From: a virus
Reading direction: 5' to 3' (one strand)
DNA length: 64,000 bases
Virus record (IMG/VR): IMGVR_UViG_3300022744_000020
Location: 186,001-250,000 of that record
Positions 1 through 64,000 of the stretch are shown here, piece after piece. The first letter of the stretch is position 1; the number at the start of each line of letters is the position of its first letter. The notes under the pieces were generated by a model, which had not been told where the DNA came from, searched no databases, and saw nothing but the letters and a program-made list of their open reading frames with translations. The position numbers and the translations under genes are program-made.

Positions 1-1
1 G

Positions 2-175
2 AATTGGATAACTCCCGACAATGGAGCCTTTCCTACCTGTGTGGTTGGCAAGTCTTTGTTTTCGGAAGGAAGCGAAGCGGAAAAACACGCCAGGCGTTGC
101 GGATATCAAGTCCAGGTAGAACCTCAAGATTTGGCATCGGTCAAGGCGCAAGCGATGGAATGGTTGAAAATCTGA
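2..175 (+). CDS. 3' end of an unknown gene (partial)
   Basis: Reading from base 2 gives 57 codons of soluble, charged sequence that stop at the TGA at 173-175. It starts outside the window. The stretch ends in AQAMEWLKI and looks like the C-terminus of a small soluble protein. The neighbouring frame is also open here, from a TTG at base 4 into the next gene, but its translation is less protein-like, and the TGATG overlap at 173-177 fits a normal stop/start coupling. No family is recognised. Confidence 0.6.
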   Translation, partial: NWITPDNGAFPTCVVGKSLFSEGSEAEKHARRCGYQVQVEPQDLASVKAQAMEWLKI

Positions 176-546
176 TGTCTTCTATCATCTTACCACACAC
201 GATCATTGACACAAGGGACGATCGTCGCAATCGTGCGATGTATCTGATCGATACCATGAGCCGGTGGAAGAGAAACCCACTCGTGAGAACCCTGGATAGT
301 TTGGCCATTCTGAGTAGCTTTGGGGTGCTCGTCGTCTATCGAAACGGTCACGCCGTTTCAGAGATCGATCCTGACTGGCTATCTGAAGATCATCCTATCT
401 GGTCCGATCAACATGTAGGGATGTACCTCTACGAGGAAGGAAGCTCCCAGGAAATGCAAGCCAAGAAACAAGGAAAGCCACTGACAATTCTTCGCAGTGA
501 TGCAATGGCGATCCAAGAAGAAGCCAAGCGCTGGCTGCGATTCTGA
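175..546 (+). CDS. Unknown protein, 123 aa
   Basis: The start is the ATG at 175, which overlaps the TGA of the preceding gene (TGATG), so translation is probably coupled. The product begins MSSIILPHTIIDTRDDR and is soluble with mixed charge; the N-terminal half is rich in Arg. An upstream in-frame TTG would add 57 residues, but those lie over the preceding reading frame and look like shadow sequence. A strong terminator follows 21 bases after the stop. No family is recognised. Confidence 0.7.
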   Translation: MSSIILPHTIIDTRDDRRNRAMYLIDTMSRWKRNPLVRTLDSLAILSSFGVLVVYRNGHAVSEIDPDWLSEDHPIWSDQHVGMYLYEEGSSQEMQAKKQGKPLTILRSDAMAIQEEAKRWLRF

Positions 547-567
547 TCTCGTTTGAATTGCAACGAT

Positions 568-595
568 GGGGCTTCGGCCCCGCTTTTTTTTTTTT
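568..595 (+). terminator. Intrinsic terminator with UUCG loop
   Basis: A 5-bp GGGGC/GCCCC stem (568-572 with 577-581) closes on a C(UUCG)G tetraloop and is followed by a run of 12 T. The same GGGGC-UUCG-GCCCC hairpin recurs at 50374. Confidence 0.9.
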
Positions 596-608
596 GACAT
601 AAAAAGAT

Positions 609-666
609 CCGGGTGAGCCGAAGCCCACCCGGAGTTCGTCCACCCAGACGAAAAAAAGGAGATCGA
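609..666 (+). promoter_or_regulatory. Leader upstream of thyA
   Basis: Bases 609-632 form a CCGGGTG/CACCCGG hairpin. It is followed by CACCCAGACGAAAAAAGGAG (641-660), a leader sequence found almost unchanged before the genes at 16661 and 35844. In those two places it carries the ribosome binding site. Here the AAAGGAG lies 4 bases before an ATG (667) that opens only a 16-codon frame. Confidence 0.5.
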
Positions 667-717
667 TGCTCACTCGATTCATTCCATACGATTATGAAAA
701 AATACTCCAGTTCTAAA
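667..717 (+). CDS. Possible 16-aa leader peptide before thyA
   Basis: ATG at 667 follows AAAGGAG with 4-base spacing and reads MLTRFIPYDYEKILQF then TAA at 715-717. It sits 31 bases before thyA, whose own start has no visible Shine-Dalgarno sequence. It may be a leader peptide or simply a decayed start. Only the good ribosome binding site supports it. Confidence 0.3.
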
Positions 718-748
718 ATCAAGTGTCAGACAACCAACCCCTTTGATC

Positions 749-1747
749 ATGGAACAATACCTCGACATTCTTCGACACATCCGAGAAAACGGCAAGCCTT
801 CACCGGATCGAACTGGAACGGGCCGTACTCGAATCTTCGGCAGCATGCAGCGCTACAACCTACAAGACGGGTTCCCGATACTCACCTCGAAACAAACGAT
901 GTTCAAGGGAGCCATCGCTGAACTCCTTTGGTTTCTGGAGGGTTCAACCAACGTCAATCGACTCAAAGAGATTGCTGGCGGCAACTTGAAATTTTGGGAT
1001 CGGTGGGCAACCGAAACGGGTGATCTGGGCCCGATCTACGGTACTCAATGGACTCGCTTTTCCTCCATCGTTCACGATGGAAACGGCGAGGCCCATTTCA
1101 AAAAGATCAATCAGATCGATGAGCTGATCAAGAATCTCAACGAGCGTCCTTTCTCGGCGCGACACATCGTCACGGCCTGGAATCCGGCGGACTTGCCGGA
1201 TGAATCCAAGAGCCCTCAGGAAAATGTCCGTGACGGAAAGATGGCGTTGGCAGCCTGTCATTGCCTCTTTCAGTTCTTTGTGGCTGAGGCAGACGGAGAT
1301 TCCCGACTTCGCCATCTGAGCGCGATGTATCCGAATGGTTTGGAGATCAGCGATCGCCAATACGATCTGTCGAACGAGCCCGGACTGCATCGCCTGTGTG
1401 ACGACTATCAGGTACCGAAGCTTCAACTGTCGTGTTTGTTGTTCCAGCGCAGCTCCGACAAATTCGTCGGAGAGCCGGTGAACATCGTCAGTTATTCCCT
1501 CCTGACGCACATGGTGGCTCAGGTCACTGGAATGATTGTGGGGGATTTCGTCCACATGGGTGGTGATGTCCATATCTATCACGATCAGCTTGAAGGGGTC
1601 GACGAACTGCTGAGCCGAACCCCTGGAAAACTTCCCAAGCTGAAGCTCAATCAGGGTGTGAAATCTCTGAAAGATTTCAAGATGGAGGACTTTGAGTTGG
1701 TGGGCTACGATCCCCAGCCGGCAATTGCGGCGCCTGTTTCGGTTTAA
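749..1747 (+). CDS. thyA: Thymidylate synthase
   Basis: Makes dTMP from dUMP with methylene-tetrahydrofolate as carbon donor and reductant. The sequence shows RTGTGR near the N-terminus (dUMP phosphate site), LLWFLEGSTNV, the catalytic Cys-His (C170-H171, in ALAACH where most enzymes have APCH), QRSSD, GDVHIYHDQ and a YDPQPAIAAPVSV C-terminus. At 332 residues it is longer than E. coli ThyA (264), mainly because of an insert of about 45 residues after the catalytic strand (around 181-225) and a smaller one near 107-120. The ATG at 749 is chosen because it starts the conserved EQYLDILRHI helix; an in-frame TTG lies two codons upstream. No clear Shine-Dalgarno sequence precedes it. It works with nrdAB downstream and the DHFR gene at 63 kb. 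Confidence 0.95.
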   Translation: MEQYLDILRHIRENGKPSPDRTGTGRTRIFGSMQRYNLQDGFPILTSKQTMFKGAIAELLWFLEGSTNVNRLKEIAGGNLKFWDRWATETGDLGPIYGTQWTRFSSIVHDGNGEAHFKKINQIDELIKNLNERPFSARHIVTAWNPADLPDESKSPQENVRDGKMALAACHCLFQFFVAEADGDSRLRHLSAMYPNGLEISDRQYDLSNEPGLHRLCDDYQVPKLQLSCLLFQRSSDKFVGEPVNIVSYSLLTHMVAQVTGMIVGDFVHMGGDVHIYHDQLEGVDELLSRTPGKLPKLKLNQGVKSLKDFKMEDFELVGYDPQPAIAAPVSV

Positions 1748-1760
1748 CCGAATAGGATGT

Positions 1761-1788
1761 AAGAAGTGCGGTTTCGATCGCACTTCTT
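1761..1788 (+). terminator. Hairpin between thyA and nrdA
   Basis: A perfect 10-bp stem AAGAAGTGCG/CGCACTTCTT (1761-1770 with 1779-1788) with an 8-base loop lies just after thyA. No T-run follows, so it may be an RNA processing or stability element, or a weak terminator. Confidence 0.45.
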
Positions 1789-1854
1789 ATGCTGGCTACA
1801 GATAAGTCCCGGCCCAAATTCCCCTCCATTTCTTTTCCTCTTTCCTCCAACACC

Positions 1855-4107
1855 ATGCTAAAAATAGCGATTAAGCGCGACGGTACCCACGAAGCGGCTC
1901 AGCCTCACAAGCTCCACAACTGGGTCCAATGGGGCGCCGGTGAGCTTCTCGGTGATCGGATTGACTGGTCCGGCATTTGCATGGACACCACCGCTCGTCT
2001 GGGCGAAGTGGAAACCACGGTACAGATCAACAAAACTCTCGTCGACGTCCTTATCGAGCAAGCAGACTGGCCTCACAACCTGATGGCTGGTCGCATCTAT
2101 GCTGCCGATCTGCGAAAGCAGCTCTACAACAACAAGCTGCCGACGATGCGTGAGATGTATGAAAAACTCCTGAAGTTGAACTTCATGGAGCCGCTGCCTT
2201 ACTCCGATTCAGATTGGGAGAAGATCGAGAAGATCATTGATCACGATCGTGATTTCACGATGGCTCATTTTCAGATCAGCCAAATCCACAACAAGTACAG
2301 CATTCAGGATCGTCACGCGAAGGTAAAATTCGAGATGCCTCAATACGTGTTCATGCGTATGGCTCTGGCTTTGTCGAAGAGTTCGGACAAGGATGTCCAA
2401 CTCTCCCTGATTCGCGATTTCTACGACTACTTTTCGTTCGGTCGAATCAACTCCCCCACCACGAACTACGTCTATCTCGGCACCCCGATGCATGGGCTGG
2501 CTTCGTGTTGCCTGTATTCCACGAGTGACACCGCAGACAGCATCGACGTGGGAGATTCAATCATCTCGCGCATGACCAAAATCGGCGCTGGTATCGGTGG
2601 CATGATCAACGTTCGATCGCCGGGGGATCCGGTTCGTAACGGCGCGATCATTCACAAGGGCAAGATGGATTATCTCCGCTCGGCTGAAGCTGCGGTGAAG
2701 AAAAACACCAAGGCCGGACGAGATGGCGCATGCACGCAGTATTACAGCGTGTACGATCCGGAGGCGATCTCTATTGCCACGGCACAGAACCCGAAAGCTA
2801 CCGACGCCAATCGAATTCGCGGTCTTCATTTCGCTGCAATTTACAACCGGTTCTTTGCCGATTGTGTTTTCCGAGATGATTCGATCTTCACGTTCAACTG
2901 CTTCACGGCTCCGGTTTTGTTCGACCTCATCTTCAGTGGCAATGAGGTGGCATTTGAGCAAGAATACAACCGACTGTTGGCGGACAGCTCTTTCAAGAAA
3001 ACGTTCGTTCGTGCCCGTGACGTGGCGCTGGCTTTCCTGATCCAAGAACAAGAGGTCTCGACCAACTACGAGTTCAATGCCACGGAAGTGAATTGGCACA
3101 CGCCGTTCAAGGAACTGATCCGTACGTCAAATCTGTGCTTGGAGGTGTGTCAGCCGCACTTCCCGTACGAGAATGAAATGGATCTGTATCTCGAAGAAGA
3201 TCACGGTCGAGGTGAAATCAGTGTCTGCTCACTGGGCGCAATCAATGTTGCCACCCCGATGACGGACGAGCAGTATCTGCGTGCGTGCTATCTGACACTG
3301 CTGATGATTGACGAGTGCATTCACCTCAGCGATTATCCGTATCCGCATCTGAAATTCACTGCCAAACAACGCATGAATGCCGGTGTCGGCATGATTGGGG
3401 TTGCGACGGTGATGGCACGCGCTGGAGTGAAGTACGGAAGTCTGGAGGGTCGCAACCTGCTGCACAAGCTCTCCGAGCGGCACATGTACTTCATGATCAA
3501 GGCGTCTCTTCAGCTTGGTCGCGAGAAGGGCAATGCTCCTTGGATGCACAAGACCAAGTGGCCCGAAGGTTGGTTGCCGATCGACACCTACAACCGATCG
3601 ATTGATGAGATCGTCACTGAGTCATATCACTACCCGTGGGAAGAGCTCCGAGCCGACGTTGTTGAAAACGGCGGCATTCGCAACTCCTGCCTCGTGGCGC
3701 ACATGCCCACCGAGTCTTCGTCCAAGGCTTCTGGTCCCCCGAATGGACTGTACCCGATTCGTGGCCTGTCGCTGCTGAAAACGGACCAGGGACATGCTAT
3801 CGATTGGGTTCCAATCGACGGCGATCTTCTCGGAGATGCGTACGAAAACGCCTTCGATACTGATCCGGTCGACATGGCCATGGCTTACGGCGTGGTTCAG
3901 AAGTTCACCGACCATGCTAGTTCGGCGGATGGATACATGGATCGGATCAGGAAGCCTGTGTTGAAACATAGCGATCTGGTGAGATTTTGGCACGCACGTG
4001 TGAAGTACGGGAACAAAACTGCTTACTACACCAACACCCGCACTCCGATGAATGCGACCGAACAATCAAAAGCCCCGGTTTGCGGATCTGGCGGCTGCAC
4101 GCTCTGA
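1855..4107 (+). CDS. nrdA: Ribonucleoside-diphosphate reductase, large subunit (class Ia)
   Basis: Catalytic subunit that reduces NDPs to dNDPs with the radical passed from NrdB. The 750-residue product begins with an ATP-cone-like segment (IAIKRDGTHEAAQPHKL). It then shows LASCCLYST (first redox Cys), the active-site NLCLEV motif (Asn-x-Cys-x-Glu), the radical-path tyrosine pair in TAYYTNTRTP, and a C-terminal redox pair in VCGSGGCTL. Length and motif order match class Ia enzymes. The ATG at 1855 puts the ATP cone at the N-terminus; an in-frame ATG at 1789 would add 22 residues overlapping the upstream hairpin. A pyrimidine-rich leader replaces an obvious Shine-Dalgarno site. nrdB starts 11 bases after the stop, so the two are co-transcribed. 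Confidence 0.96.
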   Translation: MLKIAIKRDGTHEAAQPHKLHNWVQWGAGELLGDRIDWSGICMDTTARLGEVETTVQINKTLVDVLIEQADWPHNLMAGRIYAADLRKQLYNNKLPTMREMYEKLLKLNFMEPLPYSDSDWEKIEKIIDHDRDFTMAHFQISQIHNKYSIQDRHAKVKFEMPQYVFMRMALALSKSSDKDVQLSLIRDFYDYFSFGRINSPTTNYVYLGTPMHGLASCCLYSTSDTADSIDVGDSIISRMTKIGAGIGGMINVRSPGDPVRNGAIIHKGKMDYLRSAEAAVKKNTKAGRDGACTQYYSVYDPEAISIATAQNPKATDANRIRGLHFAAIYNRFFADCVFRDDSIFTFNCFTAPVLFDLIFSGNEVAFEQEYNRLLADSSFKKTFVRARDVALAFLIQEQEVSTNYEFNATEVNWHTPFKELIRTSNLCLEVCQPHFPYENEMDLYLEEDHGRGEISVCSLGAINVATPMTDEQYLRACYLTLLMIDECIHLSDYPYPHLKFTAKQRMNAGVGMIGVATVMARAGVKYGSLEGRNLLHKLSERHMYFMIKASLQLGREKGNAPWMHKTKWPEGWLPIDTYNRSIDEIVTESYHYPWEELRADVVENGGIRNSCLVAHMPTESSSKASGPPNGLYPIRGLSLLKTDQGHAIDWVPIDGDLLGDAYENAFDTDPVDMAMAYGVVQKFTDHASSADGYMDRIRKPVLKHSDLVRFWHARVKYGNKTAYYTNTRTPMNATEQSKAPVCGSGGCTL

Positions 4108-4118
4108 AGAGAAACAAC

Positions 4119-5237
4119 ATGATTCCAGTCAATATTCTCAACACCAGTAAGACCGACTACGAGAGCCCAGCCCTACTGTTGGGGGAGCAGCGTCCCGGTC
4201 TCTTCGACACCATCCATCCTCATCATCCGAGACTGCGGAGTTTGTTCCGAGATCTGAGAAATCAAGATTGGGACGAATTGGAGTTCCCTTTTGACTCGTG
4301 TGTGCAGGAGTTCAAAACCTGTGCTGAGCATGAGTTCGATGCGCTGATGGATGTGATTGCCTATCAGTGGGAAACGGACTCGGTGGCGGCTCAGAGCTTG
4401 GTGCCCATCACCTCGCAGTTTGTTACCTCGAACATCCTCAACCGACTGTATGCCCGTATTGGTGAGAACGAATACTTGCATGCACCCACCTACTCAGAGA
4501 TCCTGAAAAACTCGTTCGAGAACCCGGATGACATCCTGAAGGACATTCATTCTCGCCAGCACTCCTTCGATCGCTTGGAGGGTGTCACCCACATCTACGA
4601 AGAGGCTCGAATCGCGGGCTTGGAGTACGGTCTCGGTCAGCGTCCGAACAACCAAGAGTTGTACGAGATCGCCATGAAGTACCTGCTGACCAACCTGGCG
4701 ATGGAGGGCGTTCAATTCACGCCTTCCTTCACGTTGGCTTTTGCCTATGGCAAGCAGGGTCGCTTCATGCCGGTGGCCGACGCCATCCAAAAGATCGCTG
4801 TGGATGAATACCACATCCACGTCCCGACGGGACAATACGTTCTGGATTGGGAATTCGGAACGGAGCGCGGGATCACGGCCTGGCATCGCCTGTCCAAGTG
4901 GTTTATCCAACTGGTTCGTGGGATTGTTCACACCGAATATTCCTGGAATGCGCGTCAATTCCGGGGTGGTCGTGAGCACATGGGTCTGACGAACGAGCTG
5001 CTGGACATGTATGTTCGATATTGCGCCACCAAGATCCTGAAGTCTCTCAAAATCCCGGTGCCGGAAGATCTCCTGCAGGAGAGAAATCCTCTGCCTTGGA
5101 CGGAACAGTGGTTGAATCCGAATCTACGACAAGGGTCGGCCCAAGAACAGCGCGGCGGTAACTATCTGCTCGGCGGATTCGTGAACGATATCGGACGCCG
5201 TCCTCTACCCGAATTCTATTTGGGTCCGAGAAAGTAA
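4119..5237 (+). CDS. nrdB: Ribonucleoside-diphosphate reductase, small subunit
   Basis: Radical-generating partner of NrdA, 372 residues. The expected iron ligands and radical tyrosine are visible: D87, E118 and H121 with Y125 four residues later (EYLHAPTY, as in E. coli E115-H118-Y122), E197 in LAMEGVQF, and E231. The last histidine ligand is odd: the sequence is DEYHIH, so histidines lie at +2 and +4 from E231, whereas E. coli R2 has the ligand at +3. The ATG at 4119 is used because the preceding in-frame codons overlap the end of nrdA. It is co-transcribed with nrdA and followed by a strong terminator. Confidence 0.93.
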   Translation: MIPVNILNTSKTDYESPALLLGEQRPGLFDTIHPHHPRLRSLFRDLRNQDWDELEFPFDSCVQEFKTCAEHEFDALMDVIAYQWETDSVAAQSLVPITSQFVTSNILNRLYARIGENEYLHAPTYSEILKNSFENPDDILKDIHSRQHSFDRLEGVTHIYEEARIAGLEYGLGQRPNNQELYEIAMKYLLTNLAMEGVQFTPSFTLAFAYGKQGRFMPVADAIQKIAVDEYHIHVPTGQYVLDWEFGTERGITAWHRLSKWFIQLVRGIVHTEYSWNARQFRGGREHMGLTNELLDMYVRYCATKILKSLKIPVPEDLLQERNPLPWTEQWLNPNLRQGSAQEQRGGNYLLGGFVNDIGRRPLPEFYLGPRK

Positions 5238-5247
5238 TTCCTCCTCC

Positions 5248-5298
5248 ACTGGAGTACCCTCTTGGCTCAAAAGGCCAAGAGGGTACTCCAGTATTTTT
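5248..5298 (+). terminator. Strong intrinsic terminator after nrdB
   Basis: A 19-bp stem (5248-5266 with 5274-5292, one G-U-type pair near the loop) closes on TCAAAAG and is followed by TATTTTTT. It ends the thyA-nrdA-nrdB unit. Confidence 0.92.
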
Positions 5299-5302
5299 TG
5301 GG

Positions 5303-5354
5303 ACATATATTCTCATTACGAAGTCAACAACCACTCCTGAGAAAAGGATTTGAA
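5303..5354 (+). promoter_or_regulatory. Putative phage promoter plus conserved leader
   Basis: ACATATATTCTC at 5303-5314 sits directly after a T-run and matches the recurring AT-rich motif found at the head of other units. It is followed by CTCCTGAGAAAAGGATTTGAA (5334-5354), a leader whose relatives precede the genes at 14138, 24489 and 50079. The AAAAGGA in it serves as ribosome binding site. Confidence 0.6.
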
Positions 5355-5924
5355 ATGAATTTGCCCGAAATGACAATGGCCGGTGAGATTTACCGTAAAG
5401 TGCATGAGAATCCAGGTATCTGGGTTTCCAAGTCTGGGAGTTTCTGGCGTGAGGACAAGAAGTTATTCATGACCCCAGTCACCAAGGTAAATTTCGCGCT
5501 GGTAACCCCTCGGAATTATTGGTACGTCAACTATCGGCTGACCGGGGAGCGACCCGTCAGTTTGTTGATCAATCGCCTGATGGCAAAAGCCTGGAAGGAG
5601 AAGCCGGTGGGGTTGAAAGAATACGATACGCTCCCGGTAATTTACCGAGTAAACCCGACAACGCTAGAGTTGGCGTTGGATTTGACCAACATGGCTTACT
5701 GTGTCGTCAAAAATTACTACTACAATTTTGTTTGTGGTCAGGTAACGATTGGAGAGAAAGTCATCGAGTTCAAAAGCAATCGCCACTTGGGATTAATTTT
5801 AGAAGAGAACAAAATCTCTTTGAACAGAGAACAAATTCGAACCCTGTTCAGAAGAAAAAGAACAGAACACCCCACCATAAAGGGGTTTTCTCTGACGTAC
5901 TACGACGAAAACAAAGTCGCGTAA
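5355..5924 (+). CDS. Unknown protein, 189 aa
   Basis: The ATG at 5355 follows AAAAGGATTTGAA. The product is basic and rich in Tyr and Asn. The middle (NYWYVNYRLTG...VSLLINRLMAKAW) faintly resembles the segment of phage HNH homing endonucleases that precedes the HNH core (…RLVAKAF). No His-Asn-His core can be seen, so this is at most a relic or a coincidental match. It is the first gene of a unit that continues with the three paralogues at 5952-8058. Confidence 0.75.
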   Translation: MNLPEMTMAGEIYRKVHENPGIWVSKSGSFWREDKKLFMTPVTKVNFALVTPRNYWYVNYRLTGERPVSLLINRLMAKAWKEKPVGLKEYDTLPVIYRVNPTTLELALDLTNMAYCVVKNYYYNFVCGQVTIGEKVIEFKSNRHLGLILEENKISLNREQIRTLFRRKRTEHPTIKGFSLTYYDENKVA

Positions 5925-5951
5925 TCATTTCAACCACCACGAGGATCAGCC

Positions 5952-6623
5952 ATGCATCAGCTCAACACCCCTAGTCAGCAATTCCACCACGTCGGAGCGG
6001 TTGAAATTCGCCCCAATAATTTTGCTGTCACGTTGCCGTTCGAGATTCTTGATCGGAAAATAAATATCAGTACCCATAAAAGTCTCACGTGGGGAGAGAT
6101 TCATTCGCTTCTCAGTAAGCACACGCGTGAAGGTCTGCGCATGTTCTTGGTGACGACCAAGGGACAAAGTCATCTCGTCTTGGAGACGGACAAGAACATG
6201 AATCCAACGGATGCCCGGAAATTGGAGCAGGAGGTCTACCTGCTTTTGACCAAGGCCATTGGAAGAGATGAGAATTCCAACGACGTGAAGTCCAGCCGGA
6301 GTAGAAACCTCACCGTGTTCGGTTTCTATCACGGAGATGATGCTGTGAAGTTTCTCAACGCTTACCGGTATTTTCGTGAGCCGGCCGAGCCGTTGAAGAT
6401 CTCTGAAACTGGCATGATGATGTTCTATGCCGGAGAACTCCCTGTGTTGGTCAATGCAAAGAACATCAACTACATCCGTCAAGATCAGCGAAGCAGTGAG
6501 TCTGTCGTGATCTCCTTCATGTCGAGTTCGGTTTTTGTGACCTACCCGTCGGAAGAAATCGCTGAGAAAGTGATCCTGAAAGCACAAGAGTACCTGATGG
6601 GTGTGGTCCCCACCCTTTCGTAA
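5952..6623 (+). CDS. Unknown protein, tandem paralogue 1 of 3
   Basis: A 223-residue soluble protein. Its C-terminal half shares a layout with the next two genes: a hydrophobic strand, then AVKFLNAYRYFREPAEP, a short strand pair, and the end motif YPSEEIAEKVILKAQEYLM. No known family is recognised. The ATG at 5952 is preceded by GAGGATCAGCC. It lies 27 bases after the preceding stop in the same unit. Confidence 0.85.
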   Translation: MHQLNTPSQQFHHVGAVEIRPNNFAVTLPFEILDRKINISTHKSLTWGEIHSLLSKHTREGLRMFLVTTKGQSHLVLETDKNMNPTDARKLEQEVYLLLTKAIGRDENSNDVKSSRSRNLTVFGFYHGDDAVKFLNAYRYFREPAEPLKISETGMMMFYAGELPVLVNAKNINYIRQDQRSSESVVISFMSSSVFVTYPSEEIAEKVILKAQEYLMGVVPTLS

Positions 6624-6648
6624 AACTTCTCATTTCTCGGAGTAAAAA

Positions 6649-7338
6649 ATGGATTATTCTAGCCTTACCTCGTGCCAGAAGCATTACCGTCCTATCAACG
6701 TGAACCCTTCGGACGAGCACAGTCGCGAGAAGGCCGTCTACCTGGGTAGTCACTTCTATTTGACGATTCCAAAGATTGTCGATGTTGTGATGACTTTGGA
6801 TCGACCCGCGGGCTTCTCTTTCAGTTTCACCGAACTGGAAGGAGAATGTTACATGCATTTCGAGTTCTCGAAAGAGGACTCTCCGGTCGAAATCTCGAAC
6901 CATTTGAAAGAGTTCGAGCGGAAAGCAATCGAAGCGGCCGGCGGGGCTCACAAAGTCGGTCGGATTTATCAGAAAAAGATCGGCAACTCGGTGGTGTTTG
7001 GATTCTCCATCGATAGTGCCGCGATTGATTTCTTGAGGACGTATCTGTTCTTTCGTGAGGTGGACAAGGTTCCAAACGGTAAGGAGCCGAAAGCTCGCCC
7101 GGTTGTGAAGTTCAAGAACGGATTCGTCACCCTCTTTGATGGCCTGACCTCCCTTATGTGCCGTTTGTCGGCAATTACCTACGTCTACTCGGGTGCGGGG
7201 GAAAGGACAGAAGACTCGGCGCGAACGATTTACCTGGGTGTGGATGGGGTGCCCCAGCACCTGAAGTTCCCCAGCCCAGAGATCGCGGAGACCGTCGTTT
7301 CCGTGGTTCAGAACAACCTCATGGAAATCGACAATTAA
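6649..7338 (+). CDS. Unknown protein, tandem paralogue 2 of 3
   Basis: A 229-residue soluble protein. It carries AIDFLRTYLFFREVDKVP and ends FPSPEIAETVVSVVQNNLMEI, matching the neighbours on both sides, so it arose by tandem duplication. The start ATG at 6649 follows TCGGAGTAAAAA. The role is unknown; a housekeeping enzyme motif is not visible. Confidence 0.85.
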   Translation: MDYSSLTSCQKHYRPINVNPSDEHSREKAVYLGSHFYLTIPKIVDVVMTLDRPAGFSFSFTELEGECYMHFEFSKEDSPVEISNHLKEFERKAIEAAGGAHKVGRIYQKKIGNSVVFGFSIDSAAIDFLRTYLFFREVDKVPNGKEPKARPVVKFKNGFVTLFDGLTSLMCRLSAITYVYSGAGERTEDSARTIYLGVDGVPQHLKFPSPEIAETVVSVVQNNLMEIDN

Positions 7339-7347
7339 GGAGCCAAC

Positions 7348-8058
7348 ATGCCCGCCCAATCCGAAAAAGAGTATTACACCCCCGTCGCACGATGTATTGG
7401 CGGGGTCATCCAACTTAACCCCCTTAACCCACTGGACGTCGGCTCTTTGGATGGTTTCTTAAACCGTAAGGTTTTCGAAGATCGAGAACCTATGCTGGTC
7501 TCCGAGTACCTCCGAATCAGCAAGGATTTCTGGAGAGGCGAAGGTCCGAGAGACACGCTGGACATCATCTACGAATGGAAGGACGAGCTCCATGTGGTTT
7601 TGGAGTATTTAAAAGCGGAGAGTCCGGCTAGGATGCGGATTAATGCCAGAGTCCTGACAAAAGCACTCGCCGAAGTGGGACAACTGGGAGATCACCCGCG
7701 ATTGTCTAATGTGCGCGAACTCTTCGCTCTTGGCGGACACAGCCTTTTCCCAAAGCTGAATGTTCTCAACGCTGTTCACTATCACAAAGGAATAGCTAGG
7801 GGAATGAAGCCAATCTGGAGGGACGAGTTAGAAAACGTCGGCTTCTTCACGGGCGAAGTAAGAATGATGGTTCAGAGGAAGCAGATTCTTTCGTATTGGT
7901 TCGGGGGCAATGGTTGTGCTGAAATTGAACTGAGTCCGTCTGAACTGGCTTTGATCATTGGGTCCAATAGTCAGCCAATTCGGATCAGTTATCCATCTCC
8001 AGACATTGCGGAGTCTGTTGCTGAATCCCTTGAAAAGATGATGGGTTCGTTGGGCTAA
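7348..8058 (+). CDS. Unknown protein, tandem paralogue 3 of 3
   Basis: A 236-residue soluble protein, the most diverged of the three. It keeps the end motif YPSPDIAESVAESLEKMMG and the preceding beta-rich region. The start ATG at 7348 follows AAGGAGCCAAC. The unit ends at a bidirectional terminator 17 bases further on, facing the minus-strand lysis genes. Confidence 0.85.
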   Translation: MPAQSEKEYYTPVARCIGGVIQLNPLNPLDVGSLDGFLNRKVFEDREPMLVSEYLRISKDFWRGEGPRDTLDIIYEWKDELHVVLEYLKAESPARMRINARVLTKALAEVGQLGDHPRLSNVRELFALGGHSLFPKLNVLNAVHYHKGIARGMKPIWRDELENVGFFTGEVRMMVQRKQILSYWFGGNGCAEIELSPSELALIIGSNSQPIRISYPSPDIAESVAESLEKMMGSLG

Positions 8059-8075
8059 CTGCCGGCAAAAAGATA

Positions 8076-8113
8076 CTGACAGCCACCAGCCATGAAAGGC
8101 TGGTGGCTGTCAG
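8076..8113. terminator. Bidirectional terminator between convergent units
   Basis: A perfect 16-bp stem (8076-8091 with 8098-8113) with the 6-base loop ATGAAA is followed on the plus strand by a T-rich stretch. It separates the plus-strand paralogue unit from the minus-strand endolysin unit. Confidence 0.9.
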
Positions 8114-8116
8114 GTC

Positions 8117-8191
8117 TTACTTTTCTTTCTTCTGAATCGGACCAAACCAAATCATCCAAAAGAGCCACGGGTTCAACATCAGAACGGCCAT
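8117..8191 (-). CDS. 24-aa hydrophobic peptide next to endolysin
   Basis: On the minus strand an ATG at 8191 follows GAGG with 8-base spacing, 3 bases after the endolysin stop. It reads MAVLMLNPWLFWMIW... and ends in a lysine-rich tail, stopping with TAA at 8117-8119, right before the terminator. The product is one short membrane-spanning segment with two Pro and four Trp and a basic C-terminus. Its place directly after a lysin suggests a lysis accessory (mini-holin or lysis regulator), but that is inference. It is too short to be found by usual gene callers. Confidence 0.55.
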   Translation of the reverse strand: MAVLMLNPWLFWMIWFGPIQKKEK

Positions 8192-8194
8192 GAC

Positions 8195-8689
8195 TTAAGC
8201 CTCGCTTGCGGAAAAGCCACCCACGACACTCTGAACCTTCAGGTCCCGATTCGGCGTCGGCACACCCTTCGGCCACCGAATACCGATCAGTCTCGCCAGC
8301 GGGAATTTCACGTCACTGACCCGGTTGCCCTGATTCCCCCCACGAACCACCAGATGCCCATCGGGCGTCTTTCCGAGGATGAAGCCCACGTGACCACCAC
8401 CTTCTCGTGCGAAGATGCCTACGGCCCCTTCCTGCGCGATGGTGAGGGGTTGTCCGAATTCCATCCAGTCACGTGCTCGGAAATAGTTTTCAGGCGGCTT
8501 GATTCCCACCTGGTTCAGGCAGTAAGCCACATAAACCCCACACCACGCCCCTGCGTTGATGGTGGGATTGAAACTGTCTGAGAACCACTTCGGTCCCAGT
8601 TTTTTTGCCCAGCCCTTGATTTCGATGGAGTTTTTGTTCTCCTCGAAGCCAAGATACTTCTTTCCTTCTTCAAGCCAAGGTGTCGACAT
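8195..8689 (-). CDS. Endolysin-like peptidase (TIGR02594/NlpC-P60-like)
   Basis: Likely cuts peptide cross-links of peptidoglycan. The 164-residue protein starts MSTPWLEEGKKYLGF, typical of the TIGR02594 family. It has the catalytic Cys in GAWCGVYVAYC (C50), the His in GGGHVGFIL (H100) and a polar third residue in RGGNQGNRV (N119). The ATG at 8689 is fixed by a GGAGG eight bases upstream on the minus strand. There is no signal peptide, so export would need a holin. The gene is followed by the 24-residue hydrophobic peptide and diverges from the gene at 8817. Confidence 0.85.
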   Translation of the reverse strand: MSTPWLEEGKKYLGFEENKNSIEIKGWAKKLGPKWFSDSFNPTINAGAWCGVYVAYCLNQVGIKPPENYFRARDWMEFGQPLTIAQEGAVGIFAREGGGHVGFILGKTPDGHLVVRGGNQGNRVSDVKFPLARLIGIRWPKGVPTPNRDLKVQSVVGGFSASEA

Positions 8690-8816
8690 CGCGTCCTCCA
8701 ATAAGAGATCCGACCTAAATCTTAGATCAGACGATGGTTTTAAATTCACAGATCGACCTCATCAAGTGCCCGATAATTCAGGCGTTCCAACATCGACTTC
8801 CCGGAGAAATACGCTC
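8690..8816. promoter_or_regulatory. Divergent intergenic region
   Basis: 127 bases between the minus-strand endolysin and the plus-strand gene at 8817. It must hold start signals for at least one direction. The GGAGG for the endolysin and CCGGAGAAATACGCTC for the plus gene are clear. It is AT-rich (TTTTAAATTC), but the recurring ACATAT-type motif is not present. Confidence 0.4.
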
Positions 8817-9707
8817 ATGTCTAAAAAGCAACTTCCTCAGCCCGAACAAAATTTCTTTCTGACGAAAGAGTTTGTTTTGGATACGTTCCCGAAGCAGACG
8901 CATCTTCGACTCAATGCCGTCACAGCCATGCTTGACTCGTGGTCGGCATTGATCTGGCCGCACATCCAAACCGCTTCCCCAACCCCAGAGTTGAACTCGC
9001 TGAAAGATCAGCTTCAACGTGCGAAGCTGAAGATCCAGCAGGCTGACAAAATGCGGCCACAAGATCACTTTGAGGGGCGCGGGACCATCGGCGTCGAAGT
9101 CAGCATGCATCTGAGAATGACGACGATAGCGCAGCCGCACTCCATTCAGAATGAACGGCTGAATTATGAGTTTCGTCAGCTTTTCGTCTATCCTATCGAA
9201 GAGTTCAGTGCGGAGGAACTGGACAAAATTGGGCAGGATCTGCTTCTGCTCTGCAAGCGAGTGCACTCGGTCTCAGTTAATCACAATCCGGGAGAACAGG
9301 CAGACGACATTGGTATCGTCGCGGAAGATCGAATCTTCAATTCCAAGACCCCGCTGCTTTATCTTCGCGGTACCTCACGCCAACACGATCTGGAGGGGGT
9401 GCAGACCAACACCGAACCCGCCACCTATGCAATGTATTCCAGTGCAGCCGGGCATTTCAAGATCGTCATCAATCACCCGATCGAAGGACCGATCGACGTC
9501 AATGGCGCTTTCTTTCTCGAAGGAATGCTTCTGGGGATTGTTTTCGGTCTCTGGTTGATGTATAGTGATTTCAAACGCGTCACTGAAGATGAGTCGTTCC
9601 TGCTGAGCGATTACCAGTCATTTGAAAACAAATGGAAAAATGACTTCCTAGAAGGAACTAAGTCCAAGGCAGTGATAGATTGCCTGGATGATGCGCACGA
9701 AGAATAA
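8817..9707 (+). CDS. Unknown protein, 296 aa
   Basis: The ATG at 8817 is preceded by CCGGAG. The product is soluble and begins MSKKQLPQPEQNFFLTKEF. It has a helical region with a Gln/Lys-rich stretch near residues 60-85 and a C-terminal hydrophobic segment GAFFLEGMLLGIVFGLWLM that could be a buried helix or a membrane helix. The end is acidic. No family is recognised. It is co-transcribed with the next gene. Confidence 0.8.
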   Translation: MSKKQLPQPEQNFFLTKEFVLDTFPKQTHLRLNAVTAMLDSWSALIWPHIQTASPTPELNSLKDQLQRAKLKIQQADKMRPQDHFEGRGTIGVEVSMHLRMTTIAQPHSIQNERLNYEFRQLFVYPIEEFSAEELDKIGQDLLLLCKRVHSVSVNHNPGEQADDIGIVAEDRIFNSKTPLLYLRGTSRQHDLEGVQTNTEPATYAMYSSAAGHFKIVINHPIEGPIDVNGAFFLEGMLLGIVFGLWLMYSDFKRVTEDESFLLSDYQSFENKWKNDFLEGTKSKAVIDCLDDAHEE

Positions 9708-9734
9708 CTCACTCACCTGAAACCTGGAAGAAAA

Positions 9735-10988
9735 ATGGAAAATTGCCTGAACCGAATCGTCGTTGCTTACGATCGCCGTGATTACGACGCCGCCCTTGCA
9801 GCGGCCCTGAAAATCTTCAACCTGCAGTCGGTGGGATATTCTCCCATCGTTCGCCCGATTGAGCCCAAACACCCGAATGAGAGCTTTTCTCAGTTCTACG
9901 GGTGTCAAACAGCGTACTTCCTCGGTTTCATGCCTGGACTGGCTGAGCTGATCGGGTTTCATGATGCTGGGTCCAGCGTCGTTGTCCATTACAACTTGCC
10001 GGATTCGGCTGAAATCCTTCGAGAACTCCCAGGAGCGCTGGGGACTCGCGTGGGGGATTGCCTCCTGCAGAAAACCCCCTTCCCTACGCAAGTGGCCATT
10101 TTGGCTCCGGTCACTCGGATTCTCATCACTGCGACTGAGAAGGAAAGCCTCACAACTCAAGTCTTGAAAGGACATCACGATGTTGCGTGGGATCGAATTC
10201 AGGCGCTTCCCGGCCTTGCTCATTGCCAGGAAGTTCTGACGGAGATCGAGGCGGGTCGGACCAAAATCACTTCCATGTACGATGACACCTTCGACCTCCT
10301 CAACCGTTGCCAAGATCCGGCAATGGCTTTTCTTCAACTTCTGACCCAGGGAGATCGGAAGGTACATGCGTCGAGAGAGGGGGAGCTTTCGGTCGGGATC
10401 CCGAATCTGCTGGAATACCCACTCCCTCGATTTCTGTTCACCCCTCCGAATTCGGGTCGCTGCATGGAAGCTACGATGGTTCGGGCCCCCGCCCATCTGG
10501 TTCGTTGTTACCTGAGAGTTCTTCGGGATATCAACCCGCTGGACTGGATCATCACGTATCAAGATGGTCCGGCGTTCAACTTCCAGTTTATGCCGCCGGA
10601 AAACGCCACCCCCGAGTACATCGAGGAGTTCGTCAAGACCCTTGGGGCACAATACAAGAACGGTTTCGGAACATTCAGTTGGGGAAGTATTTCTCACCTG
10701 AAGAAAATAGGCTACTTGGTGGATTTGCCCTCTGATGGCCAAGCTCCGAGGATGTGCCCGCTCTACGGCATCAATGACGGAACTGGAGCAATACCCAGCG
10801 CCTCGGGCCCTTTCCGGTCTTCGTATGAGATGCAGAGCCTGTTCGAACCCTGGGTCAGCGCGTGTCACAGTGAAGCACTGGCTGCAAAGCACATCCTGGA
10901 GAAAGCCAATCCAGAGAAAAAATATACCATATGTCAGCTTTCTCCGAGTGTTGATCAGACAAGCGCTGCGCGACTCTCGACTGTGTGA
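9735..10988 (+). CDS. Unknown protein, 417 aa
   Basis: A long soluble protein beginning MENCLNRIVVAYDRRDYDAA. The start region (a hydrophobic strand ending in D, then a helix, and later HYNLPDSAEIL) is loosely reminiscent of DHH-type phosphoesterases, but the diagnostic DHH triplet is missing, so no function is assigned. A terminator follows about 40 bases after the stop. Confidence 0.82.
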   Translation: MENCLNRIVVAYDRRDYDAALAAALKIFNLQSVGYSPIVRPIEPKHPNESFSQFYGCQTAYFLGFMPGLAELIGFHDAGSSVVVHYNLPDSAEILRELPGALGTRVGDCLLQKTPFPTQVAILAPVTRILITATEKESLTTQVLKGHHDVAWDRIQALPGLAHCQEVLTEIEAGRTKITSMYDDTFDLLNRCQDPAMAFLQLLTQGDRKVHASREGELSVGIPNLLEYPLPRFLFTPPNSGRCMEATMVRAPAHLVRCYLRVLRDINPLDWIITYQDGPAFNFQFMPPENATPEYIEEFVKTLGAQYKNGFGTFSWGSISHLKKIGYLVDLPSDGQAPRMCPLYGINDGTGAIPSASGPFRSSYEMQSLFEPWVSACHSEALAAKHILEKANPEKKYTICQLSPSVDQTSAARLSTV

Positions 10989-11030
10989 GTCTAGGTTCTG
11001 ACAAATAGTATGCGATAGAAGAAGCATAAA

Positions 11031-11070
11031 AAAATGAAGCCGCTGGTCAAAGGCGGCTTCATTTTTGCAG
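11031..11070 (+). terminator. Intrinsic terminator
   Basis: A 13-bp stem AAAATGAAGCCGC/GCGGCTTCATTTT (11031-11043 with 11053-11065) ends in a T-run. It closes the 8817-10988 unit. Confidence 0.88.
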
Positions 11071-11154
11071 CTCACGTCGTGGGGGATATTACCCAGAGCA
11101 ATAAGTGATCGCAAAGATCCGGGCTCTTTCTTTTTTGTCTATTCAGGACCTGAT

Positions 11155-12897
11155 ATGTTGAAATTAAAGTATCTGCTCTTAGGACTGGTCTTTGCGACAT
11201 TGTCCGCTTGCGGTGGTGGGGATGTGGAAGAAGCTCCCGTCAGCGCTCCACCAAGTGAATTTGTGGGTCCAGTGAGTCCCACACCGCCAGTCGTGGTGCC
11301 AGTTGATCCCACGCCGGTCAATCCAACTCCGACTCCAACGCCTATCACACCCGCCCCAGTCACCCCTACTCCCACACCAGTGATCACACCACCGGTAGTG
11401 GTTCCGGAACCCGTCCCCGTTGTGACCCCTCCTCCGGTCATTCCAGCGAACACCAAATGTTTGCCTGGGGTTGGATCCGACTATGTTGTCGGTGCTGGCC
11501 AACCTTATGGCTCCGCAGACTTGGTTCCGTGGGAAAGCTTGAAGGCCGGTGACAGCGTTCGCTTCACCTATTCAAGCTCACCATACAAAGCCAAATTCAT
11601 CGTGACTGGATTTGGTACTTCGGCTGCACCCATCACAATTTGCGGCATTCCTGGGCCGAATGGTGAAAGACCCATCATCGAAGGCGCGGGTGCTGTGACT
11701 CGCGCTAATCTGAACACGACCTACGGAAACTCGGAAGAGACCTTTGTTGCTCGAAGCGAACGCTCGATCATCGAAATCACGAAACCCAGCTATGGAACGT
11801 GGGATTCGTTCCCGAGCTATGTGGTGATCAAAGGTCTGAACATCCGTAATTTCAATAAGGGGGATACCTTCACCGATGCACGTGGTGCGTCACGGGTAGC
11901 TGCTCAGTTCAGTGCCTGTGTTTGGGTAGACCGTGGTCAAAATTTGGAATTCTCCGACAACGAGGTTTCGAATTGCTCGATGGCGATGTTCACGAAGTCC
12001 ACGAACGACGGGACCTTTGCGATCACCACGAATCTGAAAATCGCAGGAAACCACATGTGGGGACACGGTGTCGTCGGTTCAGACCGCGAACACACGATCT
12101 ATACCTCTGGATCGAACATTCTCTACGAGTTCAACCATTTCGGCCCTCTGAAATCCGGTGCCTTGGGTAACGCGATCAAAGATCGTTCGGCTGGTTTGAT
12201 GGTGCGATACAACTACATCGAAGAAGGAGCACACTCAATCGACATGGTGGAAGCGGAAGACTGGCCGGACATTGCCACGAAGCTGACTTCTTATCGCAGC
12301 ACTTATGTCTATGGCAACGTGATGAAGAAGACAGGGGACTCGGGGCCTTTCTTCCATTACGGCGGTGATCACTTCGGTGCCCCCGCAGGTGCAAACTGGG
12401 GAGAAACATTGTTCCGTCGAGGCACCCTGTACTTCTGGAACAACACAGTGATTGCCACTGGCGTAGAGGCTCGACTGTTCAAGCTTTCTACCACCCTGGA
12501 GACAGCTCAGATTTGGAACAATGTGTTCTACGGAACCGTCCCGACTGGGGCTTTCTTCCTTCGGCAAAATGAGAGCGACAATGTCTCGGCAAGTTATACT
12601 CGCGCTGGCAATCTGGTGTTTGGTGTTAACTGGGTTCGCGCGGACTATGCTGACAGCGACATCTATCACCCGATCCCAGGAACGATCAGTGGGATGAGTA
12701 ACTTCATCACTGGGACGCTCTCCCCGATTGAGTTGTCTACTTATCGCCCGGTTGCTGGGTCGTCCGTGATCGACAAAGCCCAAGCTAATCTGTCCGGCGT
12801 CAGCGGCATCTCGGTGAACTATCAATTCGTTGGTGGGCAGCCACAGAGTCGGACCACGACGGGTGCTGGTGTGGATCTTGGAGCTATTGAGTATTGA
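11155..12897 (+). CDS. Surface lipoprotein with Pro-rich linker and beta-helix domain
   Basis: The 580-residue product starts with a lipoprotein signal (hydrophobic core, lipobox LSAC, C19), so it should be lipidated and anchored in the host outer membrane. Residues about 27-98 are a Pro/Thr/Val-rich linker with PTPTPTP repeats. The rest is Gly/Asn-rich with recurring short strands (VVIKGLNIRNF, LEFSDNEVSNCS, LKIAGNHMWG, LYFWNNTVIATG), the pattern of right-handed parallel beta-helix proteins such as polysaccharide lyases. The C-terminus (GSSVIDKAQANLSG...GVDLGAIEY) looks like the 'choice-of-anchor Q' type end of bacterial surface proteins. The ATG at 11155 has AGGACC upstream. A bacterial origin is likely. 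It could degrade or mask surface glycan, or block superinfection; neither is shown. Confidence 0.82.
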   Translation: MLKLKYLLLGLVFATLSACGGGDVEEAPVSAPPSEFVGPVSPTPPVVVPVDPTPVNPTPTPTPITPAPVTPTPTPVITPPVVVPEPVPVVTPPPVIPANTKCLPGVGSDYVVGAGQPYGSADLVPWESLKAGDSVRFTYSSSPYKAKFIVTGFGTSAAPITICGIPGPNGERPIIEGAGAVTRANLNTTYGNSEETFVARSERSIIEITKPSYGTWDSFPSYVVIKGLNIRNFNKGDTFTDARGASRVAAQFSACVWVDRGQNLEFSDNEVSNCSMAMFTKSTNDGTFAITTNLKIAGNHMWGHGVVGSDREHTIYTSGSNILYEFNHFGPLKSGALGNAIKDRSAGLMVRYNYIEEGAHSIDMVEAEDWPDIATKLTSYRSTYVYGNVMKKTGDSGPFFHYGGDHFGAPAGANWGETLFRRGTLYFWNNTVIATGVEARLFKLSTTLETAQIWNNVFYGTVPTGAFFLRQNESDNVSASYTRAGNLVFGVNWVRADYADSDIYHPIPGTISGMSNFITGTLSPIELSTYRPVAGSSVIDKAQANLSGVSGISVNYQFVGGQPQSRTTTGAGVDLGAIEY

Positions 12898-12914
12898 ACT
12901 CAAAATAGTGCAAA

Positions 12915-12945
12915 GGACAGGGCTTTCGGGCCCTGTCCTTTTTTT
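12915..12945 (+). terminator. Intrinsic terminator after lipoprotein gene
   Basis: A 9-bp stem GGACAGGGC/GCCCTGTCC (12915-12923 with 12930-12938), loop TTTCGG, followed by seven T. Confidence 0.9.
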
Positions 12946-12989
12946 ATGCCTTAGCGGTTTAGTATGTAAAAACCAACCGAGTAATTCCC

Positions 12990-14054
12990 ATGACCGAATT
13001 CAAGTATCTCAATCGCAAAACTGCTGAACTTCTTTTTGGAACTGACTTTCTAATACCTGGTCAGACCAACTCCGAACTCCATCGTGGGATTATAGCCACC
13101 AGGCAATCTCTTCAAATGCTGTCGGTTCAATTAGGGCAGCACTTCCCGATGCTCGGCACGATCTCTTTGTCGGACGCAAACATGTCCATCTTCCCAGAGG
13201 TTTCCGAGCAAGAGCAAATCAAGAACTTTCTCAAAGGAAAGAACGGGTACGGTGATGAAATTCGTCGTTTCATTGCTCGAATGGTTTGCTTCAGTGGACC
13301 TGTGTCGGAACGAATTGTGGATGACCGGATCATTTACCATCTGGGAACTCATCCGGAACTGACGGTTCTGAATAAAGAGTTTCTTTTGGCGTACCCCAAT
13401 AACCTGCCCCTATTGAGGATAAAGAATCCCAAGGATCTGAATGTCGCTTTCTTCCGATGGTTTCGTCAGCGTGCTCACAGTTTGAAAGTTCCTGTTTTCA
13501 AATCCGTTCGTTACCCGTTGGTGTCGATGGAGTTTGAACCCAATGGCGTTGGACACGCTATTCAGCACGAGCTAGAAGGTGTATTCACGTATGAAAACGA
13601 ATCGAGTATTCCGGACGATTTACTAGATGAAATAACCACCCACATTAGTAACCACGTTGGTCTGGGTCCGGATCTTGAACTTACGATGGAGGCCGTTCAG
13701 AGCACGCTGATTCAAATCTTGAACGAAGGAGTGAAATCTAAAGAATCACTGTATCTCTACGGTCAGGACCATCGCACTGAATCAAATCGCAGTCTGATTA
13801 TCAGTAAATTGAAAGAAGGTACGGTAATAGAAATACTTCTTAGCTATTACGACTATAACGGCCGAGAGGTTGGGTACAGACACGTCTGCGAAATTGGGGA
13901 GGAGTTGACGGAAGAAAAGAAAACGGAGGCTCTAAGCTGGATCAAAGATTGCTTTGAAAAGATCAAATCCCCCACCGATCAGTGGTTTGTCGCGGATGTC
14001 CTGATGAGGCGATACAAAGAACTGACCAAAGAAATCAAGTCCCAGCAGGAGTGA
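12990..14054 (+). CDS. Unknown protein, 354 aa
   Basis: A soluble protein of mixed charge beginning MTEFKYLNRKTAELLFG. No catalytic motif stands out. The C-terminus is helical and Lys-rich (RRYKELTKEIKSQQE). It sits alone between a terminator and the promoter-like motif at 14072, so it may be a single-gene unit. Confidence 0.8.
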   Translation: MTEFKYLNRKTAELLFGTDFLIPGQTNSELHRGIIATRQSLQMLSVQLGQHFPMLGTISLSDANMSIFPEVSEQEQIKNFLKGKNGYGDEIRRFIARMVCFSGPVSERIVDDRIIYHLGTHPELTVLNKEFLLAYPNNLPLLRIKNPKDLNVAFFRWFRQRAHSLKVPVFKSVRYPLVSMEFEPNGVGHAIQHELEGVFTYENESSIPDDLLDEITTHISNHVGLGPDLELTMEAVQSTLIQILNEGVKSKESLYLYGQDHRTESNRSLIISKLKEGTVIEILLSYYDYNGREVGYRHVCEIGEELTEEKKTEALSWIKDCFEKIKSPTDQWFVADVLMRRYKELTKEIKSQQE

Positions 14055-14071
14055 TTCCATCTTTTTTCAGT

Positions 14072-14137
14072 CACATATAACCTATGTGAATCGAAGCAAT
14101 CCTTGCTTCAGCCCACTCCCGAGAAAGGGAATTAATC
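14072..14137 (+). promoter_or_regulatory. Putative phage promoter plus conserved leader
   Basis: CACATATAACC (14072-14082) follows CTTTTTTCAG and is continued by TATGTGAATCGAAG. A small hairpin GAAGCA/TGCTTC lies between. It ends in CTCCCGAGAAAGGGAATTA, which is shared almost base for base with the leader at 24467. CACATA/TATGTG also makes the motif partly palindromic here. Confidence 0.6.
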
Positions 14138-14443
14138 ATGGCAATGATGCGAATCACTTTTGGAAGACTGATGTTTTCCGTTCACGAAAAAGAGGCTGAA
14201 AAGTTAAATAAGGAGTTTATAGCGGCTGGTGGTGATCGCGCCGCCCTGGCAATACTCGTGAACAACGGCTGGAAGTTTCGTGTCATTCCAGCCCGACCAA
14301 ACCCTGGGGAGTTGGACCTCCCGCATGACTGGAAAGATATAGTCGAGGTAATTTCTCAGCCTCGCTTATCTTTGTGGGAAAGGTGCGTCCGACCCGAACC
14401 GATCCCCTTCCCCTCGTTTTCTGAATTTTCTCAGTTCTCCTGA
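14138..14443 (+). CDS. Unknown protein, 101 aa
   Basis: The ATG at 14138 follows the conserved AGAAAGGGAATTAATC leader. The N-terminus MAMMRITFGRLMFSVHEKEA precedes a helix and a GGDRAALAILVNNGWKFRVI segment. The end is Pro/Ser/Phe-rich. It is soluble and of unknown role. Confidence 0.75.
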   Translation: MAMMRITFGRLMFSVHEKEAEKLNKEFIAAGGDRAALAILVNNGWKFRVIPARPNPGELDLPHDWKDIVEVISQPRLSLWERCVRPEPIPFPSFSEFSQFS

Positions 14444-14459
14444 TAAAAGGACCTTTCTC

Positions 14460-15029
14460 ATGAACGCCCTGAATATTCTTTCTCTCTCCTCGGTGACGCC
14501 TGCTGAACTCGATCAATGCATGCTCGAGAACCTTGGCGTCGTTGACAAAATCACCCTCGCGGACGGTACCTGCCTGAAATACTGGAACGAGTTCATTCCC
14601 AACCTCCTGCCCGGTGGTTGGTCCGTCCGTTGGGTTAATGTGAAGCCGACTTCGGCAGACCTGGTGCTTGTCCCAAACACCGGTCGTGCTCGTCACGTTC
14701 GGAAACAAGGGTTTGTCCAGCACTGGATGAAGAAGGGTCTTGACGCCGTCGAGGCTGAAGCACTCTACGAATGCCGCACGCAATACAAAATCGAGGTGGC
14801 CGACAAAGCCATTGAGATTTGGATCGCTCCTGAAAATGAGAAGCTCTATAATGCCTACCACGCACTATGCGACCATCCGGGATCGTACGGCTCTGGCTCC
14901 GGTCGCTCCGGCTGGCGCATGAAGAATCTCGATTCGCTCAAGGGAGCGGATCTACACGAGTGGTCCGCACAGCGAGAACTGGCATTGGTGATTTGCATTC
15001 GGGCACTTCAAGAAGCCAATGCCAACTGA
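14460..15029 (+). CDS. Unknown protein, 189 aa
   Basis: The start ATG at 14460 follows AAAAGGACCTTTCTC. A soluble protein with several Trp residues (WNEF, WSVRWVNV, WMKKG) and a Gly/Ser-rich loop (GSYGSGSGRSGW). No family is recognised. Its stop lies 10 bases before the next start. Confidence 0.8.
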   Translation: MNALNILSLSSVTPAELDQCMLENLGVVDKITLADGTCLKYWNEFIPNLLPGGWSVRWVNVKPTSADLVLVPNTGRARHVRKQGFVQHWMKKGLDAVEAEALYECRTQYKIEVADKAIEIWIAPENEKLYNAYHALCDHPGSYGSGSGRSGWRMKNLDSLKGADLHEWSAQRELALVICIRALQEANAN

Positions 15030-15039
15030 GGGAAATCAA

Positions 15040-15423
15040 ATGACGTTCGCAATCTTCAACCATCAAATTCTTCAGGCTCTTCCAGGAGTGCTGGAGGAAC
15101 TGGGGCTGATCCCTGGGCAAGTGGTATCGGCCGAGGAGGTGAAAATGATCACGGCCTCCAATCTGATGAAAATGTTGGAGGTCATGTCGGCTCCCAAGAT
15201 CCGATCGGAATACTTGTCCCGAAGACTCCCGACTGTGCCTCCCCAGGAAGCCGGAGGAAATTATGGGTACTCAAGCCGCGAGGAATTTCTGACCGCGGTG
15301 AAAGCGGCCACCTTTAGGAGAGAACAGACCGGACAAATCCCCGCACCCGCGTCCGATCTGATTGGATACCGTTTTCCGCTTGAGTTCTTCGCAGGTAAAG
15401 GGATCTGTCAGGATCTCAACTGA
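15040..15423 (+). CDS. Unknown protein, 127 aa
   Basis: The ATG at 15040 is favoured over one at 15019 because GAGGGA lies 5-8 bases before it and the longer form would overlap the preceding gene. A small soluble, helical protein (FAIFNHQILQALPGVLEELG). The unit ends at the terminator at 15426. Confidence 0.75.
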   Translation: MTFAIFNHQILQALPGVLEELGLIPGQVVSAEEVKMITASNLMKMLEVMSAPKIRSEYLSRRLPTVPPQEAGGNYGYSSREEFLTAVKAATFRREQTGQIPAPASDLIGYRFPLEFFAGKGICQDLN

Positions 15424-15425
15424 AA

Positions 15426-15468
15426 CACAGCCCCGGATTTCTCCGGGGCTGTGTAACTTTATTTTTTG
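15426..15468 (+). terminator. Intrinsic terminator
   Basis: An 11-bp stem CACAGCCCCGG/CCGGGGCTGTG (15426-15436 with 15443-15453), loop ATTTCT, followed by TAACTTTATTTTTT. Confidence 0.88.
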
Positions 15469-15499
15469 TCCTCTTACTCTGAACTCAAAGGAGCCCAAA

Positions 15500-15808
15500 A
15501 TGACCAATCAAGTTACCGGAACTTTTTATTTAAGAGAAGCCGGCTCGGATAACTTTCAATCTCAAATCGAGATGGGTAACCAGGAGAAAATAATTATGGT
15601 TATTGGAGTTTTGAAAGTCCCGGTTTCCTTTATTGCCGATGAACAATCCGTCCCAATTTCGGGAGTCGTAAAGGCAAATGGTGAGGTAGTTCTCAAAATG
15701 CACATGACGATGCGAGAGGACTATAGAGACAAAATAGGACTCAGAGGTTACTATTATTCCGGCCTCAAAATGGGTAGTTTGTTACTTGAACCGATATGGA
15801 AGGTTTAA
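15500..15808 (+). CDS. Unknown protein, 102 aa
   Basis: The ATG at 15500 follows AAAGGAGCCCAAA. The product is predicted to be mainly beta-strand (TGTFYLREAG, IIMVIGVLKVPVSFI, ISGVVKANGEVVLKMHM), perhaps a small beta-barrel or binding domain. The stop is joined directly to the next ATG (TAAATG). Confidence 0.75.
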   Translation: MTNQVTGTFYLREAGSDNFQSQIEMGNQEKIIMVIGVLKVPVSFIADEQSVPISGVVKANGEVVLKMHMTMREDYRDKIGLRGYYYSGLKMGSLLLEPIWKV

Positions 15809-16606
15809 ATGTTTACCTACGCTCGCTTTTCAAGCAAGGAAAAACCCGGCTATGAAGTGTCTAGTGCCGGGGATAATCGATTCTCAGCACTGAACGCTGT
15901 TCTAGAAGACGGCAGAAGCATTGAGATGCATTATCAACTAGACGTTAAAGGATATTCCCCTGGAGGGACGGATTGGAAACTAGGTAAAGGTAAACCGGGA
16001 CTTAATCCTCAGACGGACCTATGGTCCGAATACCTGAAACTCTGGTGGCGGTGGTGCAAACTTAATCCAAAAATGCTGGAGTTTCTTAGAGAGGTAGTAG
16101 AGAAAGAAAACAGCGGTCTTCTAACTGATAAGTTTGCCAGTACAGACATCAGCCAAGCTCGGGCACTTGCCGAGATATTGAACACGCCAATATCTAAATT
16201 GATAGTCGTACCCACAAGCTTTAATGAAAAGATACCAAGTAAGATAGAGCGGTATCTATCTCAAAATCATCCGAGCATTTTGGAACAGTATTTGACTCAC
16301 ATGGGGTTAAGCCGAGCTCAAAGCAACGACTGGTCCACCGATCAAACCCGAATGACGTGGACGTGGATCTGGTCAAGTCGTTCCGTGGAAGAGCTGTTAT
16401 TATTTTGGCCGTGCTTGCAAGTAGACTTCTTAGAGAAAGTTTGGAAGTTCAGAATCAACGAACTACTTCTTGAGAAACTGAAGTGGTATCCGGACATTCC
16501 TATCGTAATTCTTTCGCCATCGCCAGGCAAAACAATAGGACCCATTAGACAAATTTACCCGTACCTTCAAGAAAACAATAGAACATCGCAGTACCAATTT
16601 GTGTAA
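15809..16606 (+). CDS. Unknown protein with a domain common in phages, 265 aa
   Basis: The first half carries AGDNRFSALNAVLEDGRSIE, VKGYSPGG, WKLGKGKPGL, LWWRWCKLNP and LLTDKFASTDISQARALA. From memory this order is shared by a domain seen in many phage and some bacterial proteins and lacking a firm function. The second half (about 150-265) is not recognised. ATG directly abuts the previous stop. Confidence 0.8.
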   Translation: MFTYARFSSKEKPGYEVSSAGDNRFSALNAVLEDGRSIEMHYQLDVKGYSPGGTDWKLGKGKPGLNPQTDLWSEYLKLWWRWCKLNPKMLEFLREVVEKENSGLLTDKFASTDISQARALAEILNTPISKLIVVPTSFNEKIPSKIERYLSQNHPSILEQYLTHMGLSRAQSNDWSTDQTRMTWTWIWSSRSVEELLLFWPCLQVDFLEKVWKFRINELLLEKLKWYPDIPIVILSPSPGKTIGPIRQIYPYLQENNRTSQYQFV

Positions 16607-16614
16607 AAAGAAGA

Positions 16615-16660
16615 ACATATATCATTCAACTGAACCAACCCAGACGAAAAAGGAATTCCC
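16615..16660 (+). promoter_or_regulatory. Putative phage promoter plus CCCAGACGAAAAAGG leader
   Basis: ACATATATCATT (16615-16626) matches the recurring AT-rich motif. CCCAGACGAAAAAGGAATTC (16639 on) is the same leader found at 641 and 35827 and supplies the ribosome binding site for the gene at 16661. Confidence 0.6.
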
Positions 16661-17059
16661 ATGTCATACCCTCTCAGCCTTGCCCAATACACGCGCAAAG
16701 CCAGCAGCCGATTAATCGAGTACATGCTTGCGCATCTGAGCCCGCGAACCTTTGGCCCGACAAATGCCAAGCTGTTCGATAACGACGCGATCGTCGTTAT
16801 CGAATCGTCAATCGTTTCCAACAACCTCGGCCGTGTGGTGAAGATTCACAGCCCGGTACTTTGTTTAGTAGCCAACGACAAAGACAACAAAGCGGCCTAC
16901 TTCGCCCCAGGCGAGATCTATGTTGTTTTGGGAGCTGTAGCCCAAACCGATGGCCGTGAAGACTCCCAGCATTTTGGAACAGTTAGTTTGGCACTCGGCC
17001 AAAACCTAAGGCTCGCCACCCCCAATGAAATCAACACCTACAAATCCCAACAGGAGTAA
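16661..17059 (+). CDS. Unknown protein, 132 aa
   Basis: Begins MSYPLSLAQYTRKASSRLIEY and has a beta-rich middle (VVKIHSPVLCLVANDKD, AAYFAPGEIYVVLG). That middle resembles the HPVLAIRS...IIYFPPFALYLAKS stretch of the next gene, so the two may share a domain. No known function. Confidence 0.78.
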   Translation: MSYPLSLAQYTRKASSRLIEYMLAHLSPRTFGPTNAKLFDNDAIVVIESSIVSNNLGRVVKIHSPVLCLVANDKDNKAAYFAPGEIYVVLGAVAQTDGREDSQHFGTVSLALGQNLRLATPNEINTYKSQQE

Positions 17060-17064
17060 ACCCA

Positions 17065-17760
17065 ATGACAAATGCTAAGTATTATAACCTACAAGACTGC
17101 GCCATCGAGATCCCACACCGTGAGTTTCTGAAGTGCTCAACGCTCGACGTTCGACTGAAGTTCGGTCCTGATGTCGATGGACTCCCCAAAAACGGGGAAG
17201 AGATAACAGTTGGATCCGAGGAAAACCGAGAAACGTTCACGATCACGCACCCGGTGCTCGCTATCCGTTCGATCGAAACCCAGGAAATCATCTACTTCCC
17301 TCCCTTCGCGCTTTATCTGGCAAAATCCGTTACGGGTGAAGACGTCTTGCTCAAAGCGCCAGATATTCAGCGACTAACAGACGAAGAAAAACAGAGCCGT
17401 CTGATCGAAGCCGAACGACAAGAACGGATGGACCAGTATTTGAAAACCACGGATACTGCGGGTACCTCGAGCACTCTGGAAAGCCTCATTGATTCGACGA
17501 TACAAGATTGTCGACAACACGGCTCTAAAATGCTGGAAGAGGCTTCAATGGCCTTGATGCGCTTACGATTGGATCACTTGCCTCTGACCAAATGGCATTA
17601 CGATCTAGTCATAGAACGTGGGGTTGTGATTCTGGACAACCGTTTCCCGGATGATTTCGGAGTCCCTTTCTTCGAATATCAAGAAGCTCTCGGTCATTGT
17701 CCTGGATGGAAATACGATCTAGATCTGCTGGAGCGTCGTCGTCACTACTTTTACGGATAA
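17065..17760 (+). CDS. Unknown protein, 231 aa
   Basis: The start ATG at 17065 has CAGGAGTAAACCCA upstream. The N-terminal 100 residues are beta-rich and similar to the preceding gene. A Glu/Arg-rich helix (DEEKQSRLIEAERQERMDQYL) follows, and the C-terminus holds FPDDFGVPFFEYQEALGHCPGWKYDL. Role unknown. Confidence 0.78.
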   Translation: MTNAKYYNLQDCAIEIPHREFLKCSTLDVRLKFGPDVDGLPKNGEEITVGSEENRETFTITHPVLAIRSIETQEIIYFPPFALYLAKSVTGEDVLLKAPDIQRLTDEEKQSRLIEAERQERMDQYLKTTDTAGTSSTLESLIDSTIQDCRQHGSKMLEEASMALMRLRLDHLPLTKWHYDLVIERGVVILDNRFPDDFGVPFFEYQEALGHCPGWKYDLDLLERRRHYFYG

Positions 17761-17767
17761 ACCACGC

Positions 17768-18394
17768 ATGAACGCAATCAAGCACGATTACCGGGATCTG
17801 ATCCCGACAGGTAACCGAATCGATACAATCATTAACAACTCGATGAAGTGCAGGCATCACACCCCTCACGAACTTCATCGCCTGATCGCCCATCCGGAAT
17901 CCGCCGAAGATCCGGGAAAGAAAATTCTCACTCGAAGCGCGTACACGGCTCAAGGAATCGTGCTTCGAGAGGATGCTCGTCAGGCGGCGGAAAAAAGCCT
18001 CAGAAAAACATCCTTAACCTTCCCGATTTGTGAAGCGGATTACGACCATGTCTGCCTGAGGATTATTTTGCTGATTCCTCAAGCCGGTGGATTCTTAGTG
18101 GGTGGTCGTTTCGATCATTACCGTCACAAAACGATTAAGGGACACAGCCTTAATCTTCTCACTTCTACACGAGAAGAGAACGCGGGCATTGACCTCCCGC
18201 GATGGTGGGATGGGGAAGCCTATAACAATCCTGGGAAAACGATCTACGACGAGGGCGTGAATCGGTCCGCAGTCAAAGCGATGAAGGAAGCTTCACGGGT
18301 TATTTCCACGGGGTATCCCTTTACTTGTGTTTTGTATTATTTTGAGTTACCTGAAACTCAAGAAACGGAGAATAGAGATGAGAGAGCCTCTTAA
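17768..18394 (+). CDS. Unknown protein, 208 aa
   Basis: A basic N-terminal half (MNAIKHDYRDLIPTGNRID) and a hydrophobic strand (VCLRIILLIPQAGGFLVGG). No catalytic motif is recognised. Its end overlaps the next gene by 17 bases. Confidence 0.75.
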   Translation: MNAIKHDYRDLIPTGNRIDTIINNSMKCRHHTPHELHRLIAHPESAEDPGKKILTRSAYTAQGIVLREDARQAAEKSLRKTSLTFPICEADYDHVCLRIILLIPQAGGFLVGGRFDHYRHKTIKGHSLNLLTSTREENAGIDLPRWWDGEAYNNPGKTIYDEGVNRSAVKAMKEASRVISTGYPFTCVLYYFELPETQETENRDERAS

Positions 18395-18668
18395 AGTCGG
18401 CGATCAAGCCAGGGTCGTTTGGGGGAAGTTCGGTGAACAATCACCCAACCGGGGCAAGATCGTCAAGGTCGAAGAAATGCGGGAAGATCACCCTGTCTTC
18501 GGTCGGATGTGGCGCTGTGGCGGAGAAGACCTGAAGTTCCACAACGAATTCAAGGTGTTGATTTCTGCGCCCTTTGCCATTTTCCCGGCAATCTGGCTGG
18601 AAAAGATCTACCCTCCGGAGCAGTCGGACACCACCACGAAGGTGGTCGAGAAAGAACTGACTGAATAA
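18378..18668 (+). CDS. Unknown protein, 96 aa, SH3/KOW-like start
   Basis: The ATG at 18378 follows ACGGAGAATAGAG. The sequence PLKVGDQARVVWGKFGEQ...GKIVKVEEM has the look of an SH3- or KOW-like small barrel. The remainder is not recognised. It is the last gene before the convergent terminator. Confidence 0.72.
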   Translation: MREPLKVGDQARVVWGKFGEQSPNRGKIVKVEEMREDHPVFGRMWRCGGEDLKFHNEFKVLISAPFAIFPAIWLEKIYPPEQSDTTTKVVEKELTE

Positions 18669-18674
18669 GTCATG

Positions 18675-18716
18675 AGACCCACCCACTCTGCCATAATAGG
18701 CAGAGTGGGTGGGTCT
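18675..18716. terminator. Bidirectional terminator between convergent units
   Basis: A perfect 18-bp stem AGACCCACCCACTCTGCC and its complement (18675-18692 with 18699-18716), loop ATAATA. It lies between the plus-strand unit and the minus-strand tail-fibre genes. Confidence 0.9.
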
Positions 18717-18720
18717 GACT

Positions 18721-21700
18721 TTAAAGCAGTTTTGCTTTTACAACGCGCAAGTCAGCGTTGAGCCTTTCTACTTTGGTGGCTACCAAAGAACTCGATCCTT
18801 GGAACTCCTTGATCGAGTAATCCATACTGTCAAGAGTTTTGGCAAAGCTAGTTACCTCACCCGACTGCGCCAATTGAACTTCTTGTCCGTAAAACAAATA
18901 AGCCAGCCCGTTATCACCATACTCCAAAACAATCGGCCGAGCCTGCGTTCTCATCAACTCTACACCAGCGGCGTTTTTGCGGATGAAATAAGCGCTCTTG
19001 TTGACATTTGCACCCACATTGAATTCGTGGTCACCACTGCCCGTCAGTGTGGCGATCACTTGAGAATTTTCAGCCAGTACGACGTCCACAGTGTCGGTAA
19101 CCGCAGGACCCTGGAGATAAATTCTCGCATCTCCGATGTTCCATGCGCCCGGGTTAATGTTGGTTTTCAATGAGATCAAAGAGATCGATCTGCGACTACT
19201 GTAGCCAGCGCCCGGCAGAACCGTCAGTCTGAACCTCATCTGGAACCCGACATTCACTCCAGGAAGAACCAACGCACTCAGGTTTTCTTTGGTCAGCTTG
19301 GCCCAATTACTCCAAAGCTCATTCGGTAGTCTCCAAGAGAACTCAGCCAGAACGCCAGGGTCCAGATAGTCTCCTGCGTTTTGAGCCAAATTTGCGACTA
19401 CTTCATAATCTTTACCGCCTACCAGTGCCGAAGAATCTAACTTCAAACTCACCGAGTTCGGAAAGCCGAGATAGAAGTTCGAGGTCCATCCTCCGTTACT
19501 TGCGCTGGCTTGAAGTCCTGCACTTGCTGCATTCAGCGCTGCCGCAATGGTTCCCGCTCCAGCGTTGTACGGGATATCTGCTGTCGTGGCAATCGGCGCT
19601 CCGTATTGGTCATAGACCGAGAGTTTGAAAGTTCCAGAGGTCGGGGCAATCGCCGACACTAGAATGTGGTTCTTACTAGCTCCCGAATTTATCAGACCGA
19701 AGAGCAGAGGCCCCGCATTGACAAACGAGGTAACGCCATGAAACAAATACGGAACAGTTAGTAGCGCCGTGTCCCCCTCATTGGGAAGATAAAGAAGGCC
19801 AATCTGGTCAAACCAACACGTGCCTGAAATGATGGCTTCCGGCTCTCCTGAACACATTGGTCCGACGGTAATGTGTCCAGTGGTTGGTGAAAGCCCCATG
19901 TCAGCCCAATTACCTGCGACATAGTGAGTCGCTCCCGAGTGCGCTCTGGCAACCCCGCTTGGTGGGCAACTGACCAGATTGATTTGAGCGTTTTTGGAGA
20001 TCTTTCCCGCTGCGCTACCCCAAGGAGTAAACCCTGAAGCATTGGTAGCGAAGACCTTTCTCAGAATCAAATCCGTACCCAAATAATTTCCGGGCTCGTC
20101 CACAATAGAGGATCCAATGTTGTTTGTGAGCGAAATCCGGTCTACCTTCAACCCTGAACCCGAAGCATAAACCGCATTAGTGGCAAACCCACGACCATCA
20201 ATGTTAACGTCGGTGACGGTGGTGTTTTTAGAAGCTTGCAGTGAATAGATGATGTTTTGGCGATGCGGAGACGGAGCAGCCAAGGTAACACCAATCACTT
20301 TGGCATCTTCGCAATAGGCAACGCCCAAGCCACTGGGAACGTTAGCCAATAACGAACCAACTTCATTGGTTGGCTGATCAGCCAACTTTACATCAAAGAA
20401 TCGAACACCCGGACAACCACGTGCTTCAACATATCCTCCAGCAAACGTGAGGTTTCGAATGACCGTGTCTTTAGAAAGAGACTGAAAGATAGCCAGCGCC
20501 ATTGTTGCTCCGACATCCAAGGAGCGATCGAATGCGTAGCAAATAGTCGTCAGATCTTCAAGCGCTTTCACGTTTGGCAAATACTCAATCTGGAGTCTGG
20601 TACTTCCAGGGTTCTTACCGCAATTGAAAAGTCTCTTCAGTGAAACGTTCCCGTAGCAGCTCGACACGTACAAAAGCATTTGGTCGTTGACACGGTTTGT
20701 GAAGACTACTCCGTCGATATCAACATCGCCAGTCGTGCCGACGATGTAGGCACACGTCAGCCCGACCTGCCAAAGCTTCAGATACGTGAAAGCCACAGCA
20801 CGAAGATAAATTCTCGAGGTAAAACAGACCCACTCGGCGTCCATCGTTCCGGCAGGCTCCAACCAGATACAACTCATTCGGTCGCGATTTCGCTCCAGCG
20901 GATAGAGTCTCGGATTGGATTTTCCCTGGAGTTGAGTATTATCAATGGTCATTCTCATGGCTTTGGTATATTTTCCCCCGTTGGTGATGATGCCAAAGTT
21001 CGTCACACCTCCGTTGTAGCTGACGGCAAATGAGCTCGGACCCATACTCGGCAGTGCCGACAAAGCATCGGCCACCGCCTGTGGTGTCGTATTCCAAGCC
21101 AAAGCCGGAGTCGTTCCTAATGGTCCTGATTCATCTTCCAGAGAGATCGTGTAGGTTCCTCCGTTGATGATATTTTGGCCATTGTAGATTAACCACTCGT
21201 ACGTGTAATCAATCGGGAAGCGATTGGTGATGTAGATGTTGGGGATTCTAACTTTGCACCCGGTTGGAACCACGCAGCCGTTGATGCCATTTCCAGTGCT
21301 GAACACTCTGTCCGTGTGGTGCCAGAAGAAGAACTTCCCAGCCTCCCACGTACCCCCAACAAATCTATTTTTCTTTGTAGCGCCGTAGCAAATACCCGGA
21401 CCGACATCGTCGTTGTATTTGGGATCGATCGGTGCAATACCCCAAGGCTTGTATTTTCCGCTACCTGGAGCCGTCTCCACCTCCACGTAAGTGATCTCCG
21501 GAATTACGCCTCCGAAGAGCTGCTTGAAATCCCAAGTCTTTTCGGTTCCGTCACCAATACCGATCTCCATCGGAGTTCCACGGATGACCAATTTTCCTTG
21601 ACCCGTGGCCTTGATGTGCTGACCCATGTCATCCAGCACAATCACGATTGGTGTCGTGGCGCTTTCATTTTTTATCAGAATGGTTCCTCGACTCACGCAT

Positions 21701-21831
21701 TGAATCGATCCGGTATTCACCGTCGTACTCTGATCTATCGTGAGTACGGCGTTATTGATGATGTTGAATCCCTCGCCTTTGGCGTAGGTAACATCTTTCA
21801 AATTGGTGTTGGTTGCAACGACGATGGTCAT
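18721..21831 (-). CDS. Tail fibre or tailspike protein, 1036 aa
   Basis: A long Gly/Ser/Thr/Asn-rich, beta-rich protein expected to form a trimeric host-binding fibre or spike. The middle region has repeated short strands (VDIDGVVFTNRV, VRFFDVKLAD, TTVTDVNIDGRGF, LKVDRISLTNN) typical of a beta-helix. Two related segments of about 75 residues, near 225-305 and 730-805, share T(Y/F)..(I/L)S, an AL.A helix, NGG and a final D..L.G, suggesting a duplicated domain. The last ~60 residues are helical (SFAKTLDSMDYSIKEF...VERLNADLRVVKAKLL), a likely coiled coil. It is encoded right after the gene at 21835, with only 3 bases between. No self-cleaving chaperone domain is visible. Confidence 0.8.
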   Translation of the reverse strand: MTIVVATNTNLKDVTYAKGEGFNIINNAVLTIDQSTTVNTGSIQCVSRGTILIKNESATTPIVIVLDDMGQHIKATGQGKLVIRGTPMEIGIGDGTEKTWDFKQLFGGVIPEITYVEVETAPGSGKYKPWGIAPIDPKYNDDVGPGICYGATKKNRFVGGTWEAGKFFFWHHTDRVFSTGNGINGCVVPTGCKVRIPNIYITNRFPIDYTYEWLIYNGQNIINGGTYTISLEDESGPLGTTPALAWNTTPQAVADALSALPSMGPSSFAVSYNGGVTNFGIITNGGKYTKAMRMTIDNTQLQGKSNPRLYPLERNRDRMSCIWLEPAGTMDAEWVCFTSRIYLRAVAFTYLKLWQVGLTCAYIVGTTGDVDIDGVVFTNRVNDQMLLYVSSCYGNVSLKRLFNCGKNPGSTRLQIEYLPNVKALEDLTTICYAFDRSLDVGATMALAIFQSLSKDTVIRNLTFAGGYVEARGCPGVRFFDVKLADQPTNEVGSLLANVPSGLGVAYCEDAKVIGVTLAAPSPHRQNIIYSLQASKNTTVTDVNIDGRGFATNAVYASGSGLKVDRISLTNNIGSSIVDEPGNYLGTDLILRKVFATNASGFTPWGSAAGKISKNAQINLVSCPPSGVARAHSGATHYVAGNWADMGLSPTTGHITVGPMCSGEPEAIISGTCWFDQIGLLYLPNEGDTALLTVPYLFHGVTSFVNAGPLLFGLINSGASKNHILVSAIAPTSGTFKLSVYDQYGAPIATTADIPYNAGAGTIAAALNAASAGLQASASNGGWTSNFYLGFPNSVSLKLDSSALVGGKDYEVVANLAQNAGDYLDPGVLAEFSWRLPNELWSNWAKLTKENLSALVLPGVNVGFQMRFRLTVLPGAGYSSRRSISLISLKTNINPGAWNIGDARIYLQGPAVTDTVDVVLAENSQVIATLTGSGDHEFNVGANVNKSAYFIRKNAAGVELMRTQARPIVLEYGDNGLAYLFYGQEVQLAQSGEVTSFAKTLDSMDYSIKEFQGSSSLVATKVERLNADLRVVKAKLL

Positions 21832-21834
21832 TTC

Positions 21835-22929
21835 TTAAGCCTGCTGGGCAGTTCCGTATTGGAGGGTGGCTCTGGTATTCCACGCCATAGACGCGTTGGT
21901 CATGGTCGGGTTGTTGATGGGTCCGGCGTAGTCGAACAAAACCCCTTCTCCGACGCTAGAAGCTCTGGCAACGCACCACGGAATGCGTGTGGTGGGACCC
22001 CCGATCTTCAGAGCGTACGTGATACCTGGGGTTTCGTCATTACTGATCGTAGTAACCAACCCATCTAACGGAGAATGGTAATGTGTCTTAAGTCCGGTAT
22101 CTAAGGCCACCAACTTCTGATTAATTAGCTCTATATCTGCCAAATCAAAACCCAACTCTACTTTGGAGATGGGTCGAAACTTCTTTGTGATTGGTTTGGA
22201 GTGATCTGCTGTCGGAGGAAGTTCACCGTTCTTTACGGCCCAACCAGTAAAGAAATTCTTGTTTGAAGCAGCCGAGTTGCAATGGGCATTGATCACATAC
22301 CGATTGAAATAGATGGCCGAGCCCCAATCAATCGCAAGCACCAACTTTCCGTTTACAAACCCACCAGACAACCCTGCGGGCTCCAGAGTTCCCCGACTAA
22401 TATAGCTGGGATTATAGAGTAGGTTTATCCCGAGTGGATCGGCGTAGGTGTAGAAAGAAATGGACAGGTCAGTGAACCCCCCGGGACCGTACGGGTAGCC
22501 AATCAAATCCAGACGAACCATAACGGCACTATTGACCGGAATGTTGGTTTCAATGTACTGGTATCTTTGAACTTCGGCACCAGCAAATTGAACAACTCCT
22601 GGAAATAATCCAGTGTCTCCAGGCTTTACTACGCTCGACAACAAATTGGCTAAACTGATGGTAACGACACTTCCATCTGATTTTGTCAGGGTTAGAGTTT
22701 GGTCAGTTGGAACATATGCTCCGGAAGCGATGGTCGGACCAGTCCCAGCCGGCGCTGTCGTCCCTGAGCCTGCTGCGGGTGCAGAAGTTGCTGTTCCAAA
22801 CAAGTGGACAACATCACTGTATTTAATCTTGGCTAGATTGCCATTAACCAACACAACGGCATAATCGTCAGCCGTTATGTCGGTAAGGGTAGATGTTCTT
22901 TCGAACATCGATTTGAAAGCGTCGCTCAT
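21835..22929 (-). CDS. Tail fibre protein, 364 aa
   Basis: Begins MSDAFKSMFERTSTLTDITADDYAVVLVNGNLAKIKYSDV, an N-terminal layout common in phage fibre proteins. A low-complexity Ala/Gly/Thr/Pro stretch follows (around 48-70). The rest is a beta-rich body with many aromatics (YGPGGFTDLSISFYTYADP). It is likely an adsorption or fibre component made together with the 1036-residue protein. On the minus strand AGAGGATCACTCGA precedes the ATG at 22929. Confidence 0.78.
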   Translation of the reverse strand: MSDAFKSMFERTSTLTDITADDYAVVLVNGNLAKIKYSDVVHLFGTATSAPAAGSGTTAPAGTGPTIASGAYVPTDQTLTLTKSDGSVVTISLANLLSSVVKPGDTGLFPGVVQFAGAEVQRYQYIETNIPVNSAVMVRLDLIGYPYGPGGFTDLSISFYTYADPLGINLLYNPSYISRGTLEPAGLSGGFVNGKLVLAIDWGSAIYFNRYVINAHCNSAASNKNFFTGWAVKNGELPPTADHSKPITKKFRPISKVELGFDLADIELINQKLVALDTGLKTHYHSPLDGLVTTISNDETPGITYALKIGGPTTRIPWCVARASSVGEGVLFDYAGPINNPTMTNASMAWNTRATLQYGTAQQA

Positions 22930-23012
22930 TCGAGTGATCCTCTTCTAAAGTAGAATAAAAAGTCTGAATCATACCGTTGGTATTTTTATTTAGCTTGAAA
23001 TTTTTTAAAGCG

Positions 23013-23024
23013 ATACATCATAAC
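23013..23024 (+). promoter_or_regulatory. Putative phage promoter
   Basis: ATACATCATAAC preceded by AAATTTTTTAAAGCG. GCGATACATCAT is identical to the site at 45690. It lies 34 bases before the ATG at 23058 and in the divergent gap next to the tail-fibre genes. Confidence 0.55.
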
Positions 23025-23057
23025 AAAGACCTCCACCACCAAAAGGAATTCATTCTC

Positions 23058-23570
23058 ATGGAAACTCCCAACCTTGTCCAGCGCGCCACGATCAAAGTGC
23101 CTTTGGCTCCTGTCGGTTCTCGACTCAATGAGAGCGTCAATCTGGATTACATGGGTAATGCATACTTCGAGTTTGGTGCTTTGCCCAAATCGTTGCGCCG
23201 GATCGAACAGAAAGCCCATCTCTTTCGCATGAGGCGGCTTGAAGACATCAAGAGCGACACTGGGTTCACCCTGCGCGTGTACAGTTATCTCAACGACCGG
23301 GAGTTCGAACAATACCACAAATGCCTGCGCATGATGCGTGGGTTAGAAAAAGCGAACTTCAACTTAGAGGAGTCTACCCACTTTGAAGTCATGAAGAATG
23401 GAGGATTCTCTTTTGTCTCCGGTACCAACTTCTGGTGGGACATCAGAAACGATGTGATGTGGAGCTTCAACAAGACCTTCATGTCGCGCTTACCTAAGCA
23501 ACTCCAAGCGTCGTTCGATTACATGAACGAGAACTCCCCAGAAAACAAACTGCCGAAACTGATCGATTGA
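23058..23570 (+). CDS. Phage protein with LDYMGxAxFEFGALPKSL motif
   Basis: The 170-residue product carries NLDYMGNAYFEFGALPKSLRRI near residues 29-50. I recall this signature from uncharacterised proteins of many unrelated phages; its function is unknown to me. A basic helical part follows. The ATG at 23058 is preceded by AAAAGGAATTCATTCTC. It heads a unit with the genes at 23588 and 23835. Confidence 0.8.
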   Translation: METPNLVQRATIKVPLAPVGSRLNESVNLDYMGNAYFEFGALPKSLRRIEQKAHLFRMRRLEDIKSDTGFTLRVYSYLNDREFEQYHKCLRMMRGLEKANFNLEESTHFEVMKNGGFSFVSGTNFWWDIRNDVMWSFNKTFMSRLPKQLQASFDYMNENSPENKLPKLID

Positions 23571-23587
23571 AATTAAGGAAGATGGTT

Positions 23588-23842
23588 ATGTTTGTCTATC
23601 ACGTCTTTGCTGAAACCCGCGATGGGGAGTTGGATTTCAGTGGATTGATTCATTCCCCAGTGAAGATACTGACTCTTCCAGATTTTGAAAACCTGAAGGT
23701 AACCCTGGCAGATCGTTTTTGTGAGCACCCTACAGCCATTCGACAAGGAAGGGATCACATTGTCCGCAGCATGCAAATCAAGAGCCTGAGCTACTTAGGC
23801 GAAAAGTCCAACGAACTCACTGAGGAAAAACCAAATGAGTAA
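23588..23842 (+). CDS. Unknown protein, 84 aa
   Basis: AAGGAA lies seven bases before the ATG at 23588; other in-frame starts (23582, 23567) are too close to it. The product MFVYHVFAETRDGELDFSG is small and soluble. Its last 8 bases overlap the Nudix gene, so the two are probably translationally coupled. Confidence 0.72.
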   Translation: MFVYHVFAETRDGELDFSGLIHSPVKILTLPDFENLKVTLADRFCEHPTAIRQGRDHIVRSMQIKSLSYLGEKSNELTEEKPNE

Positions 23843-24278
23843 CGATAAACAAGCAGCACTTCTTCTTGTGCAGGTAGATGATGGACGCGAGTCCTGCTCG
23901 ATGTACGAAGAAGCCTACTGGTCCGTCAGTCGGCGACACGGCGACATCAAGCAGGTCGGGTTGGTCTGTGGTAAAGTCGACCCCGGGGAAACGGCACTGG
24001 AGGCAGCCATTCGAGAAGGGAAAGAGGAAATCGGCCTGGAGGTTTCCGAAGAAGACAAGCAAAAGATCGTCGCCATCCACGCCGGGTGGGATAGCGGTCA
24101 TTGGGTCACAACCTTCCTCTATCCCGGAAAGATGAAGCTTGCCAATCTCGTCATGGAACCGGGTCTCTTACCCCGAGCAGTCACCCTGGACGAAATGTGT
24201 CGACCCGAAGTGAGTCCTTTCTGGAATTACAACTTGGGTATTCGTTTGGCCTTGTGGCGATATCGCGGCAGAAAATAA
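23835..24278 (+). CDS. Nudix hydrolase
   Basis: Hydrolyses a nucleoside diphosphate linked to another moiety; the exact substrate cannot be read from sequence. The Nudix box is complete: G46-x5-E52-x7-R60-E61-x2-E64-E65-x-G67. The first residue of REUXEEXGU's variable position is Gly rather than hydrophobic. At 147 residues it is a minimal single-domain enzyme. The start overlaps the previous stop by 8 bases. With the possible ADP-ribosyltransferase (25656) and the macrodomain protein (31130) in the same part of the genome, ADP-ribose or an NAD derivative is a reasonable substrate guess. Confidence 0.88.
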   Translation: MSNDKQAALLLVQVDDGRESCSMYEEAYWSVSRRHGDIKQVGLVCGKVDPGETALEAAIREGKEEIGLEVSEEDKQKIVAIHAGWDSGHWVTTFLYPGKMKLANLVMEPGLLPRAVTLDEMCRPEVSPFWNYNLGIRLALWRYRGRK

Positions 24279-24295
24279 AGCGTCTCTGGAAGTAC

Positions 24296-24336
24296 AGCAC
24301 ACACCTATTGGAAGTCAGGTGTGTGCTCGTATTTTT
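24296..24336 (+). terminator. Intrinsic terminator
   Basis: An 11-bp stem AGCACACACCT/AGGTGTGTGCT (24296-24306 with 24317-24327), then CGTATTTTTA. Confidence 0.85.
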
Positions 24337-24421
24337 ATGTCATTACTTAATTTTTTGGCCCTAACCAACCAGATTGGGAAAGAGGAATGTAAATCGAGAC
24401 GCATTCCAGGTTTTTACAACC

Positions 24422-24488
24422 GTATATAACTCTCATGAATCAAGTACGACTGTCGTGTTTGAACAACTCCCGAGAAAGGGAATTAAAC
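24422..24488 (+). promoter_or_regulatory. Putative phage promoter plus conserved leader
   Basis: GTATATAACTCTC (24422-24434) preceded by GGTTTTTACAACC and followed by ATGAATCAAG. CTCCCGAGAAAGGGAATTA (24467-24485) repeats the leader before the gene at 14138. An ACGA/TCGT hairpin lies between motif and leader. Confidence 0.6.
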
Positions 24489-24803
24489 ATGGAAAAGAAA
24501 GAAATTACCTATTTGGTCTACGCCCAAATAGGTGGAGGTTGGTCGCGACAGCCGCGATACATCCCCACCTCCACACGAAGCGATATGGTCGCTTCTTGGT
24601 GCCTGGTCTTTGGACCGGACACCGCCCGGTTGAATCCGGAGGGGGATGTAGAGGTGGAGACCAACAAGGTCTTCCAAGTTGCCGACTATGTCGGCTTGAC
24701 CAATCTGCTCGGTGAAGCAGATTGGCACCCCAGGACCAAAGTAGGTCTGGGGAACTTCATCGAAAGCTTGATCAGCTTATCGGTGCGCGGCATCTCGCCA
24801 TAA
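24489..24803 (+). CDS. Unknown protein, 104 aa
   Basis: The ATG at 24489 follows AAAGGGAATTAAAC. The product MEKKEITYLVYAQIGGGWSRQ is soluble. An earlier in-frame ATG at 24435 would place the start inside the promoter-leader element, so it is not used. Role unknown. Confidence 0.72.
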   Translation: MEKKEITYLVYAQIGGGWSRQPRYIPTSTRSDMVASWCLVFGPDTARLNPEGDVEVETNKVFQVADYVGLTNLLGEADWHPRTKVGLGNFIESLISLSVRGISP

Positions 24804-24819
24804 ACGAGAGCCAAAGGTT

Positions 24820-24846
24820 TTGTCGGGCTACCTTAAAGCCCGACAA
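24820..24846 (+). other. Hairpin without T-run
   Basis: A perfect 10-bp stem TTGTCGGGCT/AGCCCGACAA (24820-24829 with 24837-24846), loop ACCTTAA. It lies 20 bases before the next start and has no T-run on the plus strand, so it may be an RNA processing or stability hairpin. Confidence 0.5.
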
Positions 24847-24866
24847 TGAATTCTGAGGAGTTGGCA

Positions 24867-25226
24867 ATGAAGAAGAATGGTGTTGTATTCAATCGAAAGA
24901 TGTTGAAGTGGGGCCGACAGATCGCCCAATGGGCCGTTCGCGGTCTCAATTTCCAGGACAAAGAGACTTATCGGTCCCTGGGGCAGGAGATCCTCAATGA
25001 CCCCAAGCTTGCCGAACGTCTGGGACGTGTGCTGAAAGGCATCACGACTGTGACCCAGACAGAAGCTGCAATGCTTCTTCAGGCTACCGTGGGTCGAATG
25101 GATCCCGAGTGGTTCAACGATTACGTTACGGAGACCGAGGAGAAGAACTTCTCTCGCTGGGAATTCAACCACCGCAACATGGTGGCCGACGCCGTGTGGG
25201 TTCTTCAACCCAGCGTCGTGCACTGA
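24867..25226 (+). CDS. Unknown protein, 119 aa
   Basis: A GAGGAG 6 bases before the ATG at 24867 fixes the start over an upstream in-frame ATG at 24846. A basic, helical protein (KMLKWGRQIAQWAVRGLNF) with an acidic-aromatic C-terminal half. Role unknown. Confidence 0.75.
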   Translation: MKKNGVVFNRKMLKWGRQIAQWAVRGLNFQDKETYRSLGQEILNDPKLAERLGRVLKGITTVTQTEAAMLLQATVGRMDPEWFNDYVTETEEKNFSRWEFNHRNMVADAVWVLQPSVVH

Positions 25227-25243
25227 CACTCGCGCGCAGAAGC

Positions 25244-25290
25244 GGACCTCGAGGGAAACCCCCTCTTGGTCCACAACTCTTTTTTTTTTG
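25244..25290 (+). terminator. Intrinsic terminator
   Basis: Imperfect 12-bp stem (25244-25255 with 25261-25272, GGACC/GGTCC and GAGGG/CCCTC) with an AAACC loop, followed by ten T after ACAACTC. Confidence 0.8.
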
Positions 25291-25300
25291 AAGGTTTTCC

Positions 25301-25675
25301 ATGAAGTTACTGATTGATCAAGACCTTTGGTATCGATTTGTCGCTAGTAAGCACGAAGATGAGAAAATCGACGAAGAGGCGATTACGGCCAATTTGGATC
25401 TCGTAGAGAAGCTAAAAAAGTACAGTTGTTACGTTCATCGTAAAATAACCCCGGAGGTCGTTGAGTTCAGAGTTCTCGCGCAAAAATGCACCCTGGAGGA
25501 ATTTGAAATGAATGCACTCCTTACCTATTTAGGGGAGCTTTTTGATCTTCGAGTAGAATACTATCCCCTTGGTGGATTGGGTTGTGGTATATGCTTGAAG
25601 ATTACCCATGCCGTTGCTTATTGTTTAGATGATCCAATTCCTGAGGAGAAAACAGATGGAACTATACCACGGTAG
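25301..25675 (+). CDS. Unknown protein, 124 aa
   Basis: Begins MKLLIDQDLWYRFVASKHED, with an acidic helix and a C-terminal GGLGCGICLKITHAVAYC segment. The start has no strong ribosome binding site. The last 20 bases overlap the next gene. Role unknown. Confidence 0.7.
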   Translation: MKLLIDQDLWYRFVASKHEDEKIDEEAITANLDLVEKLKKYSCYVHRKITPEVVEFRVLAQKCTLEEFEMNALLTYLGELFDLRVEYYPLGGLGCGICLKITHAVAYCLDDPIPEEKTDGTIPR

Positions 25676-26081
25676 CCGCTTTATCACCAATCTACTCAAG
25701 CCGGGTTTCGAACATACCGGCAAGTTGATCAAGTGGGATCAAACCGAAGACAACACGTGGCTCTATGCCTCTACGTCTCAAGCTGAAGCCTATCTGAATG
25801 CTCTGGCTTCAGCACTGGAAGCCAACCATGGTGCAAATAGAGTCTCGTTTGACTCAGAAGAGATTCGAATCTATTCGAGTGGAAAAATCACAGAAGAAGA
25901 GGTTCGAGGGATTCAGGTTTACGTCTATACTTTGTTGTTGACGCCAGATTGGAGAAAGGTCAACAACAAACACAATGGCTCAGACACCGAGTACAAGACA
26001 AGGTCTCACGTCAAGCCCATTTCAAATGAAATGATAACAGACCCCGTTGGTAATCGCGTGTTGCGGTTCTTCAACACCTGA
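25656..26081 (+). CDS. Possible ADP-ribosyltransferase-fold protein, 141 aa
   Basis: The start ATG at 25656 has GAGGAG 7 bases upstream. MELYHGSRF at the N-terminus resembles the first motif (YHGS, H5) of PARP/DUF3990-like ADP-ribosyltransferases. WLYASTSQAEAY (about 38-50) resembles their second motif, where a Tyr begins the helix. A candidate third residue is the Glu in PISNEMITD. The reading is tentative because the family is diverse and the third motif is weak. If right, it would transfer ADP-ribose from NAD to a host target, as T4 Alt/Mod enzymes do. A terminator follows 5 bases after the stop. Confidence 0.7.
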   Translation: MELYHGSRFITNLLKPGFEHTGKLIKWDQTEDNTWLYASTSQAEAYLNALASALEANHGANRVSFDSEEIRIYSSGKITEEEVRGIQVYVYTLLLTPDWRKVNNKHNGSDTEYKTRSHVKPISNEMITDPVGNRVLRFFNT

Positions 26082-26086
26082 AACCC

Positions 26087-26115
26087 ACCCCCTTAACCGG
26101 GGGTTTTTCTTTTTA
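26087..26115 (+). terminator. Intrinsic terminator
   Basis: A short CCCCC/GGGGG stem (26087-26092 with 26098-26104), loop TTAAC, then TTTTTCTTTTT. Confidence 0.85.
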
Positions 26116-26125
26116 GGCCAGACCC

Positions 26126-28894
26126 ATGTTTGAAATTTTGAGATCACTTGCTGGTATTCTCGATGTTCGAATCAACCGAAATGTCGTCACTGTCTCCGGA
26201 GTGAAGAAAGCCACAATCGAAGGCGGTATGAAGAAAGTGTTTGGCTCCGATAAGATCGCGGCCCACATTTTCAAAATCAAAAGCAACTCCTTCTCTTTTC
26301 AGGAGTGGTTCCTGCCAGATGTGGCTTTCGCTCTGCAGGAGATTGTCAACTCTCCCAAGTCTTACGCCGATCACAAAAGGACTTGTAAGCAAATTCTCAA
26401 TCAGCTTTACGAGAAGACATGGCTCGGTCGGATCAATACTGAAGCACCAAAGCGGCTTGACCGCTCCAAGCTTCGAGACATGGTCTTCACCCCTTTGGAT
26501 TTCCAGGAAGAGTTCTTCGACTATTTTGAGAAGAACGTCTACGCGTACAACCTGAAGGGTTTTCTTTTTGCTGGTGCGGCTGGTTCGGGCAAAGCCCAAC
26601 CAGACTCGGCACTCGTGAAAATCCCCAACGGATGGAAACCCATAGGGGAGATCAGAACCGGAGATTTAGTGGTCACGCCCGACGGAGCGCATGCTGTTGT
26701 TTCAGGTGTGTTTCCACAGGGAATGAAAAAAATCTACGAGATTTCCACGGTCGATGGTCGTCGCACTCAAGCGTGCCGTGAACACCTGTGGGAGATCATC
26801 ATTCCGGATCAGTCGATTTTCCGTGAACCGAAGGTGGTTAACACTCAGGCAGTTCTATCGCTGATCAGTTCCGGGATTCCGGTCTTTATTCCCACCACCA
26901 TTTGCTGCTCACCGACCGACATACCTCTCAGTGCAGATCCTGAGAAGTGCTCCCCAAGGGAGTTGATCGAAGCTTCATACGCCCAGAAAGAAGCCTTCTT
27001 TGTCGCTCAAGTGGGTCGAAAATATCGATACCTCAACAATTGGGCTCGAGTAACTGGCCAAGACCGAGAAGATTTCATCGCCCTCGTCAGGTCTTTTGGC
27101 GGGGTGATTGGACCAATCACGGAAGAAATGAGCCCGGACATTCTTCCGTACTACTTCGACTCTCTTGTTGAAATTGAGAACGTGCTTCTTGCCGAGGATC
27201 AATACGCTCGCTGCATCATGGTCGAAGATCCTCGTCATTTGTACGTGACCGATCAATACATCGCCACGCACAATACGTTTACCTCTTGCGCCCTGGCTCA
27301 TTGCTCTGGATCCGACAAGATCATCGTTGTTTGCCCGAACAACGCTTTGGATCGGGTTTGGAAAGATTCGGCTCTGACGGTGTTCAAGCAACCACAATCG
27401 GTCTGGATTAGTGACGGGAAAACCCCCTTTACTGGTAAAGAAAGATTCCTGGTATGTCACTATGAATGGCTGAGTAAGCTTCGAGCCAATCTGGACAAGA
27501 TTAGCTATCAGCGACTTACCGTCATTCTCGATGAATCGCACAACCTGAATGAGGCAGATAGCGGAAGAACCCAGAAATTCATTTCCCTGTGCGAGGAAGT
27601 GGACGCGGCTGAGGTCATCTGGCTTTCCGGCACTCCCATCAAAGCGCTTTCGACGGAAGCGATTCCCCTGATAAGATGTATCGACCCCTTGTTCACCCCG
27701 GAGGTGGAAGACATTTTCAAGGCCATCTTCCGAGGAGAAAACAACAAAGCGATTTCGATTCTCAAAAATCGAATCGGTCTGGTGTCGTTCAAGGTCGCCA
27801 AAGATCGTCTGGGTCTGAAAGAGCCACTCTTCACCAATTACAAGGTTGCGTTCCCGGGCGCTGAAGAGTTTACCCTCACCAAGATCCGGGAGAAGATGAC
27901 GGCCTTCATCCAACAGCGAGATGTCTACTATAAGTCTCGAGAAAAGGCCGATCTGGCTTACTACCAGAAAATCTTGGATCAGCACGCTGCAAAGCTGACG
28001 ACTCGTGAAGAAAAGGCGGAATTCGATCAATACGTTCGCAACGCGAACATGATACGCAAAACCCAAGGCATGGGCTGTTCAGACGAAATGAAGGCAGCCA
28101 ACCTCTATGAGCTGCGCAACATCATGCCTGGACTTAGCGCCGAGGATCGCATCAAGTTCAAGGAATCGAAGACGATCTACAAGTACCTCACCCTGAAGAT
28201 TCAAGGAGAATGCTTGGGTCAAATTGTTGGGCGTACCCGGATCGCTTGTCATGTTGAGTTGGCCAAACAGATCAAGTATGCTCCGATCCTTGAGTCGACT
28301 GAGAAGAAGACGGTTGTTTTCTCGTCATTCGTGGACGTGCTAAAAGCGGCTGAAGTGGAGCTGCAAGCTCAGCAGTATTCTCCAATGCTTGTTTACGGAG
28401 AAACCACCAGTAAACTGGCCCAGATAGTACAGCAGTTTGGAGAAGACGAATCAGTGAACCCGTTGGTGGCGACCTATGCTTCGTTGTCTACTGCGGTTCC
28501 TTTGATCATGGCCGACACCATGATTCTGATCGATGTGCCTTTCCGAGACTACATCCTTCAGCAAGCCGTGTCTCGAATCCATCGACTCGGACAGGTCAAC
28601 GACACACACATCTTCACGATCGTGCTGGATACTGGCAACGAGCCGAACATCTCTACCCGAACGGTGGACATTCTGCGCTGGTCACAACAGCAAATCGAAT
28701 CTATCTTGGGCATCAAGTCTCCTTTTGAAATCAAGGACGGGGAAGAGATCGCACTCGAAGCCATGGAAAGTCTGGATGATATCGACCTGACGCAAGTGGT
28801 CGATCCGTTCTTTGCTGGACTCAAGCAGATGGATCAATTCATCGATCCGGACGTGGTTGAAGTCTCTGTTGAAAACACCTATCTCTCTTGGTAA
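26126..28894 (+). CDS. SNF2-like superfamily 2 helicase, interrupted by an intein
   Basis: A 922-residue precursor; removing the 227-residue intein leaves a 695-residue DNA helicase/translocase. Helicase motifs after splicing are Walker A GAAGSGK-T (150-156 joined to T384), DESH box in VILDESHNL (about 468-471), SGTP (about 501), and the SNF2-type motif VI AVSRIHRLGQ (about 815). The N-terminal ~130 residues are an extra basic domain before the core (TPLDFQEEFFDYF may be the Q-like motif). Splicing is needed because the intein splits the ATP-binding loop. The role is probably replication, recombination or repair, like T4 UvsW or other phage SNF2 proteins. The next gene follows by 7 bases. Confidence 0.92.
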   Translation: MFEILRSLAGILDVRINRNVVTVSGVKKATIEGGMKKVFGSDKIAAHIFKIKSNSFSFQEWFLPDVAFALQEIVNSPKSYADHKRTCKQILNQLYEKTWLGRINTEAPKRLDRSKLRDMVFTPLDFQEEFFDYFEKNVYAYNLKGFLFAGAAGSGKAQPDSALVKIPNGWKPIGEIRTGDLVVTPDGAHAVVSGVFPQGMKKIYEISTVDGRRTQACREHLWEIIIPDQSIFREPKVVNTQAVLSLISSGIPVFIPTTICCSPTDIPLSADPEKCSPRELIEASYAQKEAFFVAQVGRKYRYLNNWARVTGQDREDFIALVRSFGGVIGPITEEMSPDILPYYFDSLVEIENVLLAEDQYARCIMVEDPRHLYVTDQYIATHNTFTSCALAHCSGSDKIIVVCPNNALDRVWKDSALTVFKQPQSVWISDGKTPFTGKERFLVCHYEWLSKLRANLDKISYQRLTVILDESHNLNEADSGRTQKFISLCEEVDAAEVIWLSGTPIKALSTEAIPLIRCIDPLFTPEVEDIFKAIFRGENNKAISILKNRIGLVSFKVAKDRLGLKEPLFTNYKVAFPGAEEFTLTKIREKMTAFIQQRDVYYKSREKADLAYYQKILDQHAAKLTTREEKAEFDQYVRNANMIRKTQGMGCSDEMKAANLYELRNIMPGLSAEDRIKFKESKTIYKYLTLKIQGECLGQIVGRTRIACHVELAKQIKYAPILESTEKKTVVFSSFVDVLKAAEVELQAQQYSPMLVYGETTSKLAQIVQQFGEDESVNPLVATYASLSTAVPLIMADTMILIDVPFRDYILQQAVSRIHRLGQVNDTHIFTIVLDTGNEPNISTRTVDILRWSQQQIESILGIKSPFEIKDGEEIALEAMESLDDIDLTQVVDPFFAGLKQMDQFIDPDVVEVSVENTYLSW
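26594..27274 (+). mobile_element. Class 3 intein in helicase Walker A (227 aa)
   Basis: Inserted between GAAGSGK and TFTS of the helicase. The intein starts with Ala (AQPDSALVKIPNGWKPIG), which excludes the usual Cys1/Ser1 chemistry, and ends with ATHN before an extein Thr. The class 3 signature is present: block B CREHLWE has the expected His (intein 64) and a Trp two residues later (66), and block F ARCIMVEDP has Cys (207) where Asp is usual. With the +1 Thr this gives the W-C-T triad. Between the splicing blocks lie about 110 residues that look like a decayed LAGLIDADG endonuclease (DFIALVRSFGGVIG) without clear catalytic acids, so homing activity is doubtful. Confidence 0.88.
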
Positions 28895-28901
28895 TAAGAT
28901 C

Positions 28902-29981
28902 ATGATCTACGACATGCAAGCTTGGGCTCCGAAGCAAAACGTTCGGCACATTCCTGAGTTGGTTGAAAAAGCCAATCGCTATCGAAACAAAACCCAGAAA
29001 ACGAACCAGGGCGGAAACGTTACCCACCTGGGAATGGAGGGGTTCTTCGATTGGTTCACCAAGAAAGAAGAGAAGAAAACCGAAGGCCAAAAGCCGGACC
29101 ACATTGTCGTCTCCGCTGGGGAAGTCGAGAGAGTCCTGGCGGAGGCATCTAAGAAGGTCTCGGAGGGGAAAGAATACCTCATTCGTTCCAGCTATCTTCG
29201 GGGATGTGGAACTCCGGAAAATGCGCTTAAATCTCTGGCAAACCTGGAGAAGGTGGCTCATGGGCTGCCCAAGAGAAGCGCGGAGCTTTACGCGCAGTTA
29301 GAAGAGCTTCACTCTCTTTTGGATTCCGCACTTGGTGGTGGGGAAGGCATCCCGGAAAAAGCTGAAGCCTTGGCCAAGAAGATCAAGGATCTCAAAGCCT
29401 ACTTCCCTTTCTTGGAGTCAAAGAAGCTCGGGGATCACGAAAGAGAAGACAAGCATCGGCTGAGTTTCGAGTATCTTGATCCAGAGGGTGGTTTCAAGGT
29501 CGGTGTTGAGATGCCCGTTACTACCGATCTGGATGAGTTCAAGACGAACTGGGTGATCATCCTGATGTCTTCCTTTGATTCGGCATGCCTGAATCTGATT
29601 CTGGAAGTTCAAAAGCAAGACGCCGAACAAGGATTTAAGATTGGAGCGCAAGAACTTCAGTCTCTGATCTCGACTCTGAGCAAGATGCACAAAGGCGTGG
29701 TGGAAATCACCGCTCGTGAGACATCTGGGCTTCAAGTGAATCTTCAGAAGAAAGCCGATCAGCTCTATGAACGCTACAGCGACATGGATGCCAATGAAGA
29801 TGAGCGGTACACACGGTTCGGTAAATCGGGATCGGAACACAGCGGAGTTGACCTGGACGAAATTGGCCAGATCCTTTACTGCTTCAACGAGTATTATTGC
29901 TGGTCGATGGACTCGTTTGCAGAGAACCTGCTGGACGTGTATTTGGACGTGGTTGCCCACGTTGCTAATGCGGTGAAGTAA
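28902..29981 (+). CDS. Helical protein, possibly virion/internal head, 359 aa
   Basis: Largely helical and Lys/Glu-rich, with LGMEGFFDWFTKKEEKKTE near residues 44-62. Internal head or prohead proteins of giant phages often carry a similar short aromatic segment followed by a long helical body. The middle (EYLIRSSYLRGCGTPENALKSL) and end (YCFNEYYCWSMDSFAENLLDVYLDVVAHV) are also helical. The assignment is by general resemblance only. It starts 7 bases after the helicase stop and ends before a strong terminator. Confidence 0.8.
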   Translation: MIYDMQAWAPKQNVRHIPELVEKANRYRNKTQKTNQGGNVTHLGMEGFFDWFTKKEEKKTEGQKPDHIVVSAGEVERVLAEASKKVSEGKEYLIRSSYLRGCGTPENALKSLANLEKVAHGLPKRSAELYAQLEELHSLLDSALGGGEGIPEKAEALAKKIKDLKAYFPFLESKKLGDHEREDKHRLSFEYLDPEGGFKVGVEMPVTTDLDEFKTNWVIILMSSFDSACLNLILEVQKQDAEQGFKIGAQELQSLISTLSKMHKGVVEITARETSGLQVNLQKKADQLYERYSDMDANEDERYTRFGKSGSEHSGVDLDEIGQILYCFNEYYCWSMDSFAENLLDVYLDVVAHVANAVK

Positions 29982-29993
29982 TCACTTAAAGCT

Positions 29994-30032
29994 ACAGCTA
30001 CCTTCCTTGGGTTATCCAAGGAAGGTAGCTGT
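29994..30032 (+). terminator. Strong hairpin terminator
   Basis: A perfect 17-bp stem ACAGCTACCTTCCTTGG and its complement (29994-30010 with 30016-30032), loop GTTAT, followed by ATGTAGTTTATTT. The T-run is weak, but the stem is very stable. Confidence 0.8.
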
Positions 30033-30048
30033 ATGTAGTTTATTTGGA

Positions 30049-30060
30049 ACATAGATTATC
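30049..30060 (+). promoter_or_regulatory. Putative phage promoter
   Basis: ACATAGATTATC after GTTTATTTGGA, directly behind a terminator and 28 bases before the ATG at 30088. A weaker match to the recurring motif. Confidence 0.45.
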
Positions 30061-30087
30061 TAGCACAAGCAACTTAAGAGGTGTAAG

Positions 30088-30498
30088 ATGTCTCTCCGCA
30101 CTAACGGCTTTAAGATCGATGCCAAAGTATTTGAAACCGATTCTTTCTACCCCAGTCCGGTGGAGGTGGAGTTGTTGAAGTTTATGGACGGAAACAACCC
30201 TGATCGTGAGTACGTCATTCCCGCGGAAGATCTCGGCCTTTTCATCAAGCTGATGTTCAACCGGTATCGAGGGTTGCGTGAGCTTACGGCTCAATTACGT
30301 CAAGAGTGTGACATCGACCACGACAATTCAAACGACTGGAAAAGTAGGGCAATGCAGGCAGAAGAAAAAATACAGGCATTGAATCGACAAGTGGCTGAAC
30401 TCACGCAGGAGCGAGATCGACTCAAGGGCAAATGCGATGACTTTCGGCTGGAGAAACTCAAGCTCGCTAGAGAGATCTCTAAATTCATCAACGAATGA
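30088..30498 (+). CDS. Unknown protein with C-terminal coiled coil, 136 aa
   Basis: The start ATG at 30088 follows AAGAGGTGTAAG. The N-terminal 65 residues are mixed; residues about 66-134 (LTAQLRQEC...AEEKIQALNRQVAELTQERDRLKG) form a predicted coiled coil. It is therefore probably an oligomeric scaffold or regulator. No family is recognised. Confidence 0.78.
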   Translation: MSLRTNGFKIDAKVFETDSFYPSPVEVELLKFMDGNNPDREYVIPAEDLGLFIKLMFNRYRGLRELTAQLRQECDIDHDNSNDWKSRAMQAEEKIQALNRQVAELTQERDRLKGKCDDFRLEKLKLAREISKFINE

Positions 30499-30529
30499 TG
30501 TTTCTTCTTTGATAGAAAGGGGTTTGTAA

Positions 30530-31126
30530 ATGGAAAAACTACGGCTCGACCAACTTTGGTCGCTCATTGCGGAGGTTCGTTGGATCTTTGCCAATCATTA
30601 CGAACTGTATGGATCGGCAGGATCCCCAGGGATCCATGGTCGTCCCCCATTGTTCTCCTCGATTGACGTGATTCAAGTATATACGAAATGGACCAAAGAG
30701 CGTGCTGAAAACTACCTGGAGACTTTGAAAGAAAACGGGTTCGCCTTCACGTATCACTTTCTGGAAGATGTGTATTATTGCCCTATCCACGATCTGGTTC
30801 CTCAGTCTCCAAGCTTGGTTGATTTCACGGACAAATACCAGCAGTATAGAAAAGAAAAGCTGGAATTGGAAATGCCATTCGAAGAAGGAGTCTTGGAATG
30901 TCTTCGAGTAAGTTGCTACTTGAAGAGTCTTCTGCGCGAAATCAACCAAATGGGGGACTTCCGGAACATTGTCGAGAACCCATATCGGCGATCGGCTTTC
31001 CTGGTGCAGTATAATCCGATCTTGGGAATTCTGCAAGTTCGTGTTCGAGCCAACGACGAAGCAACTGCCCGGACGGCCCTGAACGTCGTCCAGGAAAAAT
31101 TCCCCAAACTTTTCGTAACGGAGTAA
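30530..31126 (+). CDS. Unknown protein, 198 aa
   Basis: Begins MEKLRLDQLWSLIAEVRWIFANHYELYG. The C-terminal 60 residues are a beta-rich stretch with YNPILGILQVRVRANDEATARTAL. It is soluble, with no catalytic motif seen. It precedes the macrodomain gene by 3 bases, so the two are co-expressed. Confidence 0.8.
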   Translation: MEKLRLDQLWSLIAEVRWIFANHYELYGSAGSPGIHGRPPLFSSIDVIQVYTKWTKERAENYLETLKENGFAFTYHFLEDVYYCPIHDLVPQSPSLVDFTDKYQQYRKEKLELEMPFEEGVLECLRVSCYLKSLLREINQMGDFRNIVENPYRRSAFLVQYNPILGILQVRVRANDEATARTALNVVQEKFPKLFVTE

Positions 31127-31129
31127 AAA

Positions 31130-31717
31130 ATGCAAGCAATAAAATTGAATCTAGCATCCAACCTGCAAGAAGGTCACCACTTGATCGTCCATGGGGTCAA
31201 TACCCTCGGCTTCATGGGCGCTGGTGTGGCCAAGGCTCTGGCCAGGGAACATCCGAAACTCAGGGGTCATTACCGGAAGTACATATCGGATCGTCTGTCG
31301 GGTCAAGATTGTTTCGCCTCGTTCGATAAACCCCCAGCAAAAAGACATTCGGATCTGTTGGGTGAGATTTTTTACTTCGATGTGAATAACGGGAGAAAGT
31401 CTGGACCTGTCATCGCCAATCTTTTCTGTCAGGCGCAACTGAGGAAATATAAGGGAGAGGTGGTCGCAAGCCGGAACGCCATACTGAAAGGCATGGCGAA
31501 CATCATCCGTTCGGAGGCCGTCAATAACAGCCACGCCTTCATGTTCGATGATCCGAACTACGACAAGAAGGTCTCATCCATTCCGGCGACCAACATCTAT
31601 TTTCCTCGAATTGGATGCGATCTTGGGGGATTGGATTGGAATGAGTTGGGGCCAAAAATCTTTGAGTTGTTCAAGGACCAGACGCACGTTCGTCCGGTTC
31701 TGGTGGAGTGGCCTTGA
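31130..31717 (+). CDS. Macrodomain protein (Poa1p/TARG1-like)
   Basis: Likely binds or hydrolyses ADP-ribose derivatives. The signature is clear: IVHGVNTLGFMGAGVAKALAREHP (loop with the conserved Asn and the GMGxGVA-like turn), VIANLFCQ, and FPRIGCDLGGLDWNEL, the pattern of Poa1p-type ADP-ribose-1''-phosphatases and TARG1/DarG deglycosylases. The 195-residue length fits a stand-alone macrodomain. The catalytic role in the Poa1p/TARG1 group cannot be split by eye. It may reverse ADP-ribosylation put on phage or host molecules by defence systems, or clear NAD-derived signals. Confidence 0.88.
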   Translation: MQAIKLNLASNLQEGHHLIVHGVNTLGFMGAGVAKALAREHPKLRGHYRKYISDRLSGQDCFASFDKPPAKRHSDLLGEIFYFDVNNGRKSGPVIANLFCQAQLRKYKGEVVASRNAILKGMANIIRSEAVNNSHAFMFDDPNYDKKVSSIPATNIYFPRIGCDLGGLDWNELGPKIFELFKDQTHVRPVLVEWP

Positions 31718-31751
31718 GTTCTGTTTTCGCTTTTAATAGCAGGAGTAAGTG

Positions 31752-31952
31752 ATGAGCACTGACTACAAACTCCTCTGCCGCGAACACAACGTGGCTATCG
31801 ATGCCTGCAGCCGACAAGCGTTCGGGGTCTGTATCGCTTCGGATGGTCACAACCTCGCGAACTTCATCATCGACCATCAAAGCTGCAAGTTGGAAGTAGC
31901 TCGTGAAGGCTCCGATGAATTTCAAGACACTCCTGACTACCAAGGAAGCTGA
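31752..31952 (+). CDS. Unknown small protein, 66 aa
   Basis: AGGAG 6 bases before the ATG at 31752. A small acidic product with three Cys and two His (LCREH, DACSR, DHQSC), which could bind a metal. Its stop is one base before the next start. Confidence 0.65.
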   Translation: MSTDYKLLCREHNVAIDACSRQAFGVCIASDGHNLANFIIDHQSCKLEVAREGSDEFQDTPDYQGS

Positions 31953-31953
31953 A

Positions 31954-32205
31954 ATGAAAGCTCGAACTAAAAAGAAACTTCTCGTGGCAAAGTCATTCCA
32001 CGCTCTGAAAGAAAAGTCCGGCAACGCTCGTGCGTTGAGGTTCTCAGAAGGGTACTTCCCTCAGAACGACCTACATTTGGCCAATCTCGATACGTCCATG
32101 TTTCCGCTGACTTGCGATTGCGAGAATACGGTAGTGGAAACGCCGCACGAGATTGGGACAACGTGTCATCTCTGTGGTTGTGTGATTAACTTCCCCAAGG
32201 ATTAA
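31954..32205 (+). CDS. Small protein with possible zinc-binding C-terminus, 83 aa
   Basis: The ATG at 31954 follows CAAGGAAGCTGAA. The N-terminus is very basic (MKARTKKKLLVAK). The C-terminus has CDCENT and CHLCGC about 20 residues apart, a four-cysteine arrangement fitting a zinc ribbon. It may bind nucleic acid. Confidence 0.7.
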   Translation: MKARTKKKLLVAKSFHALKEKSGNARALRFSEGYFPQNDLHLANLDTSMFPLTCDCENTVVETPHEIGTTCHLCGCVINFPKD

Positions 32206-32208
32206 AAA

Positions 32209-32589
32209 ATGCCCTGTGCTGATACTCAAAGTAAAAGCATTGATGAATTCGTCCTCGACCATTACCGGCAAGGAGTAAGGATTCTTTGTGACCAAATCGG
32301 CAAAGAATTCAAAAGTGGAAAAGTGAGGAACCTCACAGTTCTGAAATGGTACCGAGATCACCGGTATCTGGACGCGTTTGGTTCCTTCGGATACAAAACC
32401 GATGCCACAATCGAGAGAATCCGTAGGAATTGCCAGGTTCGAGGTACTTTTGGAGATCCTCAAAAGACCCTCATCGTCCTCGAGCTTTTGGATGTCATCG
32501 AGACCCTTGCAAAGCTCGAGGGTATCACCGAAGAGCAGGTTCAAGTAAACGAGTTGAGGCTCGAAATTAAGAATCGGACCACGCTATGA
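32209..32589 (+). CDS. Unknown protein, 126 aa
   Basis: A soluble helical protein (MPCADTQSKSIDEFVLDHYRQ) with a basic middle and an acidic C-terminus. It ends in an ATGA overlap with the next gene. Confidence 0.75.
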   Translation: MPCADTQSKSIDEFVLDHYRQGVRILCDQIGKEFKSGKVRNLTVLKWYRDHRYLDAFGSFGYKTDATIERIRRNCQVRGTFGDPQKTLIVLELLDVIETLAKLEGITEEQVQVNELRLEIKNRTTL

Positions 32590-33113
32590 AAATGAAACAA
32601 CGGCGCCGAATGGCCTCCATTCAGATCGAGCGCTTACCACGACAAGCAAAGATCTTCAAAGCCTCCGCAGCAACTCAAAAGGCCGCAGTCAAATGGTTCC
32701 GACTGCTGCGCTCCGGCTTTAAGATTGACGATGGCGGATTCTGCAATCCCGATCTGAAGGAATTCAACATCGCGCGACAGTATACACCTGGAGGCCATCA
32801 GCGACTCGAGGAGTATCTGGGGGCATTGATGTACGTGCAGCGCCTCGGGGTTGATTATCGTGGAAAGCCCGTCGGGAAGATTCTGCGCAAATCTTTCTGG
32901 AATACGATAAATTGGGTGGTTCGTGAGGTCAGCACTCGACGCTACGAGCACAGCCAACATACAGCGGAATACGAAGCCCGCTGGCTGAAAGAAGACGGCT
33001 ACGGCATCCCCGAGGGAAAGAAGGCCAAACACCAACCAGCCTGGAATGATCGAATTCGCTTCAAGGTGAAATCAGCCAACAGCAATTCCACAATGACCGT
33101 TTGGTTCGTCTAA
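32586..33113 (+). CDS. Unknown basic protein, 175 aa
   Basis: The ATG at 32586 overlaps the preceding stop (ATGA). Strongly basic (MKMKQRRRMASIQIERLPRQ, RKSFWNTINWVVREVSTRRY), so nucleic-acid binding is plausible, but no fold is recognised. Confidence 0.76.
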   Translation: MKMKQRRRMASIQIERLPRQAKIFKASAATQKAAVKWFRLLRSGFKIDDGGFCNPDLKEFNIARQYTPGGHQRLEEYLGALMYVQRLGVDYRGKPVGKILRKSFWNTINWVVREVSTRRYEHSQHTAEYEARWLKEDGYGIPEGKKAKHQPAWNDRIRFKVKSANSNSTMTVWFV

Positions 33114-33129
33114 CGACTGACCGGCGTAT

Positions 33130-33170
33130 ACCCAGCACCCACACCCCTTGAATGGGTGTGGGTGCTGGGT
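33130..33170. terminator. Bidirectional terminator between convergent units
   Basis: A perfect 17-bp stem ACCCAGCACCCACACCC and its complement (33130-33146 with 33154-33170), loop CTTGAAT, between the plus-strand unit and the minus-strand membrane/transglycosylase gene. Confidence 0.88.
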
Positions 33171-33175
33171 TAGCC

Positions 33176-34189
33176 TTAAGCTATTTTGTTTTCGTCCAGA
33201 TACTGACGGTACCTGGGCTTGAGCTTCTTCAGAATCGTTTCCGCGTAGCTTCGATTGATCTCGAAGAACGTTTGTCGATACTCTTTCATTTTCGGCACGT
33301 TCTTCAGTCGGCTGGTGAGTTCTACGTTACCGAACCAGACATCTGGATCACAACCAGGGGTCACCTTGCAGATTTTCCGGTCACTAGAAACTCGACCCAA
33401 ACCAGCGTTGTAGCCAATCAGCATCATGGCCTCGTGATCTTCTCGGGTTTTAGTCCCAGTGATCTTTGACCAATTGTACCGATTCTTCAAAACGAAAGCT
33501 TGAATTTGATACCGACTGTTTTGAAGGTTTCGATCCCAACCCCAGTCTGCCAGATATTCTGGAAATTGAGCTCTAAGCTCGGATACCACGTCCATCTTGG
33601 CGGTGCGGGTGAACTGCCCCAGTCCAATTCCTTCTTCCCAGGCAGTTTTGGCACGAGCGGTCGGACTGAAGCAAAATCGGTGGGTTTCCGATGGACACGT
33701 CTCCCGGTGAATTTGTGCAGCCAGCGTTGCGAAGTCCGCATCAGGCCAAATTTTAGATCCTTCCCAAACGAGTTCCGGAATGACTTTCTTTGCAGCCTCA
33801 GGAACGCTTGCCTTAGAAGGCGAGGAGAACATCAGTAGCGATGCGAAGACGATGAAAATCCCCAACACGTACACCGACCTGGCCAACGGGTCCTTTTTGG
33901 AATCAAACCACGCTTCCTTGAGATTCACGTACGGCCAAAGCACTCGGCGCACGACGTGGAACGCAGCCATCATCCAGAACGCTTCTGCCGCCTTACCTCC
34001 AACGTAAGCCATTGCCGGCTCATTGAAAACAGAGGTCAGGAAATAAGAGAAGAAGTTCAGGAACAGCCCCATCGTGAACAGTCCAATCACGCGAGTCGTG
34101 TCGGACCATTTCTTTCGATTGAAAGAGAAGTTCGTGAAATCGGTGACGGCATCAAACAAGCCGTCTTTATCAGGTTTTTCGGTACTCAT
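33176..34189 (-). CDS. Membrane protein with C-terminal lytic transglycosylase-like domain, 337 aa
   Basis: The N-terminal part has three predicted membrane helices (about 34-56, 69-86 and 106-122), like a holin. From about residue 140 a soluble domain follows with AAQIHRETCP, whose Glu (near 163) is a candidate catalytic acid, then EEGIGLGQFTRTAK and LIGYNAGLG, the order seen in SLT-type transglycosylases. A membrane-tethered or self-exporting lysin is the simplest reading. The minus-strand ATG at 34189 has AAAGG 5-6 bases upstream; a GTG two codons earlier is less likely. It is a single-gene minus-strand unit. Confidence 0.8.
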   Translation of the reverse strand: MSTEKPDKDGLFDAVTDFTNFSFNRKKWSDTTRVIGLFTMGLFLNFFSYFLTSVFNEPAMAYVGGKAAEAFWMMAAFHVVRRVLWPYVNLKEAWFDSKKDPLARSVYVLGIFIVFASLLMFSSPSKASVPEAAKKVIPELVWEGSKIWPDADFATLAAQIHRETCPSETHRFCFSPTARAKTAWEEGIGLGQFTRTAKMDVVSELRAQFPEYLADWGWDRNLQNSRYQIQAFVLKNRYNWSKITGTKTREDHEAMMLIGYNAGLGRVSSDRKICKVTPGCDPDVWFGNVELTSRLKNVPKMKEYRQTFFEINRSYAETILKKLKPRYRQYLDENKIA

Positions 34190-34270
34190 ATACACCTTTC
34201 GGTTAATAAGAGGTAAACTCCTTACCCCTCTACACGATAAGAATAAACCACATTGCAGACTTATTTGAAC

Positions 34271-34282
34271 ACATATTACCAG
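34271..34282 (+). promoter_or_regulatory. Putative phage promoter
   Basis: ACATATTACCAG after ACTTATTTGAAC. It is followed by CTCAGGAGAAAAATCCTA, the ribosome binding site for the gene at 34320. ATATTAC resembles the core of the phiKZ early promoter as I recall it. Confidence 0.55.
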
Positions 34283-34319
34283 TCTGATTTATCACCCCCA
34301 ACTCAGGAGAAAAATCCTA

Positions 34320-34703
34320 ATGGACGACATGCAATTGGAAGCCTACAAGGCCGCTTTGAGGCTTGAAGCGGAATCGGTCGCCGAGAACGCCGTCGGCGCC
34401 TACCTTCATCAGAAGTACGATCTGATCAAGGAGATCCAGGATGAGGTTCTGGGTCAGAACCCGGATTGGTTTGAGATCCTGGATGGATTTGAGTTTCCTC
34501 GCAAGAAGGAGATCGAAGCAGTACACGAGGCCATCGACCAGGTCCTCAGTGGCTACGGCATCACTTCTGAAGGCCGTCCGAAGTATTCGTTCTTCCGGAC
34601 TCTTCCGGAGTTCGAGTTCTTCCCGGCCGAGAAAGATTCCTTCGGCTGGCTCATTGGTGGATGTCGGCGATTGAGTGATGACATCGTGGCTTACTACGGC
34701 TGA
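34320..34703 (+). CDS. Unknown protein, 127 aa
   Basis: The start ATG at 34320 has CAGGAG upstream. An acidic, helical product beginning MDDMQLEAYKAALRLEAES, with an aromatic C-terminus (KYSFFRTLPEFEFFPAEKD). First gene of the 34.3-38.7 kb unit. Confidence 0.78.
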   Translation: MDDMQLEAYKAALRLEAESVAENAVGAYLHQKYDLIKEIQDEVLGQNPDWFEILDGFEFPRKKEIEAVHEAIDQVLSGYGITSEGRPKYSFFRTLPEFEFFPAEKDSFGWLIGGCRRLSDDIVAYYG

Positions 34704-34739
34704 TCTAAACTGGGGCAGAGATGCCCCTAGGAGAAACAA

Positions 34740-35189
34740 ATGTCTCTGATGATGTATCTGCTGGAGCGAAATATTCGCCTCAGCGAATGGGAAAATTACG
34801 CCGACGAAGGCATCCAAGCCACGCGTGGGGTTAGCGGAACGACCTTTGCCACGATGCCAGCATCCAAGTCGGACAAGATGGCAAACCATATTGTCAGCCA
34901 GCTCAGCCACGATAAGGTCGTCCAGCTCGTTGCGTCGGAGTGGGAGAGGCTCCCCAGCGTGATGCGTCTGCTGATCTCGGACAAGTGCCACAACGCCAAC
35001 TGCTCCGGCAATGCGCGAAAAGGCATTCAGCGCCTCGATAAGCTCCTGAAAGGAAAACTCCTCACTCAGGAGAAGTTCGAACTCAAGTCCAGAGTTCGTG
35101 TCGAGACAGTGGATGGCGTTCGATACGTCGATCGGCGCATCTCCGGGAGCGAGGCCGGCGCTCGTCGCAAACACCAACTCCTGAAGTAA
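34740..35189 (+). CDS. Unknown protein, 149 aa
   Basis: The ATG at 34740 follows CTAGGAGAAACAA. A basic product with a DKCHNANCSG motif and a Lys/Arg-rich C-terminus (GARRKHQLLK). Role unknown. Confidence 0.77.
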   Translation: MSLMMYLLERNIRLSEWENYADEGIQATRGVSGTTFATMPASKSDKMANHIVSQLSHDKVVQLVASEWERLPSVMRLLISDKCHNANCSGNARKGIQRLDKLLKGKLLTQEKFELKSRVRVETVDGVRYVDRRISGSEAGARRKHQLLK

Positions 35190-35200
35190 ACGGGAAAACC

Positions 35201-35812
35201 ATGAAAAAGCCAAGGAATATTGTCTGGTGTTCTAGCCGGCCGGATGTCCGAAATAGCTTGACCCCGACGATCTGTTTGGGGTGTTGGACCGTTCAAAGGT
35301 ATCCGCTTTTGGAGAAAATCCTTAGCGAGATCACCACTACCTTCAAGGGGACGGAAGTCATCATCGTCGAAGAAGAAGATCCGACAAAGTTCCAAGAGAT
35401 GGTGATCGTAGGGATTGACGATGGTCAGGCGGAGAAAATTCAGGCGTCCCTGAAAGAGATCGTGGCGCTGGAAAAGCTGGAAGATCCAATCTTCGACGAA
35501 TACAAAGGAGTAATGTCTTGGTCCGAAAATCTGACCAAGTCGTGGATCTATTACCGTCGCAATCAGATTGCCGGGCACGTCCCGATCGTCTGGATTGGTA
35601 ATGGTTTTGTTAAGATCGACACAGTCCAGGGCTGGGTCGTCGTGCGTGTGAGTGACCTGTCCTCTTACTGCCTGGCGGATTTCCGTGGAGATTCGCCGTT
35701 CCCCGATGCTGTGATTTTGAACCTCGGCCGCTCTGAAATCTTCCTCAGGTACCCCGATGAGAACGAAGCATTGAAAATGTTTCGGCTTCTTCAAGGCTGT
35801 GCTTTCCTGTAA
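35201..35812 (+). CDS. Unknown protein, 203 aa
   Basis: Begins MKKPRNIVWCSSRPDVRN, with a CLGCW pair near residue 25, an acidic middle (IIVEEEDPTKF) and a beta-rich C-terminal half. Soluble. No family is recognised. Confidence 0.77.
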   Translation: MKKPRNIVWCSSRPDVRNSLTPTICLGCWTVQRYPLLEKILSEITTTFKGTEVIIVEEEDPTKFQEMVIVGIDDGQAEKIQASLKEIVALEKLEDPIFDEYKGVMSWSENLTKSWIYYRRNQIAGHVPIVWIGNGFVKIDTVQGWVVVRVSDLSSYCLADFRGDSPFPDAVILNLGRSEIFLRYPDENEALKMFRLLQGCAFL

Positions 35813-35819
35813 TTCAATC

Positions 35820-35843
35820 ACCCAGACGAAAAAAGGATTCCCC
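35820..35843 (+). promoter_or_regulatory. CCCAGACGAAAAAAGG leader
   Basis: CACCCAGACGAAAAAAGGATTCCCC is nearly identical to the leaders at 641 and 16639 and carries the ribosome binding site for the gene at 35844. Unlike those two, no promoter-like motif precedes it closely, since it lies just after another gene. Confidence 0.5.
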
Positions 35844-37352
35844 ATGATTTTCTTCCCCAGCACCAAGAACAAGCACTGGTGGCTCGACGCCGCCACCCTG
35901 TCGACGATCGTGGATGATGCTCTCAAGTCTCTCAATGCGTCCGAGTCGTGGACGAAGTATCTGTCCGCCACCCTGATGGACTTCGACGGCGTCAAGATCT
36001 GGATATTCGATTACAAGTGTCCGTGGGATCCGACAAAGAACGTTTCCGAATGGAAGCGTGTCGAAAACTATCTCGATTTGGCTCAGCTCCGGGCCGTCCT
36101 CGAGGAGTCGGAACGCAAGGAGGTTTTCCGCTACGTCGGAGATCGTGATTTGCTCAAGGTGGGCGATGTCGTCACCTACTACGACGAAGAAGGCTGGGGG
36201 CAGAAGGCTCCGAACGGCATTCTTTTGCGGGTTAAGGAATTCGCTCCCAGGATCGGGCACAATGCCCCTTACTATTGGCCGATCAAGAGGAAAGGGATGG
36301 ATTCGGAAGAACTCGTCTGGTCGGTGTCGCGAGGCGAGGTCACGTACGTCCGCGAGGATACTGGTACTGAAGTCACGGACGCCAGCGAATACAACATCTC
36401 CCTGGCCACTCCGGTCTGTGGTGGGGATCCGGTGGCTGTTCTGGCGGAGCGCAAAGAGCACGCCAAGAAGAACCCCGGAGAGCACTCAAGGGTTCTTGGT
36501 CCCGTCGTGGATCCGAAATTCTATCCGGGCGATCAGGTCTGGTGGATGGATCCGAATCAAGGTCAGGAAACCTTGAAGATGATCGGAGATGCTTTCCCTC
36601 TGAACGGGGCAGAAGCTTGCTACAACTTCGATGAGCAAGGCCAGAAGGGCTATGCAAAGATCGAGGAAAAAGACCTCCGCCTCGACTCGCGCGGCAACCA
36701 CTACCGCTGGGCAACCGGAGGCGTGACGCACTTTACCACCATCGAAGAAGAGTTCAAGTTCTGGTGCGCCGTTGGCGTGATCAGTTCGGTTCGCAATCCG
36801 GATAACGGCTACTATTCGTGGACACTGGACGAGGTCTATGAACAACAGAACACAGGTCGTTGGCTTATCGCCCAAGGAGCCATGATCCAGACCGGTGAGA
36901 AACGGGCCAACTTGGACGTCTTGGAGATCCCCAGCAATCTCCCTCACGTCTGGGAATGGTTGAAAGAAAAGCAGCGTGTGGCTGTGGCGGAGGAAATGTC
37001 ACGCCCGGTGGAGGGGAAGGCTGTGGTTCGAGGCACCGGCCTGTTCCCGGAAGGCGGCCGCATCCTGATCACGCGCCCGATCCGAGACGAGCGCACGGGT
37101 GAGTGTTTCAGGACCGAGGTGACGGAGGAGATCTACATCTGCACTTCGGTACAGCCCGAGGGTTCTCGTGTGGGTCCTGGTGGGCGCGTGATCCGCATCC
37201 ATTGCACTGACAAGGTGATCGAGTACCGCAGCCATCGGGCCAGTATCGAAGTAAGCCGCATCCGAGCGCACTTTGCTGCACTGGAGAACGCACGGGTGAT
37301 CGCAAGCATGAAGCGCTTCGGAATCAACAACCCTGAAAAGAAAACCGACTGA
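35844..37352 (+). CDS. Unknown protein with small-barrel-like segments, 502 aa
   Basis: The ATG at 35844 follows the conserved leader. Several stretches have the look of SH3/KOW-type barrels (LKVGDVVTYYDEEGWGQ, FYPGDQVWWMDPN, GRVIRIHCTDKVIEY), linked by helical parts. GC content looks higher than in its neighbours. No catalytic motif is recognised. Confidence 0.8.
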   Translation: MIFFPSTKNKHWWLDAATLSTIVDDALKSLNASESWTKYLSATLMDFDGVKIWIFDYKCPWDPTKNVSEWKRVENYLDLAQLRAVLEESERKEVFRYVGDRDLLKVGDVVTYYDEEGWGQKAPNGILLRVKEFAPRIGHNAPYYWPIKRKGMDSEELVWSVSRGEVTYVREDTGTEVTDASEYNISLATPVCGGDPVAVLAERKEHAKKNPGEHSRVLGPVVDPKFYPGDQVWWMDPNQGQETLKMIGDAFPLNGAEACYNFDEQGQKGYAKIEEKDLRLDSRGNHYRWATGGVTHFTTIEEEFKFWCAVGVISSVRNPDNGYYSWTLDEVYEQQNTGRWLIAQGAMIQTGEKRANLDVLEIPSNLPHVWEWLKEKQRVAVAEEMSRPVEGKAVVRGTGLFPEGGRILITRPIRDERTGECFRTEVTEEIYICTSVQPEGSRVGPGGRVIRIHCTDKVIEYRSHRASIEVSRIRAHFAALENARVIASMKRFGINNPEKKTD

Positions 37353-37356
37353 GCGA

Positions 37357-37409
37357 ACATCGGGCGAGAAGCTAGAACTCCGACAAGGGTAAAGTCTTCT
37401 CGCCTATGT
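37357..37409 (+). other. Hairpin in intergenic gap
   Basis: GGCGAGAAG/CTTCTCGCC (37363-37371 with 37396-37404) with an outer ACAT/ATGT pairing and a 24-base loop, followed by GTTTCGTTAAAA. A weak terminator or regulatory stem-loop. Confidence 0.45.
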
Positions 37410-37454
37410 CGTTTCGTTAAAATCCATCGTTAATATCGAGCTAGTGAGAATCAG

Positions 37455-38237
37455 ATGCAAAAGCCTACCATCCCTGTCTTCGTTAAGCAAGAACCCATGG
37501 ACCCCAACCATCCGTTGGATGTGGACCAGAAGCTCATGGATGACCTCCGGGTGATCCAGGTCCTGGCGACTGAGCAGCCCAGTGGGGGTCCGAAGTCAAG
37601 CTTCCTGCAGGGGCTGCACAAGCAACTGACCTGGTACGGGATCTGGACCCGGCATCATGACTACAGCAGCCACGTAGCCGCCATGCGCGCGGTCTACTGG
37701 GCTGCGGGTTATTTGGTCGGCGCCAAGTCGCATGCGAACAACCCCGAAATGACGGCGCTGATCGACCTCCTCTCGGCCTGGGTGCAGAAGGCTGGCGACC
37801 ATCTCAGTCGCTGGATGTTCGATGATCGTTCCCGGGTTCCGCATCTGAACTATTGCCCGGAGCAGAAGATCAATACCTTCTCGGTCTTGCAAAAGACCGA
37901 CCGGCAGACCGCAGATCCTTCCTGGGATGGATTCACCTGCCCTCGCTGCCGTGGTCATCTGTTCAGCACGATGACTCTTCCGGCAACCACGGATCTGCCG
38001 GAAGGTCAGTCGGTTGGTTACTGCAATAGCTACCTCCCCAATGCCGTCCCTGACCTGACGACTCGCTGTGGCTTCACTTGGGATCGCAACGATCAAGCAA
38101 TGGAGGCGATCTGCATGTACTCCAAGCCGAGGGAGGAGTGGATGGATTCTTTCCCATCCGGATTCCCGACCCAGAAGACAGCGCCGATCGTCTCCCAGAT
38201 CCAGACCCTGGGAGACGATCCTCCGAATTACCCGTAA
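37455..38237 (+). CDS. Unknown protein with zinc-ribbon-like motif, 260 aa
   Basis: A helical first half (YSSHVAAMRAVYWAAGYLVGA). Cysteines then sit in LNYCPEQ, TCPRCRGH, GYCNSYL and TRCGFTW (about 135-210), a spacing that fits a zinc ribbon. Role unknown. It is soluble and without a signal peptide, unlike the following genes. Confidence 0.78.
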   Translation: MQKPTIPVFVKQEPMDPNHPLDVDQKLMDDLRVIQVLATEQPSGGPKSSFLQGLHKQLTWYGIWTRHHDYSSHVAAMRAVYWAAGYLVGAKSHANNPEMTALIDLLSAWVQKAGDHLSRWMFDDRSRVPHLNYCPEQKINTFSVLQKTDRQTADPSWDGFTCPRCRGHLFSTMTLPATTDLPEGQSVGYCNSYLPNAVPDLTTRCGFTWDRNDQAMEAICMYSKPREEWMDSFPSGFPTQKTAPIVSQIQTLGDDPPNYP

Positions 38238-38263
38238 CGCAATCCATTCTAGGAGCTTAAGTC

Positions 38264-38671
38264 ATGAATCGTTTCATCTGCCTCATCGTTCTGTTTCTCT
38301 CCCTCGGTGCCCAGGCGCAAGTCGTACCGCCAGCAAATCTGAGCATCGATCCGTATGCGGATCGAATCACGGCGTGGCTGAAGAAAAATTCGCGCGTCTA
38401 CCAGTGCGCTGATTCAGCCGTGAACCGACTGGTGGAAGATCGCAACGCGATTGTGACCCCTCAGGAATATGGGCGGATCGTCACGATTTGCTCGTCCTTC
38501 CCAGCGGCCAATCCAGGGTCGGCGATGCTTGGGGAGGAGCTCGACTACATGTGGTACGTGAAACCGCATGACCAAAAGCAACTCGCCGAGAAGAAGGCCG
38601 GTCGTCGTTGGCAAGACGTCGACGGGTACCTTCACTTTCCAGACGGCACCATCAGCAGTTCTCCCATGTAA
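38264..38671 (+). CDS. Secreted protein of unknown function, 135 aa
   Basis: The ATG at 38264 has TAGGAG upstream. A Sec signal peptide is clear (MNRFICLIVLFLSLGAQAQ, cleavage after AQA). The mature part is about 117 residues with two Cys that could pair (YQCADS, VTICSS). It should act in the periplasm. First of a run of envelope-directed genes. Confidence 0.8.
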   Translation: MNRFICLIVLFLSLGAQAQVVPPANLSIDPYADRITAWLKKNSRVYQCADSAVNRLVEDRNAIVTPQEYGRIVTICSSFPAANPGSAMLGEELDYMWYVKPHDQKQLAEKKAGRRWQDVDGYLHFPDGTISSSPM

Positions 38672-38700
38672 CCGAGATCGGCTGAAGTCGGGAACGGCAA

Positions 38701-38731
38701 AGAAAAGGGGGCTCGTCCCCCTTTTCTTTTT
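38701..38731 (+). terminator. Intrinsic terminator
   Basis: An 11-bp stem AGAAAAGGGGG/CCCCCTTTTCT (38701-38711 with 38717-38727), loop CTCGT, T-run through 38731. Confidence 0.9.
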
Positions 38732-38767
38732 ACTAATTTAAAAACCATTTTCCAGATTTTTACAGTC

Positions 38768-38777
38768 ACATATAACC
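38768..38777 (+). promoter_or_regulatory. Putative phage promoter
   Basis: ACATATAACC after GATTTTTACAGTC, followed by AATGTGAATCGAGT. The 25 bases around it match the site at 14072 almost exactly. Confidence 0.6.
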
Positions 38778-38840
38778 AATGTGAATCGAGTACAAATCGT
38801 GTATTTGGTCACCATCAACCTTGACTCAATGGAGTTCCGA

Positions 38841-39143
38841 ATGCCCTTCCTCGCCCAAATCGCTGGCATCACCCTTCAAATCGTGCAGGTCTGCACACCG
38901 ACTCCGGAGTATCTGGCAGCAAAAGCCGCTCAGATGCCGCAAGCCCAGATCATGATGATCCAGCCCGCCAAGTGCGTCAACACGGGTCATTCCCTGATTG
39001 GCAAAAAGTTCTACTCCCCGGGCATTAGCGACCAATCGATGCGCACCTGCAAGCTTCAGCAAGATTACTGGAAGTGGGTTGCTTCAAAGCAAGGAGTGAC
39101 CATCACCAGTTGGTGCCTGATTGGCTCAGTCACGGCGAAATGA
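38841..39143 (+). CDS. Small, possibly exported protein, 100 aa
   Basis: GGAG lies 6 bases before the ATG at 38841. The N-terminus MPFLAQIAGITLQIVQVC is hydrophobic and could be a signal or anchor segment. The mature part has four Cys (VCTP, AKCVN, RTCKL, SWCLI), suggesting disulfides and a periplasmic location. Unknown function. Confidence 0.7.
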   Translation: MPFLAQIAGITLQIVQVCTPTPEYLAAKAAQMPQAQIMMIQPAKCVNTGHSLIGKKFYSPGISDQSMRTCKLQQDYWKWVASKQGVTITSWCLIGSVTAK

Positions 39144-39175
39144 TCCGTGACCTGTGTTCGGTTTCATCTCGTCGA

Positions 39176-39209
39176 GAATAGGGGTTCGCCCCTATTCTTT
39201 TTTTTTTTG
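39176..39209 (+). terminator. Intrinsic terminator with UUCG loop
   Basis: A 9-bp stem GAATAGGGG/CCCCTATTC (39176-39184 with 39189-39197), loop TTCG, and a run of 12 T. Confidence 0.92.
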
Positions 39210-39232
39210 CCGTCTTCTATTAAAATTAAACC

Positions 39233-39243
39233 CTATATCATCC
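39233..39243 (+). promoter_or_regulatory. Putative phage promoter
   Basis: CTATATCATCC, almost the same as the site at 50848 (CTATATCATCG), placed 18 bases before the ATG at 39261. Confidence 0.55.
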
Positions 39244-39260
39244 ATTTGCCAGTAACCCCC

Positions 39261-39758
39261 ATGGGCTTTAGCGTAATGGAAAAAAATCAAGCCATTCAAT
39301 TATTCTGGGTAGATGTCTCTCGCGCTGTTTCAAATGCTAAAGCAAATAAACTCCAGGTACATGTGGAGCGCTTTTCTTCGGATCAATGTGACGAGTTTAG
39401 ACTAATTGCAGGCGAATCCATTAAGGAGATAATGTTGAAAGATCAACCACGGAAGAAGTCCCTGATGTTTTACTGGGTCTTCTTGGCCCTCGTTTATTTG
39501 TTGGTGGGCGTGACGATTTACTTCAATGGATCTCAATGGTCCAGACAAAAGGACATCGAAGAAGCCGTGGCTGCTATGTACCTCGACTGCACCGAGCAAG
39601 CCCCACTGCAACGAATCCAAGAAGGTGTTTCACCCTCTCAGCATTTGCTTCTTTGCGGGGAGAGCAGCATGGCTTACCGAGCCATGCTGAAGAAATCAAT
39701 GCCAGATCCGCTGATCCAGGTGTTTGCATGGCCCGCCTTCATTTGGGGTAAAGTGTGA
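39261..39758 (+). CDS. Membrane protein with one TM helix, 165 aa
   Basis: The ATG at 39261 lies just after the promoter-like motif. An ATG at 39276 is an alternative, and upstream in-frame starts would precede the promoter. One strong TM segment (SLMFYWVFLALVYLLVGVTI, about 68-88) separates a cytoplasmic N-terminal part from a C-terminal part with two Cys. Role unknown. Confidence 0.75.
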   Translation: MGFSVMEKNQAIQLFWVDVSRAVSNAKANKLQVHVERFSSDQCDEFRLIAGESIKEIMLKDQPRKKSLMFYWVFLALVYLLVGVTIYFNGSQWSRQKDIEEAVAAMYLDCTEQAPLQRIQEGVSPSQHLLLCGESSMAYRAMLKKSMPDPLIQVFAWPAFIWGKV

Positions 39759-39761
39759 GCT

Positions 39762-40286
39762 TTGCGATCTTTGTTTCCACGAAAGACGATAGGTGATAAA
39801 TTGATACTGCAAAACGTCTCGTTGAGACTGGCTACTCGCCCGTCCGACAAACGTCGAGATAAAATCGATGGTCCGGTGAACGTGATCATTCGAATTCTCG
39901 ACCATCTGACCGAAACTCACCCTACTGACCATGGGGTGGATTATTGGTTCGAAGAAGAAAGGCTTTGGGCCTATCAAGATCCCAGCATTCAAGTCCATGA
40001 ATTCCGTTTCAACAATGTGGACTGGATGAAGCCTGGAAGCATCAATCGAGAGCAAGCGCAGTCGATTGCCAAGATCCTGATCGAAGCAAACAAGAACAAT
40101 CACAACGTGCTCGTTCACTGCGTGCAAGGAGAGTCGCGCAGTGCCGCCGTTGTCAAAGCAGCGCTCCAGTCGTTCAAAGACGCCACGTGCCCCACTGAAA
40201 TTCCGTGGTGCAACAACAGCGTTTGCGATGTGATCAAGTACGAGATTCTCCGGGCTAATCGCCGGGAAGATCGTGCACCTCAGTAG
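39762..40286 (+). CDS. Tyrosine/dual-specificity phosphatase-like protein, up to 174 aa
   Basis: The PTP signature HCVQGESRS (C120, R126, CX5R) is complete and preceded by a hydrophobic strand (NVLVH) and followed by a helix, as in cysteine phosphatases. An Asp in NNVDWMKP (D87) is a candidate general acid. No ATG is available; the frame opens at TTG 39762, and a TTG at 39801 has AGGTGA 6 bases upstream and may be the true start (161 aa). A phage phosphatase could act on host phosphoproteins or on nucleotide or RNA 5' phosphates, since the family covers all of these. Confidence 0.78.
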   Translation: MRSLFPRKTIGDKLILQNVSLRLATRPSDKRRDKIDGPVNVIIRILDHLTETHPTDHGVDYWFEEERLWAYQDPSIQVHEFRFNNVDWMKPGSINREQAQSIAKILIEANKNNHNVLVHCVQGESRSAAVVKAALQSFKDATCPTEIPWCNNSVCDVIKYEILRANRREDRAPQ

Positions 40287-40341
40287 ACCCACGCTCGCCA
40301 AGAAGGCGATTTCCAACCCCTCAGCAAGAAAGGCTGAACTC

Positions 40342-41178
40342 GTGACCACCAAACAAAAATCCGTCAAAATCGGGAAGATACTAGGATGCGCCGTTATCGG
40401 CGGCGTCGCCTTGTATTTCGCCGTCAAAATTCTGATTGCCACCATGGCGATCGTGGCCGCTGGAGCGATCGGCTTCACGGCTGTGATGCTCTACCCGACG
40501 TTCCTGGAGCTGTTGGCTTACAACCAGCTCCAAGGAATGATTGCCATCTGGAAAGGCAATCCTGGTTTTGCCTTGCGGCGAAATCTCTTCGACATGAACG
40601 AGGATCACCAAAACCGATCCAAATCGACACTGCAACTCATCGGGGTTGGGCGCACCCTAGAAGATCGCCACGCCGAATCTTCCCGTCGATATCCGGACTC
40701 AGCAACCACCAGGTCTCTCCTGAGCCGAATCGACATGGTTCGTAAATCGGTTGATCATCAAAAGAAATTACTCGCCAATTCGGCTCAGGCTCTCGAGGCG
40801 TACGAGGCGCGGATTGAAGAGCTGGAATTTGATTGGGAGTCCGATCAGCAGATCAACAAGGCCGCGGGCATCTTGTCGGCGCTTACCGGACAAAGTCGCC
40901 GAGCCGCCATGCGTCAGGTGCGCGAAGACACGGCGCTCAAAGCGATCCGCAGCCAAGCAGCCGAAGCCATGGCGGCACTTGAGATGTCTCAACTCGAAGG
41001 AAACGCATTCACCCGCGAGGTCGAAGTCTCGGCTCGCGAGAGTCGGATGGCCGAAGATCAGCGACAGAAGGATCGCGACCGCACCATCGAAGCAGCGCCC
41101 CAACTGGAAAACGAATCCCGCCGTGGGCTGTTCGACAGCTTTCAGCAACAAGATTCTCGTCAAACCCAAAAGAAGTAA
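40342..41178 (+). CDS. Membrane-anchored coiled-coil protein, 278 aa
   Basis: Start GTG at 40342 (AGAAAGG upstream) is preferred over GTG at 40273, which overlaps the previous gene. Two adjacent hydrophobic segments span about residues 12-52 (GKILGCAVIGGVALYFAV; TMAIVAAGAIGFTAVML). A long, charged, helical region follows (LEAYEARIEELEFDWESDQ) up to the C-terminus. The anchor-plus-coil layout resembles inner-membrane spanins or PspA/stomatin-like proteins. The small lipoprotein-like gene next door supports the spanin idea, but length and two TM segments are unusual for it. Confidence 0.72.
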   Translation: MTTKQKSVKIGKILGCAVIGGVALYFAVKILIATMAIVAAGAIGFTAVMLYPTFLELLAYNQLQGMIAIWKGNPGFALRRNLFDMNEDHQNRSKSTLQLIGVGRTLEDRHAESSRRYPDSATTRSLLSRIDMVRKSVDHQKKLLANSAQALEAYEARIEELEFDWESDQQINKAAGILSALTGQSRRAAMRQVREDTALKAIRSQAAEAMAALEMSQLEGNAFTREVEVSARESRMAEDQRQKDRDRTIEAAPQLENESRRGLFDSFQQQDSRQTQKK

Positions 41179-41187
41179 AGGTCCATC

Positions 41188-41349
41188 ATGCGCCTGCTTT
41201 TTGCTACTCTCGTTCTGGCAGCCTGCTTGGCCGTCGCCTACTTCCGTTCGGAAGGTACCCTGGGACTGCCCGAAATGAATATGCCCTCCAGTGGAGCACC
41301 AGCCCCCGCGCCCGCCACTCCGGCCGGCACTTCTTCCTTCAAGCTCTGA
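41188..41349 (+). CDS. 53-aa lipoprotein-like or membrane peptide, Pro/Ala-rich tail
   Basis: ATG at 41188 with AAAGG 6-7 bases upstream; stop TGA at 41347-41349. The product starts MRLLFATLVLAACLAVAYF, in which LAAC (C13) fits a lipobox, though the same stretch could be a plain TM helix. The tail is PSSGAPAPAPATPAG-like and Pro/Ala-rich. Size and composition recall Rz1-type outer-membrane spanins. The gene lies between the anchored coiled-coil gene and the solute-binding protein. Confidence 0.62.
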   Translation: MRLLFATLVLAACLAVAYFRSEGTLGLPEMNMPSSGAPAPAPATPAGTSSFKL

Positions 41350-41365
41350 ACCAAGGACTTCTCAA

Positions 41366-42283
41366 ATGAAAAAGCTTTTCCTCGGCCTGATCGTGGCCCT
41401 GTTCTCCTTCCAGGTGTTCGCTCAGTCGAAGCCTCTGATCCTCATTGGAGGCTCGAACACCGAGTCTTCGATGTACTCGGCCATGGCCAGAGAGATCATC
41501 GGAACCTGTCGGGCTGAGGTGGCCGCCGCCTCTGGGTACACCCTCACTCAGGGGTTCAGCACCGGTACGGTGGACACCTTCGGCAAGATGCGAGCCAAAG
41601 CAGGCTGGGTGGCATTTGCCCAAGACGACATCCGCCAACTCTACATGAACAATGAGAAGGCTTCGATGGCCGGTTTCCTTCCGCTGATGGGGCTGAATCA
41701 TGAAGCTTATCATTTCATCGGTCCGGCTTCGGTTAAAGACGGATGGTTCGGTAAAAAGGCTCCCCAACTGGTGGAAGATCTGAGCGGCATGACCATCGCA
41801 GTTACCGAAACGGGAATGCTGAGCCTTCGTTGGTACATGCACTTGACGGGTATTGCGTTGAATCCGGTTCAGTTCGCTGATTCGGATGCGGCGATCGACG
41901 CCGTTAAAACCGGCAAAGCGGCTGCTGCATTGATCGTGACTTCTCGCGACAACCCGGCTATTGAACAGATGGGGAAGAAGACTGGCGGCTCGCTGAAGCT
42001 GCTGGGTCTGAGCAAGGCCCATGCTGACAAACTCAAGGCGGCGGGCTATCTGATCGAATCGTTGTCCTACCCGGGCTTGGGAATGGCGGTCACGGCGTGG
42101 ACCCGGGTGGTTCTGATGGCTCAGAACTTCAATGCACCTGATCGTCGGAGTGGTATTTCCGCTCTGCGCAAGTGCATTTCCGACAACCTGCCTGAGCTGA
42201 TCGACGAAGCAACCTTCACGTCGGCAGCATGGCGCGGGGTGGATCTGAAGGCCCCGATCAAGGCCGAAGAACTCTGGAAGTAA
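41366..42283 (+). CDS. TAXI-type periplasmic solute-binding protein, 305 aa
   Basis: A signal peptide (MKKLFLGLIVALFSFQVFA) directs it to the periplasm. The mature protein starts QSKPLILIGGSNTESSMYSAMA, matching the ligand-binding start of TAXI-family TRAP-transporter receptors (iGTGs...YY.G..ia). LTQGFSTGTVDTFGKMRAKAGWVAFAQDD and LSGMTIAVTETGMLSLR fit the two-lobed fold. No transporter genes are next to it. A start ATG at 41366 has AAGGA upstream. Binding proteins of this kind are normally bacterial; in a phage it may scavenge a small molecule or modify host uptake or sensing. Confidence 0.78.
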   Translation: MKKLFLGLIVALFSFQVFAQSKPLILIGGSNTESSMYSAMAREIIGTCRAEVAAASGYTLTQGFSTGTVDTFGKMRAKAGWVAFAQDDIRQLYMNNEKASMAGFLPLMGLNHEAYHFIGPASVKDGWFGKKAPQLVEDLSGMTIAVTETGMLSLRWYMHLTGIALNPVQFADSDAAIDAVKTGKAAAALIVTSRDNPAIEQMGKKTGGSLKLLGLSKAHADKLKAAGYLIESLSYPGLGMAVTAWTRVVLMAQNFNAPDRRSGISALRKCISDNLPELIDEATFTSAAWRGVDLKAPIKAEELWK

Positions 42284-42304
42284 AACTCTTCTGGTTTGAA
42301 GCGG

Positions 42305-42336
42305 GCGGATGGTTTCGGCCATCCGCTCTTTCTTTT
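42305..42336 (+). terminator. Intrinsic terminator
   Basis: An 8-bp stem GCGGATGG/CCATCCGC (42305-42312 with 42319-42326), loop TTTCGG, then TCTTTCTTTTT. Confidence 0.87.
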
Positions 42337-42353
42337 TAGTTTGGAGCATGGAA

Positions 42354-42845
42354 ATGAAACTCGATCAAATTGAACAAAACTTAAGCTGGTTCACTCAGAA
42401 CCTGACCGCTGGATTTGTTGTAAATCTCATTGCCTCAAATCCACAAAAGACTTTCCTTTTAGCAAACCAAATAAAAAGGGCTCTTGATCCAGAAGAAACT
42501 AAGTTGGATTTTCTGGATCAAGACGCTTTCAGCCAAGAGGTGTCCGGCTGGGACCAATATCACGAATGGGTTGGAAAGCGTCGGCAACAACTCGGTCAAG
42601 AAGGCAAAGTTTTGGTACTTTGTGGAGTTCCTTCTTGGGTTCGCACCGTAACCCAAGAAGACGTGCTCACTGATTCAGGTGACACTACTGAGAACCTCTG
42701 GGTGTTCCAAAAATTCACCCGATGGATACAGGAATTGGATTGCGTTATTTCTGAAAACCGAAATGGAGACTTATTGCTTCACAAACTCCGAGGGGTTGCA
42801 AATGCAACATTTAGTTTGCGTGACCCATTGATCATTTCAAGTTGA
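42354..42845 (+). CDS. Unknown protein, 163 aa
   Basis: GGAG seven bases before the ATG at 42354 favours it over an ATG two codons earlier. Begins MKLDQIEQNLSWFTQNLTAGF; soluble. Contains VLVLCGVPSWVRT, a strand followed by a loop that might be part of an alpha/beta fold. No family is recognised. Confidence 0.75.
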   Translation: MKLDQIEQNLSWFTQNLTAGFVVNLIASNPQKTFLLANQIKRALDPEETKLDFLDQDAFSQEVSGWDQYHEWVGKRRQQLGQEGKVLVLCGVPSWVRTVTQEDVLTDSGDTTENLWVFQKFTRWIQELDCVISENRNGDLLLHKLRGVANATFSLRDPLIISS

Positions 42846-42863
42846 CGTCACTCGGAGGCTGAA

Positions 42864-43319
42864 ATGAGATGGACACAAGCTCAAAGAGACCGCGCTTTTA
42901 AAGCGCTCAAGAATATTCACGAGCCCAAATACCAATCCAAAGAAGCGATGGTGCTCCTGGAGAGCTTAAGGAGGCATTTGGAAGAAAAGCAGGCACAAAT
43001 GCGCTACCTCAGCATCAATCTTGGTGTCGAGGTGTTGCAGCAAGAGACAAATGAGTTTCTCAGAAATTGGTCTGATCATCCAGATCGTTGCCTAGACCCG
43101 TTTTTCAAAACGGTGGCAGTTACCTGCGATCTCCAAACTGCACCACGTACCCAAGATGGCCCTCTGCTACCAACGGGGGTCGTATTGCTCAATTACAACT
43201 TAGCTTTGAATGATCTTCTTTTGGGAAGAGCACCGGTCTGTCTTTTCCGTCCATCGACATTCTCAGATCACCCACTTCAGCAAATGTGGTTTGATCAATT
43301 TGGAACCCAAAACCCCTGA
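42864..43319 (+). CDS. Unknown protein, 151 aa
   Basis: GGAGG five bases before the ATG at 42864. A basic helical N-terminus (MRWTQAQRDRAFKALKNIHE) and a hydrophobic C-terminal stretch (GVVLLNYNLALNDLLLG). Role unknown. Confidence 0.76.
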   Translation: MRWTQAQRDRAFKALKNIHEPKYQSKEAMVLLESLRRHLEEKQAQMRYLSINLGVEVLQQETNEFLRNWSDHPDRCLDPFFKTVAVTCDLQTAPRTQDGPLLPTGVVLLNYNLALNDLLLGRAPVCLFRPSTFSDHPLQQMWFDQFGTQNP

Positions 43320-43328
43320 GGAAAGAAA

Positions 43329-44015
43329 ATGGAACACACTGAAACTCAACCGAATAACACAGCTACCTTTGATCAATTCTTGACCGGTTGGCTTAGGCAG
43401 ATACCAAACATGCCAGGGGATGAATCGAGCGCACTAAGAGTTCTTGAAATCATCAGCAACCAGCAAGATAAGATGGCCTTGATGGCTTCCAATCGAGTCA
43501 ACGAAGCTCTGAATCTGCTTATCAGTACGACACATCACCAAGCTGTTCGACTCAGGAGCGAGGTTAAGTTTGTTCAAGGTCCTGAGCATTTGTCGAAAGA
43601 CGTGTCACTGATCCACGAGTTTGTTTCTGACTATCCTCGTGGCGGAATCCCCATCAAAAATAATAAAATCCGTGACACCGTCACGGATACGATTTTTTGG
43701 GCAATCATTGACAGTGTGGCGAGGCTCGACTACATTGGATCGAAAGAAGGGTTTCGTATTTTGTTCACCCCGGCAATCCTGACAAGCGTCTGGGATGAGG
43801 AGGATAACTTAGGACCTTGCCAAAAACAGAAGATCACCTTTGAATTGAGGTACACGTTTGATTACCCTGGATTAGTGAACCTTCACGACACCACACAGCT
43901 CAAGGAAAGATGCGATATTCTTTCGGCCAATGGTTTCTTTGAAAGTATCTTGAAGAAGGGGTTTCACGGCATTGTCCTGCAGCGCTTCGCTTCCAAGTAC
44001 CGAAACATCATTTAA
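43329..44015 (+). CDS. Unknown protein, 228 aa
   Basis: Begins MEHTETQPNNTATFDQFLTGW. A soluble mixed alpha/beta protein with no recognised motif. Third gene of the 42.3-45.7 kb unit, 20 bases before the next start. Confidence 0.77.
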   Translation: MEHTETQPNNTATFDQFLTGWLRQIPNMPGDESSALRVLEIISNQQDKMALMASNRVNEALNLLISTTHHQAVRLRSEVKFVQGPEHLSKDVSLIHEFVSDYPRGGIPIKNNKIRDTVTDTIFWAIIDSVARLDYIGSKEGFRILFTPAILTSVWDEEDNLGPCQKQKITFELRYTFDYPGLVNLHDTTQLKERCDILSANGFFESILKKGFHGIVLQRFASKYRNII

Positions 44016-44035
44016 TCTACCAATACCCAGCCACC

Positions 44036-44629
44036 ATGAACGACGATTACTGCAACACCTGCCCCACCAATTCCAAGGGCAGCATCACGAACTGTTTGGC
44101 CACCACCTGCTCTCAACGCGATCTGATGGTTGAGGAGAATTGGCTTCTTGGCCGACTGATCACCGAACATCATCGGATTGTTGCCACTATTAAAAGGGGC
44201 AACCAGATTGTCGAAGAGAATCGTCTTCGCCGTGAGGCTTACACCAAAACCCCCGTGGTCTGGTCTGGCCTGACACTCACTCAGGAGGTCATTGATGATG
44301 CTGAGCGGCTGATCAAATCTCGACTGATGGAGAGTGTTCTGAAGCTTCTGCAAAGCCATGGCGCCACGCCTGCTCAAGCGCAACAGATCTACGATGAACG
44401 CAAGCTTGCGACGGATCTTCCGATTCCCGACAGCTACACGTTCAGCAACGGGTTCATTCTCGGCAAGATGAAAACCCGTGAGCTTTTCGCTCGGATCAAC
44501 GAGCGCCGGATCATGATGGCTGTGAAGTTGGCAATGGACAGCTTCAATGAAAACCATCCCAACATGGACACTGCCGGGTTGCTCAGGATTTTCCACGACG
44601 ACATCAAGAAAACCACGGATCAACTCTGA
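44036..44629 (+). CDS. Unknown protein with Cys-rich N-terminus, 197 aa
   Basis: Four Cys in the first 25 residues (YCNTCPTN, NCLATTC) may bind a metal. The rest is helical (NWLLGRLITEHHRIVATIKRG). It ends in a TGATG overlap with the next gene. Confidence 0.75.
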   Translation: MNDDYCNTCPTNSKGSITNCLATTCSQRDLMVEENWLLGRLITEHHRIVATIKRGNQIVEENRLRREAYTKTPVVWSGLTLTQEVIDDAERLIKSRLMESVLKLLQSHGATPAQAQQIYDERKLATDLPIPDSYTFSNGFILGKMKTRELFARINERRIMMAVKLAMDSFNENHPNMDTAGLLRIFHDDIKKTTDQL

Positions 44630-45141
44630 TGAAACATCTGATCATCACCTACCTGCCGTACGTGCTCAGCACCATCACCATCTACCAGGTGTTTTTGGCA
44701 GGAAACAAAAACGTTCACGCGTGGATCATTGGGATGGGTAACCAGGTGCTCTGGTTGACTTGGATTCTTGTCAGCCAGAATTATGGTCTTCTCCCGATGA
44801 ACGTCGCGATGTGGGTCCTGTACACCCGCAACCATTTCAAATGGAGGAAAGAGGCTTCAAACCTCAAGAAGAAATCCCAACCGATAATCCACCCCACTCG
44901 CGAATTGGCTGTTTATCCTTGCGGTCTGCATTCGATTTCTTTCCTCACTTATCACGCGAGAACCGACCACTCTCCGGTGGTGGAGTGTCGCTTAGTGAGT
45001 GAGGATGATTTTCGCGGATGCGGGAAAGTCAAGTTCTCTACCGAAGAAGTTTCTTTCGACGATATGAGGCAAGCCTACGATTTGGCTCAGGTTGACCTTC
45101 AACAAACCATCTCTAAATATTGCGGACCTCAAAAATGCTGA
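44629..45141 (+). CDS. Membrane protein, 2-3 TM helices, 170 aa
   Basis: ATG overlaps the previous stop (TGATG). Three hydrophobic segments fill the first 75 residues (IITYLPYVLSTITIYQVFLA; WIIGMGNQVLWLTWILV; LLPMNVAMWVLYTRNHFKW), the layout of a small phage inner-membrane protein. The C-terminal ~90 residues are soluble with a Cys pair at the end (YCGPQKC). Function unknown; a holin role is possible from topology only. Confidence 0.78.
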   Translation: MKHLIITYLPYVLSTITIYQVFLAGNKNVHAWIIGMGNQVLWLTWILVSQNYGLLPMNVAMWVLYTRNHFKWRKEASNLKKKSQPIIHPTRELAVYPCGLHSISFLTYHARTDHSPVVECRLVSEDDFRGCGKVKFSTEEVSFDDMRQAYDLAQVDLQQTISKYCGPQKC

Positions 45142-45356
45142 CTGCAGAAACAACCGTGATCGTTCTTCGTGACCCGAAACTTAAGAACGAACTGGTCCCC
45201 TTCACGTTTCATAGTGAGCAGGGGTTTGAGCCGAATGCGTCGCTTAATCGGTTAGTCAGTCTGGGACTGCTCTCCCTGACGACGAAGAATGGAAGGTACC
45301 AGTTTTATAGAATCACTCCGGAAGGTCGTGAACTTTGTTTAGCCATTGGGTATTGA
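45135..45356 (+). CDS. Small winged-helix-like protein, 73 aa
   Basis: The ATG at 45135 overlaps the end of the previous gene. The sequence SLNRLVSLGLLSLTTKNGRYQFYRITPEGRE has the look of the recognition helix and wing of a winged-helix DNA-binding domain. It may be a small transcription regulator. Confidence 0.65.
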   Translation: MLTAETTVIVLRDPKLKNELVPFTFHSEQGFEPNASLNRLVSLGLLSLTTKNGRYQFYRITPEGRELCLAIGY

Positions 45357-45359
45357 ATT

Positions 45360-45683
45360 ATGAAAATTGCAGATAAACTCCGATTGCTTAATGTAAACCC
45401 AGAGACCTTAGAGGGGTGGAGTCCGAGCATTTTGTTACGGATTCTGCTCAACTCCGAAGAACTCAATGACCTTGAGGTGGAGGTTTTGCGGCTTCACGCT
45501 CCTAAAAAAGATAATCCGGATATTCTTCCAAAAAGGGTGATGATGAGTACCCAACAATTTCAAACCGCAAAAGGTCTTTACGAAAAAGGATTGTTATCGA
45601 AAACGACTCGAATGACCTATATTCTCAGCATCATGGGAACCTGGGTCTTGTCTATCATTCCTGAAGATTGTGATCGCAGCTAA
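45360..45683 (+). CDS. Unknown small protein, 107 aa
   Basis: Begins MKIADKLRLLNVNPETLEGW, with helices and a C-terminal YEKGLLSKTTRMTYILSIMGTWVLS stretch that again recalls a wing-type DNA-binding fold. It sits between the small winged-helix-like gene and the repeat protein. Confidence 0.7.
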   Translation: MKIADKLRLLNVNPETLEGWSPSILLRILLNSEELNDLEVEVLRLHAPKKDNPDILPKRVMMSTQQFQTAKGLYEKGLLSKTTRMTYILSIMGTWVLSIIPEDCDRS

Positions 45684-45691
45684 ACAAAGCG

Positions 45692-45702
45692 ATACATCAT
45701 CC
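45692..45702 (+). promoter_or_regulatory. Putative phage promoter
   Basis: ATACATCATCC preceded by ACAAAGCG. It matches the site at 23013 and lies 28 bases before the ATG at 45730. Confidence 0.55.
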
Positions 45703-45729
45703 AACCGCCACAACCAACAAGGCACTGAC

Positions 45730-48700
45730 ATGAAGCTCTCCACCTACCTCAAGAACTACGCTCCATCCCTGAAGATTGTGTTTTTCAAAGACTCCCCCTC
45801 TTGGGAAGACGAGTCCGCTGAAACAAAACTCACTTTTCAGAATTTGGGCCTTTTAAACCCTCAAGACGGGATCAAAATGGATGACTTCCTGAAAAAGAAT
45901 CAGTGTTGGGGTCTGTTTTTCAGCATGCAAGGGCGTCCGCGAGATACAGACGCCAGCACGATTCTGGGGGCTTTCCAATTCGGTCAGAATCCGGAGATCC
46001 TGCGCCGCTTGCCGAACGAGTGTTTGCTTTTCTGCGATGTTGAAATCACTCAGGAAGATCTCGACATCTTTGATGAGACACTGAAGCAGTCGGGAACCAA
46101 CATCGAGAACAACTGGTTTTCCACGAGGATCAAAGATCCGATGTTCGTGGATTGCCCGGAGCCACCAACCACCTGCGTGCTTCCCTCGGCTCCGGACGAG
46201 ATGATGTTGGCGGCATACATGCTGCGCTCTGCCGCTCGTCTCGGCGTGAAGCTTCTGAGAAGTGAGTCGGACCCGGACAGTATTCTGGTATTCCGTCCCA
46301 ATAGCTGTCCGGTCGATCCGATACATGTGCTGTTGAAAGCATGCGAGCTGAATTTCGACAAGAAAGAAGACCTCATTTTGTCACAGTTCGAGCTCACAAC
46401 GGGGAAGAGATTGACCCGTAACGAACTGGATCAATCTCCGATCTATTGTTTCACCGACGTCTCAATCACCGACGAGGACCTGATCGATGCTCGAAGGAAA
46501 ATGCCACAACTCTTGGCAGAAGATCGTCCGATCCTGGATTGGTTCATGGAAACTGTGAGCGGTGAGGTTGCCAAACCAGAAACCGTGAACAGTACCCCCG
46601 CCCCGGCTCCTCTTCTGAAAGATCTCATAATCGAAACCCATAAGAAAATCATAAAAGAGATCCTTCCCGCACCAACCGAAACTCGGGAAAAGGCTCTTGA
46701 TGAGGCACTGAAGAAAATGCATGAACGCGTCTTTGAAAAGGCCAGTCTTGCAAATGCATCGGAATGCATCCAAGGCCAAATCCCGTCGAAACAATCCGCG
46801 GAAGAAAACCCCATGAAAACTACGAAGCTCAGCGAATACATGGCCTTTGAAATCGGCCGCCTTGGTGGGATTGTCCTCCCGTCCGGGATCCACATGTACC
46901 CGTTTGTGGTCATGCTGCCGATGAGTATTCCGGTCATCGATGATCCGATCTGGTCCTGGCTCAATATGCCGATGGCTGGGTTTTGCAATCGGACTGCGTT
47001 CGGCAAGATATTTCAGGCGTTCCGAAGCCTCCCAGTAGGTCGATCCATCCTCCCTCCGTTTGGGAATTCTCCGCGATACGTCTTCGAGGAGGTGCTGATC
47101 ACCAAGCAAGATCTGGACATCGCTCAGGACGACACTCAGAAAATCGCACAGCGATATGGTCGTTACATGCGGCAATACTTCGTCCAGAAACCCAACACAT
47201 ATGCAGCAGCCCCAATGACGAATCCGTTCTTGTGCCAGCCCTCTGGCTTCATCCCGAGAAGTCCCTTTTCTCCTGAAAGCATTGCCCTCCCTCATTCTGA
47301 ATGGGAAGATTGTCGTCGTAGGATCAACCCCCAACCAGAACCCAGCATGTATCTCTCCGAGTATCTTGGAAAGACCCTCCACACCGTGAACGCGCCGTTT
47401 AATGTGTTGGGGTTCCCGAGCAATGGGCGCGATGCTGGACTGATTGTGAAATCGACAACAGCCATGCTAACGGCCAGCAGCGGTGTCGATCAGCAATGGA
47501 GGAACATAGTAACCAATGGCGCCTCTTGGGGCGAGAGGAACGTCAAGATCTTCGAAGCATTTCAAGTTCAGGCGTATGAGGGGCAGTTTGATTCCCTCCA
47601 TACGCGATACGCTGGGCCTTCCTCCAACATCTTTCTGGCTTTCCGTGATATCAAGATCACTCAGGCGGACATCGAACTCGCTCGTCAAGCGATGCGGCAG
47701 TTCACGGGGGTTCAAGCTACTCACCCGTGGCTTGGACTGGATCTTCCACTCAGTCCGACTTCTCAATTTACTGGAGTCTCCGAACCCATGAAAACCAACC
47801 CTTTCCCGCGCATGGGGATGTATGAAACAAAAATCCACACCCTGGGCTCGTACCTTCGTCGGTCGCTGGAGCGCTCGACGTCCCAATTGTCCGTCATCCA
47901 GCTTCGTCAACTGGGTACCGCGGCAATTGTCCAGCATGGTGCCCTGAGTGGAGAAAACGCGTATCTGTGGCCAGCCTGGATGGGGGTAATTACTCTTTCA
48001 GACGCATCGTCACTGTACTGTAATCCTATTTTCCGGGCTTTCTTACACGTTATCCCTGATACCAGCCGCAACTGGATGCGCATGAGTGGTAATCATGATC
48101 TGGTCTTGGGGTATTTTCACGATTACGTGATCACTCAGAAAGACCTCGAGCATGCGCGACAATACATGACCCTGGATGGGAAGCCTCATCCGTGGTTAAA
48201 AATGGACCTCGAAGAACTCGAACCCGCGAAGCTCGGACTCTACCAGTATCTCCGTCGCGAGGTGGAAAACTGCAACAATCGGTTCCGTGTTGTCCTGCGC
48301 ACCAATCAGGATCAGTCAGTTGGAGTGATCTGCTACGACTATGACAAGGAAGACGATGGGGATGGATCGGCTTACAACTGGGCCATCGCTGTTTACAACT
48401 ACCGGCAGCAAAATCGCCATGATTCCGTCATCTTCAACATGTTCCTGAACGGACTGAGAACGAAAGACTTCTACAACGAACGCCCGAAGAGTCGCGCTGA
48501 TTTCATCTTCCTCAACGCCGACATCAGCCAGTTGGACATTGACAAAGCACGTCAGGTTTATCAAGAGGTGACCAAAATGACTCAGGTACATCCCTGGCTT
48601 ATTTCGGACCTCGTCAAGGGCGTGGTTTTCACCGGACAGCCGATTGCGCCGTCACAAGCTGGTTATGTTCCCATCCCGCCAACGCAGCCGGGACCGCAGT

Positions 48701-49068
48701 TCGTGACGGAAAGTGGCTGGAAGCCGATCCCAATCCCGGAATGGGCGCGGACCATCCGAGAAGAAGCCATGGATCAAGCATTTCCTCATCGTCGGGATCA
48801 GTCCAATTTGGCAGAGGCGGCAAAGGTCCAAGCTATCTTTGGTCTGGTTGAAAACCTGAGTCATGGCGCACGATGCGTGCTGAGGACCCTGAAAGAAGTC
48901 GGGGCCACTGCTGCTAGTTCGATCATTGAGACCCATGGACTGAAGGCTTTGGAGGAAGCCAGGTTTGTTCTGCGATTCCGCAGCCAAGGAGAAAGTCACG
49001 TGTCGATCAATAAAGACGGTGTGATAGCACTGAAGATGCTGAAGGTCCTCTTTCCGAATGAGGGATAA
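45730..49068 (+). CDS. Modular repeat protein, six modules, 1112 aa
   Basis: Six related modules of roughly 115-165 residues start near 45730, 46201, 46819, 47347, 47830 and 48229. Each begins with an L..YL-type helix (KLSTYLKN, KLSEYMAF, YLSEYLGK, TLGSYLRR, GLYQYLRR) and ends with an acidic-helix signature (EITQEDLDI, SITDEDLIDARR, LITKQDLDIAQ, KITQADIELARQ, VITQKDLEHARQ, DISQLDIDKARQ), mostly followed by HPWL..DL. The last ~110 residues form a different domain that resembles the end of the protein at 58889 and may be a winged helix. It was probably built by tandem gene duplication and fusion. Function unknown. Confidence 0.82.
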   Translation: MKLSTYLKNYAPSLKIVFFKDSPSWEDESAETKLTFQNLGLLNPQDGIKMDDFLKKNQCWGLFFSMQGRPRDTDASTILGAFQFGQNPEILRRLPNECLLFCDVEITQEDLDIFDETLKQSGTNIENNWFSTRIKDPMFVDCPEPPTTCVLPSAPDEMMLAAYMLRSAARLGVKLLRSESDPDSILVFRPNSCPVDPIHVLLKACELNFDKKEDLILSQFELTTGKRLTRNELDQSPIYCFTDVSITDEDLIDARRKMPQLLAEDRPILDWFMETVSGEVAKPETVNSTPAPAPLLKDLIIETHKKIIKEILPAPTETREKALDEALKKMHERVFEKASLANASECIQGQIPSKQSAEENPMKTTKLSEYMAFEIGRLGGIVLPSGIHMYPFVVMLPMSIPVIDDPIWSWLNMPMAGFCNRTAFGKIFQAFRSLPVGRSILPPFGNSPRYVFEEVLITKQDLDIAQDDTQKIAQRYGRYMRQYFVQKPNTYAAAPMTNPFLCQPSGFIPRSPFSPESIALPHSEWEDCRRRINPQPEPSMYLSEYLGKTLHTVNAPFNVLGFPSNGRDAGLIVKSTTAMLTASSGVDQQWRNIVTNGASWGERNVKIFEAFQVQAYEGQFDSLHTRYAGPSSNIFLAFRDIKITQADIELARQAMRQFTGVQATHPWLGLDLPLSPTSQFTGVSEPMKTNPFPRMGMYETKIHTLGSYLRRSLERSTSQLSVIQLRQLGTAAIVQHGALSGENAYLWPAWMGVITLSDASSLYCNPIFRAFLHVIPDTSRNWMRMSGNHDLVLGYFHDYVITQKDLEHARQYMTLDGKPHPWLKMDLEELEPAKLGLYQYLRREVENCNNRFRVVLRTNQDQSVGVICYDYDKEDDGDGSAYNWAIAVYNYRQQNRHDSVIFNMFLNGLRTKDFYNERPKSRADFIFLNADISQLDIDKARQVYQEVTKMTQVHPWLISDLVKGVVFTGQPIAPSQAGYVPIPPTQPGPQFVTESGWKPIPIPEWARTIREEAMDQAFPHRRDQSNLAEAAKVQAIFGLVENLSHGARCVLRTLKEVGATAASSIIETHGLKALEEARFVLRFRSQGESHVSINKDGVIALKMLKVLFPNEG

Positions 49069-49084
49069 AATCCCCTGATGGAAT

Positions 49085-49136
49085 GCTACTACCCTGGACG
49101 CCAAAAGCGTCCAGGGTAGTAGCTCCTTCTTTTTTA
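49085..49136 (+). terminator. Strong intrinsic terminator
   Basis: A perfect 17-bp stem GCTACTACCCTGGACGC and complement (49085-49101 with 49107-49123), loop CAAAA, followed by TCCTTCTTTTTT. Confidence 0.93.
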
Positions 49137-49189
49137 TATCGTTCCGGCATTTTGTACAAATCCACCACACCGATCGCTGGAGCTTACCC

Positions 49190-49975
49190 ATGATTTCCTT
49201 GCAACTCGCTTCAAAGAAAGAAGCTTTTGATTTCTTCCCTGGCTTTGAAGACATCTGGCCCTCCAAATGGAGCGAGCAAGCCATGGTCGCTACAACCGAC
49301 TGGACTCTTGATGAAGCCGATGGAGAGATTTTCTACATTCTTAACGACGGCAAGAAGATTGGAATTACTGGCTGGTGGCCGTTATCCGAATCAATGGCCG
49401 GGCTTCGCTGGCATGGCGTCATCCCTGAATGCCGAGGTCATGGATTTGGAAAGCAAGCGCTTATTTACCTTACCAATCGTCTTGCTTCAAACTACAAAAA
49501 ATTGATCGAAGTCACCATGAGTGATGCACCGATCAAGTTCTTTCGTTCTTTCGGATTCGAAGAAATTACGGACCCGATCTTGATTGAATTTACCAAGAAA
49601 TTGGTAGGGGATTACGGACATCGTTTTTTGGAATTTCGATTGGAGGAGAAGCGGATCTCGTACAAAGACTACGACTATCCGTGGGATTGTGTCAGCGTGT
49701 TTAAGCTGACCACAGAACATTGGGGCCCCTCTTATCGGCTGGATCAATACTGGCGTGGGTTGGGTCCTGGCCAGAATCTTTTTGTGGAAGTTTCATATTT
49801 CAAACTAGGAACTGAGAATAACGACCACAAGGTTTTGGTTCGTGGTGGGGACGCCGGTGGAATGGAGCGTACGTTCCCAGGACGGGCGGCAGCAAAAGAG
49901 TTCTTTGATAAAATTGTGGAGTTGCCAAGGGTTAACGGAGCAGAACTCAAAGCCCTAGGCTTCACCTACATTTAA
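49190..49975 (+). CDS. GNAT acetyltransferase with extra C-terminal domain, 261 aa
   Basis: Transfers an acetyl group from acetyl-CoA to an unknown amine. The N-terminal 145 residues carry the GNAT acetyl-CoA loop (CRGHGFGK, residues 81-88) after the beta-4 strand (GVIPE) and the beta-5/alpha-4 region (APIKFFRSFGFEEI). About 115 additional residues follow and are not recognised. The ATG at 49190 has TGGAG upstream. It stands alone between a terminator and the next promoter-like motif. Confidence 0.85.
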   Translation: MISLQLASKKEAFDFFPGFEDIWPSKWSEQAMVATTDWTLDEADGEIFYILNDGKKIGITGWWPLSESMAGLRWHGVIPECRGHGFGKQALIYLTNRLASNYKKLIEVTMSDAPIKFFRSFGFEEITDPILIEFTKKLVGDYGHRFLEFRLEEKRISYKDYDYPWDCVSVFKLTTEHWGPSYRLDQYWRGLGPGQNLFVEVSYFKLGTENNDHKVLVRGGDAGGMERTFPGRAAAKEFFDKIVELPRVNGAELKALGFTYI

Positions 49976-50007
49976 GATGGTGTAGTCACATTCCAAAAAT
50001 TCATGGT

Positions 50008-50078
50008 CATATATACTCTCATTGAATCGCAAAGCAATTTCGCATAACGATTCACCCTCCTGAGAAAAAGGAACTTTT
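50008..50078 (+). promoter_or_regulatory. Putative phage promoter plus conserved leader
   Basis: CATATATACTCTC (50008-50020), followed by ATTGAATCG, matches the sites at 14072 and 24422. GAATCG/CGATTC can form a hairpin, and CTCCTGAGAAAAAGGAA (50059 on) is the shared leader with the ribosome binding site. Confidence 0.6.
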
Positions 50079-50360
50079 ATGACCATCGTCGTTACCACCT
50101 CCGCACACGCTCTTCAGTTCATGACCGACCTCCGGGTCGGTGTGATTGGGTATGCCAAGGCGACCATCTCGGAGGCAATGGAGGAGCTGGCAGAAGCTGC
50201 TCAAATGGGTAATCGAGTTGTTCTCTTCAACGTCGGGGAGGACTCCCTGGTGGAAGGAATCCCCTTCGTCATTGAAACGGATGCTGAGAAGATCAGCGGC
50301 GTCCGACAGGTGTTCATTCGTCCCCAGTCTCTGGCAGATGTTTGGATGATCCTGGAGTAA
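50079..50360 (+). CDS. Unknown protein, 93 aa
   Basis: The ATG at 50079 follows AAAAAGGAACTTTT. The product MTIVVTTSAHALQFMTDLRVG is small, acidic and soluble. Role unknown. Confidence 0.75.
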   Translation: MTIVVTTSAHALQFMTDLRVGVIGYAKATISEAMEELAEAAQMGNRVVLFNVGEDSLVEGIPFVIETDAEKISGVRQVFIRPQSLADVWMILE

Positions 50361-50373
50361 TCTCTGGGTGGAT

Positions 50374-50400
50374 GGGGCTTCGGCCCCTCCTTAATTTTTT
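50374..50400 (+). terminator. Intrinsic terminator with UUCG loop
   Basis: GGGGC-TTCG-GCCCC (50374-50378 with 50383-50387), then TCCTTAATTTTTT. The same hairpin as at 568. Confidence 0.85.
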
Positions 50401-50417
50401 CTTGGAAGGAAGATCAA

Positions 50418-50843
50418 ATGCACGACGGAAGTATTCCTAGCTGGAAAAATTTCGGCACAGATAGCGTTCAGCGCCGTCCCTCAAAACCAACCCAGCCCGA
50501 TCCACTTTACCCCTTTTGCGAGCCGGTGGAAATGGTCATGACTGAGAACGGACCAAGACAGGCTGAAACGGATTTAATGAAATTCAAGCGCACCGGTAAC
50601 GCCCTCTGCGCGGCAAAGCTTTTGTCCGATCAAATACTTCAGGACCTGAAAAAGCCGGAGATCAAAATTCGTCGAGATTATCTCGAATGGCTTCTGGCCT
50701 ATTTAGAGGTTGATTGGGACTCGATCATGGAAAGTAACAACCGAGCTACTCGGAATGTGAATGATTTAATGGAGCGAGCCCAAGAAAACAAAGAAAACCA
50801 AAAGCTCGTGGTGGCCAGACTCGCAACCATTAGAAAAGATTAA
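50418..50843 (+). CDS. Unknown protein, 141 aa
   Basis: The start ATG at 50418 follows TTGGAAGGAAGATCAA. A hydrophilic, Lys/Asn/Glu-rich product with a C-terminal helix (ERAQENKENQKLVVARLATIRKD). Role unknown. Confidence 0.75.
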   Translation: MHDGSIPSWKNFGTDSVQRRPSKPTQPDPLYPFCEPVEMVMTENGPRQAETDLMKFKRTGNALCAAKLLSDQILQDLKKPEIKIRRDYLEWLLAYLEVDWDSIMESNNRATRNVNDLMERAQENKENQKLVVARLATIRKD

Positions 50844-50847
50844 GATC

Positions 50848-50858
50848 CTATATCATCG
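50848..50858 (+). promoter_or_regulatory. Putative phage promoter
   Basis: CTATATCATCG, starting 5 bases after the preceding stop and 44 bases before the ATG at 50902. It differs by one base from the site at 39233. Confidence 0.58.
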
Positions 50859-50901
50859 ATCTGGATAATCCAAATCCAGATCAACCAAACCAACCGCCAT
50901 C

Positions 50902-51774
50902 ATGACCATTCCTACCGTCTACTCCCAAGCCCGCCCGCAGATCTTTACCGAGGAGGAAATCGCACAGATGACTCCCGTCAATCAACTCGCTTACGCGCGA
51001 CTGAAAAGACTCAATCCGGAGGAGGAAGCAGGCTTCTTCCGCTGGAGCGCCGGCTCGTTGGCCTTTGATTCCGATGTGGAGAACCATCCCTGCTGGGGCC
51101 ACATCTACGCCAATCGGATCCGTGAATTATTGGTGGGGCTCAAAGATGAGAATCTCTACGTTGAGGTGTTTGACATGGGGGAGTTCTGGGTCTACAACCT
51201 TCAGCTCAACAACCCTCAGCAATGGAAGATTCTCAATCAGGGGGTCTACCACTTTCAGACGGAATACCAGCAAAGTTTTGGCCATGTGTCGTCGGACGCA
51301 GATACCATGACGGTGATGTACAAATCCCGACCCATGGGCCCGGTTCCGGATCACAGCATCGATGCCTGGTGGATCTCGGACAGCTTGTTGACCCGCATGG
51401 TCGACTACTGGTCGGCCAAGAAGTATTTCCAGCGGCTGGAAACTCAGCAGCACCGATACGAAGTAGCCCCCATTACCCGGCTCATTTTGGAGTCGAGCAA
51501 CGGAGAAAAGAAACTGGTGGACATTTCCGGGCTTGTCGGCATGTTCCATTACGGGGACGAGGGTTCTGTGAGGCTGGCCTTTCGGTATTTGGACAACCAG
51601 AGAGACACTGGCTTGGAGGTGGGTACCAAGGAAGCCGCTGATCGTTACCAGAAGTTCATTTTGGACGAGTTGGCTGCTCAGGGGGTTCCCGTTCTGAACA
51701 ACAAGGCACCGGATCTGAAGGCGTTCTATCCCGCTCAAAACTACCGTCGATCTGCCCCGCTAATCCTCAGATAA
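50902..51774 (+). CDS. Unknown protein, 290 aa
   Basis: Begins MTIPTVYSQARPQIFTEEEIAQ and is soluble with many aromatics (FWVYNLQLNNPQQWKIL, DHSIDAWWISDSLL). No family is recognised. Single gene between a promoter-like motif and a terminator. Confidence 0.78.
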   Translation: MTIPTVYSQARPQIFTEEEIAQMTPVNQLAYARLKRLNPEEEAGFFRWSAGSLAFDSDVENHPCWGHIYANRIRELLVGLKDENLYVEVFDMGEFWVYNLQLNNPQQWKILNQGVYHFQTEYQQSFGHVSSDADTMTVMYKSRPMGPVPDHSIDAWWISDSLLTRMVDYWSAKKYFQRLETQQHRYEVAPITRLILESSNGEKKLVDISGLVGMFHYGDEGSVRLAFRYLDNQRDTGLEVGTKEAADRYQKFILDELAAQGVPVLNNKAPDLKAFYPAQNYRRSAPLILR

Positions 51775-51805
51775 GCCTCAAAAACTGAAGCTTTAAGACA
51801 GCTCA

Positions 51806-51852
51806 ATACTGCCCCTTCCTCAAAAAGGAAGGGGCAGTATGCTTTTCTTTTT
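51806..51852 (+). terminator. Strong intrinsic terminator
   Basis: A perfect 15-bp stem ATACTGCCCCTTCCT and complement (51806-51820 with 51826-51840), loop CAAAA, then GCTTTTCTTTTT. Confidence 0.92.
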
Positions 51853-51904
51853 CTTTTATTCTCTGCCGGCAAGTAAATTCTCAAACTTAACCAGGAGTGC
51901 ATCC

Positions 51905-52495
51905 ATGCAACCCCTTAAGCAATTGATTTTATTGCTGTGTTTTCTGTTCAGCACCAATGCGTTCAGTCACACACCGCAGTGGATAACTCACCAAACTAAA
52001 GGCCGAGTAAGTCAATCTCTGGCTGTAAAAATTGTCTCTTTTGTGCATGCCTACTCACTCAAGCGGGATCTAGATCCTGACTTGGTGTTTCGGTTCATCA
52101 CGGTGGAGTCAGGGTTTCGATACAATGCATTATCCAAAGCCAACGCTCGTGGATATATGCAAGTAGTACCACAGTACCACCCTGAAAAAATAAGAGGTCG
52201 CAACCTCTTTGATCTCGAAACCAACATTGAAGTTGGGACGGCAGTGTTTCAAGAATATCTACTCAAGTATGGTGACGTTGATAAAGCCATTCGCGCTTAT
52301 CAAGGAAATCATCGCAGTGATGTCTACTTGAACAAAATTCGAGCAGTCAAGTTTATTGACTATCCGAATTACTACCCCAACACATCCCTCATTCCTGTCG
52401 AGTCGAATGCTGTAGATTTTAATGAACCTACATCATCAATTTGCGACGAGTTAGATCACTACGCTTGCATGCCTGACGAATTGCGTCGGCCATAA
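51905..52495 (+). CDS. Secreted SLT-type lytic transglycosylase, 196 aa
   Basis: Cuts the glycan strand of peptidoglycan from the periplasm. A signal peptide (MQPLKQLILLLCFLFSTNAFS) precedes the SLT domain. The catalytic Glu is in ITVESGFRYNALSKANARGYMQVVP (E68), with GYMQ matching the G(L/Y)MQ motif and AIRAYQGNH replacing the usual A..YN.G. A start ATG at 51905 has CCAGGAG upstream. A second, related enzyme follows at once. The C-terminal 35 residues with two Cys are extra. Confidence 0.86.
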   Translation: MQPLKQLILLLCFLFSTNAFSHTPQWITHQTKGRVSQSLAVKIVSFVHAYSLKRDLDPDLVFRFITVESGFRYNALSKANARGYMQVVPQYHPEKIRGRNLFDLETNIEVGTAVFQEYLLKYGDVDKAIRAYQGNHRSDVYLNKIRAVKFIDYPNYYPNTSLIPVESNAVDFNEPTSSICDELDHYACMPDELRRP

Positions 52496-52563
52496 GCTTT
52501 TGATCTCTGCTCTGACGCAAATGTAAAACTCTTCATGCGCTAAGCGCAGAAAGAAATAGCCCC

Positions 52564-53103
52564 GTGATCAAATCACTCAAATGGGTCTTGATGACCCTGA
52601 TTTTAAGTCTTTCGATTCCCTGCTTCCCGATGTCGGTGCAGTGGATTCAGTATGCGTCGTCAAACCGCATCGATCCCATCCGGGCAGTTTACCTCAAAGA
52701 CATGATTGCCAGGATCGCCAAAGAGAAAGGCGTGCCGGTAAAGCTGGCGCATCAACTGATCTCTACCGAATCTGCATACATTGCCCGAGCCAAGCACGGC
52801 CCAGCAGTAGGAATGACCCAGGTCATTCCTAGGTTCCATCAAGATCGATTCTTGACTGGAAACTATTACAACGAGGAAAACAACGTCCGAGCCGGGTTGG
52901 ATTATTTGGCAGAGTGTTTGGAAGATGCTCACGGTAATCAGGCGGTCGCTCTGGCTCTGTACAACCGAGGACCGCATCGATACGCATACGCCAGCAAAGT
53001 CCTTCGGGTGAACTTCAAGATACCAGCTTCATTCCATCGCTCTCAAGCAAAGAAACAATTGTATGCGAGCCGCGACGTGAGTCGACCACGGAGCAAGGGA
53101 TAA
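52564..53103 (+). CDS. Second secreted SLT-type lytic transglycosylase, 179 aa
   Basis: Starts at GTG 52564. The N-terminus (MIKSLKWVLMTLILSLSIPC) is a signal peptide. Catalytic Glu in ISTESAYIARAKHGPAVGMTQVIP (E69); ALALYNRGPHRY is the later motif. It is a tandem paralogue of the gene at 51905, but diverged. A basic C-terminal tail (RDVSRPRSKG) is unique to it. Confidence 0.83.
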   Translation: MIKSLKWVLMTLILSLSIPCFPMSVQWIQYASSNRIDPIRAVYLKDMIARIAKEKGVPVKLAHQLISTESAYIARAKHGPAVGMTQVIPRFHQDRFLTGNYYNEENNVRAGLDYLAECLEDAHGNQAVALALYNRGPHRYAYASKVLRVNFKIPASFHRSQAKKQLYASRDVSRPRSKG

Positions 53104-53473
53104 CTCCGATCATCTTGCTCTGACCGCTTGGTATCTCAACCTTGCTAAATCAGTGTACTCTTCTGTTATCGAGAGTAATCGTGACGGGTGAAGACTGGGC
53201 TCGCCGGCCCCTCAAGTCGTGTCCTGTAACCCATGATCTGCTTTGAAATGAGTAGCACGGCAATTGTTCGGGATAGCCCCACCCAAGCCCAAACGCCATC
53301 GAGGTGAATGGACTAAGATAAGTAAACTCAGTGGGGCTCTTACGGTTGTATGCACGCACGCGACAACTCGTGAATTTACAGAGTGCGCAAATAAGAAATT
53401 ATTTGTTTTGCACATCTGTTGCGTGAAGACGTCGAGTGATGTTCTTCTAGGGTGCACGTTTTGGAGGCGGATC
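53104..53473 (+). other. 370-base non-coding stretch with stem-loops
   Basis: No convincing gene on either strand. Visible pairings include GACT-GGGC-tcgccg-GCCC-ctca-AGTC near 53197-53217 and an 8-bp helix AGCCCCAC/GTGGGGCT (about 53275-53282 with 53331-53338) enclosing a CCAT/ATGG hairpin. It may hold one or more structured RNAs ahead of the tRNA-like element at 53709. Confidence 0.4.
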
Positions 53474-53698
53474 ATGGAAAGATTCGAGGTATGGATTTCA
53501 ACATTCTGGGGAATGGGGCAGATCCAGCGTTCTCGACGGGTGTACGTCTGTCAGGCTAAGACTTTTGACGAGGCGTGCTCAAAATTTGTCGAAAGATACC
53601 CCGAGTACCGAGAAGGTTGGAAGCCAGAGTCGCGACAAATTGGCTGGGATCAAAAGCTTTTCCCTTCCAAGAAAGAAGCAGACGCGTACTTGAGATAA
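53474..53698 (+). CDS. Unknown protein, 74 aa
   Basis: GGAGG six bases before the ATG at 53474 decides the start; the longer open frame upstream crosses the structured non-coding stretch and lacks a good site. The product MERFEVWISTFWGMGQIQRSRRV is small and basic. It lies 10 bases before the tRNA-like element. Confidence 0.65.
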   Translation: MERFEVWISTFWGMGQIQRSRRVYVCQAKTFDEACSKFVERYPEYREGWKPESRQIGWDQKLFPSKKEADAYLR

Positions 53699-53708
53699 GG
53701 GATTTTCA

Positions 53709-53793
53709 GGGTCCTGTCCCAACACCGGCCTTCTAAGCCGGCGACATAAAACGGTTGGACGGAAGTCAAGAAGTTCGATTCTTCCAGGACCCC
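53709..53793 (+). tRNA. tRNA-like RNA without a D-arm, anticodon-like UCU
   Basis: A perfect 7-bp acceptor-like stem GGGTCCT/AGGACCC (53709-53715 with 53786-53792). A T-arm with loop TTCGATT (53774-53780) and a GAAG/CTTC stem. An anticodon-like hairpin CCGGC-CTTCTAA-GCCGG (53725-53741) with T33 and purine 37, which would read as UCU (Arg). The normal D-arm is missing: only 9 bases separate acceptor and anticodon stems. Instead GTCCCAAC (53716-53723) pairs with GTTGGAC (53754-53760) around the hairpin, giving a long stem with an internal loop. CCA is not encoded. It could be a tRNA mimic, a degraded tRNA-Arg, or a processing or priming element. Confidence 0.55.
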
Positions 53794-53806
53794 CCAAGTC
53801 ACCTGT

Positions 53807-53858
53807 CATACATTCACTCCAGAGTCCAAAAGACTCTGGAGTGAATGTATGATGCTTT
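53807..53858 (+). terminator. Strong intrinsic terminator
   Basis: A perfect 20-bp stem (53807-53826 with 53832-53851), loop CAAAA, then ATGCTTTTTTT. It ends the transcript carrying the tRNA-like element. Confidence 0.93.
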
Positions 53859-53907
53859 TTTTATGCCGATCTAAAATAGGGTACAACCTCCTTGGAGAAA
53901 TAGAAGC

Positions 53908-54375
53908 ATGCCTGATAACCACACTCAGCTCTGGACCAGTATTCGCCCCGGTCAAAAATGGCATTTCACTTTGCTGGCGATCGTTCCGAACCATTGGCTA
54001 TCGAAATCGGGCCCGAGCATAAAGGAGAGAATTCAGCAGAATCCAGAATGCCTGAAAGAGATCCAGCGATTCACTGAAGACGGAAAAACTCTCTTTCATG
54101 GCGGTACCATGTTTGAGCTTAAAGCCACACATGGAGTTCCGCTCGATTTTCTGTTGGATAAAATTGTCAACGAGTTTGGCTTTGCTGTCAGTTGGATCGA
54201 TTTCATTGAACAGTCGCGCAAGAATGGGAGATGGGATTTCCAGACCATCAAAGAGATTGATTACGGCCTCAAGGACGCAATGATCGATCGACAGTACGCC
54301 GAAGGAATTCTGATCCGATGTAAGATCTACATGACACAAGTCGCTCACCCGCTTTTGAAGGAACAAACCAAATGA
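53908..54375 (+). CDS. Protein with AlaRS-like segment, 155 aa
   Basis: The middle (GGTMFELKATHGVPLDFLLDKIVNEFGFAVSWIDF, about 66-100) resembles the stretch of alanyl-tRNA synthetase that reads F.LYDTYGFP.DL......G..VD...F just after its catalytic core. No aminoacylation core or anticodon-recognition part is present, so this is not an active synthetase. It may be a tRNA-binding or decoy fragment, or a chance likeness. It follows the tRNA-like element and its terminator. It ends in an ATGA overlap with the next gene. Confidence 0.72.
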   Translation: MPDNHTQLWTSIRPGQKWHFTLLAIVPNHWLSKSGPSIKERIQQNPECLKEIQRFTEDGKTLFHGGTMFELKATHGVPLDFLLDKIVNEFGFAVSWIDFIEQSRKNGRWDFQTIKEIDYGLKDAMIDRQYAEGILIRCKIYMTQVAHPLLKEQTK

Positions 54376-54593
54376 AATACAACCAACTCAACATTGGTCC
54401 AGCTTTTTACTATCCAGACGAATTGGAGCGGTTAGAGGTATCTGTGGAAGTATCCCAACCGAACAAGGGAAAAGTTTGGGTCAAGGCTCGCCCTTTAAGT
54501 TGTTCCAATAACGCTTCCTTCCTGCATCGCCTCAAGATGGCTTGGGAAGTTTTTCGTGGTAAATCCGACGTTCTTCGCTGGAGAGGTCAATGA
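54372..54593 (+). CDS. Unknown small protein, 73 aa
   Basis: The ATG overlaps the preceding stop (ATGA), and the stop overlaps the next start in the same way. A basic product MKYNQLNIGPAFYYPDELERL. Role unknown. Confidence 0.7.
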   Translation: MKYNQLNIGPAFYYPDELERLEVSVEVSQPNKGKVWVKARPLSCSNNASFLHRLKMAWEVFRGKSDVLRWRGQ

Positions 54594-55144
54594 CTCAACC
54601 GATTCTTTTCGAGCAAATCCCTACGACTTCAATTAAGGACCTAATAAAGTTCTTTGATGAAAATGAACGGGAGTCTCTTAAGTCGATAAGTGCTTTTGAT
54701 TTTGAATCCCAGTTACTTCAGATCTACTGCTTCAAACCTGATGATCCGGTTAATACCTATAGACTTTTCTTTGTTTTAGCTTACTACCGCGAGTTTTGTG
54801 TGAATCCGGCAGAGTGCCGACCATTCGCAAAACTTCCGAACGGGGAAGTTTGTGAGATCGATGTCTCACTACTGGGGATAAGGATTAGGCCAATCACCAC
54901 CACCCTGAAGTACATGGTCGTGGATCGGGACCAACTTAACGTCCCGAGTAGGTATGGATTGCCCGCTATCGCCTTTGATGAAGTCGCCTGGTATCTCGGA
55001 AGTGGTCCTTTTGATGCAGAAGCAAACCCCACGATAGTTGAGCAGGTTCACACAGCTACAAAAGCTCGACTTCAAAAGTTCCCAGAAGAAGATTTCTTCG
55101 GTAAGGCACCTCACCCAAAAGTAAAGAATCGCAAAAAGTCCTGA
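54590..55144 (+). CDS. Unknown protein, 184 aa
   Basis: ATGA overlap at the start. A soluble protein beginning MTQPILFEQIPTTSIKDLIKF, with a very basic C-terminal tail (HPKVKNRKKS). No family is recognised. Confidence 0.76.
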   Translation: MTQPILFEQIPTTSIKDLIKFFDENERESLKSISAFDFESQLLQIYCFKPDDPVNTYRLFFVLAYYREFCVNPAECRPFAKLPNGEVCEIDVSLLGIRIRPITTTLKYMVVDRDQLNVPSRYGLPAIAFDEVAWYLGSGPFDAEANPTIVEQVHTATKARLQKFPEEDFFGKAPHPKVKNRKKS

Positions 55145-55145
55145 G

Positions 55146-55156
55146 CATATATTACC
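55146..55156 (+). promoter_or_regulatory. Putative phage promoter
   Basis: CATATATTACC, directly after the preceding stop and 57 bases before the ATG at 55213. It shares ATATTACCA with the site at 34271. Confidence 0.55.
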
Positions 55157-55212
55157 AAGGACTAAAGTAATCTTTGCTTAGTAACGAAACCACAACGATT
55201 GGAAAATCGATA

Positions 55213-55674
55213 ATGTCCGATACTGAAAAGCTCGCACTCATTTCCCCGGCACCTTGGCCGTATTTCGGTCTCGTTGACGGTGTGACTAAATATCAAGAAG
55301 ACCGAGAGCATAATCCGGAAGCCTTGCTCACAATGAAGATGAACGAGGAAACTCTTTCTGGTATGTTGGGCTATCTGCTCTCCGTCAAACAGTCTAATCG
55401 GGAACTCACGGCCCAGCGACAAGCGGTTGCCAACGAACTCGATTTCGCAAAAGGAGGGGATTTAACCCAACTAGCTTTAGCTGTTAGAAAACTAAACGGC
55501 GACCTCTTTGATAAGCACGGAGAATGGGCGCTCGAAAGAAGGCGAGCTGAAGAACTTCAAGGACAACTGAGTAAAGAGACTGCCAGAACTAAAGAGCTAG
55601 AAGAAAAATGTGCACGACTCGAGAAAATCAACGAGCGGCAACAAATCGCATTGCTTAATTTCTTAGGGGCTTAA
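55213..55674 (+). CDS. Coiled-coil protein, 153 aa
   Basis: The ATG at 55213 follows TTGGAAAATCGATA. The C-terminal half (ERRRAEELQGQLSKETARTKELEEK...) is a predicted coiled coil. The layout is like that of the proteins at 30088 and 60584: a short mixed N-terminus and a long helix. Role unknown. Confidence 0.75.
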   Translation: MSDTEKLALISPAPWPYFGLVDGVTKYQEDREHNPEALLTMKMNEETLSGMLGYLLSVKQSNRELTAQRQAVANELDFAKGGDLTQLALAVRKLNGDLFDKHGEWALERRRAEELQGQLSKETARTKELEEKCARLEKINERQQIALLNFLGA

Positions 55675-55721
55675 GACGACCTAAACCGTCCAGCTCAACA
55701 ACCAACGTAGGAGTAACTCCC

Positions 55722-56435
55722 ATGGCATTAGATCTTCAAAATCCCGTCAGCGAAACCCAATTCATCGAGAGTCAGCAAGAAAAATACGTCTTGGTCGACG
55801 AGGCGGCTCGCACTCAACTCAGCGAGACCATCAAGGCTATCGTCCTGCAAAATAGCAGCGAGTTCAACGCCGTTGTGGCGTGGTACTGCAAGTGCGTGGA
55901 GCAGTTCATGGGGCCGTTTGCCGAATGGCAAAAGCCAACAGTTCACGCCAGTGCCATTGCCTACGGAAACGAAAGCGATACCCACTTTCGTTTCGACATC
56001 TACCTGGGTTGTCTTTGGAAGAACGTCCGTCAGTTCGAGAACAACCCTGCAGCAACACGCAATCCGATTGCTCCTTTTGGGCTGGATACGGATCGCAGTT
56101 TGCCCATTGTGGATGAGGTGACTCGTCAGTTACTCGCCGCTCTGGCTTCAGAGTTCCTCCTGGTACCGACTTCTCGTGCCAGGCTCGGTAAATTCGGCTC
56201 TTTCAGCGAAGGGTCTCCGGAATGCGTCTATAAGCCAAATGGAAACATGATGGTTGGATTTTCCGTGATCTACAGTGTCACCGATTTGGTATGCGTCAAT
56301 ACCCGGATGCGCGGAATGGAAGGTAAGACTCCGTCGGCACTGTACGTGTTTTCTCGCATCTCCCCAAGGGTCATCGATGGGACACTCAAGCTGGCAGTGC
56401 AGCGAGTGATGAATATCGACGGCTCGATGATCTGA
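55722..56435 (+). CDS. Unknown protein, 237 aa
   Basis: The start ATG at 55722 has TAGGAG upstream. A soluble protein beginning MALDLQNPVSETQFIESQQEKY, with a beta-rich C-terminal part. No recognised motif. Confidence 0.78.
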   Translation: MALDLQNPVSETQFIESQQEKYVLVDEAARTQLSETIKAIVLQNSSEFNAVVAWYCKCVEQFMGPFAEWQKPTVHASAIAYGNESDTHFRFDIYLGCLWKNVRQFENNPAATRNPIAPFGLDTDRSLPIVDEVTRQLLAALASEFLLVPTSRARLGKFGSFSEGSPECVYKPNGNMMVGFSVIYSVTDLVCVNTRMRGMEGKTPSALYVFSRISPRVIDGTLKLAVQRVMNIDGSMI

Positions 56436-56456
56436 ATCAGGTCAAAAGGAAAAGAA

Positions 56457-57044
56457 ATGGCAATCGACACCATTCCGGAGATGAAGGACCAATCTCTCGA
56501 CGTGACAATCGAGGCGAATCGGTTTGCGCGGTACATGGTCTATCTCCAGGACTTATTTGCTTCTCCAAAGGCAGGTAATAAAGAGCCCGCTGAAGTTACG
56601 GTTGTGCTCAATGAAGATCGACCCCGCTACCTGGTAAAGTTTTACTGTCGGTATGCCATATCGAGCTACTTCGGTCTGGATTACACAGAGTTCATCGATC
56701 GCATCCTGAAGAAGAGAACCTACGTCGAGGCAATGGTGATTCCGGCAGGAGTTACGTCGCGCTGGACGCATTGCGCGGAGATCATCGTCGGGATACCCTG
56801 TAAGGAATATTACCGTGGCTATTTGACCGGGGTTCTTTTCGGGGAGGACAACCCTCTGGCATTCGTTACCGACGAATTCGAAATCAAGAATTATTTCTGG
56901 CGATATACTCGGGAAACTTTACTGGAGTGGTCGCTTGAAAACGACCAGAAGTCAAGAGGAGTTCAAGAACAATACCAGCTACAGTGTGCTTTGGATAATA
57001 AATTCCGAGCATTTAAAGATCAACTGATTTCCATCGCCAACTGA
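56457..57044 (+). CDS. Unknown protein, 195 aa
   Basis: Carries FARYMVYLQDLFASPK near residue 23 and DYTEFIDRILKKRTYVEA further on. A similar order (FFIYLQQVLAPS, NYNAVIQKILGRN) is found in the protein at 57532, so the two may be paralogues. Soluble; function unknown. Confidence 0.76.
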   Translation: MAIDTIPEMKDQSLDVTIEANRFARYMVYLQDLFASPKAGNKEPAEVTVVLNEDRPRYLVKFYCRYAISSYFGLDYTEFIDRILKKRTYVEAMVIPAGVTSRWTHCAEIIVGIPCKEYYRGYLTGVLFGEDNPLAFVTDEFEIKNYFWRYTRETLLEWSLENDQKSRGVQEQYQLQCALDNKFRAFKDQLISIAN

Positions 57045-57051
57045 GAACACC

Positions 57052-57261
57052 ATGGCCAAACTGAGTAAAGAAGCAAAAGAAGCGTTTCTGGAAGAACTGA
57101 ACCAACTGACCCGCAAACACGGAATTCACATCTGGGGTTGCGGCTGCTGTGGCGGGCCGGCACTGGTAGGTCTGACCGAAAAGGAAACCAGCCCCGACCA
57201 CCGGTATCGTTTTGATGACGCTGAAGAAAGCGACGGACATATCGAGTGGGCGGACAAATGA
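57052..57261 (+). CDS. Small protein with CGCCGG motif, 69 aa
   Basis: Begins MAKLSKEAKEAFLEELNQLT and has WGCGCCGGPALVG in the middle, a cluster of three Cys that could bind a metal. Acidic C-terminus. ATGA overlap with the next gene. Confidence 0.72.
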   Translation: MAKLSKEAKEAFLEELNQLTRKHGIHIWGCGCCGGPALVGLTEKETSPDHRYRFDDAEESDGHIEWADK

Positions 57262-57539
57262 GTCAGGAGCCTGAAAACCAATTCAGGCTCTCATTTCACT
57301 ACTTTGGGGTCAAGCTAGTTTTCACGATAGTTAGATCCCTTACTGGTGAGGTGAGCTGCACTATACGTGCTACTTACAGTGGAGTAAAAGAGCCTGAAGA
57401 GTTCGGGCTCAAATTTACCGATAAAGCGCAAAAAGCAGCGCGTGAAAACTGGCCGCTTTACTTGGAGAAGGCAAAGGCCAATGAGCTAACCTTCTTCTCC
57501 TCTCTTTTCGAAAACTCTCAAGAGGTGACACATGGCTGA
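57258..57539 (+). CDS. Unknown protein, 93 aa
   Basis: The ATG at 57258 overlaps the preceding stop. A small soluble product, MSQEPENQFRLSFHYFGVKL, beta-rich at the start. The end overlaps the next gene by 8 bases. Confidence 0.72.
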   Translation: MSQEPENQFRLSFHYFGVKLVFTIVRSLTGEVSCTIRATYSGVKEPEEFGLKFTDKAQKAARENWPLYLEKAKANELTFFSSLFENSQEVTHG

Positions 57540-58143
57540 TGCTGAAAACAACCAAGAATCAAGCGATCACCCCGCTACGCAAACCGGACAATTGGGGGAG
57601 TTCTTTATCTACCTCCAACAAGTTCTTGCTCCATCGACTTACCCGGTGATTTTCAGATCTGAGGAAATAGAGGCTGAGCCGGAACATACTCAACTCATCT
57701 TTACCACGGACTTTCCAGCAAAGTTCGAGGATGTGAGCGAGGACTGGAATTACAACGCAGTTATTCAAAAAATCCTAGGCCGAAATGCCACCCACCAAAA
57801 CATCCGGCATGCGCACTATTTCGCCCGAGATTATCCAACTCGGATTTTCTACTGGTGGACCTACGAACGAGAACTCAATATCCTGGCTCCGAAGATCGTA
57901 CTCCGGGAACAAACACTCGCCTCTACCCTGTTCCCGGAAATGGAAAATGATGAGCGTGCAAACATCAATCAGGGATACCGAAAGCAAGTGTTCTTGAAAG
58001 CAATCTATTCGATTGCTCAAGCAGTGCGAGAAGAACAGCAAGCGAAAATTTCGGATCTGATTCAAGAACTCTCCGAGCGCCAAAAGACCAGTCGTGCTTT
58101 AGATAAGGATCTGGTGCGTTGGTCAAAAATGGTTGCGATCTAA
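57532..58143 (+). CDS. Unknown protein, 203 aa
   Basis: Begins MADAENNQESSDHPATQTGQ. The middle resembles the protein at 56457 in order of motifs, so it is a likely paralogue. A C-terminal helix (IAQAVREEQQAKISDLIQELSERQK). Role unknown. Confidence 0.76.
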   Translation: MADAENNQESSDHPATQTGQLGEFFIYLQQVLAPSTYPVIFRSEEIEAEPEHTQLIFTTDFPAKFEDVSEDWNYNAVIQKILGRNATHQNIRHAHYFARDYPTRIFYWWTYERELNILAPKIVLREQTLASTLFPEMENDERANINQGYRKQVFLKAIYSIAQAVREEQQAKISDLIQELSERQKTSRALDKDLVRWSKMVAI

Positions 58144-58176
58144 ATCCCTTCATTCCAAAATAGAAAGGCCAGCATC

Positions 58177-58419
58177 GTGGGAATTGACCATTTTATCCTT
58201 TGCAGTAAATGCCAAGAATCGGCACCAACCGTAGGGACTTCAGCGGGATGCTCTGAGCCTCGTTGGATGCCTGACTCTTTGGAGGTGCTACCCGCGTTCA
58301 TAATGGCTCATCTTGGCCATCCGATTGAGTTGGTTCATGAATCTGATCCGCGCGCTTACCTGTTTGAGCAATGGGATGATGAAACCTTTGAAGCGATGAA
58401 AAATAAAATCCGCCCCTAA
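58177..58419 (+). CDS. Unknown small protein, 80 aa
   Basis: Begins with GTG at 58177 (AAAGG further upstream, weak spacing). The product has CSKCQES and GCSEP near the start, a possible metal site, and an acidic C-terminus. The start is uncertain. Confidence 0.6.
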   Translation: MGIDHFILCSKCQESAPTVGTSAGCSEPRWMPDSLEVLPAFIMAHLGHPIELVHESDPRAYLFEQWDDETFEAMKNKIRP

Positions 58420-58437
58420 ATTACCAGCGACAACGAC

Positions 58438-58863
58438 ATGAAAACACTTGCCACTCCGCTCCCCCTAGATCCTTTCCTGGCTCAACATGCTTGGTTCCAA
58501 TCCGTCCAAAGCAAGAAACACTATTTGTTCTGGTGGTGTCCTGCCAACGAATGCTGGTCTTCTGGTCCCGATCTTCCGGCTGCGAGCGAGATCGGAGATT
58601 TCAGCTTTTTCTCCTGCTGTCCCAATCCGGGGTATCTTCCCGCCAAAGACACCCTCGTGATCGAGTACCTGCAATCCATTCGATCGATAGTGCCTCCGAC
58701 TGAACTCCGATATGCACATCGTGCCGAACTCATCAAACTCTTTCGATCTAAACTTGGATTTAGCTTGAGGCAAGCCAAGGATGAAAGCGAAGCGATCCTG
58801 GACCGGCTCTGGATGAGCGATTCGGACACTTACGCCGGTGCCCTACTGAACGCCGTTGGTTAA
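58438..58863 (+). CDS. Unknown protein, 141 aa
   Basis: Begins MKTLATPLPLDPFLAQHAWF; aromatic and Cys-containing first half (FWWCPANECW, FFSCCPNPG). The C-terminal half is helical (RAELIKLFRSKLGFSLRQAKDESE). Role unknown. Confidence 0.74.
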   Translation: MKTLATPLPLDPFLAQHAWFQSVQSKKHYLFWWCPANECWSSGPDLPAASEIGDFSFFSCCPNPGYLPAKDTLVIEYLQSIRSIVPPTELRYAHRAELIKLFRSKLGFSLRQAKDESEAILDRLWMSDSDTYAGALLNAVG

Positions 58864-58888
58864 ATCACTCACTCCGCAAGGAAATTCA

Positions 58889-59938
58889 ATGACTACACGC
58901 ACTAATTCTGGAATCGTTACCTTTGGTTGGAACGGCAGCATTCACGACCAATATTTCACCTCGAACCCTATGGAGCTTTTGGAACCAGGGCAATACGAAT
59001 TCATGCAAGACAGTGGCATGTTGTCGGCAATTGAGTCTCGTACTCAGCCGGTTGAGTTGTCTCTCTGGGCTATTGAAAGTTCCAATCACTGTCTTCGTCA
59101 CGGCTTTGATACGCTGAATATTTCAATGTACGCTGCTCCAAAAAAGGCCCTACAGACCAACAAGTTCTTGCTTTCGGAAATTGTCATCGACCCAAAAACA
59201 GACAAGGCTCGGTTCAGTCATCAAAAATTAGAACTAAAGAAGCCCCTCTACGTTTGGTTGGAGCCTAAAGACGGTTGGAAACTTCGCGATGGTCGGGCAA
59301 CTCATCCAAATGCGGAGCGTATTGGAAAGACATCTTCAATCAGTATCAACCTGCAACGCATGAGCGTGACTGAGGTCGGGGACGCCCTTCCCAATTATTC
59401 GCTGCCAGAAGCGATGAAGGCGGTGCAGTCTAATTCAAAAGAACATTGGTTTAAATTCATTGCTGGAAATTATGAAGGAAAACCCCCACGACCCACTGAT
59501 TCATTGTTGGAAGCCTTGATGGTGCAGGCCGCAACTATGGAAGGAATTCACGATAAAGAATACCTCAAGCTTTGTACAGCGCTGAGTGAAACCCATTCTG
59601 GTCTTAATTGGCCTCAAGAAGTTCTGACCAAGGCTTTTGAGGCGATGGCTGGGGATCGTTCACTCAATACCGCGGCTGAAAATCTGCACTATGAAGGATT
59701 GTTTGGTCGCGCCCTGATTCTGTCCGGTGCCGCTCGGGCCACCTTGTTGGCTTTGCATCGTGTCGGACCTCTGAGAGATGGCGACGTCCCGAGTAAAGCC
59801 GGCAGGGACGAGTTATTGGCGATCGGATTGATCGAAAAGATCATCGTTCGTGGAGAGGACGGGTATCAAGCCTGCAATTATCGAGGTCGCGATGTGATGA
59901 AAGCACTGAACGTTCTTTATCCGGATAAAAAATTATAG
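58889..59938 (+). CDS. Unknown protein with C-terminal winged-helix-like domain, 349 aa
   Basis: The ATG at 58889 follows GCAAGGAAATTCA. The N-terminal 250 residues are unrecognised (beta-rich then helical). The last ~90 (GAARATLLALHRVGPL...LIEKIIVRGEDGYQACNYRGRDVMKALNVLYPDKKL) match in pattern the C-terminus of the 1112-residue protein at 45730 (GARCVLRTLKEVGA...GVIALKMLKVLFPNEG) and look like a winged helix. It is the last gene before the large structured RNA. Confidence 0.78.
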   Translation: MTTRTNSGIVTFGWNGSIHDQYFTSNPMELLEPGQYEFMQDSGMLSAIESRTQPVELSLWAIESSNHCLRHGFDTLNISMYAAPKKALQTNKFLLSEIVIDPKTDKARFSHQKLELKKPLYVWLEPKDGWKLRDGRATHPNAERIGKTSSISINLQRMSVTEVGDALPNYSLPEAMKAVQSNSKEHWFKFIAGNYEGKPPRPTDSLLEALMVQAATMEGIHDKEYLKLCTALSETHSGLNWPQEVLTKAFEAMAGDRSLNTAAENLHYEGLFGRALILSGAARATLLALHRVGPLRDGDVPSKAGRDELLAIGLIEKIIVRGEDGYQACNYRGRDVMKALNVLYPDKKL

Positions 59939-59940
59939 GA

Positions 59941-60470
59941 AGATCCCTATAATCTGCGAAAGCAGAAATGCCATTTGAGATAGGGTTGGGACTGGTAACG
60001 GGGCCCAATGACTTCAACCTTAACGGGTTGCGCTCCAGTGGAGCAGCGAAGTCGCAGATGCTGTCTCTGGAAGACCGGGAACCTGAAAAGTAATCCCGCG
60101 TCGGCATCACTGTGCCTATGGGTGTAGTCAGTGATGTTTATAAACGAACCATCCGTGACAACTCAGACTTGTCACGGAGTTCAAGGTAGGGAGGGAAATC
60201 GAAATTAACTCCCCTAGAAGTCCTTGGTCATGCCCACCACTCGGAAAGCCCCCTTCCGCTGGGAATGTTTCGACGAAATTCCAGACTCTGAGGGGTTTGG
60301 ATGGATGAAAATCCACTCGTGACTTTAAGCCGGGCCTCAGCCCAAAACCTGCCCGTGTAGCCGGGCATAGGCAAGGGTATGCCGAAGTTAAAATCGGAAG
60401 TCGCACCACAGATCTTCCACCCAAAAGAAACGAATCTTCGCCTGCTACCTTGCGTGGAAGACCAGTCTCT
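59941..60470 (+). ncRNA. Large structured non-coding RNA (~530 nt), unknown class
   Basis: No convincing gene is present, yet many helices are visible. CCCTAT/ATAGGG (59945-59950 with 59980-59985) encloses a GAAA-capped hairpin (59953-59966). TTGGG/CCCAA (59986 with 60004). A three-way junction is formed by ACTTC/GAAGT (60011-60015 with 60048-60052) around AACC/GGTT and GCTCC/GGAGC hairpins. Further stems are CGGGA/TCCCG (60076 with 60094), CCGTGACA/TGTCACGG (60153-60160 with 60170-60177), CGGAA/TTCCG (60242), GGAAT/ATTCC (60262 with 60278), GGGC/GCCC (60332), GCCCG/CGGGC (60351 with 60362) and TCTTCCAC/GTGGAAGA (60413-60420 with 60454-60461). A strong terminator follows. It does not show the tmRNA, RNase P or group I intron hallmarks I know. 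Size and style recall the ornate phage RNAs GOLLD and ROOL, but I cannot match it to either. Confidence 0.75.
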
Positions 60471-60520
60471 CTGCCCCACCCTCATGCTCAAAAGGCGTGA
60501 GGGTGGGGCAGTTCTTTTTT
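60471..60520 (+). terminator. Terminator of the structured RNA
   Basis: A 14-bp stem CTGCCCCACCCTCA and complement (60471-60484 with 60498-60511), loop containing CTCAAAAGG, followed by TTCTTTTTT. Confidence 0.93.
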
Positions 60521-60543
60521 GGTTATTCTAAAGATTAATAGAC

Positions 60544-60553
60544 ACATATCATC
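60544..60553 (+). promoter_or_regulatory. Putative phage promoter
   Basis: ACATATCATC preceded by AAAGATTAATAGAC, 31 bases before the ATG at 60584 and right after the terminator of the structured RNA. Confidence 0.57.
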
Positions 60554-60583
60554 AAGGTGTAACCACCGCCAACGAAAGCAGAT

Positions 60584-60964
60584 ATGTCGCAACAAAAGAC
60601 CCATGCCGAAATCCTGCAAGCCCAGTGCTTGAGCCTTGGTGAGCTTTACCAGGCTGCCAAAGCCACTCTGGACGAAAACACCAGACTGACAGCCACTTTG
60701 GCTTCCTGTACTCGTGAGCGAGATGAAGCTCGGAAGAAGCTTGCCGAACTGCAAACAGCCGGGACAACCGAAGGTGATCAGATCACTTTGTCGAAAGAAA
60801 CTTTCCAGAAGCTGATCGATCTCGGGGAAAGATTTCTCGATAGGGATTTTGATGCGTTCACTGACCGGTCGGTGTTCCGAGGCACTTCGGAAGAATACCA
60901 TCAGAAATACAACCCTCAGGAGTATGAGTTGATCCAAGCTCTTCAGAAACGCATGTACGAATAA
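60584..60964 (+). CDS. Unknown protein with coiled coil, 126 aa
   Basis: Begins MSQQKTHAEILQAQCLSLGE. The N-terminal 60 residues form a predicted coiled coil (YQAAKATLDENTRLTATLA, ERDEARKKLAELQT). An acidic C-terminal half follows. Heads the last unit of the window before the DHFR gene. Confidence 0.77.
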   Translation: MSQQKTHAEILQAQCLSLGELYQAAKATLDENTRLTATLASCTRERDEARKKLAELQTAGTTEGDQITLSKETFQKLIDLGERFLDRDFDAFTDRSVFRGTSEEYHQKYNPQEYELIQALQKRMYE

Positions 60965-60973
60965 GGAGTTGTA

Positions 60974-61255
60974 ATGAAATACCCATTTATTGGTACCAAG
61001 AGATCCCTCGAGCTCAGGTATGCACCCACAGATACAGAAAAACGAAAGCCGTTCCTGTTAATGCCGGCAGGAGAAGCAAACGTTTACCGGATTCTTTGTG
61101 GTGCTCGACTTGAGGGTGGTAAATTGTATCTCAAAGTAAAGACCTGGAATGACGTTCCAGAATACTCGAGTCTTCAACCTGTTGAGATCGTCACCTCGGA
61201 GCAGATCGAGTTTTCTCGGGCCTGTCTTGAAGCGGTAGACAAAAGCACTGCGTGA
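60974..61255 (+). CDS. Unknown protein, 93 aa
   Basis: The ATG at 60974 follows AAGGAGTTGTA. A small beta-rich soluble product (MKYPFIGTKRSLELRYAPTD). Role unknown. Confidence 0.74.
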   Translation: MKYPFIGTKRSLELRYAPTDTEKRKPFLLMPAGEANVYRILCGARLEGGKLYLKVKTWNDVPEYSSLQPVEIVTSEQIEFSRACLEAVDKSTA

Positions 61256-61267
61256 AAGGAAATGCGC

Positions 61268-61597
61268 ATGATGAAGAAAGTTTTGGAGCGATGCGTTGCC
61301 ATGGAGCGGCCTTTTCTTATGGAGCTTGAATGGTGTTTCAAAGAACTCATTCGAGAAATCTTCAAGGAAGGGTTTGTTCGTTTTGGAGCGATTGAGAAAA
61401 TCGCAATACTGAAAAAGAAGATGGCGAGGATCCACGAAGAGGACGAGTTGGACCATAATCGACAAATGGTTTATCTGATCTATTGTACTCACCAGGAAGA
61501 GAACAACCCGGGCTCTTTGGAAATCCGCGCTCGAAGAGTCTCCCTACTGCATGCGTGCGGTCTCGGGGACTTCATCCCCCATCAGCTTCAGGATTAA
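61268..61597 (+). CDS. Unknown helical protein, 109 aa
   Basis: AAAGGAA lies just before an ATG at 61262, but spacing favours the ATG at 61268 or 61271. A very helical, charged product (KKVLERCVAMERPFLMELEW). Role unknown. Confidence 0.7.
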   Translation: MMKKVLERCVAMERPFLMELEWCFKELIREIFKEGFVRFGAIEKIAILKKKMARIHEEDELDHNRQMVYLIYCTHQEENNPGSLEIRARRVSLLHACGLGDFIPHQLQD

Positions 61598-61601
61598 AAG
61601 C

Positions 61602-61979
61602 ATGGCACACAAAACCAAAGAAGATCGACAGAAGGAAGCAGCGGTTCGTCGTCGAAAAGATCTCCCAACCTTGGAGTCTTTCTTCAAGGAGGCTTTGCTG
61701 CAGGCACTGAAGAAGGATGGGACCAAGGAATATCAATACGAAGCCATCCGCCGCAGTCGCCAAAATCTATCCAGCAAGATGGAAGATTGCGACTACGCCG
61801 AACCCGCCATTGAGCGACGGATCGCCGTACTGATTCGAGAAGTCCTCATCGAAACCAACAAGACACCGAGGGACTTCGCACACATCGACTACCAGCACGT
61901 CATCGGCTACTATCTCGAAGTCCCTTTGTTGGACTCCCAAAAGAAAGAACTCAATCTGCATGCTCTCTTACCTACTTAA
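61602..61979 (+). CDS. Unknown protein, 125 aa
   Basis: The ATG at 61602 follows CAGGATTAAAAGC. Strongly basic N-terminus (MAHKTKEDRQKEAAVRRRKD) and a helical body. The last 20 bases overlap the next gene in another frame. Confidence 0.73.
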   Translation: MAHKTKEDRQKEAAVRRRKDLPTLESFFKEALLQALKKDGTKEYQYEAIRRSRQNLSSKMEDCDYAEPAIERRIAVLIREVLIETNKTPRDFAHIDYQHVIGYYLEVPLLDSQKKELNLHALLPT

Positions 61980-62403
61980 ACCCTTCTTCAAACCTCCAGT
62001 GAGGTCGGAGTTCCACTTCCATGGCACGATAGCCAATCGCGAGTACCCTTCCCCGGCAGAGGAATTCAAAAGAGGACCAGGTATCTTTGTGGTGAAGGCA
62101 GTCACCTACGAGCATGCGACTCCGGCGACACCCGTTCGATGGAAGCTCTCCATTCGGACATTGGTACTGGATGAAGTTCGACCTTCACGCTGGTTCAACA
62201 AGCCGGCTGGTGGTTTCGGGTTACTGCGCGGCGTGATCCCTGTCTCGGATGAGAATTTTGCATTCCGAGTGATGCCGAATTCAGGGTTTCAACTTACCGC
62301 TAAACGCAAGTTGCAGTTCCGGAAATCGGACCGGAAAAAGCTGGGCTTTGCCCGTGATCTCACGGTTGTCGTGGATTTTTACGAGTACCGCTGGCCTTTT
62401 TAA
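61960..62403 (+). CDS. Unknown protein, 147 aa
   Basis: Begins MLSYLLKPFFKPPVRSEFHF within the end of the preceding gene. A basic, beta-rich product (RDLTVVVDFYEYRWPF). The start is uncertain because no good ribosome binding site is seen. Confidence 0.68.
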   Translation: MLSYLLKPFFKPPVRSEFHFHGTIANREYPSPAEEFKRGPGIFVVKAVTYEHATPATPVRWKLSIRTLVLDEVRPSRWFNKPAGGFGLLRGVIPVSDENFAFRVMPNSGFQLTAKRKLQFRKSDRKKLGFARDLTVVVDFYEYRWPF

Positions 62404-62455
62404 GAAAACAGCCCCCATTTATTGACACCAACCTAGCACTATCTGGAAGGGAGTA

Positions 62456-63055
62456 ATGCCCCAAACCCAGGTAAGGCTAGGCTGTTTATTTTTTGTCAAA
62501 TCCCCAAATGTCGAGGAAATCATCGTGCAAATCACCCACGTATCTGGCGAAGTCGTCTCCCAATCTGAATCTTATCAGGACTGGGAAGAGGGTCTTCATT
62601 TTGATGTGACCACTTTAGAGACCCGAATTCTCAGAGATAATTACGCGCTGGAGGGTGTTGTATTTGTGCGTAACCGATCCTCTAAAAAACTACTCTTGAG
62701 AAAGACTGATCAGCTCCGAGCTTACAGTTGTTTCTTCCCGAAGATTCCTGATCCGTTTCACTCCAGCATTGCTGAGCATCTGTGCCGTCAAGTCTCCTGG
62801 GTCACAGGGGTACGCGTCACCGAAGCCGAGAAGAACGTCTATTTCCAAAAGCTTAGCCTGGGTCGAGCTTTTGGTTTTGTTGACCCGAAACAAAGAACAG
62901 CTCGAATCATCACCTGTTTGGATGTCACGTGCGATGACCTGATCTCATCTGGTTGGTCCTGGTACGAAGACACTTCATCGGTGAGGAGAAGCGGTGAGTT
63001 CATGCGCGAATGCCTGTCGGATGAATCCGTCCGGGCATTGAACTTCAGCCAGTGA
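62456..63055 (+). CDS. Unknown protein, 199 aa
   Basis: GGAAGGGAG is just before the ATG at 62456. A soluble, mixed alpha/beta protein (MPQTQVRLGCLFFVKSPNVE) with the segment RRSGEFMRECLSDESVRAL near the end. No family is recognised. Confidence 0.77.
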   Translation: MPQTQVRLGCLFFVKSPNVEEIIVQITHVSGEVVSQSESYQDWEEGLHFDVTTLETRILRDNYALEGVVFVRNRSSKKLLLRKTDQLRAYSCFFPKIPDPFHSSIAEHLCRQVSWVTGVRVTEAEKNVYFQKLSLGRAFGFVDPKQRTARIITCLDVTCDDLISSGWSWYEDTSSVRRSGEFMRECLSDESVRALNFSQ

Positions 63056-63073
63056 CCATTGAAGAGAAACAAA

Positions 63074-63643
63074 ATGAAAGCCCCTGTCCCCTACATGAAG
63101 GCCATCTGGGCCGAGTCTGCCAACGGCATCATCGGAAATCAAGGAGCTCTTCCATGGAAGTCCAGTGAGGACATGAAGATTTTCAAAGAGAAGACGGCCG
63201 GCAGTACCGTCATCATGGGTCGAAAGACCTGGGATTCTCTGCCGATCCAGCCGCTCCCTGGTCGTGAAAACATCATCGTCACGAGGGACTTCTTCAACGT
63301 GAACCCCCCAGACGTTCATGGTTTTTCCACTAACCAACTCGATCGGGCTTTCTTTGATGATTACCCCAAGGGAATTCATCAAAGCCTCATGGCGCGGACG
63401 ATTGAGAATCGTCGACCGATCTGGGTCATTGGTGGATCTCAGATCTTCAAAGAGTTCTGGCCTTACATCGCCGAGCTTCACATCACCATCTTCCCGGATC
63501 TGATCGTGAATGGAGACACGTCCTCCCCTCTGCTGGATCGGTCGGACGAACTTCCGATGCATTGGGAAATGAAGGAGAGCGAGTGCCGGTTCATCAAGAC
63601 TGATCGAGAGAGCCTGGATCACCTCGTCTTCGTGCGTAAGTGA
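63074..63643 (+). CDS. folA: Dihydrofolate reductase
   Basis: Regenerates tetrahydrofolate used up by ThyA, with NADPH. The 189-residue product shows the DHFR pattern: MKAIWAESANGIIGNQGALPW (substrate loop), VIMGRKTWDSLP (NADPH loop), RENIIVTRD and IWVIGGSQIFKEF. It is slightly longer than E. coli FolA (159). The ATG at 63074 is preceded by GAAGAGAAACAAA. It sits 61 kb from thyA but serves the same pathway. Confidence 0.95.
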   Translation: MKAPVPYMKAIWAESANGIIGNQGALPWKSSEDMKIFKEKTAGSTVIMGRKTWDSLPIQPLPGRENIIVTRDFFNVNPPDVHGFSTNQLDRAFFDDYPKGIHQSLMARTIENRRPIWVIGGSQIFKEFWPYIAELHITIFPDLIVNGDTSSPLLDRSDELPMHWEMKESECRFIKTDRESLDHLVFVRK

Positions 63644-63660
63644 TTTGGTATTTTTTACAA

Positions 63661-63672
63661 ACATACATCATC
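63661..63672 (+). promoter_or_regulatory. Putative phage promoter
   Basis: ACATACATCATC after GGTATTTTTTACAA, followed by a GGTTAG/CTAACC hairpin (63674-63691), 31 bases before the ligase start. Confidence 0.58.
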
Positions 63673-63703
63673 GGTTAGGTAAAACTAACCGGTGGTGTGC
63701 ATT

Positions 63704-64000
63704 ATGACGTTTCTCCAAGAACAGATTGCTCGAGTCGAATACCTTCGTGCAAAAATCGCAGCAATGGATCGCGACTACCACGAACAGGGACTTCCCCGCG
63801 TTAGCGACGATGTCTATAATCAGGCTTATTCGGAGCTAGTGAAGCTTGAAGAATTGACGGGATTGGATTCCAGCCGTTCCCCGACCCAGGTGGCTACTTG
63901 GAAGCCAAAGAAGACCTTCGAGAAATACACTCACCAGCGCCCTATGCTTTCCATCAAGACGCTGACGGACTCCAGTAAAGAGGCCGCGGTACAGTTTGTA
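63704..64000 (+). CDS. ligA: NAD-dependent DNA ligase, 5' end (partial)
   Basis: The first 99 codons run off the window. The start has the LigA Ia/nucleotidyltransferase signature: LPRVSDDVYNQAYSELVKLEE (Y..L.....SD..YD....EL..LE), SRSPTQV, and THQRPMLSIKTL, which precedes the adenylation lysine in this family. It seals nicks with NAD as cofactor. Driven by the promoter-like motif at 63661. Confidence 0.88.
   Translation, partial: MTFLQEQIARVEYLRAKIAAMDRDYHEQGLPRVSDDVYNQAYSELVKLEELTGLDSSRSPTQVATWKPKKTFEKYTHQRPMLSIKTLTDSSKEAAVQFV

Follow-up and report, generated by a model that had tools for sequence, protein, structure and literature searches.

Both depolymerases and host-derived genes are already known in phages, and the usual phage depolymerase is a virion part that aids entry. 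Sphaerotilus and Leptothrix are freshwater bacteria that surround themselves with a polysaccharide sheath. With respect to the polymers of sheathed bacteria, the enzyme DssA of Paenibacillus koleovorans cuts galactosaminic bonds in the sheath polymer of Sphaerotilus natans (PMC5613140), and the Sphaerotilus/Leptothrix sheath itself is described as not well understood (PMC13386937). PL9-annotated genes have been reported from the genome of L. ochracea, with a higher copy number in other Leptothrix and Sphaerotilus (PMC11412304), and a thiopeptidoglycan-lyase annotation appears among the viral genes of a paddy-soil virome (PMC8985318). Here we describe a jumbo phage gene that is a candidate for a lipid-anchored, host-orthologous exopolysaccharide or sheath enzyme. 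In the open-access literature (subscription journals being outside the scope of the search) we found no case of a lipid-anchored, host-orthologous sheath enzyme in a jumbo phage.

Layout of the Lipoprotein Gene

The stretch of DNA analyzed here (64,000 bases; the window) covers bases 186001–250000 of a 270,383-base viral record. The multi-subunit RNA polymerases, head proteins and tail sheath encoded by this record mark it as a phiKZ-like jumbo phage, and the closest relative of one RNA polymerase subunit is found in Burkholderia phage FLC9 (34%). The gene and its accompanying signals, in window coordinates, are as follows.

11155..12897, plus strand: lipoprotein gene, 580 aa (ATG at 11155, stop at 12897); orthologue of a Sphaerotilus/Leptothrix lipoprotein and probable exopolysaccharide/sheath depolymerase
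11145..11148, plus strand: Shine–Dalgarno-like AGGA, 6 bases 5′ of the ATG (sequence read)
11155..11211, plus strand: predicted type II signal peptide; lipobox LSAC, with Cys19 encoded at 11209–11211 and Gly at +2 (translation; host orthologues alike)
11236..11448, plus strand: Pro/Thr-rich linker, residues 28–98 (translation)
11449..12894, plus strand: predicted right-handed beta-helix body, residues 99–580, 482 aa (AlphaFold2, Foldseek)
12178..12189, plus strand: invariant K342-D343-R344-S345 motif, candidate active-site residues (alignment A1)
11030..11066, plus strand: intrinsic terminator for the gene upstream (stem of 15 bp, −22.3 kcal/mol, z −5.6)
12912..12941, plus strand: intrinsic terminator of the lipoprotein gene (13-bp stem, T-run, −22.8 kcal/mol, z −5.1)

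The N-terminus of the 580-aa protein reads MLKLKYLLLGLVFATLSAC-GGGD and contains a positively charged start, a hydrophobic stretch and the lipobox LSAC with Cys19, which are the elements of a bacterial type II signal. On this reading the protein is very probably a lipoprotein. The original prediction had named both a lipobox and a Pro/Thr linker with PTPTPTP repeats, and each is present: the lipobox is followed by Gly at +2, and the linker (residues 28–98) includes NPTPTPTPITP. In enteric bacteria, Gly at this position allows outer-membrane transport under the Lol rule. The surface-protein C-terminus that had also been proposed, GVDLGAIEY, corresponds to the conserved family ending DLGA-E rather than to a sorting signal. 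A simple scan of the examined parts of the 270-kb record revealed no second lipobox ORF; the only other exported candidate in such a scan was a 135-aa protein (window positions 38264–38668) whose signal peptide is of type I (MNRFICLIVLFLSLGAQAQ).

Predicted Fold and Comparison with Known Enzymes

An AlphaFold2 model built with an alignment of 37 homologues predicts a right-handed beta-helix (mean pLDDT 94.2, pTM 0.94), in agreement with the beta-helix body originally proposed; a model generated without homologues (pLDDT 32) was set aside. The top Foldseek matches among solved structures were GH136 lacto-N-biosidases (E 1.7e-9), and further matches included a rhamnogalacturonan lyase, alginate lyases (6kfn and several PL6 enzymes), the pectate lyase Pel9A, chondroitinase B and Vibrio RbmB. 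The glycan-cleaving beta-helix families represented are GH136, PL9, PL6, PL31 and RbmB, with the rhamnogalacturonan lyase structure being one that we take to be filed under PL9. TM-scores against known enzymes were 0.4–0.5. As modeled, the fold falls among glycan-cleaving beta-helices, without a single family being named.

The GH136 lacto-N-biosidases LnbX and BsaX provide the best fold match, yet the phage protein is only 14% identical to them at TM 0.4–0.5, and the GH136 enzyme 6kqs gave a weak profile match to its N-terminal part (E 0.037). PL6 enzymes (chondroitinase B/alginate lyase) match in fold (E ~1e-5 to 1e-4), without a sequence match. Vibrio RbmB likewise shares the beta-helix (Foldseek E 9e-5 to 7e-4), but its identity to the phage protein is ~10%; to our knowledge, bacterial exopolysaccharide-degrading enzymes such as RbmB are not lipoproteins of this layout. 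DssA (thiopeptidoglycan lyase, PL9_4) has the Sphaerotilus sheath polymer as an expected target in common with the phage protein, and structures of PL9 enzymes were retrieved by Foldseek; filed under PL9 and cleaving GalN–GlcA bonds, it was kept as a lead. Membership in PL9 (Pel9A-like) was itself rejected: there was no Pfam match, and the likeness is at fold level only. The PL9 model PF22842 retrieved nothing in Sphaerotilus/Leptothrix, and its P. koleovorans matches are genes other than the relatives of the phage lipoprotein. Searches of the Pfam, PHROGs and NCBIfam profile libraries with the phage protein gave no significant match, and weak matches to an RnfD profile were dismissed as chance.

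Phage tail-spike depolymerases are a further point of comparison, being phage-encoded beta-helices presumed to cut host surface polysaccharide. The phage lipoprotein differs in carrying a signal for export and lipid anchoring, and in having bacterial orthologues, rather than virion attachment. Assignment to the virion tail-spike class was rejected on the type II signal, the absence of any other domain, and neighbors without tail-gene matches. Overall, sequence and model make it quite likely that the phage lipoprotein is carbohydrate-active.

Orthology with Lipoproteins of Sheath-Forming Bacteria

We scanned 84,980 species genomes with the degenerate motif GN[AG]-hydrophobic-KDR[ST]AG, whose outline agrees with the phage protein, and obtained 35 loci, most of which proved by tblastn to be true relatives. 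The closest relatives, 52–57% identical across the whole body, are orthologues from Sphaerotilus natans, S. sulfidivorans, Leptothrix sp. C29 and related bins, and remoter ones (~30–39%) occur in Acidobacteria, Planctomycetes, Myxococcales, Verrucomicrobia and Paenibacillus koleovorans. Among plasmids, tblastn found one distant Herpetosiphon protein and nothing closer.

Lipobox and linker are both present in all four Sphaerotilus/Leptothrix orthologues examined at the N-terminus, which supports the earlier claim of a surface lipoprotein as far as sequence comparison allows. Specifically, the lipoprotein paralogues of Sphaerotilus/Leptothrix, for example that of S. natans ATCC 13338 (L021:2053-3900, minus strand), resemble the phage protein in body identity (52–57%), lipobox and C-terminus, and their linkers are Pro/Thr- or Ser/Pro-rich, like that of the phage protein. 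The phage copy is unlike them in being single, in its phage-like codons and in its long branch. Maximum-likelihood analysis places the phage protein as sister to one Sphaerotilus/Leptothrix paralogue clade (support 100/98), and it shares with this lipoprotein beta-helix clade the grouping, the lipobox, the linker and the DLGA-E end. Its end branch is long (0.72), and long branches can be misplaced in a tree; this length also indicates that the transfer was not recent. Judged from these sequences, homology and orthology of the phage protein with the Sphaerotilus/Leptothrix lipoprotein are practically certain.

With respect to composition, GC3 of the phage gene is 0.57 (0.59 for the body) versus 0.56 ± 0.07 for genes of the window, and that of the S. 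natans orthologue is 0.97. Of 44 columns that are ≥95% invariant among the other homologues, 43 are unchanged in the phage copy, including H313, Y316, N327, K342-D343-R344-S345, R351, N353, D363, G403-G404-D405 and R421. A phage-like composition in a gene whose near-invariant columns and export signal are nonetheless intact points to long maintenance under purifying selection. The same observations speak against an accidental host gene without phage function. Such a gene would be expected to be common to no close phage relative, as was the case in the collections searched, but a composition this fully phage-like, with 43 of 44 columns and the export signal kept, renders it very improbable.

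The gene's standing as a moron, proposed on account of two flanking terminators, is at best tentative. Both terminators are real (z −5.6 and −5.1), and the gene lies alone between them. On the other side are its phage-like GC3, the frequency of terminators and the lack of an empty-site relative. A crude scan of the window gave 15 terminator-like hairpin and T-run hits, and because hairpin terminators are this frequent, the pair alone is no mark of a moron. Searches of the viral collection by way of the flanking genes or the phage RNA polymerase found no close relative of either and none with an empty site, and a sigma-70 scan revealed no clear promoter for the lipoprotein gene. Elsewhere in the window, a 16-bp perfect intergenic hairpin (8076–8113) has a terminator score on both strands.

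A search for CRISPR or DNA links between the phage and Sphaerotilus, carried out with two 20-kb pieces, revealed neither a CRISPR match nor any wider DNA similarity, the lipoprotein gene being the only substantial match; shorter DNA matches involve, for example, thyA/folA. In the phage, thymidylate synthase (window 743–1747) and dihydrofolate reductase (63059–63643) are ~62 kb apart, and in two genomes of the Sphaerotilus genus (G211 and G212) the short matches to these genes are separated by no more than 0.5 kb.

Exopolysaccharide Clusters and the Sheath

In three genomes of an Aquabacterium MAG-containing group (G253, G231 and G244), a family homologue lies within an exopolysaccharide cluster. 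The cluster comprises a Wzy_C polymerase/ligase, a conserved 392-aa protein, glycosyltransferases (GT2), an EpsC-like acetyltransferase (not found in G244 by local search), the lipoprotein, a Gfo/Idh dehydrogenase, an epimerase and GT4. Counterparts of this cluster lie ~3 kb from tandem arrays of the family in S. natans and ~5 kb from them in Leptothrix C29, and in G065 the epimerase is found at a distance of ~4 kb, where the examined stretch ends. At the same cut-off, the family was present in 9 of 13 Sphaerotilus-genus genomes versus 2 of 198 genomes sampled elsewhere in the bacterial family, and carriers in the genus have 2–6 copies, most of them 3–6. The corresponding P value of 2e-11 overstates independence because the sampled genomes are related.

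The S. natans array (G002:C12:130056-135721; L021) consists of three paralogues in tandem, of which one is a predicted lipoprotein and another has a type I signal peptide. It adjoins a LytTR-type response regulator, with the exopolysaccharide cluster 3 kb away, and is a candidate sheath-remodeling locus.

The sheath degrader P. koleovorans contains three domains of the phage lipoprotein family, whereas 2 of 104 other genomes of its bacterial family have one domain each, at a clearly lower score. Two of its proteins, a long one with two family domains (G001:C62:25234-28608; L046) and a 743-aa one with a single family domain and FN3 (G001:C5:118053-119408; L023), are candidates for a part in sheath degradation, besides PL9-like genes on C11 and C42. 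The PL9-annotated genes of Leptothrix/Sphaerotilus (PMC11412304) may be the same as the relatives described here.

These associations bear on the suggestion, made in the original prediction, that the protein might digest glycan. Orthologous lipoproteins in sheath bacteria, proximity to exopolysaccharide clusters and glycan-cleaving folds all favor it, as judged from sequence and model. The nearby biosynthesis cluster and the 2–6 copies per genome would also fit a non-enzymatic glycan-binding or sheath-assembly lipoprotein that organizes or anchors polymer, the phage copy then strengthening or altering the infected-cell coat. Such a role is less easily squared with invariant polar residues (H313, Y316, K342, D343, R344, R351, D363 and D405), with enzymes as the nearest folds, and with copies in a sheath degrader, and we regard it as improbable. 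If the protein is instead a depolymerase, its substrate may be a general exopolysaccharide, since bacteria of the Aquabacterium group, which are not noted sheath formers, also carry the family.

Related Domains in Other Phages

Neither tblastn of annotated phages with the lipoprotein nor a scan of the viral collection with its single sequence revealed a relative, and motif matches at viral loci L003-L005 and L095 were rejected as chance. Three phage contigs do encode the domain, with most of the invariant residues kept. The first (L041), which is 200 kb long and carries T4-type genes, encodes an exported beta-helix (L041:7365-9464) with a 45% identical body, a cleavable-type signal peptide, FN3 and a (PAPT)n linker; the next gene (L041:10237-10836) encodes a 199-aa secreted protein with no family assignment. 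The other two are siphophage-type contigs, in which the domain occurs without a signal peptide, in one case among tail-type genes (L042:613-2559) and in the other within a 1,264-aa Ig-domain protein (L043:6714-10493). The latter two proteins are likely virion depolymerases of the same family. The use of the domain by phages in both virion-type and exported settings fits a depolymerase.

These siphophage-type copies, in a tail-type neighborhood and in an Ig-domain protein, also lend some weight to the idea that the jumbo phage protein is itself carried in or on the particle and breaks down the sheath during entry. Its lipobox, linker and orthology to host lipoproteins argue otherwise, as do the signal peptide of the T4-like copy and the absence of a virion-attachment domain, and a virion-associated role is therefore quite improbable. 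Elsewhere in the jumbo phage genome, a mostly plus-strand region contains two large genes on the minus strand, with products of 1036 and 364 aa (window 18721–22929); the 1036-aa product has weak matches to Ig-like tail profiles and is perhaps a fiber. A 966-aa protein that combines four FG-GAP repeats with an Ig-like domain (L065:170-3067; record 20170-23067) is possibly a surface-binding virion protein.

Proposed Function

Homology, orthology to one host paralogue clade, the lipoprotein layout, the predicted fold and conservation form the basis of our proposal. From these we infer enzymatic activity, substrate, surface location, timing and benefit, as well as a sheathed or related Burkholderiales host. 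Specifically, the infected cell would produce the lipoprotein, export it through Sec and lipidate it at Cys19. Once delivered to the outer membrane, the lipoprotein would extend its beta-helix outward on the Pro/Thr linker to cleave the host's own exopolysaccharide or sheath polymer. Loosening of the sheath or matrix would allow jumbo virions to leave and spread, which we consider the likeliest benefit. Action on host exopolysaccharide or sheath is probable, and a role in virion release is a possibility that we place somewhat below even. As a whole, the explanation of the protein as a host-derived, outer-membrane-anchored exopolysaccharide/sheath depolymerase of the infected cell, in a sheathed or related Burkholderiales host, has in our judgment a somewhat better than even chance of being correct.

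In terms of benefit, the original prediction had pointed to a block of superinfection. The lipoprotein might achieve this by covering the infected cell or by trimming a glycan that serves as receptor, leaving competing phages unable to attach. Phage lipoproteins with an exclusion role are known in other systems, and a gene standing alone between terminators would suit one. The exclusion lipoproteins that we know of, by comparison, are small and are not orthologues of host exopolysaccharide-cluster proteins, and the phage copy has kept enzyme-like invariant residues. We consider exclusion or receptor masking unlikely as the main role; it is compatible with a depolymerase if glycan trimming also removes receptors.

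A candidate depolymerase anchored on the infected cell and orthologous to a host surface protein points to exit from the sheath or matrix. We tentatively suggest that a phiKZ-like phage infecting sheathed bacteria captured a host sheath/exopolysaccharide depolymerase with its lipid anchor as an exit enzyme, and that the unrelated T4-like phage did likewise with a secreted form. If this is true, the infected cell would open its own sheath from within, and large virions would not be trapped. The lipoprotein family offers a handle on the genes that shape the Sphaerotilus/Leptothrix sheath, and the phage lipoprotein a handle on how phages cope with the sheathed filamentous bacteria that cause activated-sludge bulking.
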